Source: Anaerolineae bacterium (GTDB lineage Bacteria > Chloroflexota > Anaerolineae > Aggregatilineales > J027). Taken from it: a DNA stretch of 64,000 nt. Below the pieces are notes generated by a model. The model had not been told where the DNA came from. It saw only the letters and a list, made by a program, of their open reading frames with translations, and made no database searches. Position 1 is the first letter of the stretch. Each line of letters begins with the position of its first letter. Below are positions 1 through 64,000 of this stretch, in pieces. Where the stretch lies: assembly GCA_019913005.1 (NCBI GenBank), contig JAIOHL010000252.1, positions 1-64,000 on the forward strand, given 5' to 3'. The position numbers and the translations under genes were made by a program.

Positions 1-6
1 CCCCAA

Positions 7-28
7 CCCTCCCCGTAAACAAGGAGGG
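7..28 (+). terminator. Terminator-like hairpin at left edge
   Basis: Arms CCCTCC (7-12) and GGAGGG (23-28) form a 6-bp stem. No T-run follows on the plus strand, and the upstream gene lies outside the window. Similar C-rich/G-rich hairpins occur at 2660-2692 and 25424-25447. Confidence 0.35.
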
Positions 29-77
29 CTTAAGACGGTAAAACGCTCGAATCTGGTGTAAGGAATATTTTACTGTT

Positions 78-1409
78 ATGACTGAACAAAACCATGTGCC
101 CGAAGATCAGAATCAGCATTCAGACTCACAACGTCTGTTTCAACAATTGGCATCCGAAGAACCGCCCGTAAATCTGGGCGATACTTCACCTTCCGCCACC
201 GCACCGCATCCAACAAACCAGTATGATGCGGGTTGGCAACGGTATCTGGGTGGGTCTATTTTGCTGGCGGCGCTGCTGTTGACGATGGCTGCTGGTTTGA
301 TTATCTTCCTCGGCAATCAAGACGAAAACGACCCGACTGATGAAGTCCACCAAAATTCGACCAAAGATGCACCACTGGTGATTATTCGGCCCTCGCTGAC
401 CCCTGATCCCGATGTTGAAAATCCACCTGTGCCAAATGTGGGCAACCCAACCGGAGGGATTCGCTCGACAGCCGCACCGGACGAGCAGGCGGTTTCACTG
501 TTGACCCCTGTGCCCAGTTCGGCGGATTCCGGGCCAGCGATTGGACGGGATAATGACCCGTTTACCATCCGAGTGGGATCAAGCGAACGGGGTTTTACCA
601 GCTACGTGATTCAACAGGGCGATACGCTAGACAGCATTGCCAAAAAATTTAATCTGGAGGATGTTTGCACGATTATCTGGTCAAATGACCGCAATAAGGT
701 CAGCCCGCCACGTGTGAATGCAGAAATCCTCATCCCGCCAACCGACGGGGTATTTGCTAAGGTACGTGAACCCATCACGATTAAAGAATTGGCGGAGGCC
801 ACCCAAGTAGACCCTTCAGTCATCATTGACTCGGCCTATAACACGCAACTGTTAGGAGCGACGGCTGACAGCATGTTGATTGAGGGAGTCAGTGTGCTGG
901 TTCCCGGTGGCAATGGGGGCGACTGCAATGTGTGGCAACCCGCCCCAATCGTGGCAGGCGATGACAGCACGGGCAGTTCCGTTTCCGGCGGGGTTGCCAA
1001 CAGCGGATTGTGGGGATGCAATGCCCAAGTCACTACAACAGGCTTTCCGGTGCAAGTACCGGTGAGCGGACGGTATGAATTTTGGCAGGGTTTCTCAGGC
1101 TCTCATACAGCGGTTGACCTCGCCGCTCCGGTTGGAACAACCATCGTGGCAGCGGGTAATGGCACCGTCATCTATGCGGGGTGGAATCAATATGGTTATG
1201 GCAAAGTTGTGGTCATCGCGCATGGCAGCAGTTACAGCTTGTACGCCCATATGGATAGCTACAGTGTGAGTTGTGGGCAGTCGGTGTCTCAGGGGCAAGC
1301 TATTGGCACCATTGGCATGACCGGACGTACCAGCGGGCCACATCTGCACTTTGAAATCCGTGACAGCAATTTCCAAGCGATGGATCCGGTGTATACGATT
1401 AGTTTATAA
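78..1409 (+). CDS. LysM domain-containing M23 metallopeptidase (paralogue 1)
   Basis: Membrane-anchored cell-wall hydrolase of 443 aa, likely cleaving peptidoglycan cross-bridges outside the cytoplasmic membrane. Residues about 1-55 are a polar cytoplasmic N-terminus, and about 57-80 form one transmembrane helix. A Pro/Thr-rich linker follows, then a LysM domain at about 175-220 (motif QQGDTLDSIAKKF) and a C-terminal M23 (LytM) domain at about 330-440. The zinc-site motifs are intact: SHTAVDLAAP (His and Asp ligands), YAHMD and HLHFE. The next gene starts 3 bp after the stop, has the same architecture and is clearly a duplicate, so the two are probably co-transcribed. The LysM segment suggests peptidoglycan binding. 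Activity is inferred from the intact metal ligands. Confidence 0.9.
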   Translation: MTEQNHVPEDQNQHSDSQRLFQQLASEEPPVNLGDTSPSATAPHPTNQYDAGWQRYLGGSILLAALLLTMAAGLIIFLGNQDENDPTDEVHQNSTKDAPLVIIRPSLTPDPDVENPPVPNVGNPTGGIRSTAAPDEQAVSLLTPVPSSADSGPAIGRDNDPFTIRVGSSERGFTSYVIQQGDTLDSIAKKFNLEDVCTIIWSNDRNKVSPPRVNAEILIPPTDGVFAKVREPITIKELAEATQVDPSVIIDSAYNTQLLGATADSMLIEGVSVLVPGGNGGDCNVWQPAPIVAGDDSTGSSVSGGVANSGLWGCNAQVTTTGFPVQVPVSGRYEFWQGFSGSHTAVDLAAPVGTTIVAAGNGTVIYAGWNQYGYGKVVVIAHGSSYSLYAHMDSYSVSCGQSVSQGQAIGTIGMTGRTSGPHLHFEIRDSNFQAMDPVYTISL

Positions 1410-1412
1410 GCC

Positions 1413-2609
1413 ATGAACACACGTAACACCGGGAAAAACAAGCTGGGTGGGGGCATCCTGTTGATGGCAGCGGCGGTAATGGTGGTTGCCGCCTTTATGG
1501 TCATCACACAAATGGGCAAAAACGACCCACAGCGGATTGGGGATCGTCCAACAAGCACGGCTACGGCTACGGTGACAATGGAATTGCCCACCGCGACGCC
1601 CTCACCAACGCCTTCAATTACCCCATCGCCAACGCTGACCCAGTTGCCCACTGCCGATTCGGAATTGGTAGCGACCTCAGTGGCACAAGGCGTGGATGTA
1701 TCGGTCAATGCGAATGTAGGGAATGGCGGAATCGGACTTGAACCGGAAGCCTATACCATTAACCGTGACCTTGAGCGTGCCGGGATTATCCAACATGTGG
1801 TACAACGCGGCGACAGTTTACAAGGCATCGCTGACCAATATCATATCAGCATTGAAACGATTATCTGGTCGAATGATCGGTTTTACGTGAATGCCATGCA
1901 ACCGGGTTTGGTGTTGAATATTTTGCCCGTCGAGGGCGCGATTGAACGCATTCAAGAACCAATCAGCATTCAAGACCTCGCTGAAAAGTATCAAGTTGAC
2001 CCCTATGCCATCATTGACTCCGACTATAACCAACTGGGGGGGTCACTGCCCGAAAATGTACTGCCGGAAGGATTAGAAGTAGCCATTCCGGGGGGGATTG
2101 GTTCTAAGGAGCCGATTTACTGGACACCGATGGGTGGAGCTTCGACGACAGCGGAATTGACGGCGGGTGGGGTCTATATGGGGACGGCGAAATTTGGCGT
2201 GGGGCAGTCGGGATCGTGCGGCGTGCAAGAAGTTTACAATGGCACCGCCCCGCTCTTTAAGCCTGTCTCCGGTTATGTACTAACCACCGATTTTTCGTGG
2301 GCACATCGCGGACTTGATCTTTCCGCCGTGACAGGTACCCCCGTCAAAGCAGTGGGCGGTGGGGTGGTCATTTTTGCCGGATGGAGCGATTGGGGTTATG
2401 GCTGGAGTGTGGTCATTTCACATGGGGCGGTCATGAGCCTATATGCCCATCTGACAGCAGATTTTGTCTACTGTGGGCAGGTGGTAGAGGCGGGGCAGCA
2501 TATCGGGAACGTGGGGAGCAGTGGCAATTCAACCGGCCCACATCTGCATTTTGAAATCCGCGATGCCGCTGGTGTGCCACAGAATCCGCGTGATTATCTG
2601 CCATTTTGA
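1413..2609 (+). CDS. LysM domain-containing M23 metallopeptidase (paralogue 2)
   Basis: Second copy of the preceding gene, 398 aa, with a shorter cytoplasmic tail. One transmembrane helix lies at about residues 14-32, followed by a Thr/Pro-rich linker (TATPSPTPSITPSPT), a LysM domain at about 130-175 (QRGDSLQGIADQYHIS) and an M23 domain at about 285-395. Metal-site motifs are WAHRGLDL, YAHL and HLHFEIRD, so it should be an active zinc endopeptidase on the outer face of the membrane. The start lies 3 bp after the upstream stop, which implies translational coupling. A strong terminator follows at 2660-2697. The tandem duplication suggests division of labour in wall remodelling, but the sequence does not show distinct substrates. 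Confidence 0.9.
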   Translation: MNTRNTGKNKLGGGILLMAAAVMVVAAFMVITQMGKNDPQRIGDRPTSTATATVTMELPTATPSPTPSITPSPTLTQLPTADSELVATSVAQGVDVSVNANVGNGGIGLEPEAYTINRDLERAGIIQHVVQRGDSLQGIADQYHISIETIIWSNDRFYVNAMQPGLVLNILPVEGAIERIQEPISIQDLAEKYQVDPYAIIDSDYNQLGGSLPENVLPEGLEVAIPGGIGSKEPIYWTPMGGASTTAELTAGGVYMGTAKFGVGQSGSCGVQEVYNGTAPLFKPVSGYVLTTDFSWAHRGLDLSAVTGTPVKAVGGGVVIFAGWSDWGYGWSVVISHGAVMSLYAHLTADFVYCGQVVEAGQHIGNVGSSGNSTGPHLHFEIRDAAGVPQNPRDYLPF

Positions 2610-2659
2610 GAAAGTAAATTAGATACGCGGGAATAAATTCAGAATCCCCACCCCAAGCC

Positions 2660-2697
2660 CCTCCCCATTGCATGGAGAGGGGCTTTTTTATACCATT
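2660..2697 (+). terminator. Rho-independent terminator after the M23 pair
   Basis: AGCCCCTC and GAGGGGCT flank a short loop and are followed directly by TTTTTTA. This closes the two-gene M23 unit and separates it from the convergent lipoprotein gene. Confidence 0.8.
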
Positions 2698-2699
2698 TT

Positions 2700-3614
2700 T
2701 CACGGCGCAAGGGGGCCGTCGAAGCTACCGCCATTGCCGTCGGTAGGCACAAAGGCATAGACCTGACCATCCCCGCCGACAATCATGAAACCGCGTTCAA
2801 AATCTTGCCAATAACTGGAATAGGCCGTCTCGCCCTGTGTGGCCCATCCGATTGAAGTACGGAGGGGTTCATTGGAACGCCATGCCAAACCAAATCCACG
2901 AATCGGTTGACGCAGATTTTCGGCGGGGGGGGCAAAGGCGGGGTCGCTTTCGGGTTGACCGTCGGCCCATGTATCGGCAATGCGATAGTAACGGCGGTCT
3001 TGGGTTTGCAGGGCATAGATTTCTTTGGAATCACGCCAGAACATGATGCCACGCTCGAACGGTTCATAGACCAGCGAGAGTTGATACCCGGCATCACGTG
3101 GACAGCCGAGACGCTGCTGCAAATTGGGATCGCGGCCATAGGCATTGGCAAATGAGGCGTTGGGCTGAATGGGACAGTTCACTGGGCCAGCCACTGCAAG
3201 GGTGGGAGTCGTCAAAACCGGGCCAATCGGGATGGTTTGGGCAGTGGGAGCACCTAAAAATACAGGAATCGTCGCCCCCGGCAAACTCCCCGGCGCAATC
3301 GGCGTGACATTGCCCGCCAACGGTGTACCACTGGACTGTGGGCCAACATAGACCCCGACATAGGGCGTGGGGGTCAAGGTGGGTTCAGGTGGCTCTGGGG
3401 TTTCGGTGGGGAATGAGAGATCAATGGTCGCGGTGGGTAGTTGATCGGCGACGGGGGACGTGGCCGTAAACTGCACGGTTATTAACATCTTGGGCATGTC
3501 ATTCACACCCGCCAGAATCGGGCCATCGGCTTCGGGAGTGGGGTTATTGTTGTCAGTACAAGCGGCTAAGGCCAATACTGCCGCAATCATAGTTAAGGCA
3601 AATTTTTTCATCAT
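2700..3614 (-). CDS. Lipoprotein with LGFP-like repeats
   Basis: Predicted lipoprotein of 304 aa. The N-terminus MMKKFALTMIAAVLALAAC has a signal peptide ending in a lipobox, with Cys19 as the lipidation site. A Pro/Thr-rich linker follows (about residues 25-140). The C-terminal part carries two related segments, QQRLGCPRD...YEPFERGIMFW and TSIGWATQ...WQDFERGFMIV, which resemble LGFP-type repeats seen in extracellular wall-associated proteins. The family assignment is tentative. Its ATG overlaps the stop of the upstream TrpC-like gene (ATGA), so the two are translationally coupled. Likely anchored to the outer face of the membrane; role unknown. Confidence 0.8.
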   Translation of the reverse strand: MMKKFALTMIAAVLALAACTDNNNPTPEADGPILAGVNDMPKMLITVQFTATSPVADQLPTATIDLSFPTETPEPPEPTLTPTPYVGVYVGPQSSGTPLAGNVTPIAPGSLPGATIPVFLGAPTAQTIPIGPVLTTPTLAVAGPVNCPIQPNASFANAYGRDPNLQQRLGCPRDAGYQLSLVYEPFERGIMFWRDSKEIYALQTQDRRYYRIADTWADGQPESDPAFAPPAENLRQPIRGFGLAWRSNEPLRTSIGWATQGETAYSSYWQDFERGFMIVGGDGQVYAFVPTDGNGGSFDGPLAP

Positions 3615-4471
3615 CGAACAGCCCTGTTGTCAGGATTTACCAGCGAAAAAAGTGTATGGATGGTTTCTTCGGGATTCGGCATACCGAGCAGCCCTTCGCC
3701 CACAACCACCCCATCAATCCCAGATTCAGCCACCATCGCCATGTCTTCGGGGGTGCGTATGCCGCCCATGCTGACGACGACAATGTGGCGCGGAATCTGC
3801 GGACACAGGCGGGTGGTGCGGCTTAAATCAACGTCAAAAGTGCGCCAATCTACGTTGCTAATGGCGATCACCAGAGGGTCGGATTTTAAGGTGCGGGCCA
3901 ATTCTTGCTCATCTTGCACCTGCACGACGGCGGTCATGCGGAGGCGCTGGGTAATTGAAACCAAGTCCCATAAACGATACTCCCCCAAGAGGGCCGCAAT
4001 CAAAATCACCGCATCGGCTCCGGCAGCACGCGCTTCATGCACCTGATAACGATCAAACACAAAGTCGTTACGAATAACCGGGATGCGCGTTTCCTGTGAG
4101 ACTAAGGTTAAGTGATGGATTTCGCCCTGATAGTAGAGAGGATTGGTGGCTACCGAGAGGGCTTGGACGCCCAAATTTTCAAACAGGTGGGCCTGCTCAA
4201 CGGGGTCGTAGCGATCTACCAAAATCCTGCCACGATGGGATTGGCGTTTTAGTTCGACGATCAGCGAGAGGCCCCGGTCATAACGCAGAACACTGGAGAG
4301 GGCCAGCGGGCGGCGTTGAATACTGGCCAAGGCGTGAAGACCCGACAGCGAGATTTCTTGTTTATTGATCTCAAGCTGTTGTCGGATATTTTCCATGATC
4401 TCCGCCAAGAAACCGCTGATTTCAAGCTCATCCAGCGCATCGGGGTCTCGAAGATTTTGTGGTTGATCCAT
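3611..4471 (-). CDS. TrpC-fold protein, probable non-catalytic indole-3-glycerol-phosphate synthase homologue
   Basis: 286 aa, with clear full-length similarity to indole-3-glycerol-phosphate synthase (TrpC), a TIM barrel that makes indole-glycerol phosphate in tryptophan synthesis. Aligning by motif to the Sulfolobus enzyme, Glu73 and Lys75 (VELKRQS) match E51 and K53. The catalytic Lys of the KDF motif is Asn135 (RNDF), the E159 equivalent is Gln184, N180 is Ser205, and the E210/S211 pair is Met235/Gly236. Spacing between these sites matches the real enzyme exactly after the first gap, so misalignment is unlikely. No other trp gene is nearby. It sits between a penicillin-binding protein and a lipoprotein and is coupled to the latter. 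TrpC fold is confident; loss of the normal reaction is inferred. Confidence 0.85.
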   Translation of the reverse strand: MDQPQNLRDPDALDELEISGFLAEIMENIRQQLEINKQEISLSGLHALASIQRRPLALSSVLRYDRGLSLIVELKRQSHRGRILVDRYDPVEQAHLFENLGVQALSVATNPLYYQGEIHHLTLVSQETRIPVIRNDFVFDRYQVHEARAAGADAVILIAALLGEYRLWDLVSITQRLRMTAVVQVQDEQELARTLKSDPLVIAISNVDWRTFDVDLSRTTRLCPQIPRHIVVVSMGGIRTPEDMAMVAESGIDGVVVGEGLLGMPNPEETIHTLFSLVNPDNRAVR

Positions 4472-4507
4472 CGCACATCACCCATCTATCTATCGTTACT
4501 GAGGGCG

Positions 4508-4537
4508 ATTGTATGCTCAAAACACAACAAAACGCAA
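4508..4537 (-). promoter_or_regulatory. Candidate promoter for the TrpC-like/lipoprotein pair
   Basis: On the minus strand, TTGCGT (4537-4532), an 18-bp spacer and TACAAT (4513-4508). The start codon at 4471 lies about 30 nt past the expected transcription start. The pair may also be read from the upstream penicillin-binding protein gene. Confidence 0.4.
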
Positions 4538-4560
4538 CCACCGTCACGCATAGTAAGTCT

Positions 4561-7110
4561 CTATTCAGCAGAGCCAGAAGATGGGCGTTCGTCTGGCGGC
4601 ACATAGGAATCTACTCGAAACGCGATGGGTTGGCTTTCCAAACTGCTGCCATCGGCGAGTTGGGCAGTTGACCAAACTAGATGATCGCCCGGCTGCAAAG
4701 ACCACCAAACATCGAAAGGCGCTTGTTCTATGGATTGGACGATATTACCATCAATCCAATAGGTAATGCTGGCCGTTTCGGGTGGGGTGATGACCGATAG
4801 ACGAATGCGTTGCGTTTCTAATGGCAAGAGCGGCGTCAGGGCAAAAACGGTATAGGGGTCGGGGGAGATCATGCGTAACGGACGTTCTGGTTCTTCACCC
4901 ACCCGGACAGCAGAATCCGGTGGGGGTGGGATGTTTTGACGGGCGGCCCAATCACGCGCTTCGGGGGGCAGCACCAGATAGACCTTTTCCTGTTGAAATT
5001 CGGTGGGGGTTTCGTCGGTTGCCAGCAGTCCGGTGCGGCTGTCTACTAGGAAGGGTTGATAAAAATTATCGGACTCGGTGGGGACAGTGCCCTCAATAAA
5101 CCATTCCCATTTGCGGACGGGGCAATATTCAGTCGGCAGTAAGCCGGAGGTCGCGCAAACTTCGGCCCGTACAAGCCCCTCAGGTCGCTCAAATTGTAAT
5201 TCAGGCTGACCATAGAGCACTTCCCGCATGAATTGATTCCAAATTGGCCCAGCCCCCGTTATACCCGTCACATTGGTCATAGGGGTGTTGTCGGCATTGC
5301 CCACCCAAACCCCCACGACTAAATTCGGGGTGTAGCCCATTGTCCAGTTATCGCGGAAATCGGTGGTCGTGCCTGTTTTGGCAGCGGCGGGTCGGCCAAT
5401 ATTGAGCGAACTGACCGCCCCAAACGCCGGAATACGCGCTTCATTGTCCGAAAGAATGTCGGTAATCAGATAGGCAACACGCGGATCGAGTTCGGGTTTA
5501 CCGAGGGCAGGGGTTTGGGCCTCATAGATCGTCTCCCCTGCACTGTTACGAATTTCCAAAATATAGTTCGGCTCCACACGCTGCCCCCCATTGGCAAAAG
5601 CGCTATAGGCGGCGGTCAGTTCAACCAAGCGCACCTCCCCGCCACCCAACGTCAGCGATAAATCAAAGCGGCTGGTGTCAGTCAGGGTTGAAATGCCCAA
5701 ACGAGTGACCAACGTCACCAACGATTGCACACCGATTTCATTGAGGGTCTCTACCGCTGGGATGTTGTAAGACGAGGCCAATGCCTCACGCACCAGAACC
5801 GGGCCATGTTCCGCTAGGCCAAAATTCAGCGGGGTATAACTTTCGAGGCGGCGGGTGACAAAGGGCGTTTTGACATCGAGCAGCATGGTGGCTGGGGTGA
5901 AAGGTTCTTCATAGGCCGGATTAAAGGCGGCGGCATAGGTAAAGGGTTTCAAGGCTGACCCCGGCTGGCGTGGAGCAAGGGCGGCGTTGACATTGCCGTC
6001 TATGCTTTCGTCAAAATAATCGGGGCTGCCCAACATGGCTAAAATCTGGCCGGTATAGGGGTCTATGGCGACTAAGGCGGCGTTATGTACATCTTTGGGC
6101 GGCGATCCATCCGGCGGATTATTGAGTTCGGCGAGATGCTGACGGGCAATACGTTCGGCGGCATTCTGCCAATTGAGATCAAGGGTGGTGTAAACTTCCA
6201 AACCCCCTGTATAAAGTTCGTCGGCGTAATCGCGTTCCAACTGTGTCCAGACGGCGGCGACAAAATGGGGGGCTAGAATCTCGAATGTGCCCGCACTGTA
6301 ATCGAGCGGTTCTTTTTTGGCCTGTTCCGCTTCAGATTCGGAAATATAGCCGTGCTTGACCATCAAATCCAAAACAATCGTCTGGCGGTCTTTGGCAATA
6401 GTTGGATTTTCGAGCGGGTTATAGATAGCAGGGGATTGGGGCAGACCCGCCAGCATCGCACATTCGGCTAGGCTCAACGAGGCAGGCGACTTGCCAAAAT
6501 AGATGCGGGAGGCGGCTTCGACCCCATAAGCCAAATTGCCATAATATGTCTGATTGAGATAAAGCGTTAGGATTTCTTCGCGGGAATAGGCCATATTCAA
6601 ACGAATGGCAAGGATGCTTTCACGCAGTTTGCGGCGCACGGTGCGGTCTTGACTGGGTTGTTTGGTTAGCAAGAGATTACGCGCAACCTGCTGGGTAATG
6701 GTGCTGCCACCCGCCCGAACCTCCCCACCGCGCACATTAATCCACAGGGCGCGGGCAATACCTTCAATGTCTACGCCGGGGTGATGATAAAAATTGGCGT
6801 CCTCGGTGGCGATGGTTGCATCCGGCAGGCAGCTTGCCATTTCATCAAGGGTAACAGCTTTGTGGCTGCCCCCATACAAATCCACAATTTCATAGAGCAA
6901 TTTGCCGTTGCGGTCATAGATGCGCGTGCTGGGAAGAGCCAGACCCGCTTCCAAATTATCAACATTGGGCAGATCAACAAACAGCCATTGATAGAGATAG
7001 ACGATGCCGGAGATGCCCAAAATAAGCAAAACCAAGAGGGCACGCTGCCAGCGTCTGCGCCGTTTCCAAAATCGCTGGTAAAGATTTTTGGGGAAAGATT
7101 TTTTCATCAC
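4561..7110 (-). CDS. Class A penicillin-binding protein (glycosyltransferase/transpeptidase)
   Basis: Bifunctional murein synthase of 849 aa: it polymerises lipid II glycan strands and cross-links stem peptides on the outer face of the membrane. A basic cytoplasmic tail and one transmembrane helix (about residues 23-43) precede a GT51 domain at about 75-250, with ATEDANFYHHPG containing the catalytic Glu, GGSTITQQ and the RKLRE motif. The transpeptidase domain (about 330-640) has SALK (SxxK, nucleophile Ser near residue 383), SSYN (SxN) and KTGTT (KTG, near 577). All catalytic motifs are present. The C-terminal 150 residues contain an Ig-like region (about 740-830). It is followed on the same strand by the TrpC-like and lipoprotein genes. 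Fits the PBP1A/PonA class; the exact orthologue is not certain. Confidence 0.93.
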   Translation of the reverse strand: MMKKSFPKNLYQRFWKRRRRWQRALLVLLILGISGIVYLYQWLFVDLPNVDNLEAGLALPSTRIYDRNGKLLYEIVDLYGGSHKAVTLDEMASCLPDATIATEDANFYHHPGVDIEGIARALWINVRGGEVRAGGSTITQQVARNLLLTKQPSQDRTVRRKLRESILAIRLNMAYSREEILTLYLNQTYYGNLAYGVEAASRIYFGKSPASLSLAECAMLAGLPQSPAIYNPLENPTIAKDRQTIVLDLMVKHGYISESEAEQAKKEPLDYSAGTFEILAPHFVAAVWTQLERDYADELYTGGLEVYTTLDLNWQNAAERIARQHLAELNNPPDGSPPKDVHNAALVAIDPYTGQILAMLGSPDYFDESIDGNVNAALAPRQPGSALKPFTYAAAFNPAYEEPFTPATMLLDVKTPFVTRRLESYTPLNFGLAEHGPVLVREALASSYNIPAVETLNEIGVQSLVTLVTRLGISTLTDTSRFDLSLTLGGGEVRLVELTAAYSAFANGGQRVEPNYILEIRNSAGETIYEAQTPALGKPELDPRVAYLITDILSDNEARIPAFGAVSSLNIGRPAAAKTGTTTDFRDNWTMGYTPNLVVGVWVGNADNTPMTNVTGITGAGPIWNQFMREVLYGQPELQFERPEGLVRAEVCATSGLLPTEYCPVRKWEWFIEGTVPTESDNFYQPFLVDSRTGLLATDETPTEFQQEKVYLVLPPEARDWAARQNIPPPPDSAVRVGEEPERPLRMISPDPYTVFALTPLLPLETQRIRLSVITPPETASITYWIDGNIVQSIEQAPFDVWWSLQPGDHLVWSTAQLADGSSLESQPIAFRVDSYVPPDERPSSGSAE

Positions 7111-7327
7111 GACCTGCCAAAATCATCATACTGACCTCATTCCTCATTTGATTTTACAGAAAGTTGGAATGGAAATAGCGCTGAGGCATGAAAGCGAAAA
7201 GCAACCATAGGCCAAGCGGTGAGGTACATGAAGTTTCAAAAAATTTCGGTCTCAAGAGGGCAAATTTGTTATACACTAAAACTGGTGGAGGCTAATGGAA
7301 ACGAATAGAAGCAAATAAGTAAAGGTT

Positions 7328-7355
7328 TTGCATTTGTTCGTCCCGGTGCTATACT
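7328..7355 (+). promoter_or_regulatory. Sigma70-type promoter upstream of structured leader
   Basis: TTGCAT (7328-7333), a 16-bp spacer and TATACT (7350-7355). Expected transcription start is about 7362, giving a leader of about 260 nt before the gene at 7623. Confidence 0.65.
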
Positions 7356-7361
7356 ACAGCA

Positions 7362-7552
7362 TACGCTTTTACCGACATCTCGGTTAGGGCAGTGGAAATC
7401 AGCAGTCATCGAAACCTATCTCCAATGCCTGCTGGTGATTAGGAGTCTGGCGTTTTCAAGTGCAGGGGATTTGCCAACTCCGCTTTTCATTTCGCACTTG
7501 TCCGAAATGTCACCGGCCTTTGGGGGAGCCTTTCAATTGAAGAATCCCCCAA
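7362..7552 (+). ncRNA. Candidate structured RNA (long leader or independent small RNA)
   Basis: Part of the 512-bp gene-free stretch 7111-7622. A closing stem pairs 7374-7383 with 7502-7511 (10 positions, one mismatch). Inside it are two hairpins. Hairpin 1 pairs 7397-7405 with 7429-7440 (9 bp, GCAG/CTGC core, 3-nt bulge). Hairpin 2 pairs 7442-7451 with 7473-7481 (9 bp, one bulge). A fourth hairpin, TTGGGGGA (7520-7527) with TCCCCCAA (7545-7552), follows. A good promoter ends just before it. It could be a cis-regulatory leader of the bifunctional-nuclease gene or a stable RNA of about 190 nt (6S RNA size). I found no diagnostic motif of tmRNA, RNase P, SRP RNA or a known riboswitch. Stems were found by eye only. 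Confidence 0.4.
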
Positions 7553-7622
7553 AATACAATCCCAATGACAACACGAGGCCTATCACATAATAAGGCTAGG
7601 GATCGGATGAGGAAGTAGAGGT

Positions 7623-8147
7623 ATGGTAGAGGTCAAAATTGATTGTATTAGAATGAGCTTGATGACCCAAAACCGGGTGGTCATTCTAAAAGAAGAAGGC
7701 AGCGAACGGTATCTGGCAATCTGGATTGGGCCATACGAAGCGGAAGCCATTACCACCGAGCTTCAAGATGTTCAACACAAACGCCCTTTGACCCACGACC
7801 TATTGAAATCACTGATTGTCGAAATGGGAGCGGAAGTTCAATATGTGGTAATCACCGAACTCCGTCGCCCCGATGATATTTTCTTCGCCAAGATTGTGAT
7901 TGAATTGGACGGACGTGAACTCGAAGTAGATTCTCGCCCCAGTGACGCCATCGCATTAGCAGTCCGTGCCCGCGTGCCGATTTATGTTGAACCTGAAGTG
8001 ATGGATGCCGCCGCTGTTACCCCCGAAGAAGATGTTGAGAACGAACCCGATGTGCCGACTGAAAAAGGCGCGGCGTTGGACGACAAACTAGGGTTGTTCA
8101 AAGATTTTGTGGAAACACTCGATCTGGATAATTTGGACGAAGAATAA
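7623..8147 (+). CDS. Bifunctional nuclease family protein (BFN, DUF151)
   Basis: 174 aa. Residues about 1-130 match the BFN/DUF151 fold (MVEVKIDCIRMS, AIWIGPYEAEAI, RPLTHDLLKSL, LEVDSRPSDAIALAVR). Members are described as small nucleases acting on DNA and RNA and are widespread in Chloroflexota, Thermotogae and plants. Residues 135-174 form an acidic tail. The start has GAGGAAG nearby upstream. It lies behind a long, apparently structured leader with its own promoter, which suggests post-transcriptional control. A palindromic repeat and a terminator follow. Family is confident; the nuclease role is carried over from the family. Confidence 0.9.
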   Translation: MVEVKIDCIRMSLMTQNRVVILKEEGSERYLAIWIGPYEAEAITTELQDVQHKRPLTHDLLKSLIVEMGAEVQYVVITELRRPDDIFFAKIVIELDGRELEVDSRPSDAIALAVRARVPIYVEPEVMDAAAVTPEEDVENEPDVPTEKGAALDDKLGLFKDFVETLDLDNLDEE

Positions 8148-8148
8148 T

Positions 8149-8199
8149 CCGAGGAATAGAATTCCCCGGCTACAAAAACAATGTCCACGAGATGTGGAC
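8149..8199 (+). repeat. Interspersed palindromic repeat, copy 1
   Basis: Lies directly after the stop of the bifunctional-nuclease gene. It shares about 50 bases with 23850-23900: CCGAGGAAT, a variable dinucleotide, AATTCCCCGGCTAC, then AACAATGTCCACGAGATG and TGGAC. The 3' half is a hairpin, GTCCAC-GAGAT-GTGGAC. The left arm of the 5' hairpin has decayed compared with copy 2. Confidence 0.8.
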
Positions 8200-8230
8200 A
8201 GAGCCTCCATCACGATACAGATAAATTTTA

Positions 8231-8259
8231 AAGGGCAGGACTCAATACCCTGCCTTTTT
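8231..8259 (+). terminator. Rho-independent terminator after bifunctional nuclease
   Basis: GGCAGG (8234-8239), a 9-nt loop and CCTGCC (8249-8254), followed by TTTTT. It lies between convergent genes. Confidence 0.85.
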
Positions 8260-8265
8260 GATTGA

Positions 8266-9375
8266 TTAGCTCCCGGTGACTCCAATTGGCGCGATATTGG
8301 GTTCAACGTAAATGGGGTTGCTTAAAATCCAGCAGCGTTCAATTCCTTTATATTCACGCCAAACCTCGACGCGATAGGCCCCCGGTTGGGAGGCGACATA
8401 GGTCAGATTCTCGACATTGGTCTCGTCCGCGACCACCTGTCCCCGAAAAATCATTTTGATGTGGGTGCGGACTGGCATCAACACTTGCAAGGTAACACCA
8501 TGCCCCAAACGAATACTATCCCCCATTTGGGCGGTTGCGCCCTGTGCTCCCTGCGCCGAATATCGAAAACCTTTGGCCTCACCGGGAATGCGGTAGCTAA
8601 TAAACGTGCTGCCCCGTGCTAAGGCTCGATAAATGATGTCGGCGTCGTGTTCCATTTCCCCGATCAAAGGGTGTTGGGTCAAGATATGGGTATTGACGCA
8701 GTTAAACAAAAAATCATAGGGGAACACGATGTGGGTAATCGGGCCAATTTTCATCGGCGTGCCGTGCGCATCAGAATTGCCGATACCCACGACCCGCTTG
8801 CCCTGTGCCAATAATTGATCCCATTTGGCGAGGGTTTCTTCGTCCGGGCCAATAATCGCGTCTTCAGGTGAAAACAAACGCCGCACACTCTTCAGCGGGT
8901 TTTCGAGGACGGCCTTAAACGAACTCATATAATTCCATATTTCGAGGCCTGTGTAGCCCTCAATATCCCAATCTACCCAAGGGATACCTTCAATATCTTC
9001 GCGCCAATCTACCCCTTTATCAAATGGATGGGCCAAAAAGGTCATGCCACCTGCGCGATTAACCGCTTTGATAAGAGCTTGGGGGTCGGGGGCATAACGA
9101 TTCATTTCGGTTTTGGCGTTGTAAACCAAGCAGTGATTGACTTGGGGCAGGCGGGTGCGGTCATGAATTTCTTGCCCGGTCAATAACAGAACGTAGCCAC
9201 GTTTTTCATCGCCATAATAACCCTGTACTCCATCAATCCAAATGTTGTGATCGGTTACGACCACAAAGTCGAGTTTGGTGGCAAGGGCAGCATCGGCGAT
9301 TTCGGAATGCCATGCTTCACCATCGGAGTAGGGGGTATGCATATGAAGATTGCCAATATATTCGTGATAGGCCAT
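8266..9375 (-). CDS. PHP-domain metal-dependent phosphoesterase
   Basis: 370 aa from the ATG at 9375 (MAYHEYIGNLHMHTPYSDGE). Upstream in-frame codons are unlikely to be translated, because the PHP domain begins at once. Metal-binding motifs of the PHP superfamily are present: HMHTPYSDGE, VVTDHN, LAHPFD and GNSDAHG. The domain covers about residues 5-270, followed by a beta-rich C-terminus. PHP proteins hydrolyse phosphoesters; this substrate is unknown. Its promoter side faces the DnaA-box region, so the gene reads away from the candidate origin. A second, different PHP protein is encoded at 14425-16206. Confidence 0.85.
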   Translation of the reverse strand: MAYHEYIGNLHMHTPYSDGEAWHSEIADAALATKLDFVVVTDHNIWIDGVQGYYGDEKRGYVLLLTGQEIHDRTRLPQVNHCLVYNAKTEMNRYAPDPQALIKAVNRAGGMTFLAHPFDKGVDWREDIEGIPWVDWDIEGYTGLEIWNYMSSFKAVLENPLKSVRRLFSPEDAIIGPDEETLAKWDQLLAQGKRVVGIGNSDAHGTPMKIGPITHIVFPYDFLFNCVNTHILTQHPLIGEMEHDADIIYRALARGSTFISYRIPGEAKGFRYSAQGAQGATAQMGDSIRLGHGVTLQVLMPVRTHIKMIFRGQVVADETNVENLTYVASQPGAYRVEVWREYKGIERCWILSNPIYVEPNIAPIGVTGS

Positions 9376-9495
9376 TGGATACCTAAGTTGAAAATTTGAA
9401 AAATTAAAATGACGACTGCAAAAAAGTTCGCTCAAAAATTGTACTCTTTTTTGGGGTGGAGCAGTGCGGGAAAATTTGGGTGGTGTGAACGAAAG

Positions 9496-9879
9496 TTATC
9501 AACACTTTTCCCACTATTTTTTATTTTTAAATAGTCGTAGTAGTAGAGAGAGGGTAACCTGTTGATAACTTTTTTCTCGATTATGACACGTCTATTAAAA
9601 TGGCTTAAGGGTGGGATTTTGAATATGTTGATTGATAAATCAGCATGTTGATAACTTGTTGATAACCTGTTCATAACTTTTTGAGTTATCAACAGGTTAT
9701 CAACAGTTAAGGTTTGTGTAAGAAGCGGAAAGGCAAGTTATCAACAGGTTATCAACAGGTTTGAAAAAGTTATGAACAGGCAACTTCCTCAATACTTCTT
9801 GATATGGCTTGTGGGAGCGGATGAACGTTATCAACAGAACAAATTATCTGTTGATAACTTGTTGATAACCTGTTGATAA
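9496..9879. other. oriC: Candidate chromosomal replication origin: array of DnaA-like boxes
   Basis: The gene-free stretch 9376-10002 holds 12 exact copies of TTATCAACA, one base from the classical DnaA box TTATCCACA. Plus-strand copies start at 9496, 9686, 9697, 9738, 9749 and 9828. Minus-strand copies start at 9560, 9646, 9657, 9849, 9860 and 9871. Two one-mismatch copies (TTATGAACA) lie at 9668 (minus) and 9770 (plus). Many are exactly 11 bp apart (9646/9657/9668, 9686/9697, 9738/9749, 9849/9860/9871), which places them on one helix face. An AT-rich tract and TAG triplets adjoin the leftmost minus box. No dnaA or dnaN is in the window, so the origin role is inferred from the boxes alone. 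Confidence 0.7.
9510..9559 (-). promoter_or_regulatory. Candidate unwinding element: GC spacer, DnaA-trio-like triplets, AT-rich tract
   Basis: Reading leftwards on the minus strand from the box at 9568-9560: a GGTTACCC spacer (9559-9552), then a run whose plus-strand form is TAG-TCG-TAG-TAG-TAG (9532-9546), then the AT tract 9513-9531 (TATTTTTTATTTTTAAATA). Box, GC spacer, 3'-GAT-5' trios and AT DNA is the order described for the basal unwinding system of bacterial origins. Assignment rests on motif order only. Confidence 0.5.
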
Positions 9880-9895
9880 GTCCTTTGTGGAGGTA

Positions 9896-10002
9896 AATCG
9901 GAAAACTAGCTTAATTCTAACTCTATTCTAACATAAGAGATTGTTGCGCGGATAGGATATAGTTGAGTTATAGTATAAAATTATATTCCACGAAGCGCGG
10001 TA
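9896..10002. other. AT-rich spacer right of the DnaA boxes
   Basis: Low-GC DNA with repeated TTCTAACTCTATTCTAAC and TATAGTATAAAATTATATT runs. It could be a second melting site or simply the 3' flank of the small gene at 10003. I see no gene here. Confidence 0.4.
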
Positions 10003-10212
10003 CTATTTTTTCTTCGATTTTCTGATCTGTTTTACCGTAGCATGTAAAAAGGCAAAATCGCCGCGTGCTGGCATGAGTTCATTGACTTCCACAATTTCAA
10101 AGGTGTTTTTGCCAATTTTGACGTGCCCCCCCACTTTCGGTTGCTCAAATTGATTGATAATTGCACCGGGGTGTGCGCCGCCGAGAACGACGTAACTCAC
10201 TTTATAGACCAT
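10003..10212 (-). CDS. Small conserved-looking hypothetical protein
   Basis: 69 aa, beta-rich with a basic tail (QIRKSKKK). It has GGAGCGGATCAG just upstream of the ATG, a good ribosome site. I do not recognise the family. It is preceded by the cyclic-nucleotide-binding gene with an 18-bp gap on the same strand, so the two likely form one transcript running towards the candidate origin. A small all-beta fold is plausible from the alternating pattern (VSYVVLGG, VKIGKNTFEIVEV). Confidence 0.65.
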   Translation of the reverse strand: MVYKVSYVVLGGAHPGAIINQFEQPKVGGHVKIGKNTFEIVEVNELMPARGDFAFLHATVKQIRKSKKK

Positions 10213-10230
10213 CTGATCCGCTCCTTGTAC

Positions 10231-10683
10231 CTAGCGCTTTGTGCTTCGTAGATTTTGGTGGCGCAGCTTGTAGGACAGGTCAATTGCTAGATTACGCATG
10301 ACCACAAACCCAATTGCGGTACTCGATTGACACAGTTGATTAAAACTGTCTCGATGAATAGCATCTACGATAGTTTCGTCGTTCATCGCTCGCACAGTCG
10401 CCGAGCGTGTGCCATAGTCAATGAGGGCGATCTCCCCAAAAATTTGACCCTGCCCCAAAAAAATCTTTGTTTCGGCGGGTGCTTGTCGGTTGGCTTGGAC
10501 GCTGATTTCGACCTGCCCACTGCGGATGATGTACATTTTCTCGCCTTCATCATCCTGCGAAAAAATCACTTGGTCTTCCTGATAGACCTCTTCTTGGCTA
10601 ATGGTAATGAGTGCCTCGATTTGTTCATTGGTTAGGCCATTAAACAATTCGACTGCTTTGTAGAGTTGTAATTGATTGGTCAC
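10231..10683 (-). CDS. Cyclic nucleotide-binding domain protein without HTH
   Basis: 150 aa consisting of one cNMP-binding (Crp-like) domain. The phosphate-binding cassette is intact: FGEIALIDYGTRSATV with the conserved Glu and Arg, so nucleotide binding is plausible. There is no helix-turn-helix or enzyme domain, unlike Crp/Fnr regulators, so it probably signals through a partner protein. The start is GTG at 10683 preceded by AGGAGAAGG. Its downstream neighbour is the 69-aa protein, and it diverges from hsp20-lon. Confidence 0.82.
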   Translation of the reverse strand: MTNQLQLYKAVELFNGLTNEQIEALITISQEEVYQEDQVIFSQDDEGEKMYIIRSGQVEISVQANRQAPAETKIFLGQGQIFGEIALIDYGTRSATVRAMNDETIVDAIHRDSFNQLCQSSTAIGFVVMRNLAIDLSYKLRHQNLRSTKR

Positions 10684-10782
10684 TGGAGCCTTCTCCTATG
10701 GCACTACAACATAATCTATTCTTTATTATAACGCCGCAATTTATTCCGAGTGCGTAGGCACTTTTTCTTGTGCAACTCTTAT

Positions 10783-10811
10783 TTGAGTACACTATATCGG
10801 TGTGGTATGAT
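10783..10811 (+). promoter_or_regulatory. Promoter of hsp20-lon
   Basis: TTGAGT (10783-10788), a 17-bp spacer and TATGAT (10806-10811). The expected start near 10818 places the hsp20 ATG at 10851 and rules out in-frame ATGs further upstream. Confidence 0.65.
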
Positions 10812-10850
10812 GAGTTTAATGCCTTTTACCAAAGTCAAGTAGGGATAAGC

Positions 10851-11297
10851 ATGTTTTTTGGTCAACCAGATGATGAGTTTTCAAAACTGCTTTCCACGTT
10901 AGAGGCGGTTTATACCCACAGCTTGGTACAACGGCGCGGCGGTAAACCTGCCGCTTGGCGTCCCCCAACCGATGTGTATGAAGCCGATGATCGTTTGATT
11001 GTCTGCGTTGAAATCGCGGGTATGCGGGATGGCGAATTTCATATTACGATTGATGAACGGCTTTTGATTATCAGTGGGGTGCGGATACGGGACTATGAAC
11101 ACCCCCAGCCATCATTGCACCAATTAGAAATTCGACATGGTGAGTTTAGGGTGGAATTGATGCTGCCATGGGCAGTAGATCGCAGCCGGATTGAAGCGAA
11201 TTATCGGGATGGTTTTTTGCAGGTAGAACTTCCCCGTCGTCAAGATCGTCAAATTCACATCATCAATGTCCGCATAGATGAAACTGACGAAGAATAA
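10851..11297 (+). CDS. Hsp20/alpha-crystallin small heat-shock protein
   Basis: 148 aa from the ATG at 10851 (MFFGQPDDEF), which has AGGGAT upstream and lies just past a good promoter. The alpha-crystallin domain spans about residues 38-140: WRPPTDVYEADDRLIVCVEIAGM, RLLIISGVR and a final DGFLQVELPR before a short tail. The usual C-terminal IxI-like anchor appears as IHIINV. It acts as an ATP-independent holdase for unfolding proteins in the cytoplasm. Lon protease follows 57 bp downstream, so holding and degradation of damaged proteins are probably co-expressed. Confidence 0.9.
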   Translation: MFFGQPDDEFSKLLSTLEAVYTHSLVQRRGGKPAAWRPPTDVYEADDRLIVCVEIAGMRDGEFHITIDERLLIISGVRIRDYEHPQPSLHQLEIRHGEFRVELMLPWAVDRSRIEANYRDGFLQVELPRRQDRQIHIINVRIDETDEE

Positions 11298-11354
11298 GTT
11301 GTCTGGCATGACAACAACCGTGCGTTAAAGCACCACAAGGATAGTAAAAATTCT

Positions 11355-13946
11355 ATGGATAATATGACTTGGCATGATGGCCTTGTTGAAATTGAGCTAA
11401 CAGACTCGCCACTAGCCGCATGGTTTGCAGGCAAGTCGGGTAAGTCAGAAGAGACCAAACGTCAGATTAGTGTTACAACCCCAGAAGACAACGGCGAACC
11501 CTCTGACGAAGACACTGAAATTCCCCCTATTCCAAGCGAACTGCCTATTTTGCCCTTACGCGGCATTGTGGTCTTTCCGCAGACGGCAATTCCTTTAACC
11601 GTTGGGCAGCCGCGTTCGATTCGCTTGGTGGATGAAGTCGCCACGACGGGTCGGATTATTGGGCTGTTTGCGGCCAAAGACCCGATGCAAGAAACACCGG
11701 GGCCGGATGAGATTTATAAAATCGGTACGCTGGCCCAAATTCATCGCTTGTTCCGTGCGCCTGACGGCACGATTCGACTGCTGGTGCAGGGTTTGTCACG
11801 GATTCGGATTGAAGAATACACCACTCAAGAACCCTATCTTAAGGCCAAAGTTGATCTTGCACCCGAATCGTTGGAAGAAACCATCGAAGTTGAAGCCCTG
11901 ATGCGCAATATCGTTGAGCAGTTTGGCCGCTTGGCTGATCTTGTGCCGAGTATCCCCGGCGAACTGATTTCGTCGGCACTGAACTTGGATGACCCACTGC
12001 AATTGGTTTATACAGTGGCGACGTATATTCGCATTGATCTCGAAGATCAGCAGAAACTGTTGGAACTGGACAGTGTGATCGAAAAACTGCACAGCCTCAT
12101 GCAGATTATGAGCAAGGAACTTGAAGTCCTTGAACTCGGTCACAAAATTCAGACTGAAGCCCAATCCGAGATGGAAAAAGTGCAGCGTGAGTATTTCCTG
12201 CGCGAACAACTAAAGGCCATCCAACGCGAATTGGGTGAAGGCGACGAACAGACGCTTGAAATTGAGGAGTTTCGCCAAAAAATCGCTGAAATTCACATGT
12301 CGGAAGAGGCCGAACGCGAGGCCCGTCGAGAACTAGACCGCCTTGCCAAATTGCCCACTGCTGCCGCTGAATATGGCGTAATTCGCACCTATCTGGATTG
12401 GCTGGTGAATCTGCCGTGGGACAAGCGTACCGCCGATAACCTTGATATTGCCCATGCACGCACAATTTTGGATGAGGATCATTATGACCTCGAAGACATC
12501 AAAGAGCGCATTTTGGAATATCTGGCTGTGCGTAAAATCCGCTTGGAACGGGCCGATCAACTTGCCAAACTGACCGGGGATGACAAAATCCGGCGGCGGC
12601 GGGAGGGTGCGATTCTATGCTTTATTGGCCCGCCCGGTGTGGGTAAAACTTCGCTGGGGGCTTCCATTGCACGGGCGATGGGCCGCAAATTTGTCCGCAT
12701 GAGTTTGGGTGGGGTGCGTGATGAAGCCGAAATTCGCGGTTTCCGCCGAACCTATGTGGGGGCCATGCCGGGGCGGATTATCCAAACCCTGCGTCGGGCC
12801 GAAACCCGCAACCCGATTATGATGCTGGACGAGATTGACAAGCTCGGTCACGATTTCCGGGGCGATCCGGCGGCGGCATTGTTGGAAGTGCTTGACCCTG
12901 AGCAGAACAACGAATTCCGTGACCACTATTTGGATGTGGCGTTCGATTTATCTGAAACGATTTTCGTCACAACCGCCAACGAACTTGATACGATTCCACC
13001 ACCCCTGCTTGACCGTATGGAGATTATTGAACTCAGCGGCTATACTGAGCGTGAGAAGGTGCAAATCGCCAAGCAGTATTTGGTGCCGCGTCAAATCCAA
13101 GAGAATGGTCTGTTCCCTGAAGAAATCAGCTTTAATGACGAAGCGATTGTCGAGATTATTCAGGACTATACCCGTGAAGCTGGGGTGCGTAACTTGGAAC
13201 GGCAAATCGGCAAGGCGGCCCGCAAGGTGGTGACCCGCATCGCCGAGGGCAAAGATAAGCGGGTAGTGGTGACACGTGAAAAAGTCCATGATTTATTGGG
13301 TCATCCACCCTTTGGTTATCGTACCGAGATTGAGCAGCGTGTCAAACGTCCGGGGGTGGCGACTGGCTTGGCCGTCACATCGGTTGGTGGTGATGTGCTG
13401 TTTATTGAGGCTACCGAGATGCCGGGGCGCAGTGGATTCCAACTCACCGGACATTTGGGTGAGGTCATGCAGGAAAGTGCGCGGGCGGCGTTTAGCTATC
13501 TGCGGTCACGGGCAGAGGAATTGGGGGTCAAGCCGAATTATTTTGATGGGCACGACATCCACCTGCATGTACCTGCCGGAGCGCAGCCGAAAGATGGCCC
13601 ATCCGCCGGGGTAGCCATTACTGCGGCACTGGCATCGCTGGCAACAGGCCGATTGGCGCGTAGTAATGTGGCGATGACAGGCGAAATTACCTTACATGGT
13701 TTGGTGCTACCCGTCGGAGGCATCAAAGATAAAGTCTTGGCAGCGCACCGACTTGGCTTAGATACGGTGATTCTTCCGGCCCGGAATAAGCCTGAATTAG
13801 AAAAGCTACCGGATGAAGTGCGTAATGCCATGAAGTTTGTGTTGGCAAAGACGGTGGATGAAGCGCTCCAAGCGGCCCTTGAGCCAATTGGCAATGAGGC
13901 GGAATCGCGTCGTCAGTATGTTCAACATACAGATTTATACGCCTAG
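11355..13946 (+). CDS. lon: ATP-dependent Lon protease
   Basis: 863 aa, a cytoplasmic AAA+ serine protease for misfolded and regulatory proteins. An N-terminal extension of about 60 acidic residues precedes the LON substrate-binding domain (about 65-270, starting [14 protein letters not shown]). The AAA module has Walker [10 protein letters not shown] at about 424-432 and [10 protein letters not shown] as Walker B. The C-terminal protease has the Ser-Lys dyad: Ser750 in KDGPSAG and Lys793 in GGIKDK, 43 residues apart as in E. coli Lon. Full length and intact. An alternative start is the ATG three codons later (MTWHD). Confidence 0.97.
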
Positions 13947-13981
13947 AGCTTTTTGGAGCCGGGGAAAGCGAGAGGATAGCG

Positions 13982-14335
13982 TTGCCCAAAGTAATGATTG
14001 TGGATGATGACCGAACAACGACATCGCTCCTAAAACAATTGTTGGAGATGGATGATTTTGAGGTCATGGTCGTTCCACGCGGATTAGATGCTTTTCAAAA
14101 AGCCCAAGAATTCCGCCCGGACGTGTTTCTAGTAGATTACTACCTCGCGGATATTGCTGGGGTAGATTTTGTGCGCCAGCTAAGGGCCTCCAAAGATTTC
14201 TTGACAACGCCGGTGGTCATGGCCTCCGGGCGGGATGTTGAGCGCGAGGCCAAAGAAGCGGGGGCCAACCTATTTTTGGTGAAACCGTTTGAACCGGATC
14301 AACTTGCCGTTCATTTCAATAAATTGATTGGGTAA
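13982..14335 (+). CDS. Stand-alone response-regulator receiver domain
   Basis: 117 aa from a TTG start. One receiver domain with the acidic pocket (VDDD), the phospho-acceptor Asp in FLVDYY, the switch Ser in MASGRD and the Lys of FLVKPFEP. There is no output domain, so it likely acts by protein contact as a phosphorelay intermediate or adaptor. No histidine kinase is in the window. It lies 36 bp after lon and 90 bp before the PHP-AlbA gene. Confidence 0.88.
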   Translation: MPKVMIVDDDRTTTSLLKQLLEMDDFEVMVVPRGLDAFQKAQEFRPDVFLVDYYLADIAGVDFVRQLRASKDFLTTPVVMASGRDVEREAKEAGANLFLVKPFEPDQLAVHFNKLIG

Positions 14336-14424
14336 TGCTTTCCGCAAATGAGTTTTAAGGCCTTGCAGCGTCTCGACCACTGTCTGCGTGGCCTATCTGA
14401 GATTATTGATGCGGAGAGAATGTA

Positions 14425-16206
14425 GTGTCATCAGGAAGATCGAAACAAACCAAGTGGTATCGGATGGATTTGCATCTGCATACCCCCGGCTCGGTAGATT
14501 ACCAAGAGCCAAATGTTACCTATCTGGATATATTGCGAAAAGCCGAACTGCGCGGCCTCGACATCATCGCCTTCACTGACCATAACACGGTGCGGGGTTA
14601 TGCCGAGATGATGCAGGAGATTGAACAACTCGAATTTTTGGAGCGGTTAGGGCGAGTTGAACCCGATGAGGTACGCCGTCTCAATGAATATCACCGTCTG
14701 CTGGACAAGATGCTTGTCTTGCCCGGTTTTGAATTTACCGCGACCTTTGGCTTTCATATCATCGGCGTGTTTTCACCCAAGACCCCCATTCGCAAATTGG
14801 AACATATTTTGTTGAGCCTGCGTGTTCCGCCGGATGCGATGGATGAAGGCAATCCTGCGACGGGAGCATCGTCGGATGTACTGACCGCCTATCGGTTAAT
14901 CAATGAGGGCGGGGGGATTGTCATTGCGGCGCATGTCAATTCGACAAATGGGGTCGCCATGCGCGGCTTTGATTTTGGCGGACAAACCAAAATCGCCTAT
15001 ACCCAAGACCCCTATCTCCATGCGCTGGAAGTGACCGATCTTGAAAAACGAACTCGTATGACGACGGCGCGTTTTTTTGATGGGTCGAAGCCGGAATATC
15101 CACGCCGGATGCGCTGTATTCAGGGGTCGGATGCCCACCGCCTGAATGCTGACCCGCGCAGTATGGGCAAAAATCTAGGTATCGGGGATCGCATTACGGA
15201 AATCGCCCTGCCGGAGCGCAGTTTTGCCGCACTGGTGCAGGTATTCCAAAGCACGGATTTTGCCAGCACCCGGCCCTATCGCAGCACGCGGGACCCGTAT
15301 GACCATATTCAGGCGGCGCGTGAAGAAGGCCCTAGCATTGTGCAGTCGTTCCATGAATTTATGGCGAAGCGCAACGGCTATTTGTATAACATCGTGGCGG
15401 ATGTGTGCGCGATGGCAAATACCAACGGTGGCACGATTTACATCGGGTGCAATGAAAATCCCAAAAAGAAGCCCATCGGGGTTGAAAAAATCGCCCAAGA
15501 AATTGACCACCTCTACGACGAGATTGACAGCAAGATCACACCCAAACTGGAAGTCGAAATAGACGCGCAGGAAAGTCAGGGTATCCCGATTGTCCGTATC
15601 CGGGTGCTACGTGGCCCGGATGTGCCGTATGCGATTGACGAAAACAAGATTTATGTGCGGGACGAAACCGAAACGTCGTTAGCGGTGCGAGATGAGATTG
15701 TTCAATTGGTACAGCGAGCCATGCTGTCGAATATGCCTGTGCCTGCGATGCCGATTTTGCCTCCTTCCAAAGAAACGATCATATTGCCTCAAGTGACTGC
15801 CCATGAGACCGGGGAGTTTACGGTGGTGGAAGTGCCAGAGGGTGGGGCTACACCCCCGCTGACAGGGGTTGAAATTGCCAGCACCGAGGAGCGCAACGGC
15901 AAGTTTTATCACACGATGCACGACCTACGAAATGGCAGCGTAGTGCGGAATGTGACCCGCGCTTCGGCCCGCCGTTTGTGGCATTACGCCATTACCGAAC
16001 ATGAAAACCAGACCTTTGACCCGCGTGCCGTGTATTGGATTGGCGATATTGGTCTGATTAAGCGCTATGAACGCGGCAACGAAATTCGTTACGATTTGGC
16101 CCAGCGCCAAAACGGGCAAACGCGCATCTATTATGGCGTGACGGTTGAGGGGCTGCATGGGGCGTGGCAGGTCTTTGCGGAAGCTGATGACGAACATCAT
16201 GAATAA
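14425..16206 (+). CDS. PHP phosphoesterase fused to an AlbA/Schlafen-type domain
   Basis: 593 aa from a GTG start. The N-terminal PHP domain spans about residues 10-290: [33 protein letters not shown] and GSDAHR, with metal ligands in place. A second domain at about 305-435 contains [19 protein letters not shown] and IYVRDETET, the signature of the AlbA_2/AAA_4 (Schlafen-like) putative nucleic-acid-binding fold. The C-terminal 150 residues are unassigned. The pairing suggests a phosphoesterase recruited to nucleic acid, but the substrate is unknown. It follows the receiver protein on the same strand. Confidence 0.8.
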
Positions 16207-16249
16207 TCAGCATGAAGCGGAGGCCAATGATGAATACCATGAATAAGAG

Positions 16250-18286
16250 GTGGGGAATCGTTTGGTAAATTACTCCCCTCTGCGCCGTTGGGAATGGATT
16301 TCCGCCGTTGGCATCCTTTTGCTGGCGGCGTTTTTGCGTCTTCACGCCCCCGACATCACCGAATTTAAACGGGACGAGGCCACCCTGTCGCGGCTATCGC
16401 TCAATTTGGCACAGGGCAAGGATTTTCCTGTTTTAGGGATTGGGTCGTCGGTGGGTTTCCCTAATTCGCCGATGAATGTTTATCTGTTGGCTATCCCCTA
16501 TGCCGCTGGTAATAACCCGATTTTGGCAACCCTGTTTGTCGGATTTCTCAACGTGCTGGCGGTGGCGCTGACATGGCGAGTGGCACGGCGCTATTTTGGG
16601 GCAGAGGCGGCGCTGGTAGCAGGCTTTTTGTATGCGGTCAGTCCTTGGGCGGTCATTTATTCCCGCAAAATCTGGGCACAGGATATGCTGCCGCCGTTTG
16701 TGATTGCTACAGTTCTGACAGGTTTGTTGGGATTAGTCGAAGTCAAAGCCAAGCGATGGGCGCAGTTTTGGCATTTACCCCTGCTGGCGATCACGGCCCA
16801 AATCCATTTCGCGGCGGTCATTCTCGCCCCGATTTCGCTGTTAATGGTCGGGTTGGGATGGTGCAGAATACGGCGGGAATTTTGGTTCGGGTTGGTGGGG
16901 GCGGTATTGCTGTGTATGCCGTTCGTGTATGGCCTGTATCAAGATGATTGGTTGAGTCTCAGCAAGATACAGGACAGCCTTGAACGCAGCCGCAACAGTA
17001 ACCCCGGTGATGTCACCCCGATTGTTGAAAATCCGCGAGAGATCCGCAGCACGGCGCTTGATTATGTGTGGTTCACCATCGCGGGTAAAAATATCCATTC
17101 ACTGACGGGGGCAAATCAATTTCAGCAATATTTGGACGAGATGCCACCTGCCTATGGGGTGTTTAATCTTGTGCCAATCGGGGTGGTGATGGCGGCGCTT
17201 GGATTGGGGGTGATGGCTTGGCGCAAATCGGCCCAACGACCCATTTTGCTAGTGCTACTGGTTTGGTTGATTGTTCCGGTGGCGGCCTATATCTATACAT
17301 GGACAGCCGTGCAGCCGCATTATTTTATCCCGATGATGCCCGCCGCGTTTATTGTGGTGGGGGCGGGAGTTGCCCAATTAAAAAAAATCTGTGTCTTGGG
17401 ACACGGGGCGAAATCCACCGTGCATAGGCAAACATCAGTAAGCCAACATCGGAGACAGCCTTTGGAATTCGCCACCAGCATCCTTGTTTGGGTGGCTTTC
17501 GGTGTGATTGGGATGTTGCAAATCTGGCTGATGCTGGGCCTGCTAAATTTTCTAAATACGCATGACACGATGGGGGGGTTTGGTACACCGCTGGGGTATT
17601 TGCTGGATGTGCGTCAGACAATTTTGGATGCCGACGCGGATGGGGTGTTGGTCGTCAGCGAGGGCGATTCCGTGTTGTATGACAATGAGCCTGCTGTGTG
17701 GGATGCGCTGTTGGATGGGGCGGGAGAGGTGCGTTTTGTAAATCCCGCTCATTTGTGGGTTGTGCCTGCCGAACCGACGCTACTTCTGGTGTCCCCGACG
17801 GTTGACCGTGATTTGATGCCGATTACGCCAGAGGTACAACCCTATAAAACACTGGCACTGCGTCCGGGGGAAGGAGTATATCAAATTTGGCAAAACCCAT
17901 TACCAAGTGTGGCGGGGACACGAACGGCTGTGGAGGCTCATTTTGCGAATGGGGTGGTGTTGGAATCCATCTGGCGTGATGCGAATGAATTATGGTTGGT
18001 GTGGCGTGTGCCGGATGCCCAAGCCGGAATGCAATATATCGCGTTTGTACATGGCTTGGATGCCCATGACCAAAAATTGGGGCAGACCGACTTACCGTTT
18101 TGGCCGGGTGGGTATTGGCAAGTGGGCGATAAAGTATTGGTACATGCCCAATTAAATTTGGACGGGGTGCAGAAATTGAGCATCGGCATATATCGGTTTT
18201 TGGCGGATGGGAACTATCAAAACAGCGAATTGTTGGATGCGGAAGGGCGCTATCTGGCGCAGTCGCTGGTGATTGAAAACCAATAA
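16250..18286 (+). CDS. Polytopic membrane glycosyltransferase (GT39/ArnT-like)
   Basis: 678 aa from a GTG start. About 10-12 hydrophobic helices fill residues 15-430, followed by a large soluble C-terminal domain (about 440-678). The first extracytoplasmic loop has FKRDEATLSRLS, matching the acidic motif of GT-C enzymes that use polyprenyl-phosphate sugars. Likely transfers a sugar to lipid or protein outside the membrane. A polar, basic insert interrupts the last membrane segments (about residues 383-405). It starts 43 bp after the PHP-AlbA stop. Acceptor unknown. Confidence 0.8.
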   Translation: MGNRLVNYSPLRRWEWISAVGILLLAAFLRLHAPDITEFKRDEATLSRLSLNLAQGKDFPVLGIGSSVGFPNSPMNVYLLAIPYAAGNNPILATLFVGFLNVLAVALTWRVARRYFGAEAALVAGFLYAVSPWAVIYSRKIWAQDMLPPFVIATVLTGLLGLVEVKAKRWAQFWHLPLLAITAQIHFAAVILAPISLLMVGLGWCRIRREFWFGLVGAVLLCMPFVYGLYQDDWLSLSKIQDSLERSRNSNPGDVTPIVENPREIRSTALDYVWFTIAGKNIHSLTGANQFQQYLDEMPPAYGVFNLVPIGVVMAALGLGVMAWRKSAQRPILLVLLVWLIVPVAAYIYTWTAVQPHYFIPMMPAAFIVVGAGVAQLKKICVLGHGAKSTVHRQTSVSQHRRQPLEFATSILVWVAFGVIGMLQIWLMLGLLNFLNTHDTMGGFGTPLGYLLDVRQTILDADADGVLVVSEGDSVLYDNEPAVWDALLDGAGEVRFVNPAHLWVVPAEPTLLLVSPTVDRDLMPITPEVQPYKTLALRPGEGVYQIWQNPLPSVAGTRTAVEAHFANGVVLESIWRDANELWLVWRVPDAQAGMQYIAFVHGLDAHDQKLGQTDLPFWPGGYWQVGDKVLVHAQLNLDGVQKLSIGIYRFLADGNYQNSELLDAEGRYLAQSLVIENQ

Positions 18287-18341
18287 AATCGTCCACCCCC
18301 TGCCATACATGCAGCAAGAGATGGACGAAGGTCTCAACAAC

Positions 18342-19025
18342 TTAGAATGAGAAGCCCTGTTGGGGAGGTGGTCCCATATATTGTGGGCCAGCGCCACCCG
18401 CCGCCCCAATTTGAATACCCCATTGGGCGATAATGTAATAGACGGCGAGGCTTGAAGCGGCAATTGCTAACAATCCCGGGATGCAGCATAAGAGAATGCC
18501 GATGGCAATGATGATCCACGCGATAATGTAGAAGATGATTAGATCAACATACAGCATGAGCGTGTTGCTTAGATTGCTCGTCGCATCTTGGATACGAGCC
18601 GAAATGTTGGTAAAGGCGCTGAAATCTTCAGTCGCGGCATAGTGCGCGATGGCAGAGAAAACAAGCGGGGTAATCAGCAGCGAATAGCCTAAACTGATGA
18701 AATTCAATAGACAAGATAGAGCGGCTGCCCCACCACTATCGCTTTGACCAAGACCAGCATTGCAGCAAGCAATAATGATGTTTGGGATGGAGTAGATCAG
18801 GCCGCCCACAAAGGCCATAAACCCGCGAGTCAAATCGCCGCCCCAATCATCCCATTCTGGTAGGCCGGGTTCGCGCCGATAAATCCGTTGGATTAGGCGT
18901 AGTTCATAGCCCCCAATGATGAACCAACCAAAAATTGGGATGAACAGCAACACGACCAATATCGCCAGTTTACCCAACCAGCCTTTATCCTGCATTGGGT
19001 ATTGAAGGGCATCCATGAAGTGCAT
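18342..19025 (-). CDS. DUF4013 membrane protein
   Basis: 227 aa with four or five membrane segments. The N-terminus (MDALQYPMQDKGWLGKLAI, IFGWFIIGGYELRLIQRI) matches the DUF4013 family found in Chloroflexota, actinobacteria and archaea; function unknown. A short Gly/Pro/Gln-rich tail ends the protein (GPPPQQG). It converges with the glycosyltransferase gene, and I see no clear terminator between them. Confidence 0.82.
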   Translation of the reverse strand: MHFMDALQYPMQDKGWLGKLAILVVLLFIPIFGWFIIGGYELRLIQRIYRREPGLPEWDDWGGDLTRGFMAFVGGLIYSIPNIIIACCNAGLGQSDSGGAAALSCLLNFISLGYSLLITPLVFSAIAHYAATEDFSAFTNISARIQDATSNLSNTLMLYVDLIIFYIIAWIIIAIGILLCCIPGLLAIAASSLAVYYIIAQWGIQIGAAGGAGPQYMGPPPQQGFSF

Positions 19026-19108
19026 TTTTCCCCACCTCCAAGTTTCATGACCAAATGGATAGAATCAAATCACTATTTCTATTATCGGTAGATTTACAGA
19101 ACGTGCAA

Positions 19109-19675
19109 TTAACCCCGACTTGTCCAAACGCGATGCACGGTCAGGGTATCACTCGAAAACGGCACTTTGACTTCGCGCCGGACGATTTCCACGACTTCCA
19201 GATCACCGGGGTCGCCCAAAGTGGTGATGTAGCGCTGCAACGATAACCCGGTGGGTTGTGCAACGATAATCGCAATGATAGAGAGCAAGATGATGCTGGG
19301 CAGGCGGCTTAGTTTTTCTTGCCAGCGTTCACCGACCCCGGCTGTGCCGACGAGGGTTGCCATGCTGGTCAGAAAACCCGCCGTAACCAAACCCGTGCCA
19401 CAGTTGGGGTGGACGGCAAGATGGTGTTCACCGCCTTGCATTCGTTTGAGGGCCTCATTGACCGCTGATTCGACCTGTTCGGTATCAGCATTGCCATAGA
19501 GGAAAAAGCCATCTACGACGGAGCGACCCGCCATACTCAGATTTTGAATTTTACGACTCAGCAGATGAATCGTCGCATGTTCCAAACCGTGATTACGCCG
19601 TACACGCCGGATAGGGCGCAGATTGATAATGGGCGTCAACAATGTTCCAAGACTTTCGATCATTCGTAGCTCCAA
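19109..19675 (-). CDS. DUF6391 membrane-associated protein
   Basis: 188 aa. The conserved opening NHGLEHATIHLLSRK contains two His and one Glu and resembles DUF6391 proteins. Residues about 85-150 hold two hydrophobic segments (LVTAGFLTSMATLVGTAGV and LPSIILLSIIAIIVAQP). Function unknown. The HGLEHATIH motif could bind metal, but that is only suggested by residue type. Confidence 0.75.
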   Translation of the reverse strand: MELRMIESLGTLLTPIINLRPIRRVRRNHGLEHATIHLLSRKIQNLSMAGRSVVDGFFLYGNADTEQVESAVNEALKRMQGGEHHLAVHPNCGTGLVTAGFLTSMATLVGTAGVGERWQEKLSRLPSIILLSIIAIIVAQPTGLSLQRYITTLGDPGDLEVVEIVRREVKVPFSSDTLTVHRVWTSRG

Positions 19676-19735
19676 CTAACTTCAAAACTCGCAACTTTAT
19701 CAGCGTAACACTTTCAGGGCAGGAGGGCAATTGTT

Positions 19736-20698
19736 TTACATCATCAAGCCCAAAAACTTATCGGCATCAATGTTCCCACCAGAAATAATAACCGCTGTTT
19801 CTTTGCCATCCTCAATTTCGACGTGTTTCTGGGCAAGGGCCGCCAAACCCACCGCCGCCGCACCTTCGATCACCCAGCCGTGTTTATAAAACATCCACCG
19901 AATCGCTTCTTCAATGGCAGCTTCTTCGACGAGTACAATTTTATCTACGTATTGCTGGCAGATGGGTAGCGTTACGGAGTTTTCCTCGATACCCCCAGAC
20001 AAGGCATCGGCAATTGTTTCTTCTTCGGCCAATTCTAGGCGGTAGAAAAAATTGTACATGGCAGGCGTGGCAATGGATTGCACCCCAATGACCTCGACTT
20101 CGGGTCGAATGGTTTTGGCGGCAAGGGCAATCCCACTCAATAACCCCCCGCCGCTGACAGGGACTAATATGCGCTGAATTGAAGGGTGCTGTTCAAAGAT
20201 TTCGAGGGCAATGGTGCCTTGACCCGCCATCACATCAAAATCGTTATAGGGGGATATAAAAAGCCGTCCGGTTTCACGCTCCAATTCACGGGCGTGCTGC
20301 TCGGCTTCATCATAGGTGTCGCCATGCAAGAGGGCTGTTGCGCCAGATCGTTCGACCCCATCAACTTTGCGGCGGGGGGCTTGTTTGGGCATGACCACGA
20401 TGGCATCCGCACCGACCATCGCTGCGCCATAGGCCACCCCCTGCCCATGATTGCCTGCTGAGGCCGTGATGATGCCACGCTGGAGGGCTTGCTCTTGATT
20501 TAGCAGAACAGCGTTGAGTGCCCCCCGAATTTTAAAGGAGCGGGTGGGGTTGAGGTTTTCTAGCTTGCAATAAATGGGCGTTTCGTAGTCGGCGGCACGT
20601 TCCAGCGGGGTCGGATAGAGATAGGGCTGAATGCGCTGGCGGGCGGCTTTTACGTCAGAAAAGTCGAGTGGTTTCTTCATTTTTTTCGGGTTTACCAA
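19736..20698 (-). CDS. Threonine/serine dehydratase (PLP-dependent)
   Basis: 320 aa fold-type II PLP enzyme that deaminates threonine to 2-oxobutyrate or serine to pyruvate. The Schiff-base Lys56 lies in SFKIRGALNA. The glycine loop VSGGGLLSG binds the PLP phosphate, and GNHGQGVAYGA is the substrate loop. No ACT regulatory domain, so it resembles the catabolic TdcB type rather than biosynthetic IlvA. The alternative start MKKPLDF (residue 7) is possible. Its 5' end overlaps the stop of the beta-propeller gene by 7 bp, so the two are likely co-transcribed. Confidence 0.9.
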   Translation of the reverse strand: MVNPKKMKKPLDFSDVKAARQRIQPYLYPTPLERAADYETPIYCKLENLNPTRSFKIRGALNAVLLNQEQALQRGIITASAGNHGQGVAYGAAMVGADAIVVMPKQAPRRKVDGVERSGATALLHGDTYDEAEQHARELERETGRLFISPYNDFDVMAGQGTIALEIFEQHPSIQRILVPVSGGGLLSGIALAAKTIRPEVEVIGVQSIATPAMYNFFYRLELAEEETIADALSGGIEENSVTLPICQQYVDKIVLVEEAAIEEAIRWMFYKHGWVIEGAAAVGLAALAQKHVEIEDGKETAVIISGGNIDADKFLGLMM

Positions 20699-21774
20699 TC
20701 GGCAGAACGGTCATTTACATGATTGTCGGTTAGGCATTCAAGATTACCCCCGTCAGCGCGAATCATACAAATTTCAAAGTCCCCACCCGCGTTCGATTCA
20801 AATAAAATATGTTCCCCGTCTGGCGACCATTTGGGGTCGGTTTCCACACTGTCGGGCAAATTGGTTAAGCGCCGCACATCGCTGCCGTCCACATTCATGA
20901 TATACAATTCTTCTTTTTCCTCATCACGGGATGAAGCAAACACGATTTGTGTGCCATCGGGCGACCAATCGGGCAGACCATCGAAGCGATCATTATCTGT
21001 GAGTTGAATGAGGTTGTTGCCCGTAACATCTATGATGCAAATCTCGCGTCCCTCGTTGATGGTGCATTGATAGACCAACTGCGTGCCATCCGGCGACCAA
21101 GCGGCATAAGCATCGGGTTCAGAACTGGTGGTCACTTGTACCACCTCGTAGGTCTCCGGATTCATGATGAAAATATCCGAATTGCCATACTGATCTGAAT
21201 GTAAGGCAAGTTGTGTGCCGTCCGGTGACCATACTGGCCCCCATTGGCTGTATTCCAGAAAGTCAATCACTTCCCATGACAGGGACCGCTCATAGGTCAC
21301 GCTCATGTTAGCCATCACTAAAAAAGATTCATGGAGTAATTCTTCGTACACGACCCATGCTCGATCTGGCGAGAGTGAAGGGGCATCCACCGATAACCCA
21401 AAATTACTCGTTAGCTGACGCTCAACCCCGGTATCCAAATCGTGTAGATAGATTTCCCGATTGCCACTTCTGTCTGAGACGTAAACGAAAAGTTCATGGT
21501 CGTCGGGAAATGGTGTTAGCGTTGGCGTCCAAGTGGGGGTTGGGGTAGAGGTTGGTGTAACCGAAGGCGTCAGGGTGATGGTCGAGGTTGGCGGTAGAAC
21601 GGTGAGTGAGTTGGCGGGTGTAATCTGCTGGGCCACATTCATAAACGCTATTTGAGTTGTTGTCGCAAAGTCTAGTCCTACTAATACGAGCACTAATCCA
21701 ATGCTTAAGGCTGTCAATAATACGAATCGTCTAGACATGAGAAATTTCTCCCTGATTGATTCCCCCTGTTCCAT
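20692..21774 (-). CDS. TolB-like PD40 beta-propeller protein, membrane-anchored
   Basis: 360 aa. A signal-anchor helix lies at about residues 14-32 (FVLLTALSIGLVLVLVGLDF), then a Thr/Pro-rich linker (SVTPTSTPTPTWTPTLTP), then a propeller of five or six blades marked by repeated WSPDGTQ motifs (two of the blade signatures are variant: LSPDRAW and WSPDGEH). PD40/WD40-like propellers are protein- or glycan-binding platforms outside the membrane. Partner unknown. Co-directional and overlapping with the dehydratase, although the two have no obvious shared pathway. Confidence 0.85.
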   Translation of the reverse strand: MEQGESIREKFLMSRRFVLLTALSIGLVLVLVGLDFATTTQIAFMNVAQQITPANSLTVLPPTSTITLTPSVTPTSTPTPTWTPTLTPFPDDHELFVYVSDRSGNREIYLHDLDTGVERQLTSNFGLSVDAPSLSPDRAWVVYEELLHESFLVMANMSVTYERSLSWEVIDFLEYSQWGPVWSPDGTQLALHSDQYGNSDIFIMNPETYEVVQVTTSSEPDAYAAWSPDGTQLVYQCTINEGREICIIDVTGNNLIQLTDNDRFDGLPDWSPDGTQIVFASSRDEEKEELYIMNVDGSDVRRLTNLPDSVETDPKWSPDGEHILFESNAGGDFEICMIRADGGNLECLTDNHVNDRSADW

Positions 21775-21816
21775 TTTAAGGCTTTGAATCTCTGCCCTGC
21801 AAATCCTTTGGCGCGT

Positions 21817-21822
21817 TATAAT
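21817..21822 (+). promoter_or_regulatory. Consensus -10 box for the M20 peptidase gene
   Basis: Perfect TATAAT 43 bp before the ATG. I see no convincing -35 at 16-18 bp, so this may need an activator. Confidence 0.45.
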
Positions 21823-21864
21823 CTCAACCTATCACAACATCCATTCAGAAAGGCCCTTTAAGCA

Positions 21865-23232
21865 ATGGTCTATAACCAGAACGCATTCCAGACCTACCTT
21901 GATACGCATCGTGAACGGTTTCTGGATGAACTTAGGCAAATCATCGCATTTCCGAGTGTGGCGGCCCAAAAACGCGGCATCCATGAATGTGCCGATTGGG
22001 TGGTGGCCCGCCTAAACAAAATAGGTGCGGCGGTGCAAAAATTTGAACTTCCCAACGGAGGTAGCCCGGTGGTTTTTGGGGAAATCGGCACAGGTGAACG
22101 GACACTGCTGGTTTATAACCATTACGATGTGCAGCCGGAAGAACCACTGGAACAATGGGAGACATCCCCTTTTGAATTGGCTCTGCGTGATGATACCCTG
22201 TTTGGGCGCGGAGTGGTGGATGATAAGGGTGAATTATTGGCCCGTATCCAAGCCATTGAAACATGGCAGGCCACGCAGGGGGAACTGCCTGTCAAAGTCA
22301 AGTTTGTGTTTGAGGGTGAGGAAGAAATTGGGAGTATCAACCTCCCAGCGTGGGCTGAAGCACATCGCAGCATTTTGGGGGCGGATGGTCTGCTGTGGGA
22401 AGGTGGTGGGCGTGATGAGACAGGTAAAAATTCAATGGCGGAGGGCTGCAAAGGTATCGCCTATTTTGAACTGCGCTGCAAAGGGGCGGCCTATGACCAG
22501 CATTCCTCCATCGCGCCGATTATCCCCAATCCAGCATGGCGGTTGGTGTGGGCACTCAGCACGATGAAAAATGAGCGTGACGAAATCACCATTGACGGCT
22601 ATATGGCGCATGTGCGGCAAATGCCTGATTGGGTGATCGAGCGTATTGATGACCTGCCGTTTGAAAGCGAAAAAATCCGCCAGCGAGTTGGCCTTGAGCA
22701 TTGGCTGAATGATATGGACGATAAGACCGCACTGCGCCGTTATATGCTTGAACCCACCCTAACCATCTGTGGGTTTGATAGCGGTTATAAAGGCGAAGGG
22801 ACCAAGACGGTACTCCCCGCCGAAGCGATAGTGAAGCTCGACTGTCGCCTTGTACCGAATCTCACGCCCCATCTGGCGCAAGACTTGATTCGCACCCACC
22901 TTGATGCACGCGGTTTTCATGATATTTCATTGACGCTGCTGGGTGGGGAAGAACCCGCGATGGAACCAGAGGACAGCTTGGTGCGCCGTGCCGCAATTGC
23001 CGCTTGTCAGGATGTGTTTGGGCATGAGCCGATTATCTCCCCTTGGTTTGCGGGCAGTGGGCCAATGTATCCGCTGAGTGTGATGCTGGGGATTCCGGTC
23101 ATTTCGGCGGGGGCGACATGGCATCCACATGCACGTGCCCATGCACCCAATGAGAATATTTTTGTGCAGGATTATTTTGATGCCATGCACCTGACCGCCG
23201 CATTGATGGGGCATTTCGCGGCAGGGCAGTAA
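21865..23232 (+). CDS. M20 family dipeptidase
   Basis: 455 aa cytoplasmic metallopeptidase with two co-catalytic zinc ions, cleaving dipeptides or short N-terminal residues. Motifs: NHYDVQPEEP (first His ligand), GRGVVDDKGE (bridging Asp), FEGEEEIGS (catalytic Glu and ligand Glu) and HPHARAHAPNE near the C-terminus (last His ligand). A dimerisation lid at about 190-310 interrupts the catalytic domain as usual for the family. Intact and full length. It is separated from cyclophilin by 88 bp. Confidence 0.92.
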   Translation: MVYNQNAFQTYLDTHRERFLDELRQIIAFPSVAAQKRGIHECADWVVARLNKIGAAVQKFELPNGGSPVVFGEIGTGERTLLVYNHYDVQPEEPLEQWETSPFELALRDDTLFGRGVVDDKGELLARIQAIETWQATQGELPVKVKFVFEGEEEIGSINLPAWAEAHRSILGADGLLWEGGGRDETGKNSMAEGCKGIAYFELRCKGAAYDQHSSIAPIIPNPAWRLVWALSTMKNERDEITIDGYMAHVRQMPDWVIERIDDLPFESEKIRQRVGLEHWLNDMDDKTALRRYMLEPTLTICGFDSGYKGEGTKTVLPAEAIVKLDCRLVPNLTPHLAQDLIRTHLDARGFHDISLTLLGGEEPAMEPEDSLVRRAAIAACQDVFGHEPIISPWFAGSGPMYPLSVMLGIPVISAGATWHPHARAHAPNENIFVQDYFDAMHLTAALMGHFAAGQ

Positions 23233-23320
23233 AGTAAAAGGGTAAGGGTATACGCCCCTGCTCGTTTAGTGTAAACTACGTGCATCTGTAAAAACCAGAT
23301 AACCAGACAAGGAGAAAAAC

Positions 23321-23839
23321 ATGGCTGCGAAACAATATTCCGCACCACCTGCGATGCAGATTGACCCCGAAAAAAAATATACCGCCACTTTCAAAACTGA
23401 ACGTGGGGATATTGTGGTGGAATTGTTTGCTAAAGAAGCGCCGATTACGGTGAATAACTTTGTCTTTTTGGCCCGCGAAGGCTATTACAATGACACCACC
23501 TTCCACCGCGTCATCAAGAAATTTATGGTACAGGGTGGCGACCCAACGGGCACGGGTCGCGGCGGCCCCGGCTATAAGTTTAACGACGAGCCGGGTGCGT
23601 TGCGTCTAAAACATGAAGGGCCGGGAACTCTCAGTATGGCGAATGCTGGCCCCAACACCAACGGCAGCCAATTTTTCATCACCCATGTTGCCACCCCGCA
23701 TTTGGATGGCAAACACGGCGTTTTTGGTCGCGTGGTCGCCAACAGCATGGACGTGGTCAATGCCATTCGTGAGCGTGACCCCATGAGTGACCGCAACCCC
23801 GGCGACAAAATCATCTCAATTGAAATCACCGAAGCGTAA
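23321..23839 (+). CDS. Cyclophilin-type peptidyl-prolyl cis-trans isomerase
   Basis: 172 aa single-domain cyclophilin, with a short extension of about 20 residues before the fold. Active-site motifs [19 protein letters not shown] (catalytic Arg), [11 protein letters not shown] and [11 protein letters not shown] are present. No signal peptide, so it acts in the cytoplasm on proline bonds. AAGGAG lies 7 bp before the ATG. The palindromic repeat copy 2 begins 7 bp after the stop. Confidence 0.95.
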
Positions 23840-23845
23840 ATATCA

Positions 23846-23900
23846 GTAGCCGAGGAATCAAATTCCCCGGCTACTAGAACAATGTCCACGAGATGTGGAC
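23846..23900 (+). repeat. Interspersed palindromic repeat, copy 2
   Basis: Two hairpins in tandem. GTAGCCGAGGAAT pairs with ATTCCCCGGCTAC across a 3-nt loop (12 of 13 positions, 23846-23874), and GTCCAC-GAGAT-GTGGAC follows (23884-23900). About 50 bases match 8149-8199. Both copies lie just behind a stop codon. Confidence 0.85.
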
Positions 23901-23989
23901 TGATTTTGCTTGACACGAATAAGCAGCGCTCAATTAGTCAAGACAAATCCTGCTATCGTCCAAATAAGTTTTGCAAGGTTGTATCCTCT

Positions 23990-25366
23990 TTGGAAACCCC
24001 CTATTTTCAACTCCATCGTCACACACTCGCCAATGGAATGCGGGTTTGGTGTATCCCACGCCCCAACACAGGCACAGTGGCGATGATGGCCCAACTGCCT
24101 GTCGGATCACGCACCGAAAATAAACACAACAACGGCATCAGCCATTTTCTGGAACATATGGTGTTTACCGGCACAGAACGTTGGGCGGAAGCCGAGGTGA
24201 CCGATGTGGTGCGGCGGCGGGGTGGGGAAGTCAATGCCCACACCTCGCGTGAATCCACCAATTTTCACATCCATGTCGCGGCACAGGACGTTGCCTTTGG
24301 TATGGATTGGTTGCATCAGTTGGTATTTAAGCCGAGCCTCCTGCCGGAAAAATTTGAAAAAGAGCGGCAGGTGATTATCAATGAAAAGGGCGGCGAATTT
24401 GACCTATTGCAAACCATGTGGGAATGGATTGAAGATCACAATTGGGGCTGGCATGTTGCGCGGGCCATCCGGCGGCGCATCTATCCCGATTCCTCACTGC
24501 TGTTGTCTATCATTGGGCGGGATAAGACGCTCAACGCGATTACCCATCAGGAATTGGTAGATTATTATCGGCGCTATTATGCCCCCAATAATGTCACACT
24601 GATCGTGGTCGGGGATATTGAGCCACAAGCCGCTTTCGATTTGGCGCAGAAAACATTTGGGGATATTCCGGCGCGACCCTTCCCGCCGACCCATCCCCCC
24701 GTGCAGGTGGTGCCCAATACGTTTGATGTTCGGCTGTATGGCCCATCCCCGAATGAGCAGGGGCAGTTGTTGGTCGGGGTGTTGTTGGATTATGCCGAAC
24801 ACCCGGATCGTTTTGGCTGGTGGATTATTGAAGAAATCCTCGAAAACGCCTGTATGCGCGACATCCGTTTTGAACTCGGTTTGTCTTATGGGGTCAACGT
24901 GTTTACCGTTTTGTATACCGATACAGGCTATTTTTGCGTGTACACCTCGGCCAATATTGAGGATTTTGACCGGATTCGCCAGATTATCGAAAAACACCTT
25001 AATCGCTTGGTGAATGGCGATTTCACGGCGGAAGAATTGGCGGAGGCCCAAGCATCCCTACGGGGTCGGGCGTTGCTCAATTTGCAGGATAATATGGAGT
25101 TGGCGTGGTGGCTTTCGACGGATGCCCTTGCCTCGCGTGACGATTCGACCCCTATCCCCGATTATTTTGCCGAAATTTCGCGTTTAACACCGGATGAGGT
25201 CAAACGCATCGCAGGGCACTATTTCGCGCCACAAAAACGCTTCTATGTTGAACACCGCCCGGTTGTCACCCCGCGCCGACTTAAGCCATTAGCAGCAGCA
25301 GCAGCTTTTGGGATGTTAGGTGCAGCGGTACGACTGTCGTTTCGCCCCCGGCATCGCGCCAAATAG
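23990..25366 (+). CDS. M16 family zinc peptidase (insulinase-like)
   Basis: About 458 aa from a TTG at 23990 (ETPYFQLHRHTLANGMRVW), with AAGGTT upstream. An in-frame ATG at 23882 falls inside the palindromic repeat and is unlikely. The inverted zinc motif HFLEH and the distal Glu region (NEKGGEFDLL) mark an active catalytic half; the second half is the usual inactive M16 C domain. It ends in a hydrophobic stretch (LAAAAAFGMLGAAVRL) and basic residues, possibly a membrane anchor. M16 enzymes digest peptides enclosed in a chamber and often work in pairs; no partner gene is adjacent. Confidence 0.88.
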   Translation: METPYFQLHRHTLANGMRVWCIPRPNTGTVAMMAQLPVGSRTENKHNNGISHFLEHMVFTGTERWAEAEVTDVVRRRGGEVNAHTSRESTNFHIHVAAQDVAFGMDWLHQLVFKPSLLPEKFEKERQVIINEKGGEFDLLQTMWEWIEDHNWGWHVARAIRRRIYPDSSLLLSIIGRDKTLNAITHQELVDYYRRYYAPNNVTLIVVGDIEPQAAFDLAQKTFGDIPARPFPPTHPPVQVVPNTFDVRLYGPSPNEQGQLLVGVLLDYAEHPDRFGWWIIEEILENACMRDIRFELGLSYGVNVFTVLYTDTGYFCVYTSANIEDFDRIRQIIEKHLNRLVNGDFTAEELAEAQASLRGRALLNLQDNMELAWWLSTDALASRDDSTPIPDYFAEISRLTPDEVKRIAGHYFAPQKRFYVEHRPVVTPRRLKPLAAAAAFGMLGAAVRLSFRPRHRAK

Positions 25367-25423
25367 CGATTTTCAATTATCACACGGGGCTAAAGCCGCC
25401 GCGCTGAATTTAGCTGTAAATAA

Positions 25424-25447
25424 AACCCCTCTTGGTGGGGAGGGGTT
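25424..25447 (-). terminator. Terminator for the secreted-protein gene at 25484
   Basis: AACCCCTC and GAGGGGTT form a perfect 8-bp stem with an 8-nt loop. On the minus strand it runs into TTTTATTTA, so it terminates the gene ending at 25484. It may also stop the convergent M16 transcript. Confidence 0.7.
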
Positions 25448-25483
25448 GAGGTGAGGGAGTTGGAGAGGTAACTCAAGTGCGTC

Positions 25484-25951
25484 TTAGCGCCGGGATTCAA
25501 AGGTATAGGTGATGTCAGTATCGGTAATAACCACACTGGTCACGCGGCCCGTACCTGCCTGACTTTTGATGAAATTGCGCCATGAAGATGCAATAGACGC
25601 ATTAATTTGGGCCAGCAAATCGACGGAGACGGGTTCGCCATTGGTGGTCGCCGAAAGTACCGACCATGTGACACGGCCATTGCTGACGGTGGGGGTGATG
25701 GTGGTCACGGTGTCATAGCTGGCATTGCGGAAATTATGGGTCGAGCTAATGACAACCTGCCCCTCTTGTAAATCCACCGATAAGTTGCTGACTCGACTAC
25801 GATAGGGGTTGCTCACGCGGTAGGATGCATTAATGGTTTCTTCGGTTATGGTCTTGCTGCGTGTGCCACTTTGAGCAAAGGCAGGCAGGGCCATTGCCGT
25901 CAACACACCAATCATAACGAGCATAATCATCATCTTGCGGGTGAGTTTCAT
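25484..25951 (-). CDS. Secreted hypothetical protein
   Basis: 155 aa with a clear signal peptide (basic start MKLTRK, hydrophobic core, cleavage after PAFA). The mature part is polar and beta-rich: repeated valine/threonine strands, including VVISSTHNFR and VVITDTDITYTFESRR. Family not recognised. It lies alone between the M16 and AAA genes. Confidence 0.72.
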   Translation of the reverse strand: MKLTRKMMIMLVMIGVLTAMALPAFAQSGTRSKTITEETINASYRVSNPYRSRVSNLSVDLQEGQVVISSTHNFRNASYDTVTTITPTVSNGRVTWSVLSATTNGEPVSVDLLAQINASIASSWRNFIKSQAGTGRVTSVVITDTDITYTFESRR

Positions 25952-26091
25952 CGTGGGGTATCCTCTGCTTCAATACATTCCGATGCTTTTTATGCTAATG
26001 GGCGAATGTAACCAAAGCGTCAATGGGTGTAAAAAGTGTGTAAGCTGACCGTAAAATTCTGGGCGTATTTCTTAAACTTTAGGACTTCTCG

Positions 26092-27540
26092 ATGAGTGAA
26101 AATCCCTATAATCCGCTGCAACCCACCAGCGATCCCCTGTTATTTTATGGGCGTGAAGAAACACTGGCAGCGATTCAGCTTCATTTGGTCAGCGGGACGA
26201 ATCGTCATGCCCTTACCATTTTTGGGCAACGCGGCATGGGCAAAAGCTCACTGCTATCCCAAGTTCCCCTCAATATTGATGAACGCTTTGTGTGTGTCTA
26301 TATTGACCTGAACCAAGTGGAATTGGATGATGTCAGCGGATTTATTGCCGCTGTCGTAGATCAAATCCGCGCTATGTTGGAAGTGATCGAAGCCAGCACC
26401 TTGCGTCTACCTTCTTTTCCTGATGCGGCGGATGTGGATTTATTGGATTGGCTGGCAGGGGAATATCTGGAAGTTGTGTTGGCCGCTATCCGACGTTCGC
26501 GCCATCTGGTGCTGATGTTTGATGACGTGCATTTGCTGTTTGATGCGATGGACACTGGGAATTTGCCCGCCCATTTGATGACCTTTTTATCAGTGCTGCT
26601 GGATCGTTATGACCGTCTTAATATGATTGCGGCGCTCGACATTACCTATGAAACCCGCGCTTTGCAAACCGCCCCTTTTGATAATGCCCAATTTCATCAC
26701 CGCCTGACCAATCTTGCACCCGAAATTGCGGAGGCGGTTGTCACCGAGCCAGCTAAAGAACTCTACGCATTTGAGCCGCCTGCATTGCGCCGGGTGTTGG
26801 AATTGGCGGGGGGACACCCCTTTCATCTGCATTCGATTTGCCGTCTCATCTACCGCTTGTATGAGCAGGAACGGCGGGTCTCGACGATTGCGATGGTAGA
26901 TATTGAGGCGGTCTATCCGGCGGCGTTGGAGCAGGCAGGCGATATTGTTCGACCTTTATGGGAGCATATTCGTCCGAATGAACGATTAGCACTAACGGCC
27001 TTGCTGGATTTACGCAAACATAACCCGAATGAGCATTTTGCGGCGGATGGTCTGCGCGAATGGCTCAGTAAAACCGACTACCCACTCAATTCGGTTCAGT
27101 TGGCGGCGGCCCTGCGTGGTTTGGAATATCTAGGGATTGTTCAGACCAATGAGCAGGGGGAATATGCTTTTTCGGCGGGGATTCAGGCGGATTGGCTAAC
27201 CGTGTATATTGTGGATGCACCGGCGGAAACCGTGCGGCGTCCACCCGCTTTATTGCCCAAACCACGCTTCTCGCGGCGCACATTGGCGATGATCGCACTT
27301 GGGCCAATTGTCGCCGTGATCCTGTTGGGGTTGGCGGTTCTATTGAATGACGATGACGAGGTTGACAACCCATCGGCCTCAACCGCCACTTTACAGTTGG
27401 ATATTGAAGCGACGCGCCAAGCTGAATTTGTGACCCAGACCGCGGCTGCCGCGACCCATACTGCAACCCCGACCACAACTTGGACCCCGCAGCCTTCGTT
27501 TACCCCCACCCCAGAACCACCGCGTCGTTTTGGGGGTTAG
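26092..27540 (+). CDS. AAA/STAND-like ATPase with C-terminal membrane helix and Thr/Pro tail
   Basis: 482 aa. Residues about 15-240 form an AAA_16-like NTPase opening with FYGREETLAAI, with Walker A GQRGMGKSS and Walker B LMFDDVH. A winged-helix-like region follows (about 280-365). One transmembrane helix lies at about 400-420 (MIALGPIVAVILLGLAVLL), then an exported Thr/Pro-rich tail (TPTTTWTPQPSFTPTPEP). It is thus a cytoplasmic nucleotide switch tethered to the membrane. No effector domain is visible. It converges on the FHA/kinase operon and may belong to the same signalling block. Confidence 0.75.
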   Translation: MSENPYNPLQPTSDPLLFYGREETLAAIQLHLVSGTNRHALTIFGQRGMGKSSLLSQVPLNIDERFVCVYIDLNQVELDDVSGFIAAVVDQIRAMLEVIEASTLRLPSFPDAADVDLLDWLAGEYLEVVLAAIRRSRHLVLMFDDVHLLFDAMDTGNLPAHLMTFLSVLLDRYDRLNMIAALDITYETRALQTAPFDNAQFHHRLTNLAPEIAEAVVTEPAKELYAFEPPALRRVLELAGGHPFHLHSICRLIYRLYEQERRVSTIAMVDIEAVYPAALEQAGDIVRPLWEHIRPNERLALTALLDLRKHNPNEHFAADGLREWLSKTDYPLNSVQLAAALRGLEYLGIVQTNEQGEYAFSAGIQADWLTVYIVDAPAETVRRPPALLPKPRFSRRTLAMIALGPIVAVILLGLAVLLNDDDEVDNPSASTATLQLDIEATRQAEFVTQTAAAATHTATPTTTWTPQPSFTPTPEPPRRFGG

Positions 27541-27552
27541 AGCCATACCCCT

Positions 27553-27942
27553 TTAAAATAATGTACCGTCATCAGGATTGATGGGGTCGGCGGGTGCGGT
27601 GACATCGGTGGGTAGGGGGTCGAGCCGCATCCATGTACGCCCTACGCGAAAGAGCATATCGGGCAAAACGGGTCGGCGTTCGTTGGCTGGGAGGCGTTCT
27701 TCGCCAATAAATGTGCCGTTGCGACTGCCTGTATCTTCTAGCCAAAATTGTTCACCATCAAACATTAAATGGGCGTGCAGGCGCGAGACTTGACTGTCGT
27801 ATTCCAAGCTGATGTCCAGCCCATCTCGCCGCCCAATGGCCAAGACCAGAGAACTCATTGGGAAGTCTTTTGGGAGTGGAAAGGCCAAAATCGTGCCATC
27901 ACGCGGCCCACTCATAAGGGTCACAGTCACTTGTTTGAACAT
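27553..27942 (-). CDS. FHA-domain phosphothreonine-binding protein
   Basis: 129 aa, essentially one FHA domain (about residues 30-105) with the core motifs IGRRDGLDI, SRLHAHL and DTGSRNGTFIG, which form the phosphothreonine pocket. It lies 14 bp behind the Ser/Thr kinase-TPR gene, so it is a natural reader for that kinase. Cytoplasmic, no other domain. The last gene of the ClpC-like/kinase/FHA operon. Confidence 0.9.
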   Translation of the reverse strand: MFKQVTVTLMSGPRDGTILAFPLPKDFPMSSLVLAIGRRDGLDISLEYDSQVSRLHAHLMFDGEQFWLEDTGSRNGTFIGEERLPANERRPVLPDMLFRVGRTWMRLDPLPTDVTAPADPINPDDGTLF

Positions 27943-27956
27943 AGAACTTTTTTCCT

Positions 27957-30900
27957 TTATTCCAAATCATCATCACCCAATTTTTGGCGGGCTTCGGCAC
28001 GTTTGCGGCGCGAGGCTTCATGCGACGCATCCACCTCTAAAGCACGATTAAAGGCTTTGATGGCATCACGATAGCGGCCTTGCGTCATGACCATTTCCCC
28101 CAAATCGTGCCAGAACCATGCGTCATTCGGGGTGACGGAGGTTGCCATTTCATAACATTCGAGGGCGCGGGCCGTGTCTTCGAGTGCCGCAAACGCCGCC
28201 CCCATACCATTCCACGCCCAGCCATAATTGGGGGCAAGTTCAACTGCCTTTTGGTAGGTTTCAATCGCTTCCTCAAAGCGGTCTAGTCGGCGCAAAATCT
28301 GCCCACGTCTGGCCCATGCCGATTCATTCTTGGCGTCAAGTTTTAGGGCCTCATCCACGACGTGCAGGGCCTGTTCACTGCGCCCTAAGTTGAGCAGCGG
28401 GTGAACCTGATTAATCCAATACCACACGCTGTTGGGTTCTTCTTGAGCAGCCCGTTCATAGCTGGCAAGGGCTTCTTCCAATCGTGCCATGCTCTCTAAG
28501 GCAAGGCCACGCCCGTTCCATGCCCATCCGTAATTATTATCAATGGCAAGGGCTTGGTCATAGGCTTGCACGGCATCCTTAAAACGTCCTAACCGCCGCA
28601 AAATTTGACCCCGCTTGGCCCAGCTTTCGACATGATTGGGGTTGATTTCAATGGCTCTGGTGAGGGGTTCGAGCGCCTCGACATAACGGCCCAATGCCAG
28701 ATATTCATCGGCTTGGTTATACCAGAACCAGATGTCATCGGGCAGAATTTCCGCTGCTTTTTGGAAACATTGCAGGGCTTCATGGTGACGATTGAGGGCA
28801 CTTAGCGCCAAGCCACGTCCGTTTAAGGCCCATCCGTAATCCGGGGCCAATTCAACCGCACGGGTATAGGAGGCAAGGGCTTCTTCCAAGCGATTGAGCC
28901 GTCGCAGTACCTGACCATGTTTGCCCCATGCACGATAAAAACGCGGGTCGGCTTGGAGGGAGCGACTGAGCGGGGTGAGGGCTTCATTAAACTGATTGAG
29001 GCGTACCAGCACATCGGCTTGGTTATACCAGTAGAGTGCATTTTCTGGCTCATTCATGGCGGCGCGTTTATAGGCGTCAAGGGCTTCCTGTAATCTACCG
29101 GTGCTTTCAAAGGCCACACCTTTTTCGTTCCATGCCCACGCATAGACCGGGTCGAGTTTGAGGGCGCGATCCAGATAAACAAGGGCGGTTTTGTCGTCGC
29201 CTAGCCGTCGGTGGGCATTGCCAAGCCTTGCCCATGAACGGGCGTGCTGGGGGTTGACCTTGACGGCCCGCTCCAAAACGGTAATTGCTTCTTGGAAACG
29301 CTCTTGCAGTACCAACAAATTGCCCTGATTGTACCAGTGCCATACGTCGTCGGGGTATAGTTCGGCAGCTTGGCGATAGGCTTGTTGGGCTTCATCAAAA
29401 CGCCGCAACCGTTCCAACACAATGCCTTTACCGTTAATGGCCCATGCGTAGGTTGGGTTTAATTCAATGGCGCGGTCATAGGCTTTGAGGCTGTCTTCAT
29501 AGCGTTCGAGATAGCGATACACCTGTGCCAATTTTGCCCAGCTATAAGAGTGATCGGCCTGCACTTTGATGGCTTGTTGGGCCACCTCCATCGCATCTTT
29601 ATAGCGACCCAAATCCACCAACGTCTCGGCTTGGTTATACCAGTGCCATACATCGTCGGGTTGATAGACGGCGGCCTGCTGGAAGGCTTCAAAGGCTTCG
29701 TCCAAACGTCCCAGTGCTTTGAGACACAATCCTTTGCCATTCCATGCCCATGCGAAATTGGGAGTGAGTTCAAGTGCCCGATTGTAGGCGTTTAGCCCCT
29801 GCAAATATTGCCCCTGTGCCCGCAGGACTTGACCGCGTTTGGCCCATGAGGATTCATGTAGGGGGTCAATATTGAGGGCGTTATCCAACCGATTGAGGGC
29901 GTCCTGCCAGCGACCTAATGTAAATAATACGATGGCTTGGTTGTACCAAACATGCACATCGCCGGGTTTGATTTCCGCCGCTGTTTCATGAGACGCCAAC
30001 GCCCGCTCCAATTGACCTAGACGCTCCAAAATTTGGCCTTTAACCATCCACGCCCAACCGAAACGTGGGTTAATGTCGAGGGCGCGATTGACTGCTTCGA
30101 GGGCCTCTTCATTACGATTGGCGATACGGAGAGCACGGGCTTTGCGTGACCATGTATGCGGACTGTTGGAATCGAGGGCAAGGGCGCGGTCATAGGTCGC
30201 CAGTGCCTCGTTTAAATAGCCCAATTCGGTCAGGCTGTAGGCTTTGTCCAACAAATCATTGACCTCAAGGACCGGGCCACTGATTTCGATTTCCGGCGGT
30301 TTGCCCGTAATCTGTTCAACCAAGCGGGCTAGGGAATTCGCTAGCTCGCCCCATGTCTGAGGACGATTATCGGGCGATTTTTCCAGACAACTCATCAAAA
30401 GCGCCTGCACGGAACGGGGTATCACAAAGGGCAGGTCGTCAGGCAGCTTGGGTTTTTGCTGGTTATGTGCGCGTGCCCATTCCGGGAAGGAGGCCGCCGT
30501 AAAAACGGTCTGGCGGGCCAGCATTTCATATAACACGCACCCGAAGGCATAGATGTCTGAGCGCAAATCTAGCTCAACCGAACGGCATTGTTCGGGCGAC
30601 ATATACGGGGCTGTACCGACCACTGCGCCGACCCGTGTCAGGCGTTGGTGTTCGTCAGGGGCATCGGAGTTATCGTCAGGGAGGTCATCAAAGTCGAGCG
30701 AGCGCACCAAACCAAAATCGGTGACTTTGGCAATCATGTCGTGATGCACCAGAATGTTGCCCGGTTTCAAATCCCGATGCACCATATCCGGCATTTTTTG
30801 GGTAGCGTGCCGCATCCCCAAAGCAATTTGCAAGCCAAACGTGATTGCGGTTTCCAGATCAAGGCGGTTATGGTCAATCCATGAGCGCAAATCTGGCCCC

Positions 30901-32042
30901 AAGCCCTCTGGCCCGGAAATATGCTCCAAGATGATATAGGGACGGCCATTCCATTTTTGGACTTTAAGCGCCTGCACGATATGACGGTGTTTTTCCAGCC
31001 GAATCCACGTGAGGGCCTCGTGGGTAAAGCGCGTCACAGCCCGTTCATTGTTCAAAAACTTGCTTTGGAAGGTTTTAATCGCCACCGGGATGCGGTCTTT
31101 GGCGTCGTAACACAAATAGACACTGCCCATCCCGCCGGAAAATTTTTGCTTGACTTCAAAGCGTTCGGCGATGCGCCCATTATTCACAAAGTCGTCGCGT
31201 TCATCCGGTTTCTGGCGCACGATAATGGGCGGGGCTTCCATAGATTGATGGGCATCGGAAGGCTCAATATCTATGCTGACCGACTCACCAGAACGGGTTT
31301 CATCAGGAGGCAGATGCACCTGCATGTTGCTCAACATGGACAAGTCTGGCTCGTCAAGATTACCCTGCGTCTCTACCTCGAATTTATCTTTTTTGCCCTG
31401 TGGGGGACGAGGAGCAAATGGGCTAGGCCGAATCTCCGATTCAAAGGATTCGCCAAGCGCATCTTGGGTCAAACCCAAGCGTAAATCCGGACTGGGGGTC
31501 GTGTCGGGTGCGGGGGTCGGGTTTTTAGCGGTAGGAGGATTGACATACCACACCAACAGGCGTTCGAGTTCGGCGGGGGTAAAGACCGTACTGCCGCCGG
31601 GGACGTCTTCTGCCGCTGCCCACAACGCCGTCGCAATATTGCGCTGGGTAGGCAGGTTGCGAGCTACCCGCATGAGCCATTGTAGGTAGCGGCTAAGGGA
31701 TTCCCCAATGGCGGGATTGGTGGCCTCGAGCGTCAATGCTTTGCGATAGGCTTGGATGGTCTTGCCGACATAAAAAATCATCAACTGGGGGTCACTGCCA
31801 TTGCCAACCTTTTGGAGTGACAGCCGCGCACACACATCGGCCAATTCCATATAGTCGCCGACGTAGGGCAGATCGCGCCGCAAAATCAACCGCCCCAATT
31901 CGCGTACATCGGGGTTGGGGTCGGTGGCAAAGAGATCGGTGTAATCGGCATCGCGCCGTCGTCGCAGCAGACGAGAAGATTCCTCGTCGGGTAAAGTCAG
32001 CCGCTTGTATCCATTTTGTGGAACAGAGGGTAGCTCAATCAT
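27957..32042 (-). CDS. Ser/Thr protein kinase fused to about 22 TPR repeats
   Basis: 1361 aa. An alpha-helical N-terminus and a low-complexity linker (1-290) precede a Hanks-type kinase domain at about 295-575: glycine loop FSGGMGSV, Lys323, HRD at 422-424, DFG at 442-444 and APYMSPEQ. All catalytic residues are present. Residues about 600-1350 are TPRs arranged in a higher-order repeat of three TPRs (102 residues), each unit beginning W-Y-N-Q, then S-W-A-K-R-G-Q, then W-A-W-N-G-K-G. There is no transmembrane helix, so it is cytoplasmic. It is 14 bp upstream of the FHA gene and 9 bp downstream of the ClpC-like gene. Probably a scaffolded kinase whose TPRs recruit clients. Confidence 0.9.
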   Translation of the reverse strand: MIELPSVPQNGYKRLTLPDEESSRLLRRRRDADYTDLFATDPNPDVRELGRLILRRDLPYVGDYMELADVCARLSLQKVGNGSDPQLMIFYVGKTIQAYRKALTLEATNPAIGESLSRYLQWLMRVARNLPTQRNIATALWAAAEDVPGGSTVFTPAELERLLVWYVNPPTAKNPTPAPDTTPSPDLRLGLTQDALGESFESEIRPSPFAPRPPQGKKDKFEVETQGNLDEPDLSMLSNMQVHLPPDETRSGESVSIDIEPSDAHQSMEAPPIIVRQKPDERDDFVNNGRIAERFEVKQKFSGGMGSVYLCYDAKDRIPVAIKTFQSKFLNNERAVTRFTHEALTWIRLEKHRHIVQALKVQKWNGRPYIILEHISGPEGLGPDLRSWIDHNRLDLETAITFGLQIALGMRHATQKMPDMVHRDLKPGNILVHHDMIAKVTDFGLVRSLDFDDLPDDNSDAPDEHQRLTRVGAVVGTAPYMSPEQCRSVELDLRSDIYAFGCVLYEMLARQTVFTAASFPEWARAHNQQKPKLPDDLPFVIPRSVQALLMSCLEKSPDNRPQTWGELANSLARLVEQITGKPPEIEISGPVLEVNDLLDKAYSLTELGYLNEALATYDRALALDSNSPHTWSRKARALRIANRNEEALEAVNRALDINPRFGWAWMVKGQILERLGQLERALASHETAAEIKPGDVHVWYNQAIVLFTLGRWQDALNRLDNALNIDPLHESSWAKRGQVLRAQGQYLQGLNAYNRALELTPNFAWAWNGKGLCLKALGRLDEAFEAFQQAAVYQPDDVWHWYNQAETLVDLGRYKDAMEVAQQAIKVQADHSYSWAKLAQVYRYLERYEDSLKAYDRAIELNPTYAWAINGKGIVLERLRRFDEAQQAYRQAAELYPDDVWHWYNQGNLLVLQERFQEAITVLERAVKVNPQHARSWARLGNAHRRLGDDKTALVYLDRALKLDPVYAWAWNEKGVAFESTGRLQEALDAYKRAAMNEPENALYWYNQADVLVRLNQFNEALTPLSRSLQADPRFYRAWGKHGQVLRRLNRLEEALASYTRAVELAPDYGWALNGRGLALSALNRHHEALQCFQKAAEILPDDIWFWYNQADEYLALGRYVEALEPLTRAIEINPNHVESWAKRGQILRRLGRFKDAVQAYDQALAIDNNYGWAWNGRGLALESMARLEEALASYERAAQEEPNSVWYWINQVHPLLNLGRSEQALHVVDEALKLDAKNESAWARRGQILRRLDRFEEAIETYQKAVELAPNYGWAWNGMGAAFAALEDTARALECYEMATSVTPNDAWFWHDLGEMVMTQGRYRDAIKAFNRALEVDASHEASRRKRAEARQKLGDDDLE

Positions 32043-32051
32043 AGGCCGTCA

Positions 32052-34421
32052 TTAATCTTTGGCAGCAGGTTCCGCCCGACTGATATGTTCCAATTTTATG
32101 CTGTCCCCTTTTGCCGTCACCAGTATTTTGTCTCCCGGCATATAGGTGTTTTCGATCAGGGCAGAAGAGAGGGGGCGGGTTAGGAGACGTTCGATAGCGC
32201 GACGCAGCGGGCGGGCACCATTCGCCGGACTATACCCCTCATTCACAATCAGTTCACGCACCGTGCTGTCGAGTTCCAACGTGATTTCCTGTGCGTCCAT
32301 GCGTTCCATGACCTCCGCCAATTGAAGATCAAGGATTTCATTCAAGGTATCTCGATCTAAGGGGTTAAAAACAATGACCTCGTCGAGCCGATTCAGGAAT
32401 TCTGGTCGGAAGAATTTTTTGAGATGAAAGCTGTAATCAGGCAAACCATCGGCCTTATTGATAAAGCCGATGCCTTTGCCCACATCCCCCGTGCCAATGT
32501 TGCTGGTCATAATCCAGAGGGCATGACGCGCATCTACCGTCGCACCTAGCGAATCGGTCAGGCGGCCTTCATCAAACACCTGTAGGAAAACGTCAAAGAC
32601 CTGTGGGGCGGCTTTTTCGACCTCATCCAGCAGCACGACAGAATAGGGTTTGCGGCGCAGGGCCTCGGTCAATTGACCACCACGCTCCGTACCTTTATAG
32701 CCGGGGGGCGCACCAATCAGGCGGGAGACGGTGTGTTCATCATGAAATTCCGACATATCGAGCCGGATCATGGATTTTTCGTTGCCAAATAGGAAATCGG
32801 CTAGGGCGCGGGCCAATTCTGTTTTTCCGACGCCGCTTGGCCCGACAAATAGAAAGACACCAACAGGCCGACGTGGATCACTCAGGCCAGCGCGGTGAGT
32901 CTTGATGGCATCCGATACCACCTTAATGGCATAGGTTTGCCCACGAACCCGTTTGGCGAGGGTTTCATGGAGGTGTGAGAATTTTTCACGCTCAGTTGCA
33001 CCTAGCTCCACAACCGGGATACCTGTCCACTCGCTGAGGACTTCGTGAATGGTATACCACGTGACTTCAAGGGGTGTGCCCGGTTCCACATCCGGGGATT
33101 GTGTCTGGATGACCATACGAGCGCAGGCTTCATCCAACAAATCAAGGGCTTTGTCGGGCAGTCGTCGGTCGGTGAGATATTTCGCGGAAAGTTTCACGGC
33201 CTGTTCACGGGCTTCCGGCAGAATTGTGACATGGTGGTGTTCTTCGTAACGTTTATAGACATTTTCAATGATGATGAGCGTATCTTCGATGGTGGGTTCG
33301 CCAATATCAATGGTGCGGAAACGGCGATCAAGAGCGGGGTCTTTGGCGATGGCTTTACGATATTCCTCAAAGGTGGTCGCCCCGATGCAGGAGATGTCGC
33401 CGCGTGCCAAAGCGGGTTTGAGGATGTTGGCAGCATCCAAATTGCTGTCAATGGTGTCGCCTGCGCCGACAATGGTGTGAATTTCATCAATAAACAAAAT
33501 GACATCTCTGGAACTGCGGGCCTCTTCGACAATGCCCCCCAACCGTTCCTCAAATTGACCACGCAGACTCGTACCCGCCACCAACATGCCGACTTCGATT
33601 TGCACGATGCGTTTATTTTTGAGTGGGCCGGGGGCGGTATCGTTGGCGATTTGCCATGCCAACCCTTCAATGATGGCGGTTTTCCCAACGCCAGCATCCC
33701 CCACCAACAGCGGATTATTTTTCTTGCTGCGGGTCAAGGTACGGGCGACGGCGCGGATTTCGGTATCACGCCCGACGGCTGGCCCCAATTTGCCGAGACG
33801 GGCTTGTTCGGTCAGGTCGCGGCCATATTTGTCCAATAATGGAGTGGGCATGGCGCGGCCCGGCACCCGTTCATTATCCGGTTCCATCAAATCACCAAAA
33901 TCCCGATGATCCATCAGGTCGCCAAATAGGTCTTTTTCGTTGCTGGAATCGTCCGATTTACCTTCAATATCCAAAAAGCGCATCAAATATTCAACCCAGC
34001 GCTGAATCGCTACGCCCATTTGTTTGAGTTTGCGAATCGGCACGCCTTCGCCCTCTTGCAGCATCGCCAGCAAGACGTGTTCTTCTTCGACCAGAATACT
34101 GCCCACATCATCAGCCAGATAGATGCTTTCGGCCAGTATATGACGGGCGCGGGGGGTCAAGATGGGGACACGGGTCTCCTCATCATCACCGCCGCCGACT
34201 TCTTTGCGAATCGAATTGCGGACTTCACGGGGGTCAAGGCCGCTTTCGGTCAAGATCAAGTTGGTAATACCGCTGGGGTTGCGGGTTAGGGCGTTGAAGA
34301 TGTGCTCGGTCCCAATATATCCATGCTTCAGACGAGTGGCTTCTTCCTGCGCTTTTTGCAGTAGCTCACCGCATCGCTGGCGGATTTCCATTTCGCTCAT
34401 ATCGTGGGATGAATCTCGCAT
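32052..34421 (-). CDS. ClpC-like AAA+ unfoldase
   Basis: About 789 aa from the ATG at 34421 ([15 protein letters not shown]), supported by GAGG five bases upstream; the in-frame ATG at 34400 lacks such a site. A double Clp_N domain ([25 protein letters not shown]) is followed by two AAA+ modules: Walker A GDAGVGKT and GPSGVGKT, Walker B FIDEIH and LLDEVE. The second module carries GIGF where the ClpP-binding IGF/LGF loop lies in ClpA and ClpC, so it should feed ClpP. There is no ClpB-type long M-domain. It heads the operon with the kinase and FHA genes, which suggests phosphorylation-linked proteolysis or remodelling. Confidence 0.88.
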
Positions 34422-34584
34422 GACGGCCTCATAAGTCCTCAGCCAAAACGGTTGGATGAACCCATTATAGCGATTTTTGCCAAGTATCCTAGACACCGAT
34501 TTCGCTTTTGGTACGTAAATTGTGATGGATGACCGATACACCTCATTTCTCTAGCACCCTATAATTGGGAGGTGGGAGGAACGA

Positions 34585-36054
34585 ATGCTAGACGAACTGA
34601 AGTACCGATCTTGGTCTCAATGGGGTTCGATACATTACCCCCTTAAGGCCCTGATTCGTTTTGAGCAAGCGATCAATTCACTACAAGGCGTCCGCAAAAT
34701 TTTTTGGATGACCTCCTTTCTACTCGTGGTACTAGCTCTGCACAGCTATGGCGCGTATCAACATCTGCATGAACGCAATATCGGTGAGCGTAACACGGGG
34801 TATCAGAAAAACGACCAAGAAGATTACATGCTCTACGCCAAAGCCCTCTATTTCTCGAATTATCAGTATGTGGGGGATGGCAACCGGATGCCCCTGTATC
34901 CCGCCCTCCAATCGCTGCATTACAGCCCAACGATCTCGATGGAAGATTATTTTGTGCAGGGCAAGTATCTGAACGTGGGTCTATCCATCCTCCTGTTGAT
35001 TGGCCTATTTGGGATTTTCCTGCACTATTTCTCACCCCTTGCCGCTATGAATTTAATGCTGGTCACAACTTTTCAACTGTATATGTTTCGAGCGGCCTAT
35101 TTTCAAGCCGAGTTGCTTTATTACACACTCAGTTTTGGGGCGTTTGTGTTGATGCTGCGGTTGCTGCGACAGGCTGAATGGAAATTTGCCATTTTGACAG
35201 GGGGCATGGCGGGATTAGCCCATTTAACGAAAGCCTCCTTTTTACCGGCCTTGTTCGCGTTCGGGTTCGTGATAGGCCTCAAAATGGTCTTGACGGTGCG
35301 ACGGGAAAAACGATGGAAGCCATTGCTAAGTAATGCCCTTTCGCTGGGATTGGTGTTGGGGGTGTTTTTGCTAGTGCTATATCCCTATATCAGCCGGGTG
35401 AAGGACACCTTTGGACATTATTTTTATAACGTCAACACGACCTTCTACATCTGGTATGACAACAAGGCGGAGGTCGAAGCGCCGACCAGTACCAAAGCTC
35501 ATGGTGATAGTGTAGGGTGGCCCGATTTGCCGGATGATGAACTACCGAGTTTACAGAAATATCTGCACGAAACCTCGCCCCGCGAATTTTGGGAGCGGAT
35601 GGTGTTTGGGGCGAGATTATCCTTTCGCCGCCATATCCTGCCCGGTTCATATGGCTACTCACCGTATATTGTGGGGTATCCGTTGATCGTACTGCTATTG
35701 GCGCTGATGGCCTATTTTGATAAGTCACGGCGGGTCGAGTTCATGCGGCTTATAGGGGAGCATCGTTATCTATTGCTGTATGTGGCGCTTTATCTGGTAG
35801 GCTATAGCTTGCTGTATCTGTTTTATATGCAAATCAGCGGAGGGCAGCGATTTATGCTGGCGCTGTTCCTGCCCCTGATGTTTTCCGCGACGATGGCAAT
35901 GAATTTGCCCCTTTCTCAAACGCTGTATGTCAACATGGGCGGGGAGGGGGTGCGTTGGGTTTCGCTGGCAAACGTGATCCTCTTTTTCACGTTAATCGTC
36001 CATGCCCTTTATAATGTGCTGTGGGTGGTGGATGATTTTTATGCGGGGGACTAA
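34585..36054 (+). CDS. Polytopic membrane protein, glycosyltransferase-C-like
   Basis: 489 aa with about 9-10 membrane helices. A first helix at about 40-55 is followed by an outside loop with KNDQEDYMLYA, acidic like the DE/DD motif of GT-C enzymes. The overall layout resembles polyprenol-phosphate-sugar mannosyl/arabinosyltransferases, but similarity is weak and I do not name a substrate. It diverges from the ClpC-like gene; the ATG follows GGTGGGAGGAACGA, a good ribosome site. Confidence 0.7.
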   Translation: MLDELKYRSWSQWGSIHYPLKALIRFEQAINSLQGVRKIFWMTSFLLVVLALHSYGAYQHLHERNIGERNTGYQKNDQEDYMLYAKALYFSNYQYVGDGNRMPLYPALQSLHYSPTISMEDYFVQGKYLNVGLSILLLIGLFGIFLHYFSPLAAMNLMLVTTFQLYMFRAAYFQAELLYYTLSFGAFVLMLRLLRQAEWKFAILTGGMAGLAHLTKASFLPALFAFGFVIGLKMVLTVRREKRWKPLLSNALSLGLVLGVFLLVLYPYISRVKDTFGHYFYNVNTTFYIWYDNKAEVEAPTSTKAHGDSVGWPDLPDDELPSLQKYLHETSPREFWERMVFGARLSFRRHILPGSYGYSPYIVGYPLIVLLLALMAYFDKSRRVEFMRLIGEHRYLLLYVALYLVGYSLLYLFYMQISGGQRFMLALFLPLMFSATMAMNLPLSQTLYVNMGGEGVRWVSLANVILFFTLIVHALYNVLWVVDDFYAGD

Positions 36055-36161
36055 GGGGCTATTATGGTTATGCGATGGGGTGGGGTATACTTGAAACGAT
36101 TTTTCAACCATCAGAACACCCTTCTGAATGCCAATTTAAAAAAACAAAGAGTTGAGTGATT

Positions 36162-38141
36162 ATGGTTCTGCCTGACCCCCTGATAGGTCGAAAATTAGGC
36201 GATTACAAGATTGTTGCTTTATTGGGCAAAGGTGGCATGGCCCGTGTCTACAAAGGTTTTGATGAAGCCCTGCAACGCTATGCCGCTGTAAAAGTCATCA
36301 CCGGTGAATTTGCCACCGCCGATGAAGCTGAGTATACGGCACGCTTTCAACGCGAAGCCCGTGCTATTGCCCGCCTGCATCATCCCAATATCGTCAGCAT
36401 CTACCAATTTGGTCAGGTAGAAGGCATGTATTACATGGCGATGGTCTTTTTGGATGGCAAAGACCTGCGCGTTATGTTAAAAGAAGCGGCCACACGCGGC
36501 GAACGCATCCCGCCCCTCATCATCCTCAAAATGGCACGTGAAATTTGCAGTGCCCTAGATTACGCCCATACGCAGGGGGTCATTCACCGCGACATCAAGC
36601 CCTCCAATATCATGATGACCACTAATGGGGCCGTGCTGACCGATTTTGGCTTGGCGCTCACCACGATGGAAGGCACATTGGGGGATACCTTTGGGAGTGC
36701 GCATTATATCGCCCCTGAACAAGCGGTATCTTCGGCGAGGGCAGTTCCCCAAAGCGACCTCTATTCATTTGGCGTGGTGCTATATGAAGCCTTGACGGGC
36801 AAAGTGCCGTTTGATGATCCGTCCGCGATGACGGTGGCGCTTAAACATCTCAATGAAGAACCACCACCACCCACTTTTTATAATCCGGACTTGCCGTCCG
36901 AGGTTGAAAAAGTGCTGTTGATGGCGCTGCACAAAGACCCCCGTCAGCGTTATGCCACCTGCCATGATTTATATCTGGCATTAGACGTGGCATTGAAACG
37001 CACCGAGGATGAAGATACGGTTGAAATCTCGACCAATTCAGGGCCAAAGAAATCTGCCGCCCAGCCTCACTCGCCTGCCGCGCTGGAAGCCTATTTGAAA
37101 ACGCTGCGGCATGAGCCACCCAAGCCGACCACACAGGGCGTACAAACAGTAGGAGATGTGTCATCGAATGTTGCCACCCAGCCACCGCCTGTCTCGCGTC
37201 AATCAGCATTTAGCAATGAAGCCAAGACTCTCAAAAATGAAATTGTGCTACCGCCGTATCGCACTGTCCTGCCGCCAATGGAAGAAAAACGGGGCAATCG
37301 CTGGCTGTGGTTGGCGGGTATGATTCCGATTTTGCTGCTGCTGGTTGGGATTGTGGTGGTTGTGGTGATACTGGGGCAAGACAACGACGATAAACAAGAC
37401 GACCCGACCAAGCAGGCCGCCGCCGATCTCACGGATAGCCCATCGGCATCGCAAGCGCCAACCGGGTCGCCGACCCAAGATAGTGCTTTGTTGACGCTCA
37501 CGGCGGTTTTTCAAAGCAACCAGACCCTGAGTGCCATTACCAGCGCGACGGCAACCCGCACTTTGACGCCGAGCATGACCATCACGCAGGATTCGCAAGC
37601 GGGAGGCGGGTCTGCATCAGCAACGGCTACCCCAACCAGTAGTTCAACGGCTACGGCGACTGCGAGTGCAACTTCGACTCTTACGCCGACCTCTAGCGAG
37701 ACCACCAGCCCGACGCTTACCCCGACACCAACCATTATGCTGTCTGCTACATCTTCTATCCCGCCTGAAATTCGATTAGAGTATTCGGACGACCATTTTG
37801 TTCTCTATAACATCTCCAACCGGGTACAAAATATTGGCAACTTGTTCTTTCAGGGGAGTAATCAAGGCAGATTTGAGGCCTTCGATTGGAATGGGGCGAT
37901 TGAAGCAGCCGGCGGGGATATTTTCAATTTCGCGTCGCAAGGCTGTGTGCAAATTTCGGTTGATCAATTTGTGAGCGGCCCAAGCTGTCGCTACTATAAC
38001 GCCTATATCTGGCGCACAGACAGTGATAGCCACTTTTGGCGAACCATCGGTGGCAACACGACGTTTACTGTACTCCGCAGTAACCAAGCTATCGCGGAAT
38101 GTGAGGTTAGTGCAGGGGTGTGTGAATTTGCCCTGCCCTAA
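36162..38141 (+). CDS. Transmembrane Ser/Thr protein kinase (PknB-like) with outer domain
   Basis: 659 aa from the ATG at 36162; a GTG two codons earlier is possible. The kinase domain is at about 8-275: LLGKGGMARVY, VKVITG Lys, IHRDIKPSN, TDFGLAL and YIAPEQ. A juxtamembrane stretch leads to one transmembrane helix near 385-408 (WLWLAGMIPILLLLVGIVVVVV). An exported Ser/Thr-rich linker and a C-terminal beta domain of about 100 residues follow, with three Cys. There are no PASTA repeats, so its ligand is probably not the classical muropeptide. It could phosphorylate targets read by the FHA protein nearby; that link is inference. Confidence 0.9.
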   Translation: MVLPDPLIGRKLGDYKIVALLGKGGMARVYKGFDEALQRYAAVKVITGEFATADEAEYTARFQREARAIARLHHPNIVSIYQFGQVEGMYYMAMVFLDGKDLRVMLKEAATRGERIPPLIILKMAREICSALDYAHTQGVIHRDIKPSNIMMTTNGAVLTDFGLALTTMEGTLGDTFGSAHYIAPEQAVSSARAVPQSDLYSFGVVLYEALTGKVPFDDPSAMTVALKHLNEEPPPPTFYNPDLPSEVEKVLLMALHKDPRQRYATCHDLYLALDVALKRTEDEDTVEISTNSGPKKSAAQPHSPAALEAYLKTLRHEPPKPTTQGVQTVGDVSSNVATQPPPVSRQSAFSNEAKTLKNEIVLPPYRTVLPPMEEKRGNRWLWLAGMIPILLLLVGIVVVVVILGQDNDDKQDDPTKQAAADLTDSPSASQAPTGSPTQDSALLTLTAVFQSNQTLSAITSATATRTLTPSMTITQDSQAGGGSASATATPTSSSTATATASATSTLTPTSSETTSPTLTPTPTIMLSATSSIPPEIRLEYSDDHFVLYNISNRVQNIGNLFFQGSNQGRFEAFDWNGAIEAAGGDIFNFASQGCVQISVDQFVSGPSCRYYNAYIWRTDSDSHFWRTIGGNTTFTVLRSNQAIAECEVSAGVCEFALP

Positions 38142-38150
38142 TGATTTGCC

Positions 38151-38468
38151 CTATTCGCGGCGGCGCTGACGGGCGGGGGGTGTCGCCAGTGGTTCAACCC
38201 GCGCTTCAGTATAGAAATACTCTTTTTTGAGGCGCTTGCCTTCTTCGATTGGGGTGGCTTGTCCAACTTCGACCAAGCTGATTTTCAAGCCAAGCGCAGG
38301 TAACTCATACGTGGTATGAATTTCACCTGTCATAGCCCCATTGCGCCAAAATTTCAGATTGGCTTTGTTATCCATCTTGCGGATTTCCTTACGCGCTTTG
38401 CGATAGCTTAATCCGGCAAGTTTCTGTGCAATTTTTTGGCGTTCCTCTTCGGTGAACGTCGTGGTCAT
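38151..38468 (-). CDS. Small basic hypothetical protein
   Basis: 105 aa, rich in Lys and Arg, beginning TEEERQKIAQKLAGLSYRKARKEIRK, which is helical, then a beta region. The C-terminus is basic (PPARQRRRE), hinting at nucleic-acid binding. Family not recognised. It converges with the kinase gene (9-bp gap) and diverges from xseA. Confidence 0.65.
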   Translation of the reverse strand: MTTTFTEEERQKIAQKLAGLSYRKARKEIRKMDNKANLKFWRNGAMTGEIHTTYELPALGLKISLVEVGQATPIEEGKRLKKEYFYTEARVEPLATPPARQRRRE

Positions 38469-38555
38469 AATGCCTCTCCAAAAGTCCCGATAATATTGAT
38501 GTGAGTCGGCTCACGATTTTAACACAAAACCCGCCTTCTATCGTACAATCAAACT

Positions 38556-39839
38556 ATGCAAAACTTACCACTTTTTTCACCTAACCCGGACGATGATTTT
38601 TTAGATACGGGTGAACTGCCAGCGGAAGACGAACCTTCGCACTACACCGTCAGCGAATTGGCGACCTATATCCGCCTCAAATTTGAGATGGATCGGCAGT
38701 TAAGCGGCGTGTGGGTCGAAGGCGAGGTCAGCAATTTGACACGAGCCGCCTCCGGTCATCTCTATTTCACCATCAAAGATGCCAATGCCCAATTAAAATG
38801 TGTGATGTGGAAAGGCAATGTGGCCCGCCTGCAACATTTCCCCGAACATGGCGATCAGGTTATCGTGTTGGGCAATGTCGGCATCTATGAGCAGCGCAGC
38901 GAATATCAATTGGTAGCGCAGGTCATCCAAATGGCAGGGCTTGGCGATCTAAATCAGCAGCTTGAATTGCTCAAAGCGAAATTGGCTGCCGAAGGGTTAT
39001 TTGATGAGGCACGCAAACGCCCCCTGCCATTTTTCCCACGTCGTATTGGGGTGGTGACATCGCCGACGACTGCTGCCTTCCAAGATGTGCTAAAAGTTCT
39101 CAGCCGCCGTTTTCCAGTTGCCGAAATCATCCTCAGCCCCACGATGGTGCAGGGGGAACAAGCCCCGCTGCAAATTATTGCCGCGCTGGATCGTATCAAC
39201 CGCCGCGAGGATATAGATGTGATCTTGTTGGTGCGCGGGGGGGGCAGTTTGGAAGATTTATGGTGCTTCAATGACGAACAGGTGGTGCGTGCGGTGGCTG
39301 CGTCGCGCTGGCCCATTGTGACCGGGGTCGGGCATGAGATTGATTTTACGCTGGTGGATTTTGCTTCAGATCGCCGTGCCCCCACACCTTCCGCCGCTGC
39401 CGAAATGATTACGCCGGAGATTGAATCGCTGCGGTATAGTGTCGAGGTTTTACAGGAACGTGTCCAGAATGCCATGCAAAATCATTTGGATGAACTGCGG
39501 GATGATTTGGGGGCGTATGAACGTTCGCTGCGACATTTATCGCCCTATGTGCGTATCCAAAATTATCGGCAGCGAGTGGACGATTTAACCATGCGGTTGC
39601 AGCGGGGCATGGTCGGCAACTTGAACTCGGCCCGTCAGCGGTTGAATATTCAAGACGCCGCGCTACGTGCCAACAGCCCTCTCGCTATTTTGTCACGGGG
39701 TTATGCGATTGTGACCCGCGCCGGGGATGGCAAACGCCTGACCAATGCCCAAGATGCCGCGCCGGGAGTGGATATTCTTATTCAATTGGATAAGGGCAGT
39801 TTGCGGGCGGCGGTTAAATCGCGGGAGTTGGGGGAGTAA
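38556..39839 (+). CDS. xseA: Exodeoxyribonuclease VII large subunit
   Basis: 427 aa. An N-terminal OB fold (VSELATYIRLKFE, GVWVEGEVSNL, about 30-135) precedes the catalytic domain (FFPRRIGVVTSPTTAAFQD, LVRGGGSLEDLW, TGVGHEIDFTLVDFASD) and a coiled C-terminus. Exo VII degrades single-stranded DNA from both ends in repair. The usual small subunit gene xseB does not follow, since the next gene is convergent, so xseB must be elsewhere or missing. Length and motifs are normal. Confidence 0.95.
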   Translation: MQNLPLFSPNPDDDFLDTGELPAEDEPSHYTVSELATYIRLKFEMDRQLSGVWVEGEVSNLTRAASGHLYFTIKDANAQLKCVMWKGNVARLQHFPEHGDQVIVLGNVGIYEQRSEYQLVAQVIQMAGLGDLNQQLELLKAKLAAEGLFDEARKRPLPFFPRRIGVVTSPTTAAFQDVLKVLSRRFPVAEIILSPTMVQGEQAPLQIIAALDRINRREDIDVILLVRGGGSLEDLWCFNDEQVVRAVAASRWPIVTGVGHEIDFTLVDFASDRRAPTPSAAAEMITPEIESLRYSVEVLQERVQNAMQNHLDELRDDLGAYERSLRHLSPYVRIQNYRQRVDDLTMRLQRGMVGNLNSARQRLNIQDAALRANSPLAILSRGYAIVTRAGDGKRLTNAQDAAPGVDILIQLDKGSLRAAVKSRELGE

Positions 39840-40187
39840 TTATAGAAATTCGATATGATTGAGCATTTCTTCGGGTGATAGAACACCGTGAATCAGTAGA
39901 AGCCCTTGAATAATCTGTTTCAGCGAGCGGGTTTGTGGTTTGCAATAGGCAATTCCTGCATGGGCTATACCGCCGCTGGCATGAGTCAAAAAATCGTCGT
40001 CTTGGGTCACAATTACCCGATTTTCTTGAAGTGCAAAAGCCATAATATCGAGATCATCCCGACCCATATAGCCTACTTCGGCAGTAGTCACCACGTCAAT
40101 ACCACGATTGCGTAGACCATTTGCCACCGCATTTGCAACATGCTCATCAAGATAGAAGCGTATTTGCTCAGGAGGAGAGTCGCTCAT
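39840..40187 (-). CDS. DUF5615 PIN-like protein, probable toxin
   Basis: 115 aa. The opening RFYLDEHVANAVANGLRNRG and the block VGYMGRDDLDIMAFALQENRVIVTQDDDFL match the DUF5615 PIN-like family, with a set of Asp/Glu residues typical of PIN nucleases. It follows the DUF433 gene by 4 bp, the usual order of this toxin-antitoxin-like pair. Its stop directly abuts the xseA stop. Ribonuclease activity is inferred from the family. Confidence 0.85.
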   Translation of the reverse strand: MSDSPPEQIRFYLDEHVANAVANGLRNRGIDVVTTAEVGYMGRDDLDIMAFALQENRVIVTQDDDFLTHASGGIAHAGIAYCKPQTRSLKQIIQGLLLIHGVLSPEEMLNHIEFL

Positions 40188-40191
40188 CTGG

Positions 40192-40512
40192 TTAACTTTT
40201 GTTTTTCGCTATTTTGCTTGGATAGCGTTCTTGTACCGAGGAAATTACGGTTTCGCTTTGCCGAATATCTGCTTGAATTTCATCTAGGTGATCGAAAGCA
40301 TACGTAAGTGCGGCGTAAACTTGGGCCAATGATAGATCATACTCATTGGCAACTTCGTCGGCACTCATGCCATTGTACTCATGCCACACATAAACATCTT
40401 GGACACGGATACGCCGACCTGCGATGCAGGCTTTGCCTCCTGCGATTTCGGGTGTTTTGGTTATATGGGTCTCGGTCACATTGAACATTGAAGTCATAAT
40501 TTGAACATCCAT
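40192..40512 (-). CDS. DUF433 protein, probable antitoxin
   Basis: 106 aa from the ATG at 40512, preceded by AGGAGAAGG. The motif HITKTPEIAGGKACIAGRRIRVQDVYVW, then MSADEVANEYDLSLAQVYAALTYAFDH, is the winged-helix-like DUF433 signature. These proteins accompany DUF5615 PIN-like proteins and probably bind DNA and neutralise the toxin. A small independent unit between nuoN and xseA; the nuoN terminator lies just upstream. Confidence 0.85.
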   Translation of the reverse strand: MDVQIMTSMFNVTETHITKTPEIAGGKACIAGRRIRVQDVYVWHEYNGMSADEVANEYDLSLAQVYAALTYAFDHLDEIQADIRQSETVISSVQERYPSKIAKNKS

Positions 40513-40540
40513 CCTTCTCCTAACATTATAAATGAAAAAC

Positions 40541-40568
40541 AAAAAAGGCGAGTTTAGAACCCGCCTTC
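40541..40568 (-). terminator. Terminator of the nuo operon
   Basis: On the minus strand GGCGGGTT and AACTCGCC flank CTA, one mismatch, followed by TTTTTTG. It lies 26 bp after the nuoN stop. Confidence 0.85.
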
Positions 40569-40593
40569 GATTGTTCATATTTAGTTTCTGGTT

Positions 40594-42120
40594 TTATCGG
40601 CCTACAATCGCCAGTGTGACATCGCGGGCAAGGTCGGTCATGATATAGGGCAGAATCCCCAGAATCAAGGTGCCCATCGCGGTGAGCCACAGGGCCGAAC
40701 GCAAGGCCAATGGTTGTTTCTCAGAAACCGGGTGGGCGTCGCCTTCAACCATGTACATATTCACGATGATGCGTAGATAGTAGTAGGCGGAAACGACACT
40801 CGCCAACACACCGATGACCGCCAAGACTTCGAGATTGGCTTCCAGTGCGGCCTTAAATACAAAGAACTTGCCGATGAAACCAGCGGTCAATGGCACACCC
40901 GTCAGACTCAACATAAAAATAGTCATGGCAGCCGCCAACATTGGACTGTGCTGGGCCAGACCTTTGGTGTCGTTCAGGGTAATGGTGTTACGTTCGCTGC
41001 GTTCCAACGCGATGACGACGGCAAACGCCCCGATATTGGTAAAAGTATAGGCCATCAGATAGACCAGTGCGGCTTGGGCGGAGCTATCCCCAACCCCAAA
41101 CGTACCCCCGGCTGCAATCGCAATCAGAATGTACCCGCCGTGCGCAATGCTCGAATAGGCCAGCATACGCTTGAGGTCGGTTTGGGTGATGGCGACAAAA
41201 TTGCCCAAAATCAGGGTCAAGACTGCGATGACCTGAACCGAATCTTGCCAGACGTCAATCGCTTTGCCCTGTGAGGCGGATACGACGGCTAGGCCTGTTA
41301 CCAAGACGCGCAGCATGGCGGCGAACCCGCCCGTTTTGGCGGTCACACTCATGAAGGCCGTCACAGGGGTGGGCGCACCCTGATACACGTCGGGCTGCCA
41401 CATGTGGAACGGCACCGCACCGACCTTGAAGCCAAGTGCGATTAGTACCATAGCAATGCCAATCAGCAGAGTGAATTGACCCGCGCCTTTACCTTCGAGA
41501 ATATCAACGGCGGTTTGCCAAACATTGACCAATTCAAAGCTACCCGTCGCGCCATAAATCAGAGCGATGCCATAGACCAAAAAGCCGGATGAGAACGCGC
41601 CAAGCAGGAAATATTTCATGGCGCTCTCTTCGCTTTCCAGCATGGGGCGGCGGAACCCGGAGAGGATATACAACGGAATCGAGAGCAGTTCAAGCGCGAT
41701 GAAAATCATCACCAGATTGCGTGACGACCCCATCAGCATGGCACCGAGGGTACTGAACAAAATCAGCGTATAAAATTCGCCACGTTCCGTGCCGGTGCGT
41801 TCCAGATAATCATACGACACCATAATGCCGATGATGCCTGCCATGAGGGAGATGACATTCACTACATGGGTGAATTGGTCTACTACAAATATGCCCTCAA
41901 AGGCAGTGGATTTATCGCCGATTTCGACACCGGACGCTTGGAGCAGGGCAATCAAGAGCGAAACGCCCAAGCCTATCCCTGCCAGTACCGCTGTATAGAC
42001 CTTTTTATCTTTGGGAATGAACAGGTCGGCGACCAGCAAAATGCAGGTGCCAAGAGCCAGTGCTATCATGGGTAGCGCGGCCCAAATATTCAATTCATCA
42101 AACGTGGGGGTTGAAAACAT
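40594..42120 (-). CDS. nuoN: NADH-quinone oxidoreductase subunit N
   Basis: 508 aa antiporter-like proton-channel subunit of complex I with about 14 membrane helices. Conserved features include YDYLERTG, SSRNLVMIFIALELLSIPLYIL with its channel Glu, and QTDLKRMLAYSSIAHGGY with its Lys. Last gene of the operon, preceded by a 77-bp gap holding a terminator-like hairpin. Confidence 0.96.
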   Translation of the reverse strand: MFSTPTFDELNIWAALPMIALALGTCILLVADLFIPKDKKVYTAVLAGIGLGVSLLIALLQASGVEIGDKSTAFEGIFVVDQFTHVVNVISLMAGIIGIMVSYDYLERTGTERGEFYTLILFSTLGAMLMGSSRNLVMIFIALELLSIPLYILSGFRRPMLESEESAMKYFLLGAFSSGFLVYGIALIYGATGSFELVNVWQTAVDILEGKGAGQFTLLIGIAMVLIALGFKVGAVPFHMWQPDVYQGAPTPVTAFMSVTAKTGGFAAMLRVLVTGLAVVSASQGKAIDVWQDSVQVIAVLTLILGNFVAITQTDLKRMLAYSSIAHGGYILIAIAAGGTFGVGDSSAQAALVYLMAYTFTNIGAFAVVIALERSERNTITLNDTKGLAQHSPMLAAAMTIFMLSLTGVPLTAGFIGKFFVFKAALEANLEVLAVIGVLASVVSAYYYLRIIVNMYMVEGDAHPVSEKQPLALRSALWLTAMGTLILGILPYIMTDLARDVTLAIVGR

Positions 42121-42163
42121 AGCCCTTATTTACCCCTGCGAAATTTTGACCGAATCTAAATCG

Positions 42164-42190
42164 AAAAAGGGGCAGTCCGAAAACCACCCC
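42164..42190 (-). terminator. Attenuator-like hairpin between nuoM and nuoN
   Basis: On the minus strand GGGGTGG pairs with CTGCCCC (five G-C pairs, two wobbles) across an 8-nt loop, then TTTTT. Inside the operon it should cause partial termination. Confidence 0.6.
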
Positions 42191-42197
42191 ATGATTG

Positions 42198-43733
42198 TTA
42201 TTTACCCGCGACGGCAACCGTATGGACAAAGTTGACCAAGTGTCCAACTGAGCCATCCATCAATTCAAAGAATGGACTGGGATAGAGGCCGATCACAAAA
42301 ATCATGATGACCAGCGGCACCAAAGCGCCGAGTTCCGTCCAATTCTTGCTCCATGTCAGGTCTTCGAGTTCCTGATTTTCTTTCTTGTCCAGCGGCCCCA
42401 TAAAGACCTTGTTGAACATAAACAGGGTATACACGGCTGCCAAGATCACACCGAGGGTGGCGACAGCGGTAAACCAGATGCTCAGGACTTCGGAACTGGC
42501 AGAGCCAAGCAGGATGGTGAATTCACCTACGAAACCGTTCATGCTGGGTAGGCCCATACTAGACAGCGAAATCACCAACGCGATACCGCTGAACACGGGC
42601 ATGACCTTCCAAATACCACCGAAGGCGTTAATCGCTTTGGTGTGACGGCGGTCATACAAAATTCCGACCAGCGCGAACAACCCGCCTGTGCTGATGCCGT
42701 GATTGACCATTTGTAACACTGCGCCTTGCACGCCACTGCTAGTCAGTGAAAAAATCCCCAATACCACGAAACCGAGATGGCTGACCGAGGTATAGGCGAC
42801 CAGTTTCTTGACATCGGTTTGGGCATAGGCCACCCACGCGCCATAGATAATGCCGATCACAGCAAGGGCCGCAATCCAAGGGGCAAAGTCGGCGGAGGCG
42901 TTCGGGAAGAAGCCCAAATTAAACCGGATCAACCCGTAAGTCCCCAATTTCAGCAAGATACCCGCCAGAATGATCGAACCAGCGGTGGGGGCTTGGACGT
43001 GGGCATCCGGCAGCCATGAGTGCAGCGGCCACAGTGGAACTTTGATGGCAAACGCGATGAAGAAGCCCAAGAAGAGCAGGCGTTCCGTGTCGGTGCTAAA
43101 GCTCAACGTGCCGCTTTGCACCATCTCGGTAATCACCTTCACGTCGAATGTGCCTGCTTCGTTCCCCAGCCACAAAATCGCCAGCAGCATCAGAATTGAG
43201 CCTGCCATTGTATAGAGGAAGAATTTCACTGCTGCATAGCGCCGTTCTTCGCCGCCCCAAATTCCGATGAGGAAATACATCGGCACAAGGGTTAGTTCCC
43301 AGAACACATAGAATAAGAACATATCCTGCGCCACGAACACACCTAGCATCGCAAATTCGATGAGCAGCATGAACAAGTAGTAGAGCCGGATACGTTCATG
43401 GATCATGTTAAAGGAAATCAGAATCGCCAGCGGCATGATGAAGGTTGTCAACATGACCAGCCAAATACTAATGCCATCTATCCCGACATGATAGTAAATC
43501 CCAAAGGTGGGAATCCATTCGGCAATGTGCTCTGATTGCAGCCCGGTTTCGTCACTCTTAAATTGGGCGAGCAGCAAAATGGAGAAGCCGAGGGTAATGA
43601 GGGAGGTAATCAACGCCCCCCATTTAATCCGCTCATCACTCAGCTTGTTCAAAAACAGCAGAATGAAGAAACCGACCATCGGCGCAAAGAGAGTGACGCT
43701 TGTTAGCGAAACGCCTGTTGTTTCGAGTTGCAT
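42198..43733 (-). CDS. nuoM: NADH-quinone oxidoreductase subunit M
   Basis: 511 aa, 14 predicted helices, a proton-pumping antiporter-like subunit. Markers: FYVFWELTLVPMYFLIGIWGG (channel Glu), PLWPLHSWLPDAHVQAPTAGSI and TDVKKLVAYTSVSHLGFV (Lys). Normal length for the family. 21 bp downstream of nuoL. Confidence 0.96.
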   Translation of the reverse strand: MQLETTGVSLTSVTLFAPMVGFFILLFLNKLSDERIKWGALITSLITLGFSILLLAQFKSDETGLQSEHIAEWIPTFGIYYHVGIDGISIWLVMLTTFIMPLAILISFNMIHERIRLYYLFMLLIEFAMLGVFVAQDMFLFYVFWELTLVPMYFLIGIWGGEERRYAAVKFFLYTMAGSILMLLAILWLGNEAGTFDVKVITEMVQSGTLSFSTDTERLLFLGFFIAFAIKVPLWPLHSWLPDAHVQAPTAGSIILAGILLKLGTYGLIRFNLGFFPNASADFAPWIAALAVIGIIYGAWVAYAQTDVKKLVAYTSVSHLGFVVLGIFSLTSSGVQGAVLQMVNHGISTGGLFALVGILYDRRHTKAINAFGGIWKVMPVFSGIALVISLSSMGLPSMNGFVGEFTILLGSASSEVLSIWFTAVATLGVILAAVYTLFMFNKVFMGPLDKKENQELEDLTWSKNWTELGALVPLVIMIFVIGLYPSPFFELMDGSVGHLVNFVHTVAVAGK

Positions 43734-43754
43734 CCGTCAATAACTCCCAGCAAC

Positions 43755-46160
43755 CTAAATTCCCAGCAGATCACGCAGCGTGGGAAGCAGAATAATTACG
43801 ATGACTAACAATACGCCCATCATCAGAGAGAGCGCATAAGTACGCACATAGCCTGTTTGGGTCTTACGCAGCCGTGATGCCGCCGCCAAAACACCCGTTG
43901 CCAGCGACATAAAGCCTTTGTCCACCACTTGGCGGTCAATCGGTTGGCTGATGACATCCGCCGCCCCTTGGAAGCCTTGCCCAATGATGCGGTCATGGAA
44001 GAAGTTGTGCCAGAAATCCCAGTCAATGGTATTGGCAAGGAATCGCGCCGCGCCTTGGAAGGGATAGACGATGTATTTGAAATAGGCCTCATCCCAATAG
44101 AGTTTGGCGTTTGACAGCGCAAACAGGGGTTGAGTCTGCGGATTTTCTTCCAACGGGTCTTTTTCCATCGGAATCGGCATGGCTTTGCTGCCATAAATCG
44201 TATGGGAGACGTACATCGCACCTAAAGCAATCCCGGTGGCGAGGAGGGCTAAGACCGCATTGAAATTGCCAGCGTGGGCATGGATGACACTTTCCTCAAG
44301 GAATAGAGTGAAGCGGTGTTCGCCAAAAACCCACTCAAAGAACCAACCAAGCAGCGGAATACCATTGGGTACATTCGCAAACCCGACCAAGAACGCCCCA
44401 ATTGCCAAAATTGCCAGCGGGGTCGTCATCAGGGACGAACTTTCGGGGGCATGTTCAGCAGCGGCAGTGCGCGGCTTGCCAAAAAACACAAGGCAAATTT
44501 GACGCCATGTATAGAAGGCGGTCATACCAGCAGCAGCTAACAAAACTACCAGCGCCAATGTCCCCTTTAATTCACCCTCATCAATCCATATGTTATAGGA
44601 ATCGGCTAGGATTTCGTCCTTTGACCAGAAGCCTGACAGGGGGAATATGCCTGCCAATGCCAGCGCACCAATCAGATAGGTGATATAGGTCAGGCGCATC
44701 TTGCCCGCTAGACCACCCATATTGCGCATGTCTTGGGGGTCGAATTCGTGGTCATCATGATGGGTGTGGGTCGCGTGTTCGCCATGAGCCTCATGCTCGG
44801 CGTGTTCATCGTGTTCGTCGCCGTGTTCATCATGCCCATGTTCATGAGCGTGGTGATGTCCATGCTCCATCGCGTGAATGACCGAGCCGGAACCGAGGAA
44901 CAACAGGGCCTTAAAAAACGCATGAGTGACGAGGTGGAACATCGCGGCGGCATAGGCCCCCAGCCCAACGGCGGCGACCATGAACCCCAATTGGCTGACG
45001 GTTGAATAGGCCAGCACTTTCTTGATGTCCCATTGCCCCAACGCCATAAACCCGGCGGCAAGGGCAGTTGAAATTCCAATAATCGTCACGACAAACGAGG
45101 TGAGGTCGGAGTTGAAGAAAAACGAATTTGACCGCACCATCATGTAAATACCCGCCGTCACCATCGTCGCAGCGTGGATCAAGGCGCTGACGGGGGTCGG
45201 GCCTGCCATCGCGTCGGGCAGCCATACAAACAGTGGAATTTGGGCGCTCTTACCTGTCGCCCCAAGCAGGAAAAACAGGGTAATCAGGGTGATGACGGCA
45301 TCAAAGTCGAGGTCAATTGAACCAAAGCTGACTTGGTGATTGCCTTCTTCAAACCAGAGTTCGGCCTGTGTATAAATGCCGTGAATTTCACTACCTGATT
45401 CGACATGGGCCGCTTCTTCACCAGTATGTTCGCCCTCTGCCCCTTCGACAGCAAAGACAGGTGGGGGGGCTTCATCATGTTCCAGATGGATGACTTCGTG
45501 GGGTTTGTAATAATCGAGCGTGCCAAACGTCCAGAAGGTCAAGAAAATCCCCATCAGCAGACCGAAGTCGCCAATACGGTTGACGATGAACGCCTTGCGT
45601 GCCGCGTTACTGTTCGACCAGCCAACCGTGCCTTCGGTGGGGTGTTTGCCCGGTTTATCAAACCAGAAGCCGATGAGTAGGAACGAACACAAGCCCACGC
45701 CTTCCCAGCCGACGAACATCACCAACAGGTTATTGCCCGTTACCAGAATCAGCATGAACACCAAGAACAAATTGAGATAGACAAAAAAGCGTGGGAAGCG
45801 TTCATCGCCGTGCATATAGCCAGTAGCATAAATGTGGATGAGCGTTCCGACCCCGGTCACTACGAGCATCATGGTGACGCTGAGGGTGTCTACACGGAAC
45901 TGCCAAGGAATATCAATGCCTGCTGAGGGGATAGAAATCCATGAGTGAATCAGCGGGGCGTTGACGATGGCAGGTTCGTAGTGTTGATCTACCAGTGTGG
46001 CCCATAGTATCAGCGCGACGACAAACGCAAATGCGCTGGCACTGACCGCAATGAATCCGGCGCCTTTTTCGCCTAGCTTTTTGCCAAAAAAGAGGTTGGT
46101 CAACATCCCGAGCAAAGGGACAATGACTACCAATGAAACCGCAGAATAAAAACCTTCCAT
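43755..46160 (-). CDS. nuoL: NADH-quinone oxidoreductase subunit L with His-rich loop
   Basis: 801 aa, longer than the usual 610-660. It is the distal antiporter-like subunit with the lateral helix. Core motifs: MFVGWEGVGLCSFLLIGFW, QIPLFVWLPDAMAGPTPVSALIHAATMV and DIKKVLAYSTVSQLGFM. Two insertions explain much of the extra length: an acidic/His stretch at about 218-270 (HLEHDEAPPP, GEHTGEEAAHVE) and a strongly His-rich loop at about 427-475, with 17 His in 39 residues (44735-44880). The C-terminal lateral helix region is present (FHDRIIGQGFQGAADV). Confidence 0.95.
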   Translation of the reverse strand: MEGFYSAVSLVVIVPLLGMLTNLFFGKKLGEKGAGFIAVSASAFAFVVALILWATLVDQHYEPAIVNAPLIHSWISIPSAGIDIPWQFRVDTLSVTMMLVVTGVGTLIHIYATGYMHGDERFPRFFVYLNLFLVFMLILVTGNNLLVMFVGWEGVGLCSFLLIGFWFDKPGKHPTEGTVGWSNSNAARKAFIVNRIGDFGLLMGIFLTFWTFGTLDYYKPHEVIHLEHDEAPPPVFAVEGAEGEHTGEEAAHVESGSEIHGIYTQAELWFEEGNHQVSFGSIDLDFDAVITLITLFFLLGATGKSAQIPLFVWLPDAMAGPTPVSALIHAATMVTAGIYMMVRSNSFFFNSDLTSFVVTIIGISTALAAGFMALGQWDIKKVLAYSTVSQLGFMVAAVGLGAYAAAMFHLVTHAFFKALLFLGSGSVIHAMEHGHHHAHEHGHDEHGDEHDEHAEHEAHGEHATHTHHDDHEFDPQDMRNMGGLAGKMRLTYITYLIGALALAGIFPLSGFWSKDEILADSYNIWIDEGELKGTLALVVLLAAAGMTAFYTWRQICLVFFGKPRTAAAEHAPESSSLMTTPLAILAIGAFLVGFANVPNGIPLLGWFFEWVFGEHRFTLFLEESVIHAHAGNFNAVLALLATGIALGAMYVSHTIYGSKAMPIPMEKDPLEENPQTQPLFALSNAKLYWDEAYFKYIVYPFQGAARFLANTIDWDFWHNFFHDRIIGQGFQGAADVISQPIDRQVVDKGFMSLATGVLAAASRLRKTQTGYVRTYALSLMMGVLLVIVIILLPTLRDLLGI

Positions 46161-46192
46161 AAATTTACGAGGCCCCGTTCTGAATTACCGGA

Positions 46193-46507
46193 TTAACCCT
46201 GCAATGCATGTAAATCGTCCACATCGGTGCTTTGTCTAGTGCGGTAGATGGTGACAATTAAGGCCAACCCGACTGCAACTTCGGCAGCAGCGACGGTCAT
46301 CACAAAAAACACCATCAAATGTGCGTCCATCTGATTCCACTGGCGGGCAAAGGCCACCAGCGCCAAATTTGCTGAGTTCAGCATTAACTCAATGGACATG
46401 AAAATCAAGATGGCATTCCGACGCAGCAGTACACCCATTGAGCCGAGTGTAAACAACACCGCGCTCAACAATACATATAATTCGGTAGCGACTTCTGGCT
46501 TATCCAT
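46193..46507 (-). CDS. nuoK: NADH-quinone oxidoreductase subunit K
   Basis: 104 aa from the ATG at 46507 ([12 protein letters not shown]), preceded by GAGGGAAGG; this gives the usual family length. Three helices with the two conserved channel Glu residues in [15 protein letters not shown] and [11 protein letters not shown]. Overlap with longer in-frame codons inside nuoJ is not needed. 10 bp after nuoJ. Confidence 0.95.
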
Positions 46508-46517
46508 AACCTTCCCT

Positions 46518-47819
46518 CTAATCACCGCTGCTATCGGCTGGGTTTTTGCGTAAGGACTGCATATATTCTTCAACCGTTGGATTGCCGGGAACATTTGCCA
46601 TACGACGGCGGAAACGCGGCTTCTTGGGTGTTTCATGTTGTTTGGTCAACACAATCACCCCGACCATCGCCGTCAGCAGCAGCAGGCCGATCACTTCAAA
46701 TGGCAGCAGATAATCGGTAAACAGCAGTTGACCCATCCCCTCTGCACTACCAAAATCAGGATTGTTATCCAGCGCGAACCACAAAATCTTGGGGCGTATT
46801 GTGCTACCCGTTGTATCTTGGGTTACGACCCACAACACTCCGGTGTTTTGTTCAATGACTTTTTTATCTATCTGCACTAGCGCGTCAAGGTCAAGTTTTT
46901 CGTCGGTATCGCCACGTTCATCAATAGCAGCGCGAATGTCACCTTGAGGATAGGTCGCTAGGGTATATTCGCCCTCTTTGATTTCAAAATGGGCGGCTTG
47001 ACCATAATCGAGACTCTTGACCAGCACCATCGGGTCGTCACCCGGCTCGGTGATGTCTGCGACTTCAATCGGGCAAGTGACTGTGCCATCCACACACGGA
47101 ATGGCATGAACCACCGTCAAACGGGCAATATCTTTTTCATCGTTCGGGTCAATACGCCCCTCGACTTGCAGTGCCTGTACCCCACCATTAGCAGCATCGG
47201 TGGTCAAAACATACGAGAGAACGCCATTGCCTGCCAGAAAAACCGAGGTTTCCAGCACGATATTTTCTGAGAGCAGTTCGGCCTCATGTGGAACGACCTG
47301 TGCGGTGTAGCTGCCCGCCGGAAATTCCTCAAAATCGGAGGCTTCTCGATAGAGTAAATCTGAGACTACCTTTTCGCCGTCAATGTAGACATCCACCGCG
47401 TCGGTTCCAGCGGCGGCATGAACAAAACGGAAAATGGGTTCCGCAGGTTCGGGTTCGCTAGTATCAAGGTCGCTGCGGATAATGGCGAGGCCAGCCACAA
47501 ACAAAATCACCATCGTGACGCCAAGTGTGGCAGGAGCCAGCCATGGAAAGCGCTGTGTCTCTTGGGGTAAAACACGCTCGGCACCCATCAACATGATCAC
47601 GAATAGAAATAAGACCATGATTGCGCCTGCATAGACCGTAATTTGTACGGCAAACAGGAACGGTGCATTGAGCATCAGATAGAGAAACGCCACACACGCA
47701 AAGTTTATAATGAGGAACAATGCACTGTGTACAGCATTTTCACTAATCAGCATCATGACGGCGGCAAGGATCGAAAGCGCCCCAATCATGATAAACAGAG
47801 CTAATTCTGTGCCTACCAT
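46518..47819 (-). CDS. nuoJ: NADH-quinone oxidoreductase subunit J with inserted DUF4397-like domain
   Basis: 433 aa, against about 165-200 in typical NuoJ. Residues 1-114 are four standard helices, including [21 protein letters not shown], the conserved pi-bulge helix. Helix five is at about 367-392 ([22 protein letters not shown]), followed by a basic cytoplasmic tail. Between helices four and five, residues about 117-358 (DNA 46746-47471) form an extra beta-rich domain with two related halves: [19 protein letters not shown] and [13 protein letters not shown], the DUF4397 signature. By standard NuoJ topology this loop faces outside the membrane. The reading frame is continuous, so this is a true insertion and not an assembly join. 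Confidence 0.93.
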
Positions 47820-47932
47820 TCGAAAATGTCCTGTAGATTAAAACAACGGGTGGCGTCAGACCCGTGAAGTTTATCGCAATCTTGTTCCAACGCCAAATTA
47901 ACGAAATTCAAGTTTTACTACCCCACATAAAG

Positions 47933-47958
47933 CCCCTCGCCAACCTTCCGGAGAGGGG
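47933..47958 (-). terminator. Hairpin between nuoI and nuoJ
   Basis: CCCCTC (47933-47938) pairs with GAGGGG (47953-47958). On the minus strand it is followed by CTTTATG, a weak T-run. It sits in the 151-bp nuoI-nuoJ gap, the longest in the operon. Confidence 0.4.
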
Positions 47959-47970
47959 AATGAGATTCGG

Positions 47971-48465
47971 TTATTTCGGATTTTCCATGTCTGGAATGGG
48001 CCGATCATAGCTGTGTGGCTCCACCTGATGGGGTGTATCTTGACCCCCCGGCGGCACCGGATCAATCAACATGTCTTTGGTGTAGATCGAGTCGCGCCGA
48101 TCCGTGAAACTCAGTTTGTATTCATGTTCCAATACAATGGCTTCAGTGGGGCAGGCATCCTCACAATACCCACAGAAGATGCAGCGCAGCATGTTGATTT
48201 CATAGGTCTTGGCATAACGCTCACCGGGGCTATAACGCTCATCATCGGTGTTTTCGGCGGCCTCAACCCAGATGGCATCAGCAGGACAGGCGGCGGCACA
48301 CAGCGCACAGCCGATACATTTTTCCATCCCATTGTCATAACGCTTCAACGCATGACGGCCCTTATAGCGTTCACGCACAGGCCGTTCAATTTCAGGATAT
48401 TGAAAGGTCGCTTTTTCCTGAAGCACATGCTTGATGGTGGTCATCAATCCATTAATCAAACCCAT
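47971..48465 (-). CDS. nuoI: NADH-quinone oxidoreductase subunit I
   Basis: 164 aa peripheral-arm ferredoxin subunit with two [4Fe-4S] motifs: CIGCALCAAACPADAI and CIFCGYCEDACPTEAI (clusters N6a and N6b). It passes electrons towards N2 and quinone. 29 bp after nuoH. Confidence 0.97.
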   Translation of the reverse strand: MGLINGLMTTIKHVLQEKATFQYPEIERPVRERYKGRHALKRYDNGMEKCIGCALCAAACPADAIWVEAAENTDDERYSPGERYAKTYEINMLRCIFCGYCEDACPTEAIVLEHEYKLSFTDRRDSIYTKDMLIDPVPPGGQDTPHQVEPHSYDRPIPDMENPK

Positions 48466-48494
48466 TGTGTCTACCCTTTACTTACCCGTACCGA

Positions 48495-49850
48495 CTATGA
48501 TTTTGCTTTGGCTTCTTTTTTGGAACCACCGGGTCGGAGATTCTTGGCGGCTTCATAGGTCACAAATGGGATGGATAGAATACCTCCCACAAATTGCAGC
48601 ACATAATAGCCGAAGCCGAGTTTTTCTGATTCAACTTCGTCTATGTTAAGCACGGTTTCCGGCGTAGTGCTGCGATTAAACAGATAGCCCAACGCACCGA
48701 CGATCACAAAGAGGATTGCCACCGAAATCAGATAGGCTGTGGAGCCACCTTCTTGCTCGATCACAATAGAAACGGCTGTCCATGCGACGGCCAGCATCGA
48801 GAGGGGCAATAGGACTTTCCACCCAAAGGCCATCAGGCGGTCATACCGGGGGCGGAAGATGCTCCCACGCACCCAGACCATAATGATCAGGAAGGGGATG
48901 ACCTTCCCGATTAACACTGGCAGGGCCAACAGCGGCGCACCCTGTACAAGGCCAAAGCCATCATGATAGCCACCCATAAACATGGTGACGAAAATAACCG
49001 AGATGCCGATCATGTTGACGTATTCAGCAAGGAAGAACATGGCGAATTTCATCCCGCTGTATTCGGTGATATGGCCTGCTACCAACTCCTGCTCGGCTTC
49101 CGGCATGTCAAACGGCGCACGGCTGATTTCGGCCATTAGTGCGATGAACATAATAATCGCGGCAAGCGGATTCTGGAAAATAAACCATTTGAGGAACAGG
49201 CCCGATTGTTCGCCGATGATGTCGCCAATACTCATCGAACCCGCCAGCATAATTGGCACAGCAAAAACCGTTCCGAGGCTGAGTTCATAACTAATCATGC
49301 TGGCGCTGGCTCGCAAAGCCCCTAACAACGCATATTTGTTATTACTGGCCCAACCGGCAAGGGTGATGCCATACGCGCTGATGCTGGTCACGGCCAACAG
49401 CCACAGTACCCCGACATTGACATCGGTGAAACCCTGCGCCATCTCGTACCACTTGTCGTCAAACCAAGGAATGTAGACATTGGGGCCAAGCGGTACAACG
49501 GCCAAGACAATCAGCGATGGGACGAGTTTGAGTAGCGGGGCAAAGGAATAAACGGCTCGATCCGCGCCATCGGGAATGATTTCTTCTTTAAAGATCAGCT
49601 TTACGCCTTCCGATACAGGTTGTAACAGCCCTTTGGGGCCAGCACGATTTGGCCCAAGCCGGGATTGCATAAAACTGATGAAGCGACGTTCCAACACAGT
49701 CGTATAGGCGAACCCCGTCAGCAGCACCAAGAACACCAACAGGGTGGTGACGATGGCATGAACCGTCGAGCAGGTCGAATTGCTGGAGCACGCGACAATT
49801 GAGTTGGGGTCATTTGGCCCCATTAAGAGTTGTTCGAGAAAGTCCATCAT
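48495..49850 (-). CDS. nuoH: NADH-quinone oxidoreductase subunit H with C-terminal extension
   Basis: 451 aa, about 100 longer than typical NuoH. Core residues 1-350 hold the eight usual helices and quinone-cavity motifs: ERRFISFMQSRLGPNRAGP, EISRAPFDMPEAEQELVAG (conserved Glu/Asp) and YSGMKFAMFFLAEY. After the normal end near VWVRGSIFRPRYDRLM and the final helix comes an extra helix (about 375-392, AYLISVAILFVIVGALGYLF), a polar stretch and a hydrophobic segment (GYYVLQFVGGILSI), then a Lys-rich tail. 5 bp after nuoG. Confidence 0.95.
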   Translation of the reverse strand: MMDFLEQLLMGPNDPNSIVACSSNSTCSTVHAIVTTLLVFLVLLTGFAYTTVLERRFISFMQSRLGPNRAGPKGLLQPVSEGVKLIFKEEIIPDGADRAVYSFAPLLKLVPSLIVLAVVPLGPNVYIPWFDDKWYEMAQGFTDVNVGVLWLLAVTSISAYGITLAGWASNNKYALLGALRASASMISYELSLGTVFAVPIMLAGSMSIGDIIGEQSGLFLKWFIFQNPLAAIIMFIALMAEISRAPFDMPEAEQELVAGHITEYSGMKFAMFFLAEYVNMIGISVIFVTMFMGGYHDGFGLVQGAPLLALPVLIGKVIPFLIIMVWVRGSIFRPRYDRLMAFGWKVLLPLSMLAVAWTAVSIVIEQEGGSTAYLISVAILFVIVGALGYLFNRSTTPETVLNIDEVESEKLGFGYYVLQFVGGILSIPFVTYEAAKNLRPGGSKKEAKAKS

Positions 49851-49855
49851 GGCAT

Positions 49856-52438
49856 TTAATCCCCAGTTGCAGCTAGTGCTTGGGTAACTTTTTCAATACT
49901 GCCCGCGACCATCGGGGCAAATGGGCCGGGTTGGTCACTTAGGCATTTAGGCAGGGTAATCACCCCCGCGGGAATCGTTTCATTTACGATTACCTGAACG
50001 GTGAGGTTTGCCCCTTCGAGGTTAATTTCAACCATGTCCCCGTTTTGAAGTTTCAGTTTTTGGGCATCGGCAGGGCTGAAATTCGCATGGGCGGGTGGAA
50101 TACGCAGGGACATAATCTCACTGCGGACGAACAGTGCCCCCCGATCATACAATAGGGTCGTGGGCACAACCAGCAGCCCCTTCGCCTTTGATTTTTCAGC
50201 GGTAACAGCGGCGACCTTCAACTTGGCCTCGGCGTTTTCCGCTGATACGGGCCACTGCACTCCAATTCCGCCCGTGTTTTGATAGGCCGTTCCACCATAA
50301 TATTGGTCGGTGCCGCCGACATCCGGGAATTGGCGTTCCACTTGGGCAAGATTTTTATAGCCCATCTCGCTGTAAGTAGCTACTGACTTCGTAATTTCGG
50401 CCATCACCGCACCCGCCGACACTTTGGCGGTGGATTTATCAATGGCATGGCGCACTTGGGCGAAAATCTTCCAATCGGGGAAACTTTCCCCGATAACCCC
50501 CTGCGCCGCATAGAACCGCTGTACCCGTCGTTCGCCACTGGTGAATGTGCCTTCACGCTCGGCAAAACTTTGTTGGGGCAGCACAACATCGGCGATTTCG
50601 GTGGTGGCAGTATCAAATTGGGAGGTGACGATCACAAAATCGGCGTTCTTCAAATTGGCAGCGGCGATGTCTTCCCCAACTGGGTTACAGCCTGCCACAA
50701 TCAGCACCGCCGGAGGATTTTGCAGCAGTTCGGCAGTGGCTTCAGCCGTGTAGCCAAGATCAATCGCGCCCTGTGTATTCGCACCCGGCCACACGGGAAT
50801 CAGACCATTGTTGATTCGTCCGACATGCCCAGTCAAAATTAAGGTGTTGGCGCAGGCTTGCATCAATTCGGCGTGTTGGGCGAGTGTAACGCCTTCAGCA
50901 CCGCAGAACACAACCACATTATCCGCACCCGCAATGGCTTCAGCGGCGGCGGCGTAACGATCATCGCCCTTCACCTTCTTGAGGGCTTTTTGCAAATCGG
51001 CAAATCCTTCGGCGCGGTCTGCTTTGTGATGGCTGTCGCTGACGATATGGGCCGTCAGACTGTTGACTGCGCCCACTGCGTCGCCAAAGTCATAACGCAG
51101 CGAGAACTTAGCATACCGATCCATTTTAGTCGGGCGACCATTCAAGACGACCACCGTCGCGCCACGATCACGGGCCGCTTTTGCACGCAGCCACCAAACC
51201 GGCGCTTCTTCTTCTAGGTCGGTAGCGACGAGGACGATGACTGTGCCCTTGCCCATCGTATTAAAGTTCGAACCTTTAGCAATACCCACCTGCTTGACGA
51301 CTTCACCACCACTCATCGTTGCGGGCCAAATGCCTAATGATTTTTCGCTGCCGCCCGCTGCCAACACCAATTGACGCAGTTCCCACAGGTCTTCATTGGA
51401 GAGGCCGGGGCCAGCAATCGCGCCGACACTGGTTGCGCCCTTCAATTTATCAATGATCTGTTTGAAGGCTTTATCCCAAGTTGTTTCAACGAGGGTGTTC
51501 TTATCGCGGTGCAGTGGGGTCACTAGGCGGTCAATGTGGCGAGTGTGGTGATGTCCAAAGCGTGTCTTATCCGAAATCCAGATTTCGTTGACGTGTTCGT
51601 TTTGGCGCGGCATCACCCGTTTGATGATGACGACCCCACCCGAATCACGGTCTAGGCGGGTGCTGAGGCTAATATTCGCGCCTTCTGGGCCATAGGGATC
51701 AATGCTGGGGACTTCTTTAAGTTCCCACGGACGCGCCCCAAAGCGGAAGTCGGCAGTTGTTAATGCACCCACCGGGCAAATATCAGTGGTGTTGCCGCTG
51801 AATTTACTGTCGAAGGGTGGATTGGAGACCGTGACGATTTGCAGTGCCCGTCCGCGTTCATGAAAGGCCAGCACGTCGTCACCGGCTAATTCGTCGGAGA
51901 AACGGATACAGCGGGCACATTGAATACAGCGTTCGCGGTCAAGGTAAATCAATTCCCCCAGCGGCACATGCTTGGCGAGGTTCATCTTGTCCTCAAAATA
52001 GAAGACCGACACCCCCGGCCCATGCCGCATGGTCAGGTTTTGCAGTGGACATTCACCACCCTTATCACAAATTGGGCAATCCAGCGGGTGGCTGGTCAGC
52101 AAAAATTCGACAATATCTTCGCGGGCTTCCGTGACCTGTTGGGTGTTGGTGCGGATAGCGAGACCGTCATACACCGTTTGGGTACAGGCGGTTTGCATTT
52201 TGGGCATCCAACGAATTTTCGGGCTGCCCTGTTCGTCTAGCAATATTGCACCAGATTCTTTATCTTTCTCAACCGACCCCATCTCCACCAGACACATACG
52301 GCACATGCCCACCGGAGTCATCTTGGGATGATAGCAAAACACAGGAATATCATTGTCGGCATAAAACTTGGCAACATCTACCAAGTTTGTCCCCGCCGGA
52401 ACTTCATAGCCGACGCCATCTATATAAATTGTTACCAT
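49856..52438 (-). CDS. nuoG: NADH-quinone oxidoreductase subunit G
   Basis: 860 aa. The N-terminal ferredoxin-like part has a [2Fe-2S] site (FCYHPKMTPVGMCRMC plus a later Cys), the HPLDCPICDKGGECPLQ cluster N5 region and CIQCARCIRF plus DICPVGAL for N4. The rest is a molybdopterin-oxidoreductase-like domain and a C-terminal beta domain (about 770-860). No sign of a Mo cofactor site, as is normal for NuoG. 85 bp after the small TPR-like gene. Confidence 0.96.
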   Translation of the reverse strand: MVTIYIDGVGYEVPAGTNLVDVAKFYADNDIPVFCYHPKMTPVGMCRMCLVEMGSVEKDKESGAILLDEQGSPKIRWMPKMQTACTQTVYDGLAIRTNTQQVTEAREDIVEFLLTSHPLDCPICDKGGECPLQNLTMRHGPGVSVFYFEDKMNLAKHVPLGELIYLDRERCIQCARCIRFSDELAGDDVLAFHERGRALQIVTVSNPPFDSKFSGNTTDICPVGALTTADFRFGARPWELKEVPSIDPYGPEGANISLSTRLDRDSGGVVIIKRVMPRQNEHVNEIWISDKTRFGHHHTRHIDRLVTPLHRDKNTLVETTWDKAFKQIIDKLKGATSVGAIAGPGLSNEDLWELRQLVLAAGGSEKSLGIWPATMSGGEVVKQVGIAKGSNFNTMGKGTVIVLVATDLEEEAPVWWLRAKAARDRGATVVVLNGRPTKMDRYAKFSLRYDFGDAVGAVNSLTAHIVSDSHHKADRAEGFADLQKALKKVKGDDRYAAAAEAIAGADNVVVFCGAEGVTLAQHAELMQACANTLILTGHVGRINNGLIPVWPGANTQGAIDLGYTAEATAELLQNPPAVLIVAGCNPVGEDIAAANLKNADFVIVTSQFDTATTEIADVVLPQQSFAEREGTFTSGERRVQRFYAAQGVIGESFPDWKIFAQVRHAIDKSTAKVSAGAVMAEITKSVATYSEMGYKNLAQVERQFPDVGGTDQYYGGTAYQNTGGIGVQWPVSAENAEAKLKVAAVTAEKSKAKGLLVVPTTLLYDRGALFVRSEIMSLRIPPAHANFSPADAQKLKLQNGDMVEINLEGANLTVQVIVNETIPAGVITLPKCLSDQPGPFAPMVAGSIEKVTQALAATGD

Positions 52439-52523
52439 TTTACTCAGCCCTTTTTTGAGCTATAAAACCTCTACAATGTTCTCTCAAAATCAATTTCCCC
52501 TACTTAATGGGGGATGAGGATTC

Positions 52524-52781
52524 TCAAAAAAATCCTGTACCTGCCTGCCGCAAGCCTTGTCGGGCGCGGTCAATCAGGGCTTGCTGCAAATAACCCCACT
52601 CGCTTGCTTCCAACTCCACCATCCCTAACAAGATGGCTTGCTCAAAATCGGCTTGGGCGGCTTCGCGGTCATCGGCGGCAAGCCAGTATTCGCCACGCAG
52701 CACGTAGTTTACCGCAGCGTCGGGGTGTTGCTCAATGGCTCGATTCAACAACCGCAAGCCCATATCTACGTTGTTTGTCAT
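52524..52781 (-). CDS. Small TPR-like protein inside the nuo operon
   Basis: About 85 aa from the ATG at 52781, whose A is also the last base of the nuoF TGA stop (TGATG coupling). It is helical, with TPR-like spacing: GLRLLNRAIEQHPDAAVNYVLRGEYWLAADDREAAQADFEQAILLGM. Not a known complex I subunit. Its tight coupling to nuoF suggests a role in assembly or a bound accessory subunit, which is inference. Confidence 0.72.
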   Translation of the reverse strand: MTNNVDMGLRLLNRAIEQHPDAAVNYVLRGEYWLAADDREAAQADFEQAILLGMVELEASEWGYLQQALIDRARQGLRQAGTGFF

Positions 52782-54118
52782 CAATCACCCGCTGGTTCCG
52801 CTACCTCTTCCAACTGCTTTTTGACCGGGGCAGGTTGTTTGGGTTTGGCCGCTGGAGCAGGGGTCTTGATATAGGCCACGTATTCACTGCGGAAATGTTT
52901 CAGCGTGGCGAGAATGGGATTGATCGCAAAGTCATTCAAGGCGCACAGGCTCTTGCCATTCATCTGCCTGGCGACATTTTCCAATTTTTCAAGGTCGAGC
53001 ATGGTGGCTTCGCCATGAATCACATGCTCCATCAATTTCGCCAACCAATGCGTCCCTTCACGACAAGGCGTGCATTTGCCGCAGCTTTCATGCTTAAAGA
53101 ATTTAATCATCTTATAGGCGGCCCACACCATATCGGTGCTTTCGTCCATCAAAATGAATGAGGCCGAGCCGAGCGTTGACCCCAATTTACCAAGCGCCTC
53201 ATAGGTCATGGGTGTATCCAACATCTGTTCAGTCACCGGGATGACCGGGCCGGACGCACCCGAGGGCAGCAGGGCTTTAAAGGCTTTGTTCGTACCTGTG
53301 CCACCCGCCCTATCAAACAGCAGTTCACGGAAGGTCGTGCCCAACGGCACTTCATAATTGCCGGGACGCGCCACGTGCCCGCTGACGCTGAAAATCTTGG
53401 GGCCGGGGCTTTCGGGGGTGCCAATTTTCTTATATTCTGCCGCGCCATTGACGAGGATCCAAGGCACGTTGGCAAGGGTTTCGACGTTATTGACGACGGT
53501 GGGTTCATAATAGAGACCACCGCCTTTTTGGGCCGGGAAGGGTGGACGGACACGTGGCTGACCCAAGAAGCCTTGCAGACTGTTCAGCAGGGCGCTTTCT
53601 TCCCCGCAGATATAGGCTCCCGCGCCGAGATGGACAAACATATCACATGACCAACTACCGCCGAGGATGTTTTGCCCAATCAGGTTTTGCTCACGGGCTT
53701 CAGCAATGCAGGCTTCGAGGTTATGGGCCAAATCCCAGAACTCGCCTCGGCAGTAAATATAAACCGCCGTCGCTTGGATGGCATAGGCACAGATCATCGC
53801 CCCTTCAATCAATTGATAGGGGTTCTTTTCCATAATTTGGCGATCTTTAAAGGTGCCGGGTTCGCTTTCGTCGGCGTTCACCACCACATATTTCACCGGT
53901 TCATTTTTGGGGATAAAGCTCCATTTACGGCCTGCGCTAAACCCCGCGCCACCACGCCCGCGCAAATTGGAGTCAATCACAATATTGATGACTTCCTCCG
54001 GGGTATGCTGTGTAACGGCCTTTTTAAAGCCTTCCCATCCCCCATTGGCGGTGTACACGTCCAATTTACCAATATCGGGAATGTCCAAATCGCGCAAGAG
54101 AATGTATGCCATGTCCAA
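52781..54118 (-). CDS. nuoF: NADH-quinone oxidoreductase subunit F
   Basis: 445 aa flavoprotein that oxidises NADH with FMN and passes electrons to cluster N3. FMN/NADH site: GRGGAGFSAGRKWSF and NADESEPGTFKDRQIM. Cluster N3: ESCGKCTPCREGT plus a later Cys in LCALND. An Ala/Pro/Lys-rich tail of about 30 residues ends the protein. Separated from nuoE by two accessory genes. Confidence 0.97.
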   Translation of the reverse strand: MDMAYILLRDLDIPDIGKLDVYTANGGWEGFKKAVTQHTPEEVINIVIDSNLRGRGGAGFSAGRKWSFIPKNEPVKYVVVNADESEPGTFKDRQIMEKNPYQLIEGAMICAYAIQATAVYIYCRGEFWDLAHNLEACIAEAREQNLIGQNILGGSWSCDMFVHLGAGAYICGEESALLNSLQGFLGQPRVRPPFPAQKGGGLYYEPTVVNNVETLANVPWILVNGAAEYKKIGTPESPGPKIFSVSGHVARPGNYEVPLGTTFRELLFDRAGGTGTNKAFKALLPSGASGPVIPVTEQMLDTPMTYEALGKLGSTLGSASFILMDESTDMVWAAYKMIKFFKHESCGKCTPCREGTHWLAKLMEHVIHGEATMLDLEKLENVARQMNGKSLCALNDFAINPILATLKHFRSEYVAYIKTPAPAAKPKQPAPVKKQLEEVAEPAGD

Positions 54119-54119
54119 C

Positions 54120-54632
54120 CTATCCTGTAAATCCTATTTCAGTGTTTGTGTTTTCATTTGTCATCAACCAGCCTATGACGGCCCCCAAAAAGATTGGGGT
54201 GTAGCCCGCGATGGCGACTATTGGCCCAATAACAATCCCTAGTCCAATCGAATAGAAGAGACCATACAATCCGATGACCATCAGGGGGAGGTAAAATACA
54301 CGCTCGCCCCACCATGCCAGCCCCAATAGCAGTAGTACCCCAATAATTATCGAAATATAGGCTACTGCGTCCACCATGCGCCGCGCTAGGTAAGCGGGGG
54401 GACGTTCCACTTCAATTTCTGCCCCATTCAAAGTCGGTCTGTCTTTGCCCATCATGCGATGCCAATGGGAAACACGCTGACTAGGATCAGAATTGAGGTA
54501 GTCAGGAGGCCATTTTGCATTAAAAAGGGCGAATGCCACTAAAAAAAATCCTATAATGAGTAATGGCAAACTTACCCAAACCGCGCCCCGTTGATCGTAT
54601 TGATCTACATTTGGGTCTGGCCTAAATTCCAT
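54120..54632 (-). CDS. Membrane protein in the nuo operon
   Basis: 170 aa with four hydrophobic segments: one at about 20-38, then three at about 91-160. A polar loop of about 50 residues with HWHRMMGKD and EVERPPAYLARRM lies between the first and second. Its ATG overlaps the stop of the GNAT gene by 11 bp, and nuoF follows 1 bp later. Family not recognised; no complex I subunit has this pattern. Confidence 0.75.
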   Translation of the reverse strand: MEFRPDPNVDQYDQRGAVWVSLPLLIIGFFLVAFALFNAKWPPDYLNSDPSQRVSHWHRMMGKDRPTLNGAEIEVERPPAYLARRMVDAVAYISIIIGVLLLLGLAWWGERVFYLPLMVIGLYGLFYSIGLGIVIGPIVAIAGYTPIFLGAVIGWLMTNENTNTEIGFTG

Positions 54633-55059
54633 CGGTTATCCGTTTGGTAACGTACACCATATCCTCATGGACATGGTAGCCTGCCCGTTTAAAAGTGGCG
54701 AGGCTGGCAACATTGTCGGTCTCGATCATCGCGGCATAAATGCCAATGCCCTCGGATGCCAGATACTCCTCAGCGGCCTTGACCAATTGTCCACCGATGC
54801 CTTGTCCGCGAAAATCGGGATGCACCGCCAAGCGATTCACCCAGCCTTTGCGGGTATCATGCGTCGCCATCACCAGCCCGATCAACTGCTCACCCTCATA
54901 GATGCCAATCACGGCTTGAATGCCACGCGCCATTTGTTGTTCAAAGGCTTCACGCGAATCACGCCCAGTGGGTTTGATGGTGGTTAAGCCAGCGGCTTTC
55001 CACAACTCCATGATGGCATCGTAATCGTTGACGGTCAGGCGAACAGGTGCAGAAGGCAT
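54622..55059 (-). CDS. GNAT-family N-acetyltransferase
   Basis: 145 aa. The acetyl-CoA loop VHPDFRGQGIGGQLV (the R-x-x-G-x-G/A pattern) and the later YAAMIETDNVASLATFKRAGYH block are typical of the RimI-like GNAT fold. It could acetylate an N-terminus or Lys of a complex I subunit, but no substrate can be read from sequence. It sits between nuoE and the membrane protein gene in one transcript, preceded by GGAGCG. Confidence 0.85.
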   Translation of the reverse strand: MPSAPVRLTVNDYDAIMELWKAAGLTTIKPTGRDSREAFEQQMARGIQAVIGIYEGEQLIGLVMATHDTRKGWVNRLAVHPDFRGQGIGGQLVKAAEEYLASEGIGIYAAMIETDNVASLATFKRAGYHVHEDMVYVTKRITDGI

Positions 55060-55075
55060 TTAGAAGACGCTCCGA

Positions 55076-55600
55076 TTAATCCGCAGCCGAATCTTTGGCG
55101 TCGGCCCGCCACTGATCGAGCAATGCTTTCATCTTATCCATGTCCAAATTTTCGACATAGTGGAAATTGCATTGCAGCATCGGCGCTTTGTCACACGCGG
55201 CAAGGCACATCACATGCTCAACGGTGAATAGGCCGTCTTCGGTTGTGCTACCCTCTTCAATCCCAAGATGTTGCAACAGCGCTTCATGGAATTGATCGGC
55301 GCCGCGCAGGGCACAGGGAAAATCGGTACACACCTGTAGCCAATATTTGCCTTTGGGTTTTTCCGAATACATCGTATAAAAACCAGCGATGCTTTTGACC
55401 TGTGTGGGGTCAATTTCGCACAGTACAGCCACTTCTTCGATGGCTTCGGGCGATACCCAGCCAAATTCTTCCTGTGCCACATATAACAGCGGCATTACTG
55501 CCGAGCGTTTGTCAGGATATTTGCTGAAAATCTTTTGGATACGTTCCGCGTATTTTTCTGCCAGCACAATCTTTTCTCCGGCATGTGGGATGGTCGTCAT
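55076..55600 (-). CDS. nuoE: NADH-quinone oxidoreductase subunit E
   Basis: 174 aa thioredoxin-like subunit holding [2Fe-2S] cluster N1a: CTDFPC and later CLAAC Cys pairs. It forms the NADH-binding module with NuoF. Helical N-terminus PDKRSAVMPLLYVAQEEFGWVS is typical. The 69-bp gap to nuoD contains a 10-bp perfect hairpin. Confidence 0.95.
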   Translation of the reverse strand: MTTIPHAGEKIVLAEKYAERIQKIFSKYPDKRSAVMPLLYVAQEEFGWVSPEAIEEVAVLCEIDPTQVKSIAGFYTMYSEKPKGKYWLQVCTDFPCALRGADQFHEALLQHLGIEEGSTTEDGLFTVEHVMCLAACDKAPMLQCNFHYVENLDMDKMKALLDQWRADAKDSAAD

Positions 55601-55627
55601 CCCTAGAACAATTCTTTGATTTTGTAG

Positions 55628-55648
55628 GGGTAGGTCTCAGACCTACCC
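55628..55648 (-). repeat. Perfect palindromic hairpin between nuoD and nuoE
   Basis: GGGTAGGTCT (55628-55637), one base, then AGACCTACCC (55639-55648). No T-run follows on the transcribed strand, so it is more likely an mRNA-stability element or protein site than a terminator. A related sequence (GTAGGGCGAG...CTCGCCC) forms the terminator at 59505. Confidence 0.6.
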
Positions 55649-55669
55649 TCTTGTTTTTCCTAAATCGGC

Positions 55670-56926
55670 CTATCTATCACAGTCCCCCAGCACGATATCA
55701 ATGCTGCCGATAATCCCTACAAGGTCGGCAATCATGTGATTCTTGGAAAGTTTTTCCAATGCGCTGAGATTGACAAACGACGGGGTGCGGAAATGAACCC
55801 GCATCGGATTGGGCGACCCATCGCTGGCGAGGAAACAGCCGAGTTCACCGCGCGGCCCTTCAATCGAAACATAGACTTCGCCTTTGGGTGGACGGAAACC
55901 TTCTGTCCACAGCTTGAAGTGATGAATGACCGCCTCCATACTGCGGCCTAGTTCGGCACGCGGCGGCGGCACATATTTGCGATTGTCCGAACGGAACGGC
56001 CCTTTTTCTTTTTGCAGGCGCTTCATGCCCTGTTCGATAATCCGCAGGCTTTGGCGCATTTCGGCAATGCGCACGATGAAACGGTCATACACATCGCCGT
56101 GCTGCCCCAGCGGGACATCAAATTCAAACTGCTCATAGGAGGAGTAGGGCATCGCTTTGCGGATGTCCCAATTGACCCCTGAGCCACGCAAGGCCGCCCC
56201 GGTTAACCCATAGGCGACGGCATCTTCCGCGCTGATGAATCCAATTCCCTGTGTGCGGTCAACGAACACCGGATTTTGGGTGATGATTTTGTCATAATCG
56301 TCAATCTTGGCCGGGAAGGTATCCAAGACGTTTTGGACAGCACCTTCAAATTCGTCCGGCAGATCACGCCAGAGGCCACCCGGACGGAAATAGGTGCTCA
56401 TCATGCGCTGCCCGGAGACCATCTCAAAAATATCGAGCAGCACTTCCCGTTCGCGGAAGGCATAGGTCATGGTGCTGGTCACACCCAAGTCCAACCCGCC
56501 GATGCCCATCCAGACCAGATGGCTATTGATACGGGTCAGTTCCGCCAACACGATGCGGGCAATTTGGGCACGCATGGGCACATCGAGTTCAAACAGCTTT
56601 TCCATCGCAAGGCAATAGACCAGACCATTCCCCATCGGGTTGAGATAATCCATGCGGTCAGTCATGACGATGGATTTCTCGTAGGTCTTGTACTCCATAT
56701 TTTTTTCAATGCCCGTATGGAGAAAACCGACATCGGGGATACAGCTTAGGACTTCCTCGCCTTCGAGTTCAAGGATCACACGCAAAACGCCGTGCGTGCT
56801 GGGGTGCTGTGGCCCCATGTTGAGAATCATGCTCTCGCCAGAAAAGGCTTTTTCTGAAACCAGCCCTTTTAGCTCTTCGATGTTGCCTTCCCAGACGGCA
56901 TGATGCGTTTGAGGGTCTGCGGTCAT
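55670..56926 (-). CDS. nuoD: NADH-quinone oxidoreductase subunit D
   Basis: 418 aa, the quinone-site subunit related to [NiFe]-hydrogenase large subunits. Signature NMGPQHPSTHGVLRVILELEGE carries the quinone-contacting His. DRMDYLNPMGNGLVYCLAMEKL and the C-terminal DLVGIIGSIDIVLGDCDR complete the fold. Normal length. 12 bp after nuoC. Confidence 0.97.
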   Translation of the reverse strand: MTADPQTHHAVWEGNIEELKGLVSEKAFSGESMILNMGPQHPSTHGVLRVILELEGEEVLSCIPDVGFLHTGIEKNMEYKTYEKSIVMTDRMDYLNPMGNGLVYCLAMEKLFELDVPMRAQIARIVLAELTRINSHLVWMGIGGLDLGVTSTMTYAFREREVLLDIFEMVSGQRMMSTYFRPGGLWRDLPDEFEGAVQNVLDTFPAKIDDYDKIITQNPVFVDRTQGIGFISAEDAVAYGLTGAALRGSGVNWDIRKAMPYSSYEQFEFDVPLGQHGDVYDRFIVRIAEMRQSLRIIEQGMKRLQKEKGPFRSDNRKYVPPPRAELGRSMEAVIHHFKLWTEGFRPPKGEVYVSIEGPRGELGCFLASDGSPNPMRVHFRTPSFVNLSALEKLSKNHMIADLVGIIGSIDIVLGDCDR

Positions 56927-56938
56927 TTCACTACCTGC

Positions 56939-57460
56939 CTATTTCTTTGCAAACGGCTTGTGTTTGGCAATTTCATCATAATTGAACGAGAACTGCACCG
57001 TTTCGTATCCCAACGGGTAATCTTTGCGCTGTGGGTAGCCTTGCCAATCATCGGGCATAAAGATGCGGCGCATGTCGGGATGACCGGAAAACACAATACC
57101 CATCATGTCATAGGCTTCGCGTTCTTCCCAATTTGCACTCGGCCAGAGCTTGGTCATTGAGGGAACCGGGGCATCACCATCGCTCCACAGCACTTTGAGG
57201 CGCAGACGGCGGTTAAACGCCATTGAATAGAGGTGATAACACACGCCAAAACGTGGCTCGGCAGGGTAATAATCTACTACCGTGATGTCGGACAGCAGGT
57301 TATATTTCAGTCCTTCAGCATCACGCAGATGTTGGGCAACCTCGATGATTTTCTCGGCTTTGACAATCACGGTCAGTTCACCACGAAATTCTTCTGAATC
57401 TTCAATCGCATCACCAAAGGTATCAGTCAGGGTTTGTTTGGGATCAAGGGGGTGTGACAT
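56939..57460 (-). CDS. nuoC: NADH-quinone oxidoreductase subunit C
   Basis: 173 aa 30-kDa-type subunit. The signature WPSANWEEREAYDMMGIVFSGHPDMRRIFMPDDW closes the protein before a short Lys-rich tail. Separate from nuoD, unlike the fused NuoCD of enterobacteria. 4 bp after nuoB. Confidence 0.96.
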   Translation of the reverse strand: MSHPLDPKQTLTDTFGDAIEDSEEFRGELTVIVKAEKIIEVAQHLRDAEGLKYNLLSDITVVDYYPAEPRFGVCYHLYSMAFNRRLRLKVLWSDGDAPVPSMTKLWPSANWEEREAYDMMGIVFSGHPDMRRIFMPDDWQGYPQRKDYPLGYETVQFSFNYDEIAKHKPFAKK

Positions 57461-57464
57461 AATG

Positions 57465-57953
57465 TTATTTCCCTGCCCATTCGTACCACTTCATTTCCTT
57501 GACTTTTTCATGCAAGGTCATGAAGCCATGAATCAATTGTTCAGGGCGGGGTGGGCAGCCAGCAACATACACATCTACCGGCACAATTTCATCCACGCCT
57601 TGCACAATCGCATAGTTGTTGAAGACCCCACCGCACGAGGCACAGTCGCCCATCGCCAGCACCCACTTGGGTTCGGGCATTTGGTCATACAGTTGACGCA
57701 GCACGGGGGCCATCTTGCGGCTCACCCGTCCAGCGACAATCATCAAATCCGCTTGGCGTGGGCTGGCACGCATCAGTTCCATCCCGAAGCGCGACGCATC
57801 ATAATAAGGCGCTTGGGTACTCATCATTTCAATGGCGCAACAGGCCAGACCAAACAACATCGGCCACATCGCACGTGTGCGGCCCCAATTCACAGCGTCT
57901 TCCAACTTGGTAGTGACGACGCCTAGATTGCCAAGTTTGCTGCTTACTCCCAT
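57465..57953 (-). CDS. nuoB: NADH-quinone oxidoreductase subunit B
   Basis: 162 aa from the ATG at 57953 ([11 protein letters not shown]), with GGAGGT five bases upstream; an in-frame start at 57974 lies inside nuoA and has no such site. Holds cluster N2: [18 protein letters not shown] and [10 protein letters not shown] give the four Cys. Its start overlaps the nuoA stop by 10 bp. Confidence 0.95.
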
Positions 57954-58300
57954 TCGAGACCTCCAATTAACCATTCATACGCAAAACCGACGGTCAAGAT
58001 GAAGAAAAAGACACCCATCACCAATAAACCATAAAGTCCTAAGTCGCGGAAAATCACTGCCCAAGGCAGGAAAAAGATCACTTCAATATCAAACAAAATG
58101 AACAACATGCCCACACGATAGAACTTGATTGGCACTTTTCGCATCCCGCCGCCGATGGGTCGCATCCCACTTTCATAGACCGCTTGTTTGCGCGGTTCGG
58201 GATGATAGGGTCCAAAGATACGGGAAAGGAAAATAATCAGAATGCCGACGCCAGTCGCCAACAAGAATAGAGGCAGGATGGGAGCGTAATCAGATAACAC
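57944..58300 (-). CDS. nuoA: NADH-quinone oxidoreductase subunit A
   Basis: 118 aa with three membrane helices and the conserved [13 protein letters not shown] loop and [15 protein letters not shown] acidic helix. The start is GTG at 58300, preceded by GGAG. First gene of the operon. Confidence 0.96.
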
Positions 58301-58355
58301 TGTCGTCTCCGAACATGATTGCGATTGTTCAATTTAGCACAATTGAGTGATGAGA

Positions 58356-58384
58356 AGTTTAACATCCGTATGAATAACTGTCAA
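58356..58384 (-). promoter_or_regulatory. Promoter of the nuo operon
   Basis: On the minus strand TTGACA (58384-58379, perfect -35), a 17-bp spacer and TAAACT (58361-58356). The expected start is about 58349, leaving a leader of about 50 nt before the nuoA GTG. It sits in the 391-bp gap 58301-58691, which also holds the divergent promoter at 58558. Confidence 0.75.
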
Positions 58385-58557
58385 ACTTATTCAAAAAATT
58401 GACTTAACCGGATTTAATCCTCTACCAACCAATTTGCGACGGAAGTTTAACACACCACTCAACATCTAGCCAAACGATTTCTCGTGGCAAAACTACCGGC
58501 CATTTTTTGTAAATGTAATGTGGTGAATTCTTGTTCCATCGCCATAGAACAAATTTG

Positions 58558-58586
58558 TTGACAAGTTTTCGGGTCTTGAATATTAT
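58558..58586 (+). promoter_or_regulatory. Promoter of the Bro-N remnant
   Basis: TTGACA (58558-58563), a 17-bp spacer and TATTAT (58581-58586), close to consensus. The leader of about 100 nt holds an imperfect hairpin (58613-58641) and the perfect palindrome GCTGTAGCTACAGC (58647-58660), a possible operator. Confidence 0.7.
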
Positions 58587-58691
58587 TTAATACGTACAGC
58601 CAATGAAAGAAAGCCCTGACCTTTTGGACCAAGGCCAGAGCTGATGGCTGTAGCTACAGCACTTTATCAACCTATTGAAAGGATACATAAA

Positions 58692-59492
58692 ATGTCTGGT
58701 CTTGAACAGTTTCAAGAATTCGATGGTACCATTCGCAAGGTCATCATTAATGGAGTGATGCACTTTTCTGTTCTTGATGTTTTCAAGAATTATGGTTCCG
58801 GTAGCAAATCTCCCAAACAGGAATGGCAGCGAGCGAAACAACGGCTTGAGTAGCAAGGATTCGATGTGGTCTCGTTTGTGATACCACATCAGTTTCCCTG
58901 ACAAGGCCAGCGCCCAACCCCTGTTGCTAACTTCGATACCTTTCTCCGCATTGCCATGATTGTCACCTTCAAAAATTGGGAAGGTATCCGCGAATATATG
59001 GTGACGGCGACCCGTGAAAAGATTGATGCTATTGCCGATGCCCAACGCGAACGGGAGGAGATTCGTCAGCGATCCAAGCGTATCCGCCTATCCTATGCCG
59101 AAACATTGGTCGAGACACACGAAAAAGGCAAACCTAATTTCCCACGTGCCACCAATGCGGGGTATCGTGGCTTATTTAATATGGTGACGGCACAGTTGGT
59201 TGAATATTTGGGATTGAATGAATCACAGGCGCGGCGGCTGCGTGACCACCTAGGCGATTTGGCGCTGACAGGCATTACTATGTACGAGGCGCTTGCCAAA
59301 CATGACACGCTGGCTTTTGGGGAAGCATTTAATGACAAACAGCAGGCGGATATGACTTATGAGGCGGCCCGTGAAATTTTACAAATCGTCAAGCCGCGTG
59401 CAGATCGCTTAAAAATAGACCTTGTGTCGGGTAAGCCCTTGTTATCACAGGGAGAATATTCCGGTAGTGCGCGAGCCAAGTTAATTGAATAG
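58692..59492 (+). pseudogene. Bro-N (phage antirepressor-like) gene with two in-frame stops
   Basis: One reading frame runs from the ATG at 58692 (after GAAAGGA) to 59492 but is cut by TAG at 58851-58853 and TGA at 58899-58901. Before the stops: IRKVIINGVMHFSVLDVF, then SPKQEWQRAKQRLE, like the Bro-N DNA-binding domain of phage antirepressors. After them, PVANFDTFLRIAM, IREYMVTATREKIDAIAD, RRLRDHLGDLAL and a C-terminal GKPLLSQGEYSGSARAKLIE continue the same family pattern. The downstream half has its own ATG (58956) but no ribosome site. Both stop codons are used as ordinary stops elsewhere in the window, so decay is more likely than recoding. Promoter and terminator are still well kept. Confidence 0.75.
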
Positions 59493-59504
59493 TCGTTTTG
59501 GGTA

Positions 59505-59530
59505 GGGCGAGTCCGAACCTCGCCCTTTTT
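59505..59530 (+). terminator. Terminator of the Bro-N remnant
   Basis: GGGCGAG (59505-59511) and CTCGCCC (59519-59525), a perfect 7-bp stem with a 7-nt loop, then TTTTT. The convergent secreted-protein gene ends 18 bp beyond. Confidence 0.9.
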
Positions 59531-59547
59531 ATATTTTCCTGCGCCAA

Positions 59548-60363
59548 TCAAGGGGTGGCGTAAAAAGTGTATCCGTAGGTATGTGCGGTTGGAATCCCCT
59601 CAAAAATGACCACATGCACCTTGCCATCTCCTAGCGGCCCGACATTGACTTGATATTCGCCTGTGGTGAGTTTGTATATGCTGATGTTTTCTACACGGGC
59701 AATCAAAACATTTTCGGATGGAAATTCGGGCAGTGCCGTCAATTCCGCTTTCGTTATATAAAGGGCAGGTTGCCAAATCGCATTTTCATTCAGCGCCCAT
59801 ATCTCAATAAATAGGTTGCCATCACGCACTGCTCCAAAGGTGGGGGTATAGATGACAACCGGCATCGTCGCTACCCGCCATAATCCCGCCGCTTCCTCTG
59901 TAGCAAATGGATTGTTTGGGGTTATGGGAGGCGTTGCGATGTTAATCCCAACCGTCAGCGTATAACTCATGGTGTTGCCAGATGGAGTAGGGCTGTGAGC
60001 GCATCCAATCCGCACGATAATTGGCAGATTGCCTGTTGCTGTCGCTTGGGCGGTGTAGTGGGTGGTGCCTGAAAATAAAAATCCTGAGTAGGGGATAGGA
60101 TAAGTTGTGCCGTCAATTTCAATCTCAAGCAGCGTAATCCCACACCCAATCGTGCCTGCATAATCGAGGGTGACATCCAAAAGATCACCTGCCTCAACCA
60201 GAATAGGATAGGTTTGAGAAGACGGCCCGCTTGGGCTTGGACCACTTGATACTGAGCCGGTAAAAACGTGGGTAGTGGGTGGGGTGCCATACACTGACCC
60301 TAGCTCAAGTCCAAACGTATACAATAGAGCCGCAATGAGCAATAAACGCCGAATGTGTCTCAT
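59548..60363 (-). CDS. Secreted hypothetical protein
   Basis: 271 aa with a signal peptide (MRHIRRLLLIAALLYTFGLE). The first part of the mature protein (about 30-140) is a Ser/Pro/Gly-rich beta region resembling a pre-peptidase-like or carbohydrate-binding sandwich (VEAGDLLDVTLDYAG). The second half is another beta domain with Tyr/Val strands (YKLTTGEYQVNVGPLGDGKVHVV). Family not recognised. Probably released or loosely surface-bound. Confidence 0.72.
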   Translation of the reverse strand: MRHIRRLLLIAALLYTFGLELGSVYGTPPTTHVFTGSVSSGPSPSGPSSQTYPILVEAGDLLDVTLDYAGTIGCGITLLEIEIDGTTYPIPYSGFLFSGTTHYTAQATATGNLPIIVRIGCAHSPTPSGNTMSYTLTVGINIATPPITPNNPFATEEAAGLWRVATMPVVIYTPTFGAVRDGNLFIEIWALNENAIWQPALYITKAELTALPEFPSENVLIARVENISIYKLTTGEYQVNVGPLGDGKVHVVIFEGIPTAHTYGYTFYATP

Positions 60364-60694
60364 CGGAATACTCCTTTACATTTTAGGGCAGTTTGGAGCG
60401 GGGCGGCAAAGGAGGAGGCTAACGGGGACGACCATACAATGAAGGCTGCGGTGGAGTAGCACCTCATAGAAATAATCTCCTAAACTACGGATTGATTTTA
60501 TGCCTCAATTAGTATGTGGGCAGTGAGTTTTAGCATGATTTCTGCGTGCTAAAGATGGTGGCTTGTCGAAGGTGGCTTACTTGAATTTAGCTCATTCGTG
60601 CCATGATGCTCAACCATAAAAACGCAACAACTGTTACAGGTTTATGGTTGAGCAGTATATTTGATCTTGATGCTTGGCGAAGGATCAGCGGAGA
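60364..60694. other. Gene-free stretch between secreted protein and PucR regulator genes
   Basis: 331 bp without a supported gene. It contains the inverted repeat TTTAGCA (60529-60535) / TGCTAAA (60547-60553) and a longer perfect one at 60607-60654. I see no tRNA or clear promoter. Confidence 0.6.
60607..60654. repeat. Perfect 14-bp inverted repeat
   Basis: TGCTCAACCATAAA (60607-60620) and its exact complement TTTATGGTTGAGCA (60641-60654), separated by 20 bp. No T-run on either side, so it is not a standard terminator. It lies 40 bp behind the PucR-type gene. Confidence 0.75.
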
Positions 60695-62404
60695 TTATTC
60701 CTGCAAATTAAGGGCTTCGAGCAGTTGATAGGCTTTGATGGCGAGATGCAAATTTAACTGCACGTCGGCATCGTCCATATCGAGTTGGGTGATTTCAGCA
60801 ATGCGGTTTAGCCGATAGACCAATGTATTGCGATGCACATTTAACTGCTTGGCTGTCGCTGCCATGTTGCCGTTATTGCCGAAATAGACCGACATGGTGA
60901 GCAGCAAGTCGCTATGATTTTGGGCGTCATACGACAAAATATCAGACAACCAGTCTTGGCAGAAACCCTGCAAATGGCGATGGTCTTGCACATTCAGTAG
61001 CAGCTTGCTTAGACTTAAATCGCCAAAAAAGCTGGAACGTGTCCCATCCCAAATTTGCTCAGTCAAGGTTAGGGCGCGTTCGGCCTCATCAAATGAACGG
61101 CGGATTTCGGTCAGGCCCAAGCCGGGTCTTCCTACGCCGCACACGACATTCCCCCCCAACGTTTCCGACATTTTTTCGCAGATGCTCTTGGCATACTGTT
61201 TCATACGTCCAGTGTGTTGGGCACGTTCCAATGGCAGAAACAAAATCGTGCGGTCCGCGTGTTGACCCACAATAGCAGAAATGCGGCGCATACTGACTTC
61301 ATGTTTGACATGCTCGGTCAATTGTTCGGGCCGAATCGGTTTTGGCGGACGTTTGGGATTGCGCCCCGGTGTCCAACGCATGACCACAATCACATAAACC
61401 TGCTCGGCACTGTAACCCGTTTGTTCGGCACGGGCCAGAATCATATGGTCATCACTAGAATAGCCTTCTAGCCACGATGAAATCCAGTCGCTGCGCGAAC
61501 GTTTTTCGGTGGCTTCATTCGCCCGCAGTTTGGACAGCAGCAATCCGCACACAATCGCTCCGCGATTCAGGGCGATATGGGTAAATTCATCTGGCTCGGT
61601 GCGGGTCTTAAGCGCCGTCAGGTAGCCAATGACTTCATTATCGGCGTGGAGGGCGATGCTCAGGCTCTGGGCACTTTCCAAAATGGAGCTATCCATGCGC
61701 GTGGGGCGGGAATTATCGGCAAAATGGGCCACCAATCCGCTGTCTTGCAGCATCATATAGTGTTGATGCCATTGCAGTAATTTTTCCAACTCTCCATCGG
61801 GTAGGCCATAAACCAAGCGCAGCCGTCGGGCGTCGTGTAGGAACACCGGGAGGCGGGTGATGTTGGCAAGGGTTTTGACCACCTGCGGTAGGCCATGATT
61901 GCTGGTCACATGCCGCGTCAATTCCTGTTGGAGTTCTTGGTCGCGCTGTTCGAGGATGCTCTGGCGTTCCATCAAGAAACGAATAATGCCGCGTTCGACC
62001 TTTTCCGCTGAGGCGTCTTCTGGCAGATAAATGACAGCCATCTGATAACGGGCAGCGGCTTCAAATGCGAGGACACTGACAACCCCTTGAATACACAAGA
62101 CCCGCACCCGCGTTTCGGCAAGTTTGCTGATAATCCATGTCATATCGCGGTCGGCATCTTTACGATTTTCAGATGTTCCGAGGGGGACGATGATAAATTC
62201 ACCCTCGGCGGCGTTATTCAGGGAGGCTGGTTCGGGGGCGACCAATCGTGCCCAGTTGACCCGCGCTTCATCACTGCCACTGACCAGAAACGCCCCATTT
62301 GGCAAGATATTCTGGTCAAATAAAATTCGCAGCGGAACCGAAGGCATGGGCAATTTCATCGCCCGAAATCTAGAGGTAAGGGCTGAGTTACTAATCAATG
62401 ACAT
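60695..62404 (-). CDS. PucR/CdaR-family transcriptional regulator
   Basis: About 569 aa from the ATG at 62404 (MSLISNSALTS); a TTG 20 codons upstream or MKLPMP at 62359 are alternatives. The N-terminal 200 residues are a purine-catabolism-type sensor-like region, with a central GGDEF-like domain (about 295-440). The C-terminal helix-turn-helix reads SVYFGNNGNMAATAKQLNVHRNTLVYRLNRI, the PucR C-terminal HTH. Such regulators respond to purine, amino-acid or sugar-acid metabolites. The effector cannot be told from sequence. It is downstream of the M29 aminopeptidase gene on the same strand, with a gap of about 170 bp. Confidence 0.87.
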   Translation of the reverse strand: MSLISNSALTSRFRAMKLPMPSVPLRILFDQNILPNGAFLVSGSDEARVNWARLVAPEPASLNNAAEGEFIIVPLGTSENRKDADRDMTWIISKLAETRVRVLCIQGVVSVLAFEAAARYQMAVIYLPEDASAEKVERGIIRFLMERQSILEQRDQELQQELTRHVTSNHGLPQVVKTLANITRLPVFLHDARRLRLVYGLPDGELEKLLQWHQHYMMLQDSGLVAHFADNSRPTRMDSSILESAQSLSIALHADNEVIGYLTALKTRTEPDEFTHIALNRGAIVCGLLLSKLRANEATEKRSRSDWISSWLEGYSSDDHMILARAEQTGYSAEQVYVIVVMRWTPGRNPKRPPKPIRPEQLTEHVKHEVSMRRISAIVGQHADRTILFLPLERAQHTGRMKQYAKSICEKMSETLGGNVVCGVGRPGLGLTEIRRSFDEAERALTLTEQIWDGTRSSFFGDLSLSKLLLNVQDHRHLQGFCQDWLSDILSYDAQNHSDLLLTMSVYFGNNGNMAATAKQLNVHRNTLVYRLNRIAEITQLDMDDADVQLNLHLAIKAYQLLEALNLQE

Positions 62405-62572
62405 GCCTGCTTTGCCTTTGCTTGGACATCCCAAAAGCGTAGCGTAAGACTTGTGAAATTGCAAACAAAGTTTCTACAAAACACCCAGTACAACCAATCG
62501 CGCCGACTTCATACCAACAGGGTATAAATTTGCTGTGTTGTAGGGTATATCAGAACTGCTGAAATTTAAATG

Positions 62573-63679
62573 CTAGACTTGGAATTGTCCATCTTTATAA
62601 AACAATTCGCCATCCACCAAAATTTCGCTCTCGTGGTGCATATCACAAATAAAATCCCAATGGATGCTAGACCGATTGAGGCTGCCGCTTTCGGGATAGC
62701 CTGCACCAACAGCCATATGCAGCGTCCCACCGATTTTTTCGTCAAAGAGGATGCTCTTGGTAAAGCGTTGAATGCTATAGTTCGTACCGATGGCAAATTC
62801 TCCCAAATAGCGTGACCCTTCGTCACTATCTAGCTGACTAATCAGATAATCCTCATTTTTCTTGGCAGTGGCCTTTACAACCTTGCCATTTTCAAAATAG
62901 AATTCCACGCCTTCAACTTCGCGCCCATTTTTTACGGCGGGATAGCTGAATTTCACCCAACCATTGACCGAATTTTCGACTGGGCCAGTAAAAATTTCGC
63001 CGTCGGGCATGTTGGCGTCACCGTGACAATTGATGAACGTACGCCCATCAATCGAAACGGTCAGATCAATATTCGGCCCGCGTGCCACCATTTGTTTTTT
63101 GCCGCGCAGCCAATCCACCAAACGGGCTTGATTAGCGCGTAATTCTGACCAGCATTGAATAGGGTCGGGTTGGTCGGCAAAGGTCGCCATATAAACAAAA
63201 TCCTCATAGTCGCCGAGACTCATATCGGCGTCTTGGGCATAGGCGGGGCATGGATATTGCGTGACTGTCCACCGCAAACTGCCCTCGGCACTGCGCTGCA
63301 TATAGGTCTGCATCAATTCGCGGCGGGAATTTTGGCGGATGCGCTGCTTGGAAGGGTCAACTCCGGTCAGACCGCGTGTATTGCCGCTGGCCCGTACCGC
63401 GATCATGGCATCAATTTGTTCCATCATGGCTTTTTCAATGGGCGCAATCCATTGCAGTTGATCTTCGTTGGCTTCACGCAGGATAATTTCTTGAATATCA
63501 TCGCTGCCCAAAAACACGGTTGGGTTGCCACCTGCCCGCAATACCTGTTCCACGACGGCATTCACCAGCGGTAAGCCGTTCACATCCCCATTGATCAGAA
63601 CCCAATTGCCGGGTTGTACACCAATCGAGTAATTTACCAAAATATCCGCCAATTTTTGGGTGCGGGGGTCTGCCATCAT
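62573..63679 (-). CDS. M29 family aminopeptidase
   Basis: 368 aa cytoplasmic metallo-exopeptidase (AmpS/PepS/aminopeptidase T type) that removes N-terminal residues. Metal-site residues of the family are in place: the Glu of MPDGEIFTGP, the Glu of GEFAIGTN, His in LHMAVG, and the HWDFICDM His/Asp near the C-terminus. The RGLTGVDPSKQRI stretch is typical. Full length. The start may be the first or second Met. Confidence 0.92.
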   Translation of the reverse strand: MMADPRTQKLADILVNYSIGVQPGNWVLINGDVNGLPLVNAVVEQVLRAGGNPTVFLGSDDIQEIILREANEDQLQWIAPIEKAMMEQIDAMIAVRASGNTRGLTGVDPSKQRIRQNSRRELMQTYMQRSAEGSLRWTVTQYPCPAYAQDADMSLGDYEDFVYMATFADQPDPIQCWSELRANQARLVDWLRGKKQMVARGPNIDLTVSIDGRTFINCHGDANMPDGEIFTGPVENSVNGWVKFSYPAVKNGREVEGVEFYFENGKVVKATAKKNEDYLISQLDSDEGSRYLGEFAIGTNYSIQRFTKSILFDEKIGGTLHMAVGAGYPESGSLNRSSIHWDFICDMHHESEILVDGELFYKDGQFQV

Positions 63680-63776
63680 CTACTCCTAAGTATGAAAGTG
63701 TAATAGACCTCTCTGAATATACTCGCCTCCGCCTTAGTCTACAATAGATTTTTGTAGATTTTGGGTGCTGCTCGGC

Positions 63777-63782
63777 TATACT
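63777..63782 (+). promoter_or_regulatory. -10 box for the gene at the right edge
   Basis: TATACT, 44 bp before the ATG at 63826. A -35 is unclear. An inverted repeat CTACAA/TTGTAG lies about 20 bp upstream. Confidence 0.4.
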
Positions 63783-63825
63783 TTGATGGGATGAGGACAT
63801 CTGTTTGCCGAGAGGATTGCCACCC

Positions 63826-64000
63826 ATGTTGACCCCCAAACGTTATCGAATTTGGGCTGGAATAGGCTTTTTGGTACTTTCGATCATGGGCGGTCTCTCT
63901 TTGCCAGCGCGGGCAATTCAGGTTCCACCCACCTATACGCCCTATCCAACCTATACCCTTTATCCCACCTACACCCCCTACCCGACCTATACACCCTTTC
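63826..64000 (+). CDS. Partial secreted protein with Y-P-T-Y-T repeats (5' end only)
   Basis: 58 codons are visible before the window ends, with no stop. The basic start MLTPKRYRIWAG and a hydrophobic core (IGFLVLSIMGGLSL) with an ARA cleavage site make a signal peptide. The mature start is a tandem repeat of about 8 residues (YPTYTPY/L), visible as a 24-bp DNA repeat of the form CCTATCCAACCTATACC. Such Tyr/Pro/Thr-rich strings are extended linkers in surface proteins of this group. What follows is outside the window. Confidence 0.75.
   Translation, partial: MLTPKRYRIWAGIGFLVLSIMGGLSLPARAIQVPPTYTPYPTYTLYPTYTPYPTYTPF

Follow-up and report, generated by a model that had tools for sequence, protein, structure and literature searches.

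A densely boxed, 11-bp-phased intergenic array as the probable chromosomal replication origin of an Anaerolineae bacterium, lying away from dnaA

We analysed a 64,000-nucleotide stretch of DNA, called the window here, from a draft genome of an Anaerolineae bacterium (Chloroflexota). The window contains an intergenic region bounded by a PHP-domain gene and a small minus-strand ORF (Table 1), amid ordinary chromosomal genes that encode Lon (assigned by sequence similarity), a class A PBP and IGPS. The genome encodes a DnaA protein with domains I, III and IV (Pfam DnaA_N, Bac_DnaA and Bac_DnaA_C), whose gene resides on another contig (C338). The assembly comprises 7.6 Mb in 365 contigs; its four congeners have 4.9–5.6 Mb, and the excess may represent foreign contigs or real expansion.

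Table 1. Features of the array locus, in window coordinates
Feature	Position	Strand	Remarks
Bifunctional-nuclease-domain gene (BFN)	7623–8147	+	In the block inverted between genera
PHP-domain gene next to the array (marker of synteny)	8266–9375	−	Pfam PHP, weak; adjoins the array in the window's genus and in the neighbouring genus
Intergenic region holding the proposed oriC	9376–10001		Between the PHP gene start (9375) and the next gene's stop codon (10002)
DnaA box TTATCAACA, far side of the AT tract	9496–9504	+	Conserved in 5/5 genomes
AT tract, proposed unwinding site	9515–9531		9514–9546 invariant in five genomes, low predicted stability
DnaA-trios TAG-TCG-TAG-TAG-TAG	9532–9546	+	From sequence; invariant; same element in relatives
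13-bp spacer AGAGAGGGTAACC, trios to box	9547–9559		From sequence; inside the published 10–13 bp peak (PMC8287927)
DnaA box TTATCAACA adjoining the trios, proposed loading box	9560–9568	−	From sequence and alignment; plus strand reads TGTTGATAA
Three boxes in 11-bp phase: 9646, 9657 (TTATCAACA), 9668 (TTATGAACA)	9646–9676	−
Two TTATCAACA boxes spaced 11 bp: 9686, 9697	9686–9705	+
Two TTATCAACA boxes spaced 11 bp: 9738, 9749	9738–9757	+
Box TTATGAACA	9770–9778	+
Box TTATCAACA	9828–9836	+
Three TTATCAACA boxes spaced 11 bp: 9849, 9860, 9871	9849–9879	−	Outermost is TTATGAACA in the groundwater genome
Small minus-strand ORF	10002–10212	−	Its stop bounds the array gap

The intergenic region holds 14 boxes on both strands within 384 bp (9496–9879), 12 of which are exact copies of TTATCAACA and two of which read TTATGAACA, a dense DnaA-box cluster of the kind that marks an oriC. 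An earlier note on this DNA had described twelve exact and two one-mismatch boxes in about 385 bp of gene-free DNA, four groups of them spaced exactly 11 bp, and a GC spacer, TAG triplets and an AT tract following in this order beside the box at 9560. We recovered all box positions, the box coordinates confirmed the four phased groups, and the elements beside box 9560 read in the order claimed. The note had also held that such an array is beyond chance, which agrees with the shuffled windows, where TTATCAACA occurred 0.58 times on average and at most four times compared with the 12 exact copies here. Outside the array, the window contains a single stray TTATCAACA at 6956.

At the left end of the array, the plus strand from 9515 to 9568 reads through the AT tract, the five triplets, the 13-bp spacer and TGTTGATAA, the minus-strand box. 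The stretch 9514–9546 ranks among the 0.02% least stable 33-mers predicted for the whole window, and the AT tract would provide the AT-rich unwinding element of an oriC. A basal unwinding system (BUS) comprises at least three NAN trios of the 3′-GAT-5′ type, separated by 0–16 bp, with a peak at 10–13 bp, from a DnaA box (PMC8287927). Here TAG-TAG-TAG (9538–9546), followed by TCG and TAG, lies 13 bp from box 9560, and the trios lead away from this box with the published 3′-GAT-5′ polarity (PMC8287927; PMC6669920). The copy of TAGTAGTAG at 9532–9546 and its own orthologues are the only intergenic ones in the contigs fetched from the window's genome and two congeners (DTUCFX7 and CFX5). The arrangement resembles the BUS of the Bacillus subtilis origin, in which a DnaA box, a short spacer, 3′-GAT-5′ trios leading away and an AT tract follow one another, with further boxes on the opposite side (PMC6669920; PMC8287927). 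Unlike in B. subtilis, however, the array is not beside dnaA, one of the five triplets is TCG, the box is TTATCAACA, and the trios adjoin a single exact box instead of a tandem pair.

The window's genus is represented by metagenome assemblies only: the window's genome (G000), Anaerolineae bacterium DTUCFX7 (JAJTXY010000001.1, G001), a groundwater genome (JACRBG010000009.1, G002), CFX10 (G003) and Chloroflexi bacterium CFX5 (QMIT01000006.1, G004). The nearest named relatives carry the same locus with 91–99% protein identity, and the array is present at the same place in all five sequenced genomes. When the five are aligned, only one of 126 columns varies in the boxes and none of 33 in the trios and AT tract, as against 70 of 225 in the spacers inside the array and 69% and 50% in the flanking intergenic DNA. 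Selection therefore maintains the boxes and the unwinding module while tolerating far more change between them. Each of these five drafts has a single locus with tandem boxes in 11-bp phase; single boxes were assessed among the matches listed. The genome-wide count suggested by the earlier note gave 126 copies of TTATCAACA in the 7.6-Mb draft, compared with 42 of the reversed word. Dense arrays at other loci would have spoken against an origin, and in the window's genome 11-bp tandem pairs occur only here. A scattered titration network of TTATCAACA sites was considered and rejected because, in 1.17 Mb of DNA fetched from the genus, the word outside the arrays is about as common as similar 9-mers. 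A phylum-wide sample of 400 genomes yielded exact tandem TTATCAACA in the window's genome alone, and the only further carriers detected were its four congeners.

Other genera of the order have comparable arrays, and almost all of these carry at one end the unwinding module of AT tract, TAG trios, short spacer and box. Of the other arrays inspected, only that of G022 had no recognisable trio; the rest have a TAG/CTA repeat in this polarity adjoining the box at one end. In the neighbouring genus of the same family, the arrays of G009 (TC_152) and G007 (J027) occupy the homologous PHP locus. Relative to the flanking Lon and PBP genes, the BFN-PHP-array block has opposite orientations in the two genera, as gene order reveals. 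The immediate neighbour of the whole array is dnaA in three genomes (G006, G067 and G069), a position that links elements of this type to the classical origin neighbourhood. In the window's genus, the proposal of the earlier note that the origin lies away from dnaA is borne out by CFX5: its array and its dnaA are on different contigs, the array 125 kb from the closer end of one of 385 kb and dnaA 62 kb from the closer end of the other, which puts at least 186 kb between them. A search at dnaA in this genus detected no box cluster.

Several other motifs were observed at these loci. The palindrome CCATATATGG, often within CCCCCATATATGGGGGG, is present in one or two copies inside the arrays of G008, G067, G069, G045 and G022 (L180 14094–14970, L182 4653–5461, L183 3059–3858, L184 7978–8673 and L193 924–1618) and nowhere else in those 12–16 kb loci; it is absent from the window's array and may be the site for a second origin-binding protein. 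Four to eight copies of TGGGATA/TATCCCA lie within or close to the arrays of G046, G033, G060 and G008 (L186 7471–8277, L185 6523–7322, L192 7944–8743 and L180 14043–15020) and the motif is rare elsewhere in the loci. A search for canonical parS gave only isolated matches with one or two mismatches, none of them near the array, and the origin marker rpmH was found on other contigs than the array.

The array word departs from the E. coli-type box TTATNCACA, which has C at position 6, by carrying A at this position in all 14 boxes. The preferred box is thus TTATCAACA and not TTATCCACA, as the earlier note had proposed. The base-specific contacts of E. coli DnaA involve R399, P423 and residues 432–435 and 438–439 (PMC5043019), and the helix 434–451 reads the TnCACA part of the box (PMC5742627). 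In the DnaA of the window's genus, R399, P423, R432, H434 and H439 are kept, and residues 433 and 435 are changed to N and S, by a numbering that we take to be that of the E. coli protein. Residue 433 is Asp in E. coli DnaA. In the 14 genomes of the order with both a recognisable array and a readable DnaA, it is D, N, S, T, A or R, and the dinucleotide at box positions 5–6 is more alike than expected among genomes with the same residue 433 (p = 0.002 by shuffling; p = 0.014 with pairs from different families only). The box word is lineage-specific even within the neighbouring genus, which provides the clearest case at one homologous locus: G009 has mainly TTATCAACA and N433, and G007 has nine TTTTGCACA together with T433 and R439. 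Given the small number of genomes and the only partial control for relatedness, we take these sequence comparisons as an indication that residue 433 and box positions 5–6 co-vary. DnaA was not found, or was matched very weakly, in several genomes that are 93–96% complete (G042, G066, G072, G057, G064, G076 and G079; family f2 and genus g31), and genus g31 has possibly lost DnaA or diverged strongly in it.

Lineage-specific boxes have been described for Epsilonproteobacteria, where the core likewise departs from TTATCCACA and the change was attributed to helix 5 of DnaA domain IV (PMC5043019). There, however, position 5 is always T and the dyad HD (433–434) is reported to be highly conserved, whereas here positions 5–6 vary and residue 433 is replaced. 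The oriC of the linear chromosome of Cyanothece ATCC 51142, footprinted with DnaA domain IV, is also intergenic and away from dnaA and includes one TTATCAACA box, but it has three boxes of mixed sequence without a dense 11-bp-phased array (PMC4674748). The E. coli oriC likewise lies apart from dnaA with several DnaA boxes in both orientations, but its boxes are TTATNCACA and its BUS score is weak (PMC8287927), in contrast to the 11-bp direct arrays of strong boxes in the window.

A GC-skew minimum is typical of oriC, albeit not obligatory. We computed the skew at 4-fold sites with correction for gene orientation, which describes local stretches of draft contigs rather than global profiles. The expectation of the earlier note that a skew minimum would lie at the array failed in the window's genus. 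The corrected skew there is strong yet keeps the same sign to the left and right of the array, about +0.2 in the window's genome and in DTUCFX7, and −0.21/−0.23 in CFX5, whose contig is reversed; the shorter stretches of the groundwater genome and CFX10 likewise keep their sign. In CFX5, the nearest local minimum lies about 31 kb from the array, with nothing origin-like at it, and the skew is patchy elsewhere. A clear minimum is instead found about 8 kb from dnaA in both the window's genome and CFX5, where the shared sign change falls at about 61,600 of C338 and about 52,300 of C8, respectively. Neither genome has boxes or trios at this dnaA-side minimum. In the neighbouring genus, however, the skew changes sign at the array, with values for minus-strand genes rising from −0.06 to +0.23 (G009) and from +0.01 to +0.24 (G007), so that a minimum falls at the homologous locus there but not in the window's genus. 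Two alternatives were rejected. One was an origin at the dnaA-side minimum or at 284–300 kb of contig C21 of CFX5, where no box cluster, notable repeated 9-mer or intergenic TAG trio was found. The other was a simple inversion as the source of the skew conflict: the only inversion evident from gene order is that of the BFN-PHP-array block between the two genera, and this alone should not move a skew minimum.

Because a second initiation site would be compatible with the array being oriC, the probabilities of the readings overlap. There is perhaps one chance in a few that the chromosome has two starts, with a further site near dnaA, possibly independent of DnaA, in addition to an oriC at the array, or that the origin moved recently and left a fossil skew near dnaA. 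Such a history would account for a dnaA-side minimum together with a strongly conserved array, and irregular skew with several start sites is known in cyanobacteria (PMC7198777). However, the position at the PHP locus is common to the window's genus and the neighbouring one, and a relocation was thus not very recent. Moreover, as the skew is patchy elsewhere in CFX5, a local minimum may be the end of an inversion. We consider it improbable that the array is a DnaA-titrating or -regulating locus of the datA or DARS type in a chromosome that starts near dnaA at the skew minimum. The lack of a minimum at the array in the window's genus fits such a locus, but datA and DARS are box clusters outside the origin without an unwinding element, whereas the array has a complete, invariant trio and AT module, needless for titration; in addition, the dnaA-side minimum is bare, the neighbouring genus has its minimum at the array, and other genera have the array itself beside dnaA. 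The position just upstream of the PHP gene might suggest an operator or attenuator of this gene, or else the repeats might be iterons of an integrated plasmid, but both readings are rejected as highly implausible because the arrays of this kind in relatives adjoin dnaA or genes other than PHP, and furthermore the flanks are ordinary chromosomal genes and the repeat is a DnaA-box word adjoining trios.

We conclude that the region is very probably the oriC of this Anaerolineae chromosome, because the array is beyond chance, the only one with 11-bp tandem boxes in each of the five genomes of the genus, conserved and BUS-like in order, its module recurs in relatives, the skew of the neighbouring genus changes sign at it, DnaA and box appear to co-vary, and the contigs read from the window's genus contain neither a competing cluster of boxes nor another intergenic TAG trio. 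The origin reading of the earlier note thus gains from the single tandem array per genome, the near-perfect conservation of boxes and trios, and the homologous module of other genera, which lies beside dnaA in three genomes. The main objection is the skew, which keeps one sign across the array in the window's genus and has its minimum near dnaA; the array of G022, with no recognisable trio, also speaks against it. Most simply, both genera have their origin at the array, and the skew of the window's genus either is a relic of a former origin close to dnaA or was disturbed by rearrangement. The architecture is a known one, with an unusual, lineage-specific box and displaced from dnaA.

We infer that DnaA binds, the DNA opens and replication fires at the array. 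DnaA would bind the 14 boxes (TTATCAACA, twice TTATGAACA), and the 11-bp spacing, one helical turn, would place neighbouring molecules on one face and let them assemble. From box 9560, DnaA-ATP would extend 3′ to 5′ onto the TAG trios (9546 to 9532) and stretch that strand, whereupon the AT tract would open and the helicase could be loaded there. The A in place of C at box position 6 would be matched by the altered recognition helix (Asn433 and Ser435). We tentatively suggest, at well under even odds, that initiator and origin in this order change their DNA-binding specificity together and often, and that the origin of the window's genus has additionally moved off dnaA, leaving a fossil of the former origin or two starts.

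Among the papers searched, none dealt with oriC in Chloroflexota or Anaerolineae, and the locus offers a predicted origin, resolved to its sub-elements, for a lineage without cultured members. The disagreement between array and skew minimum cautions against assigning the origins of draft genomes by skew or dnaA position alone. Within the order, DnaA proteins and their boxes form a naturally matched series, which would make the DNA-recognition code of DnaA directly testable.
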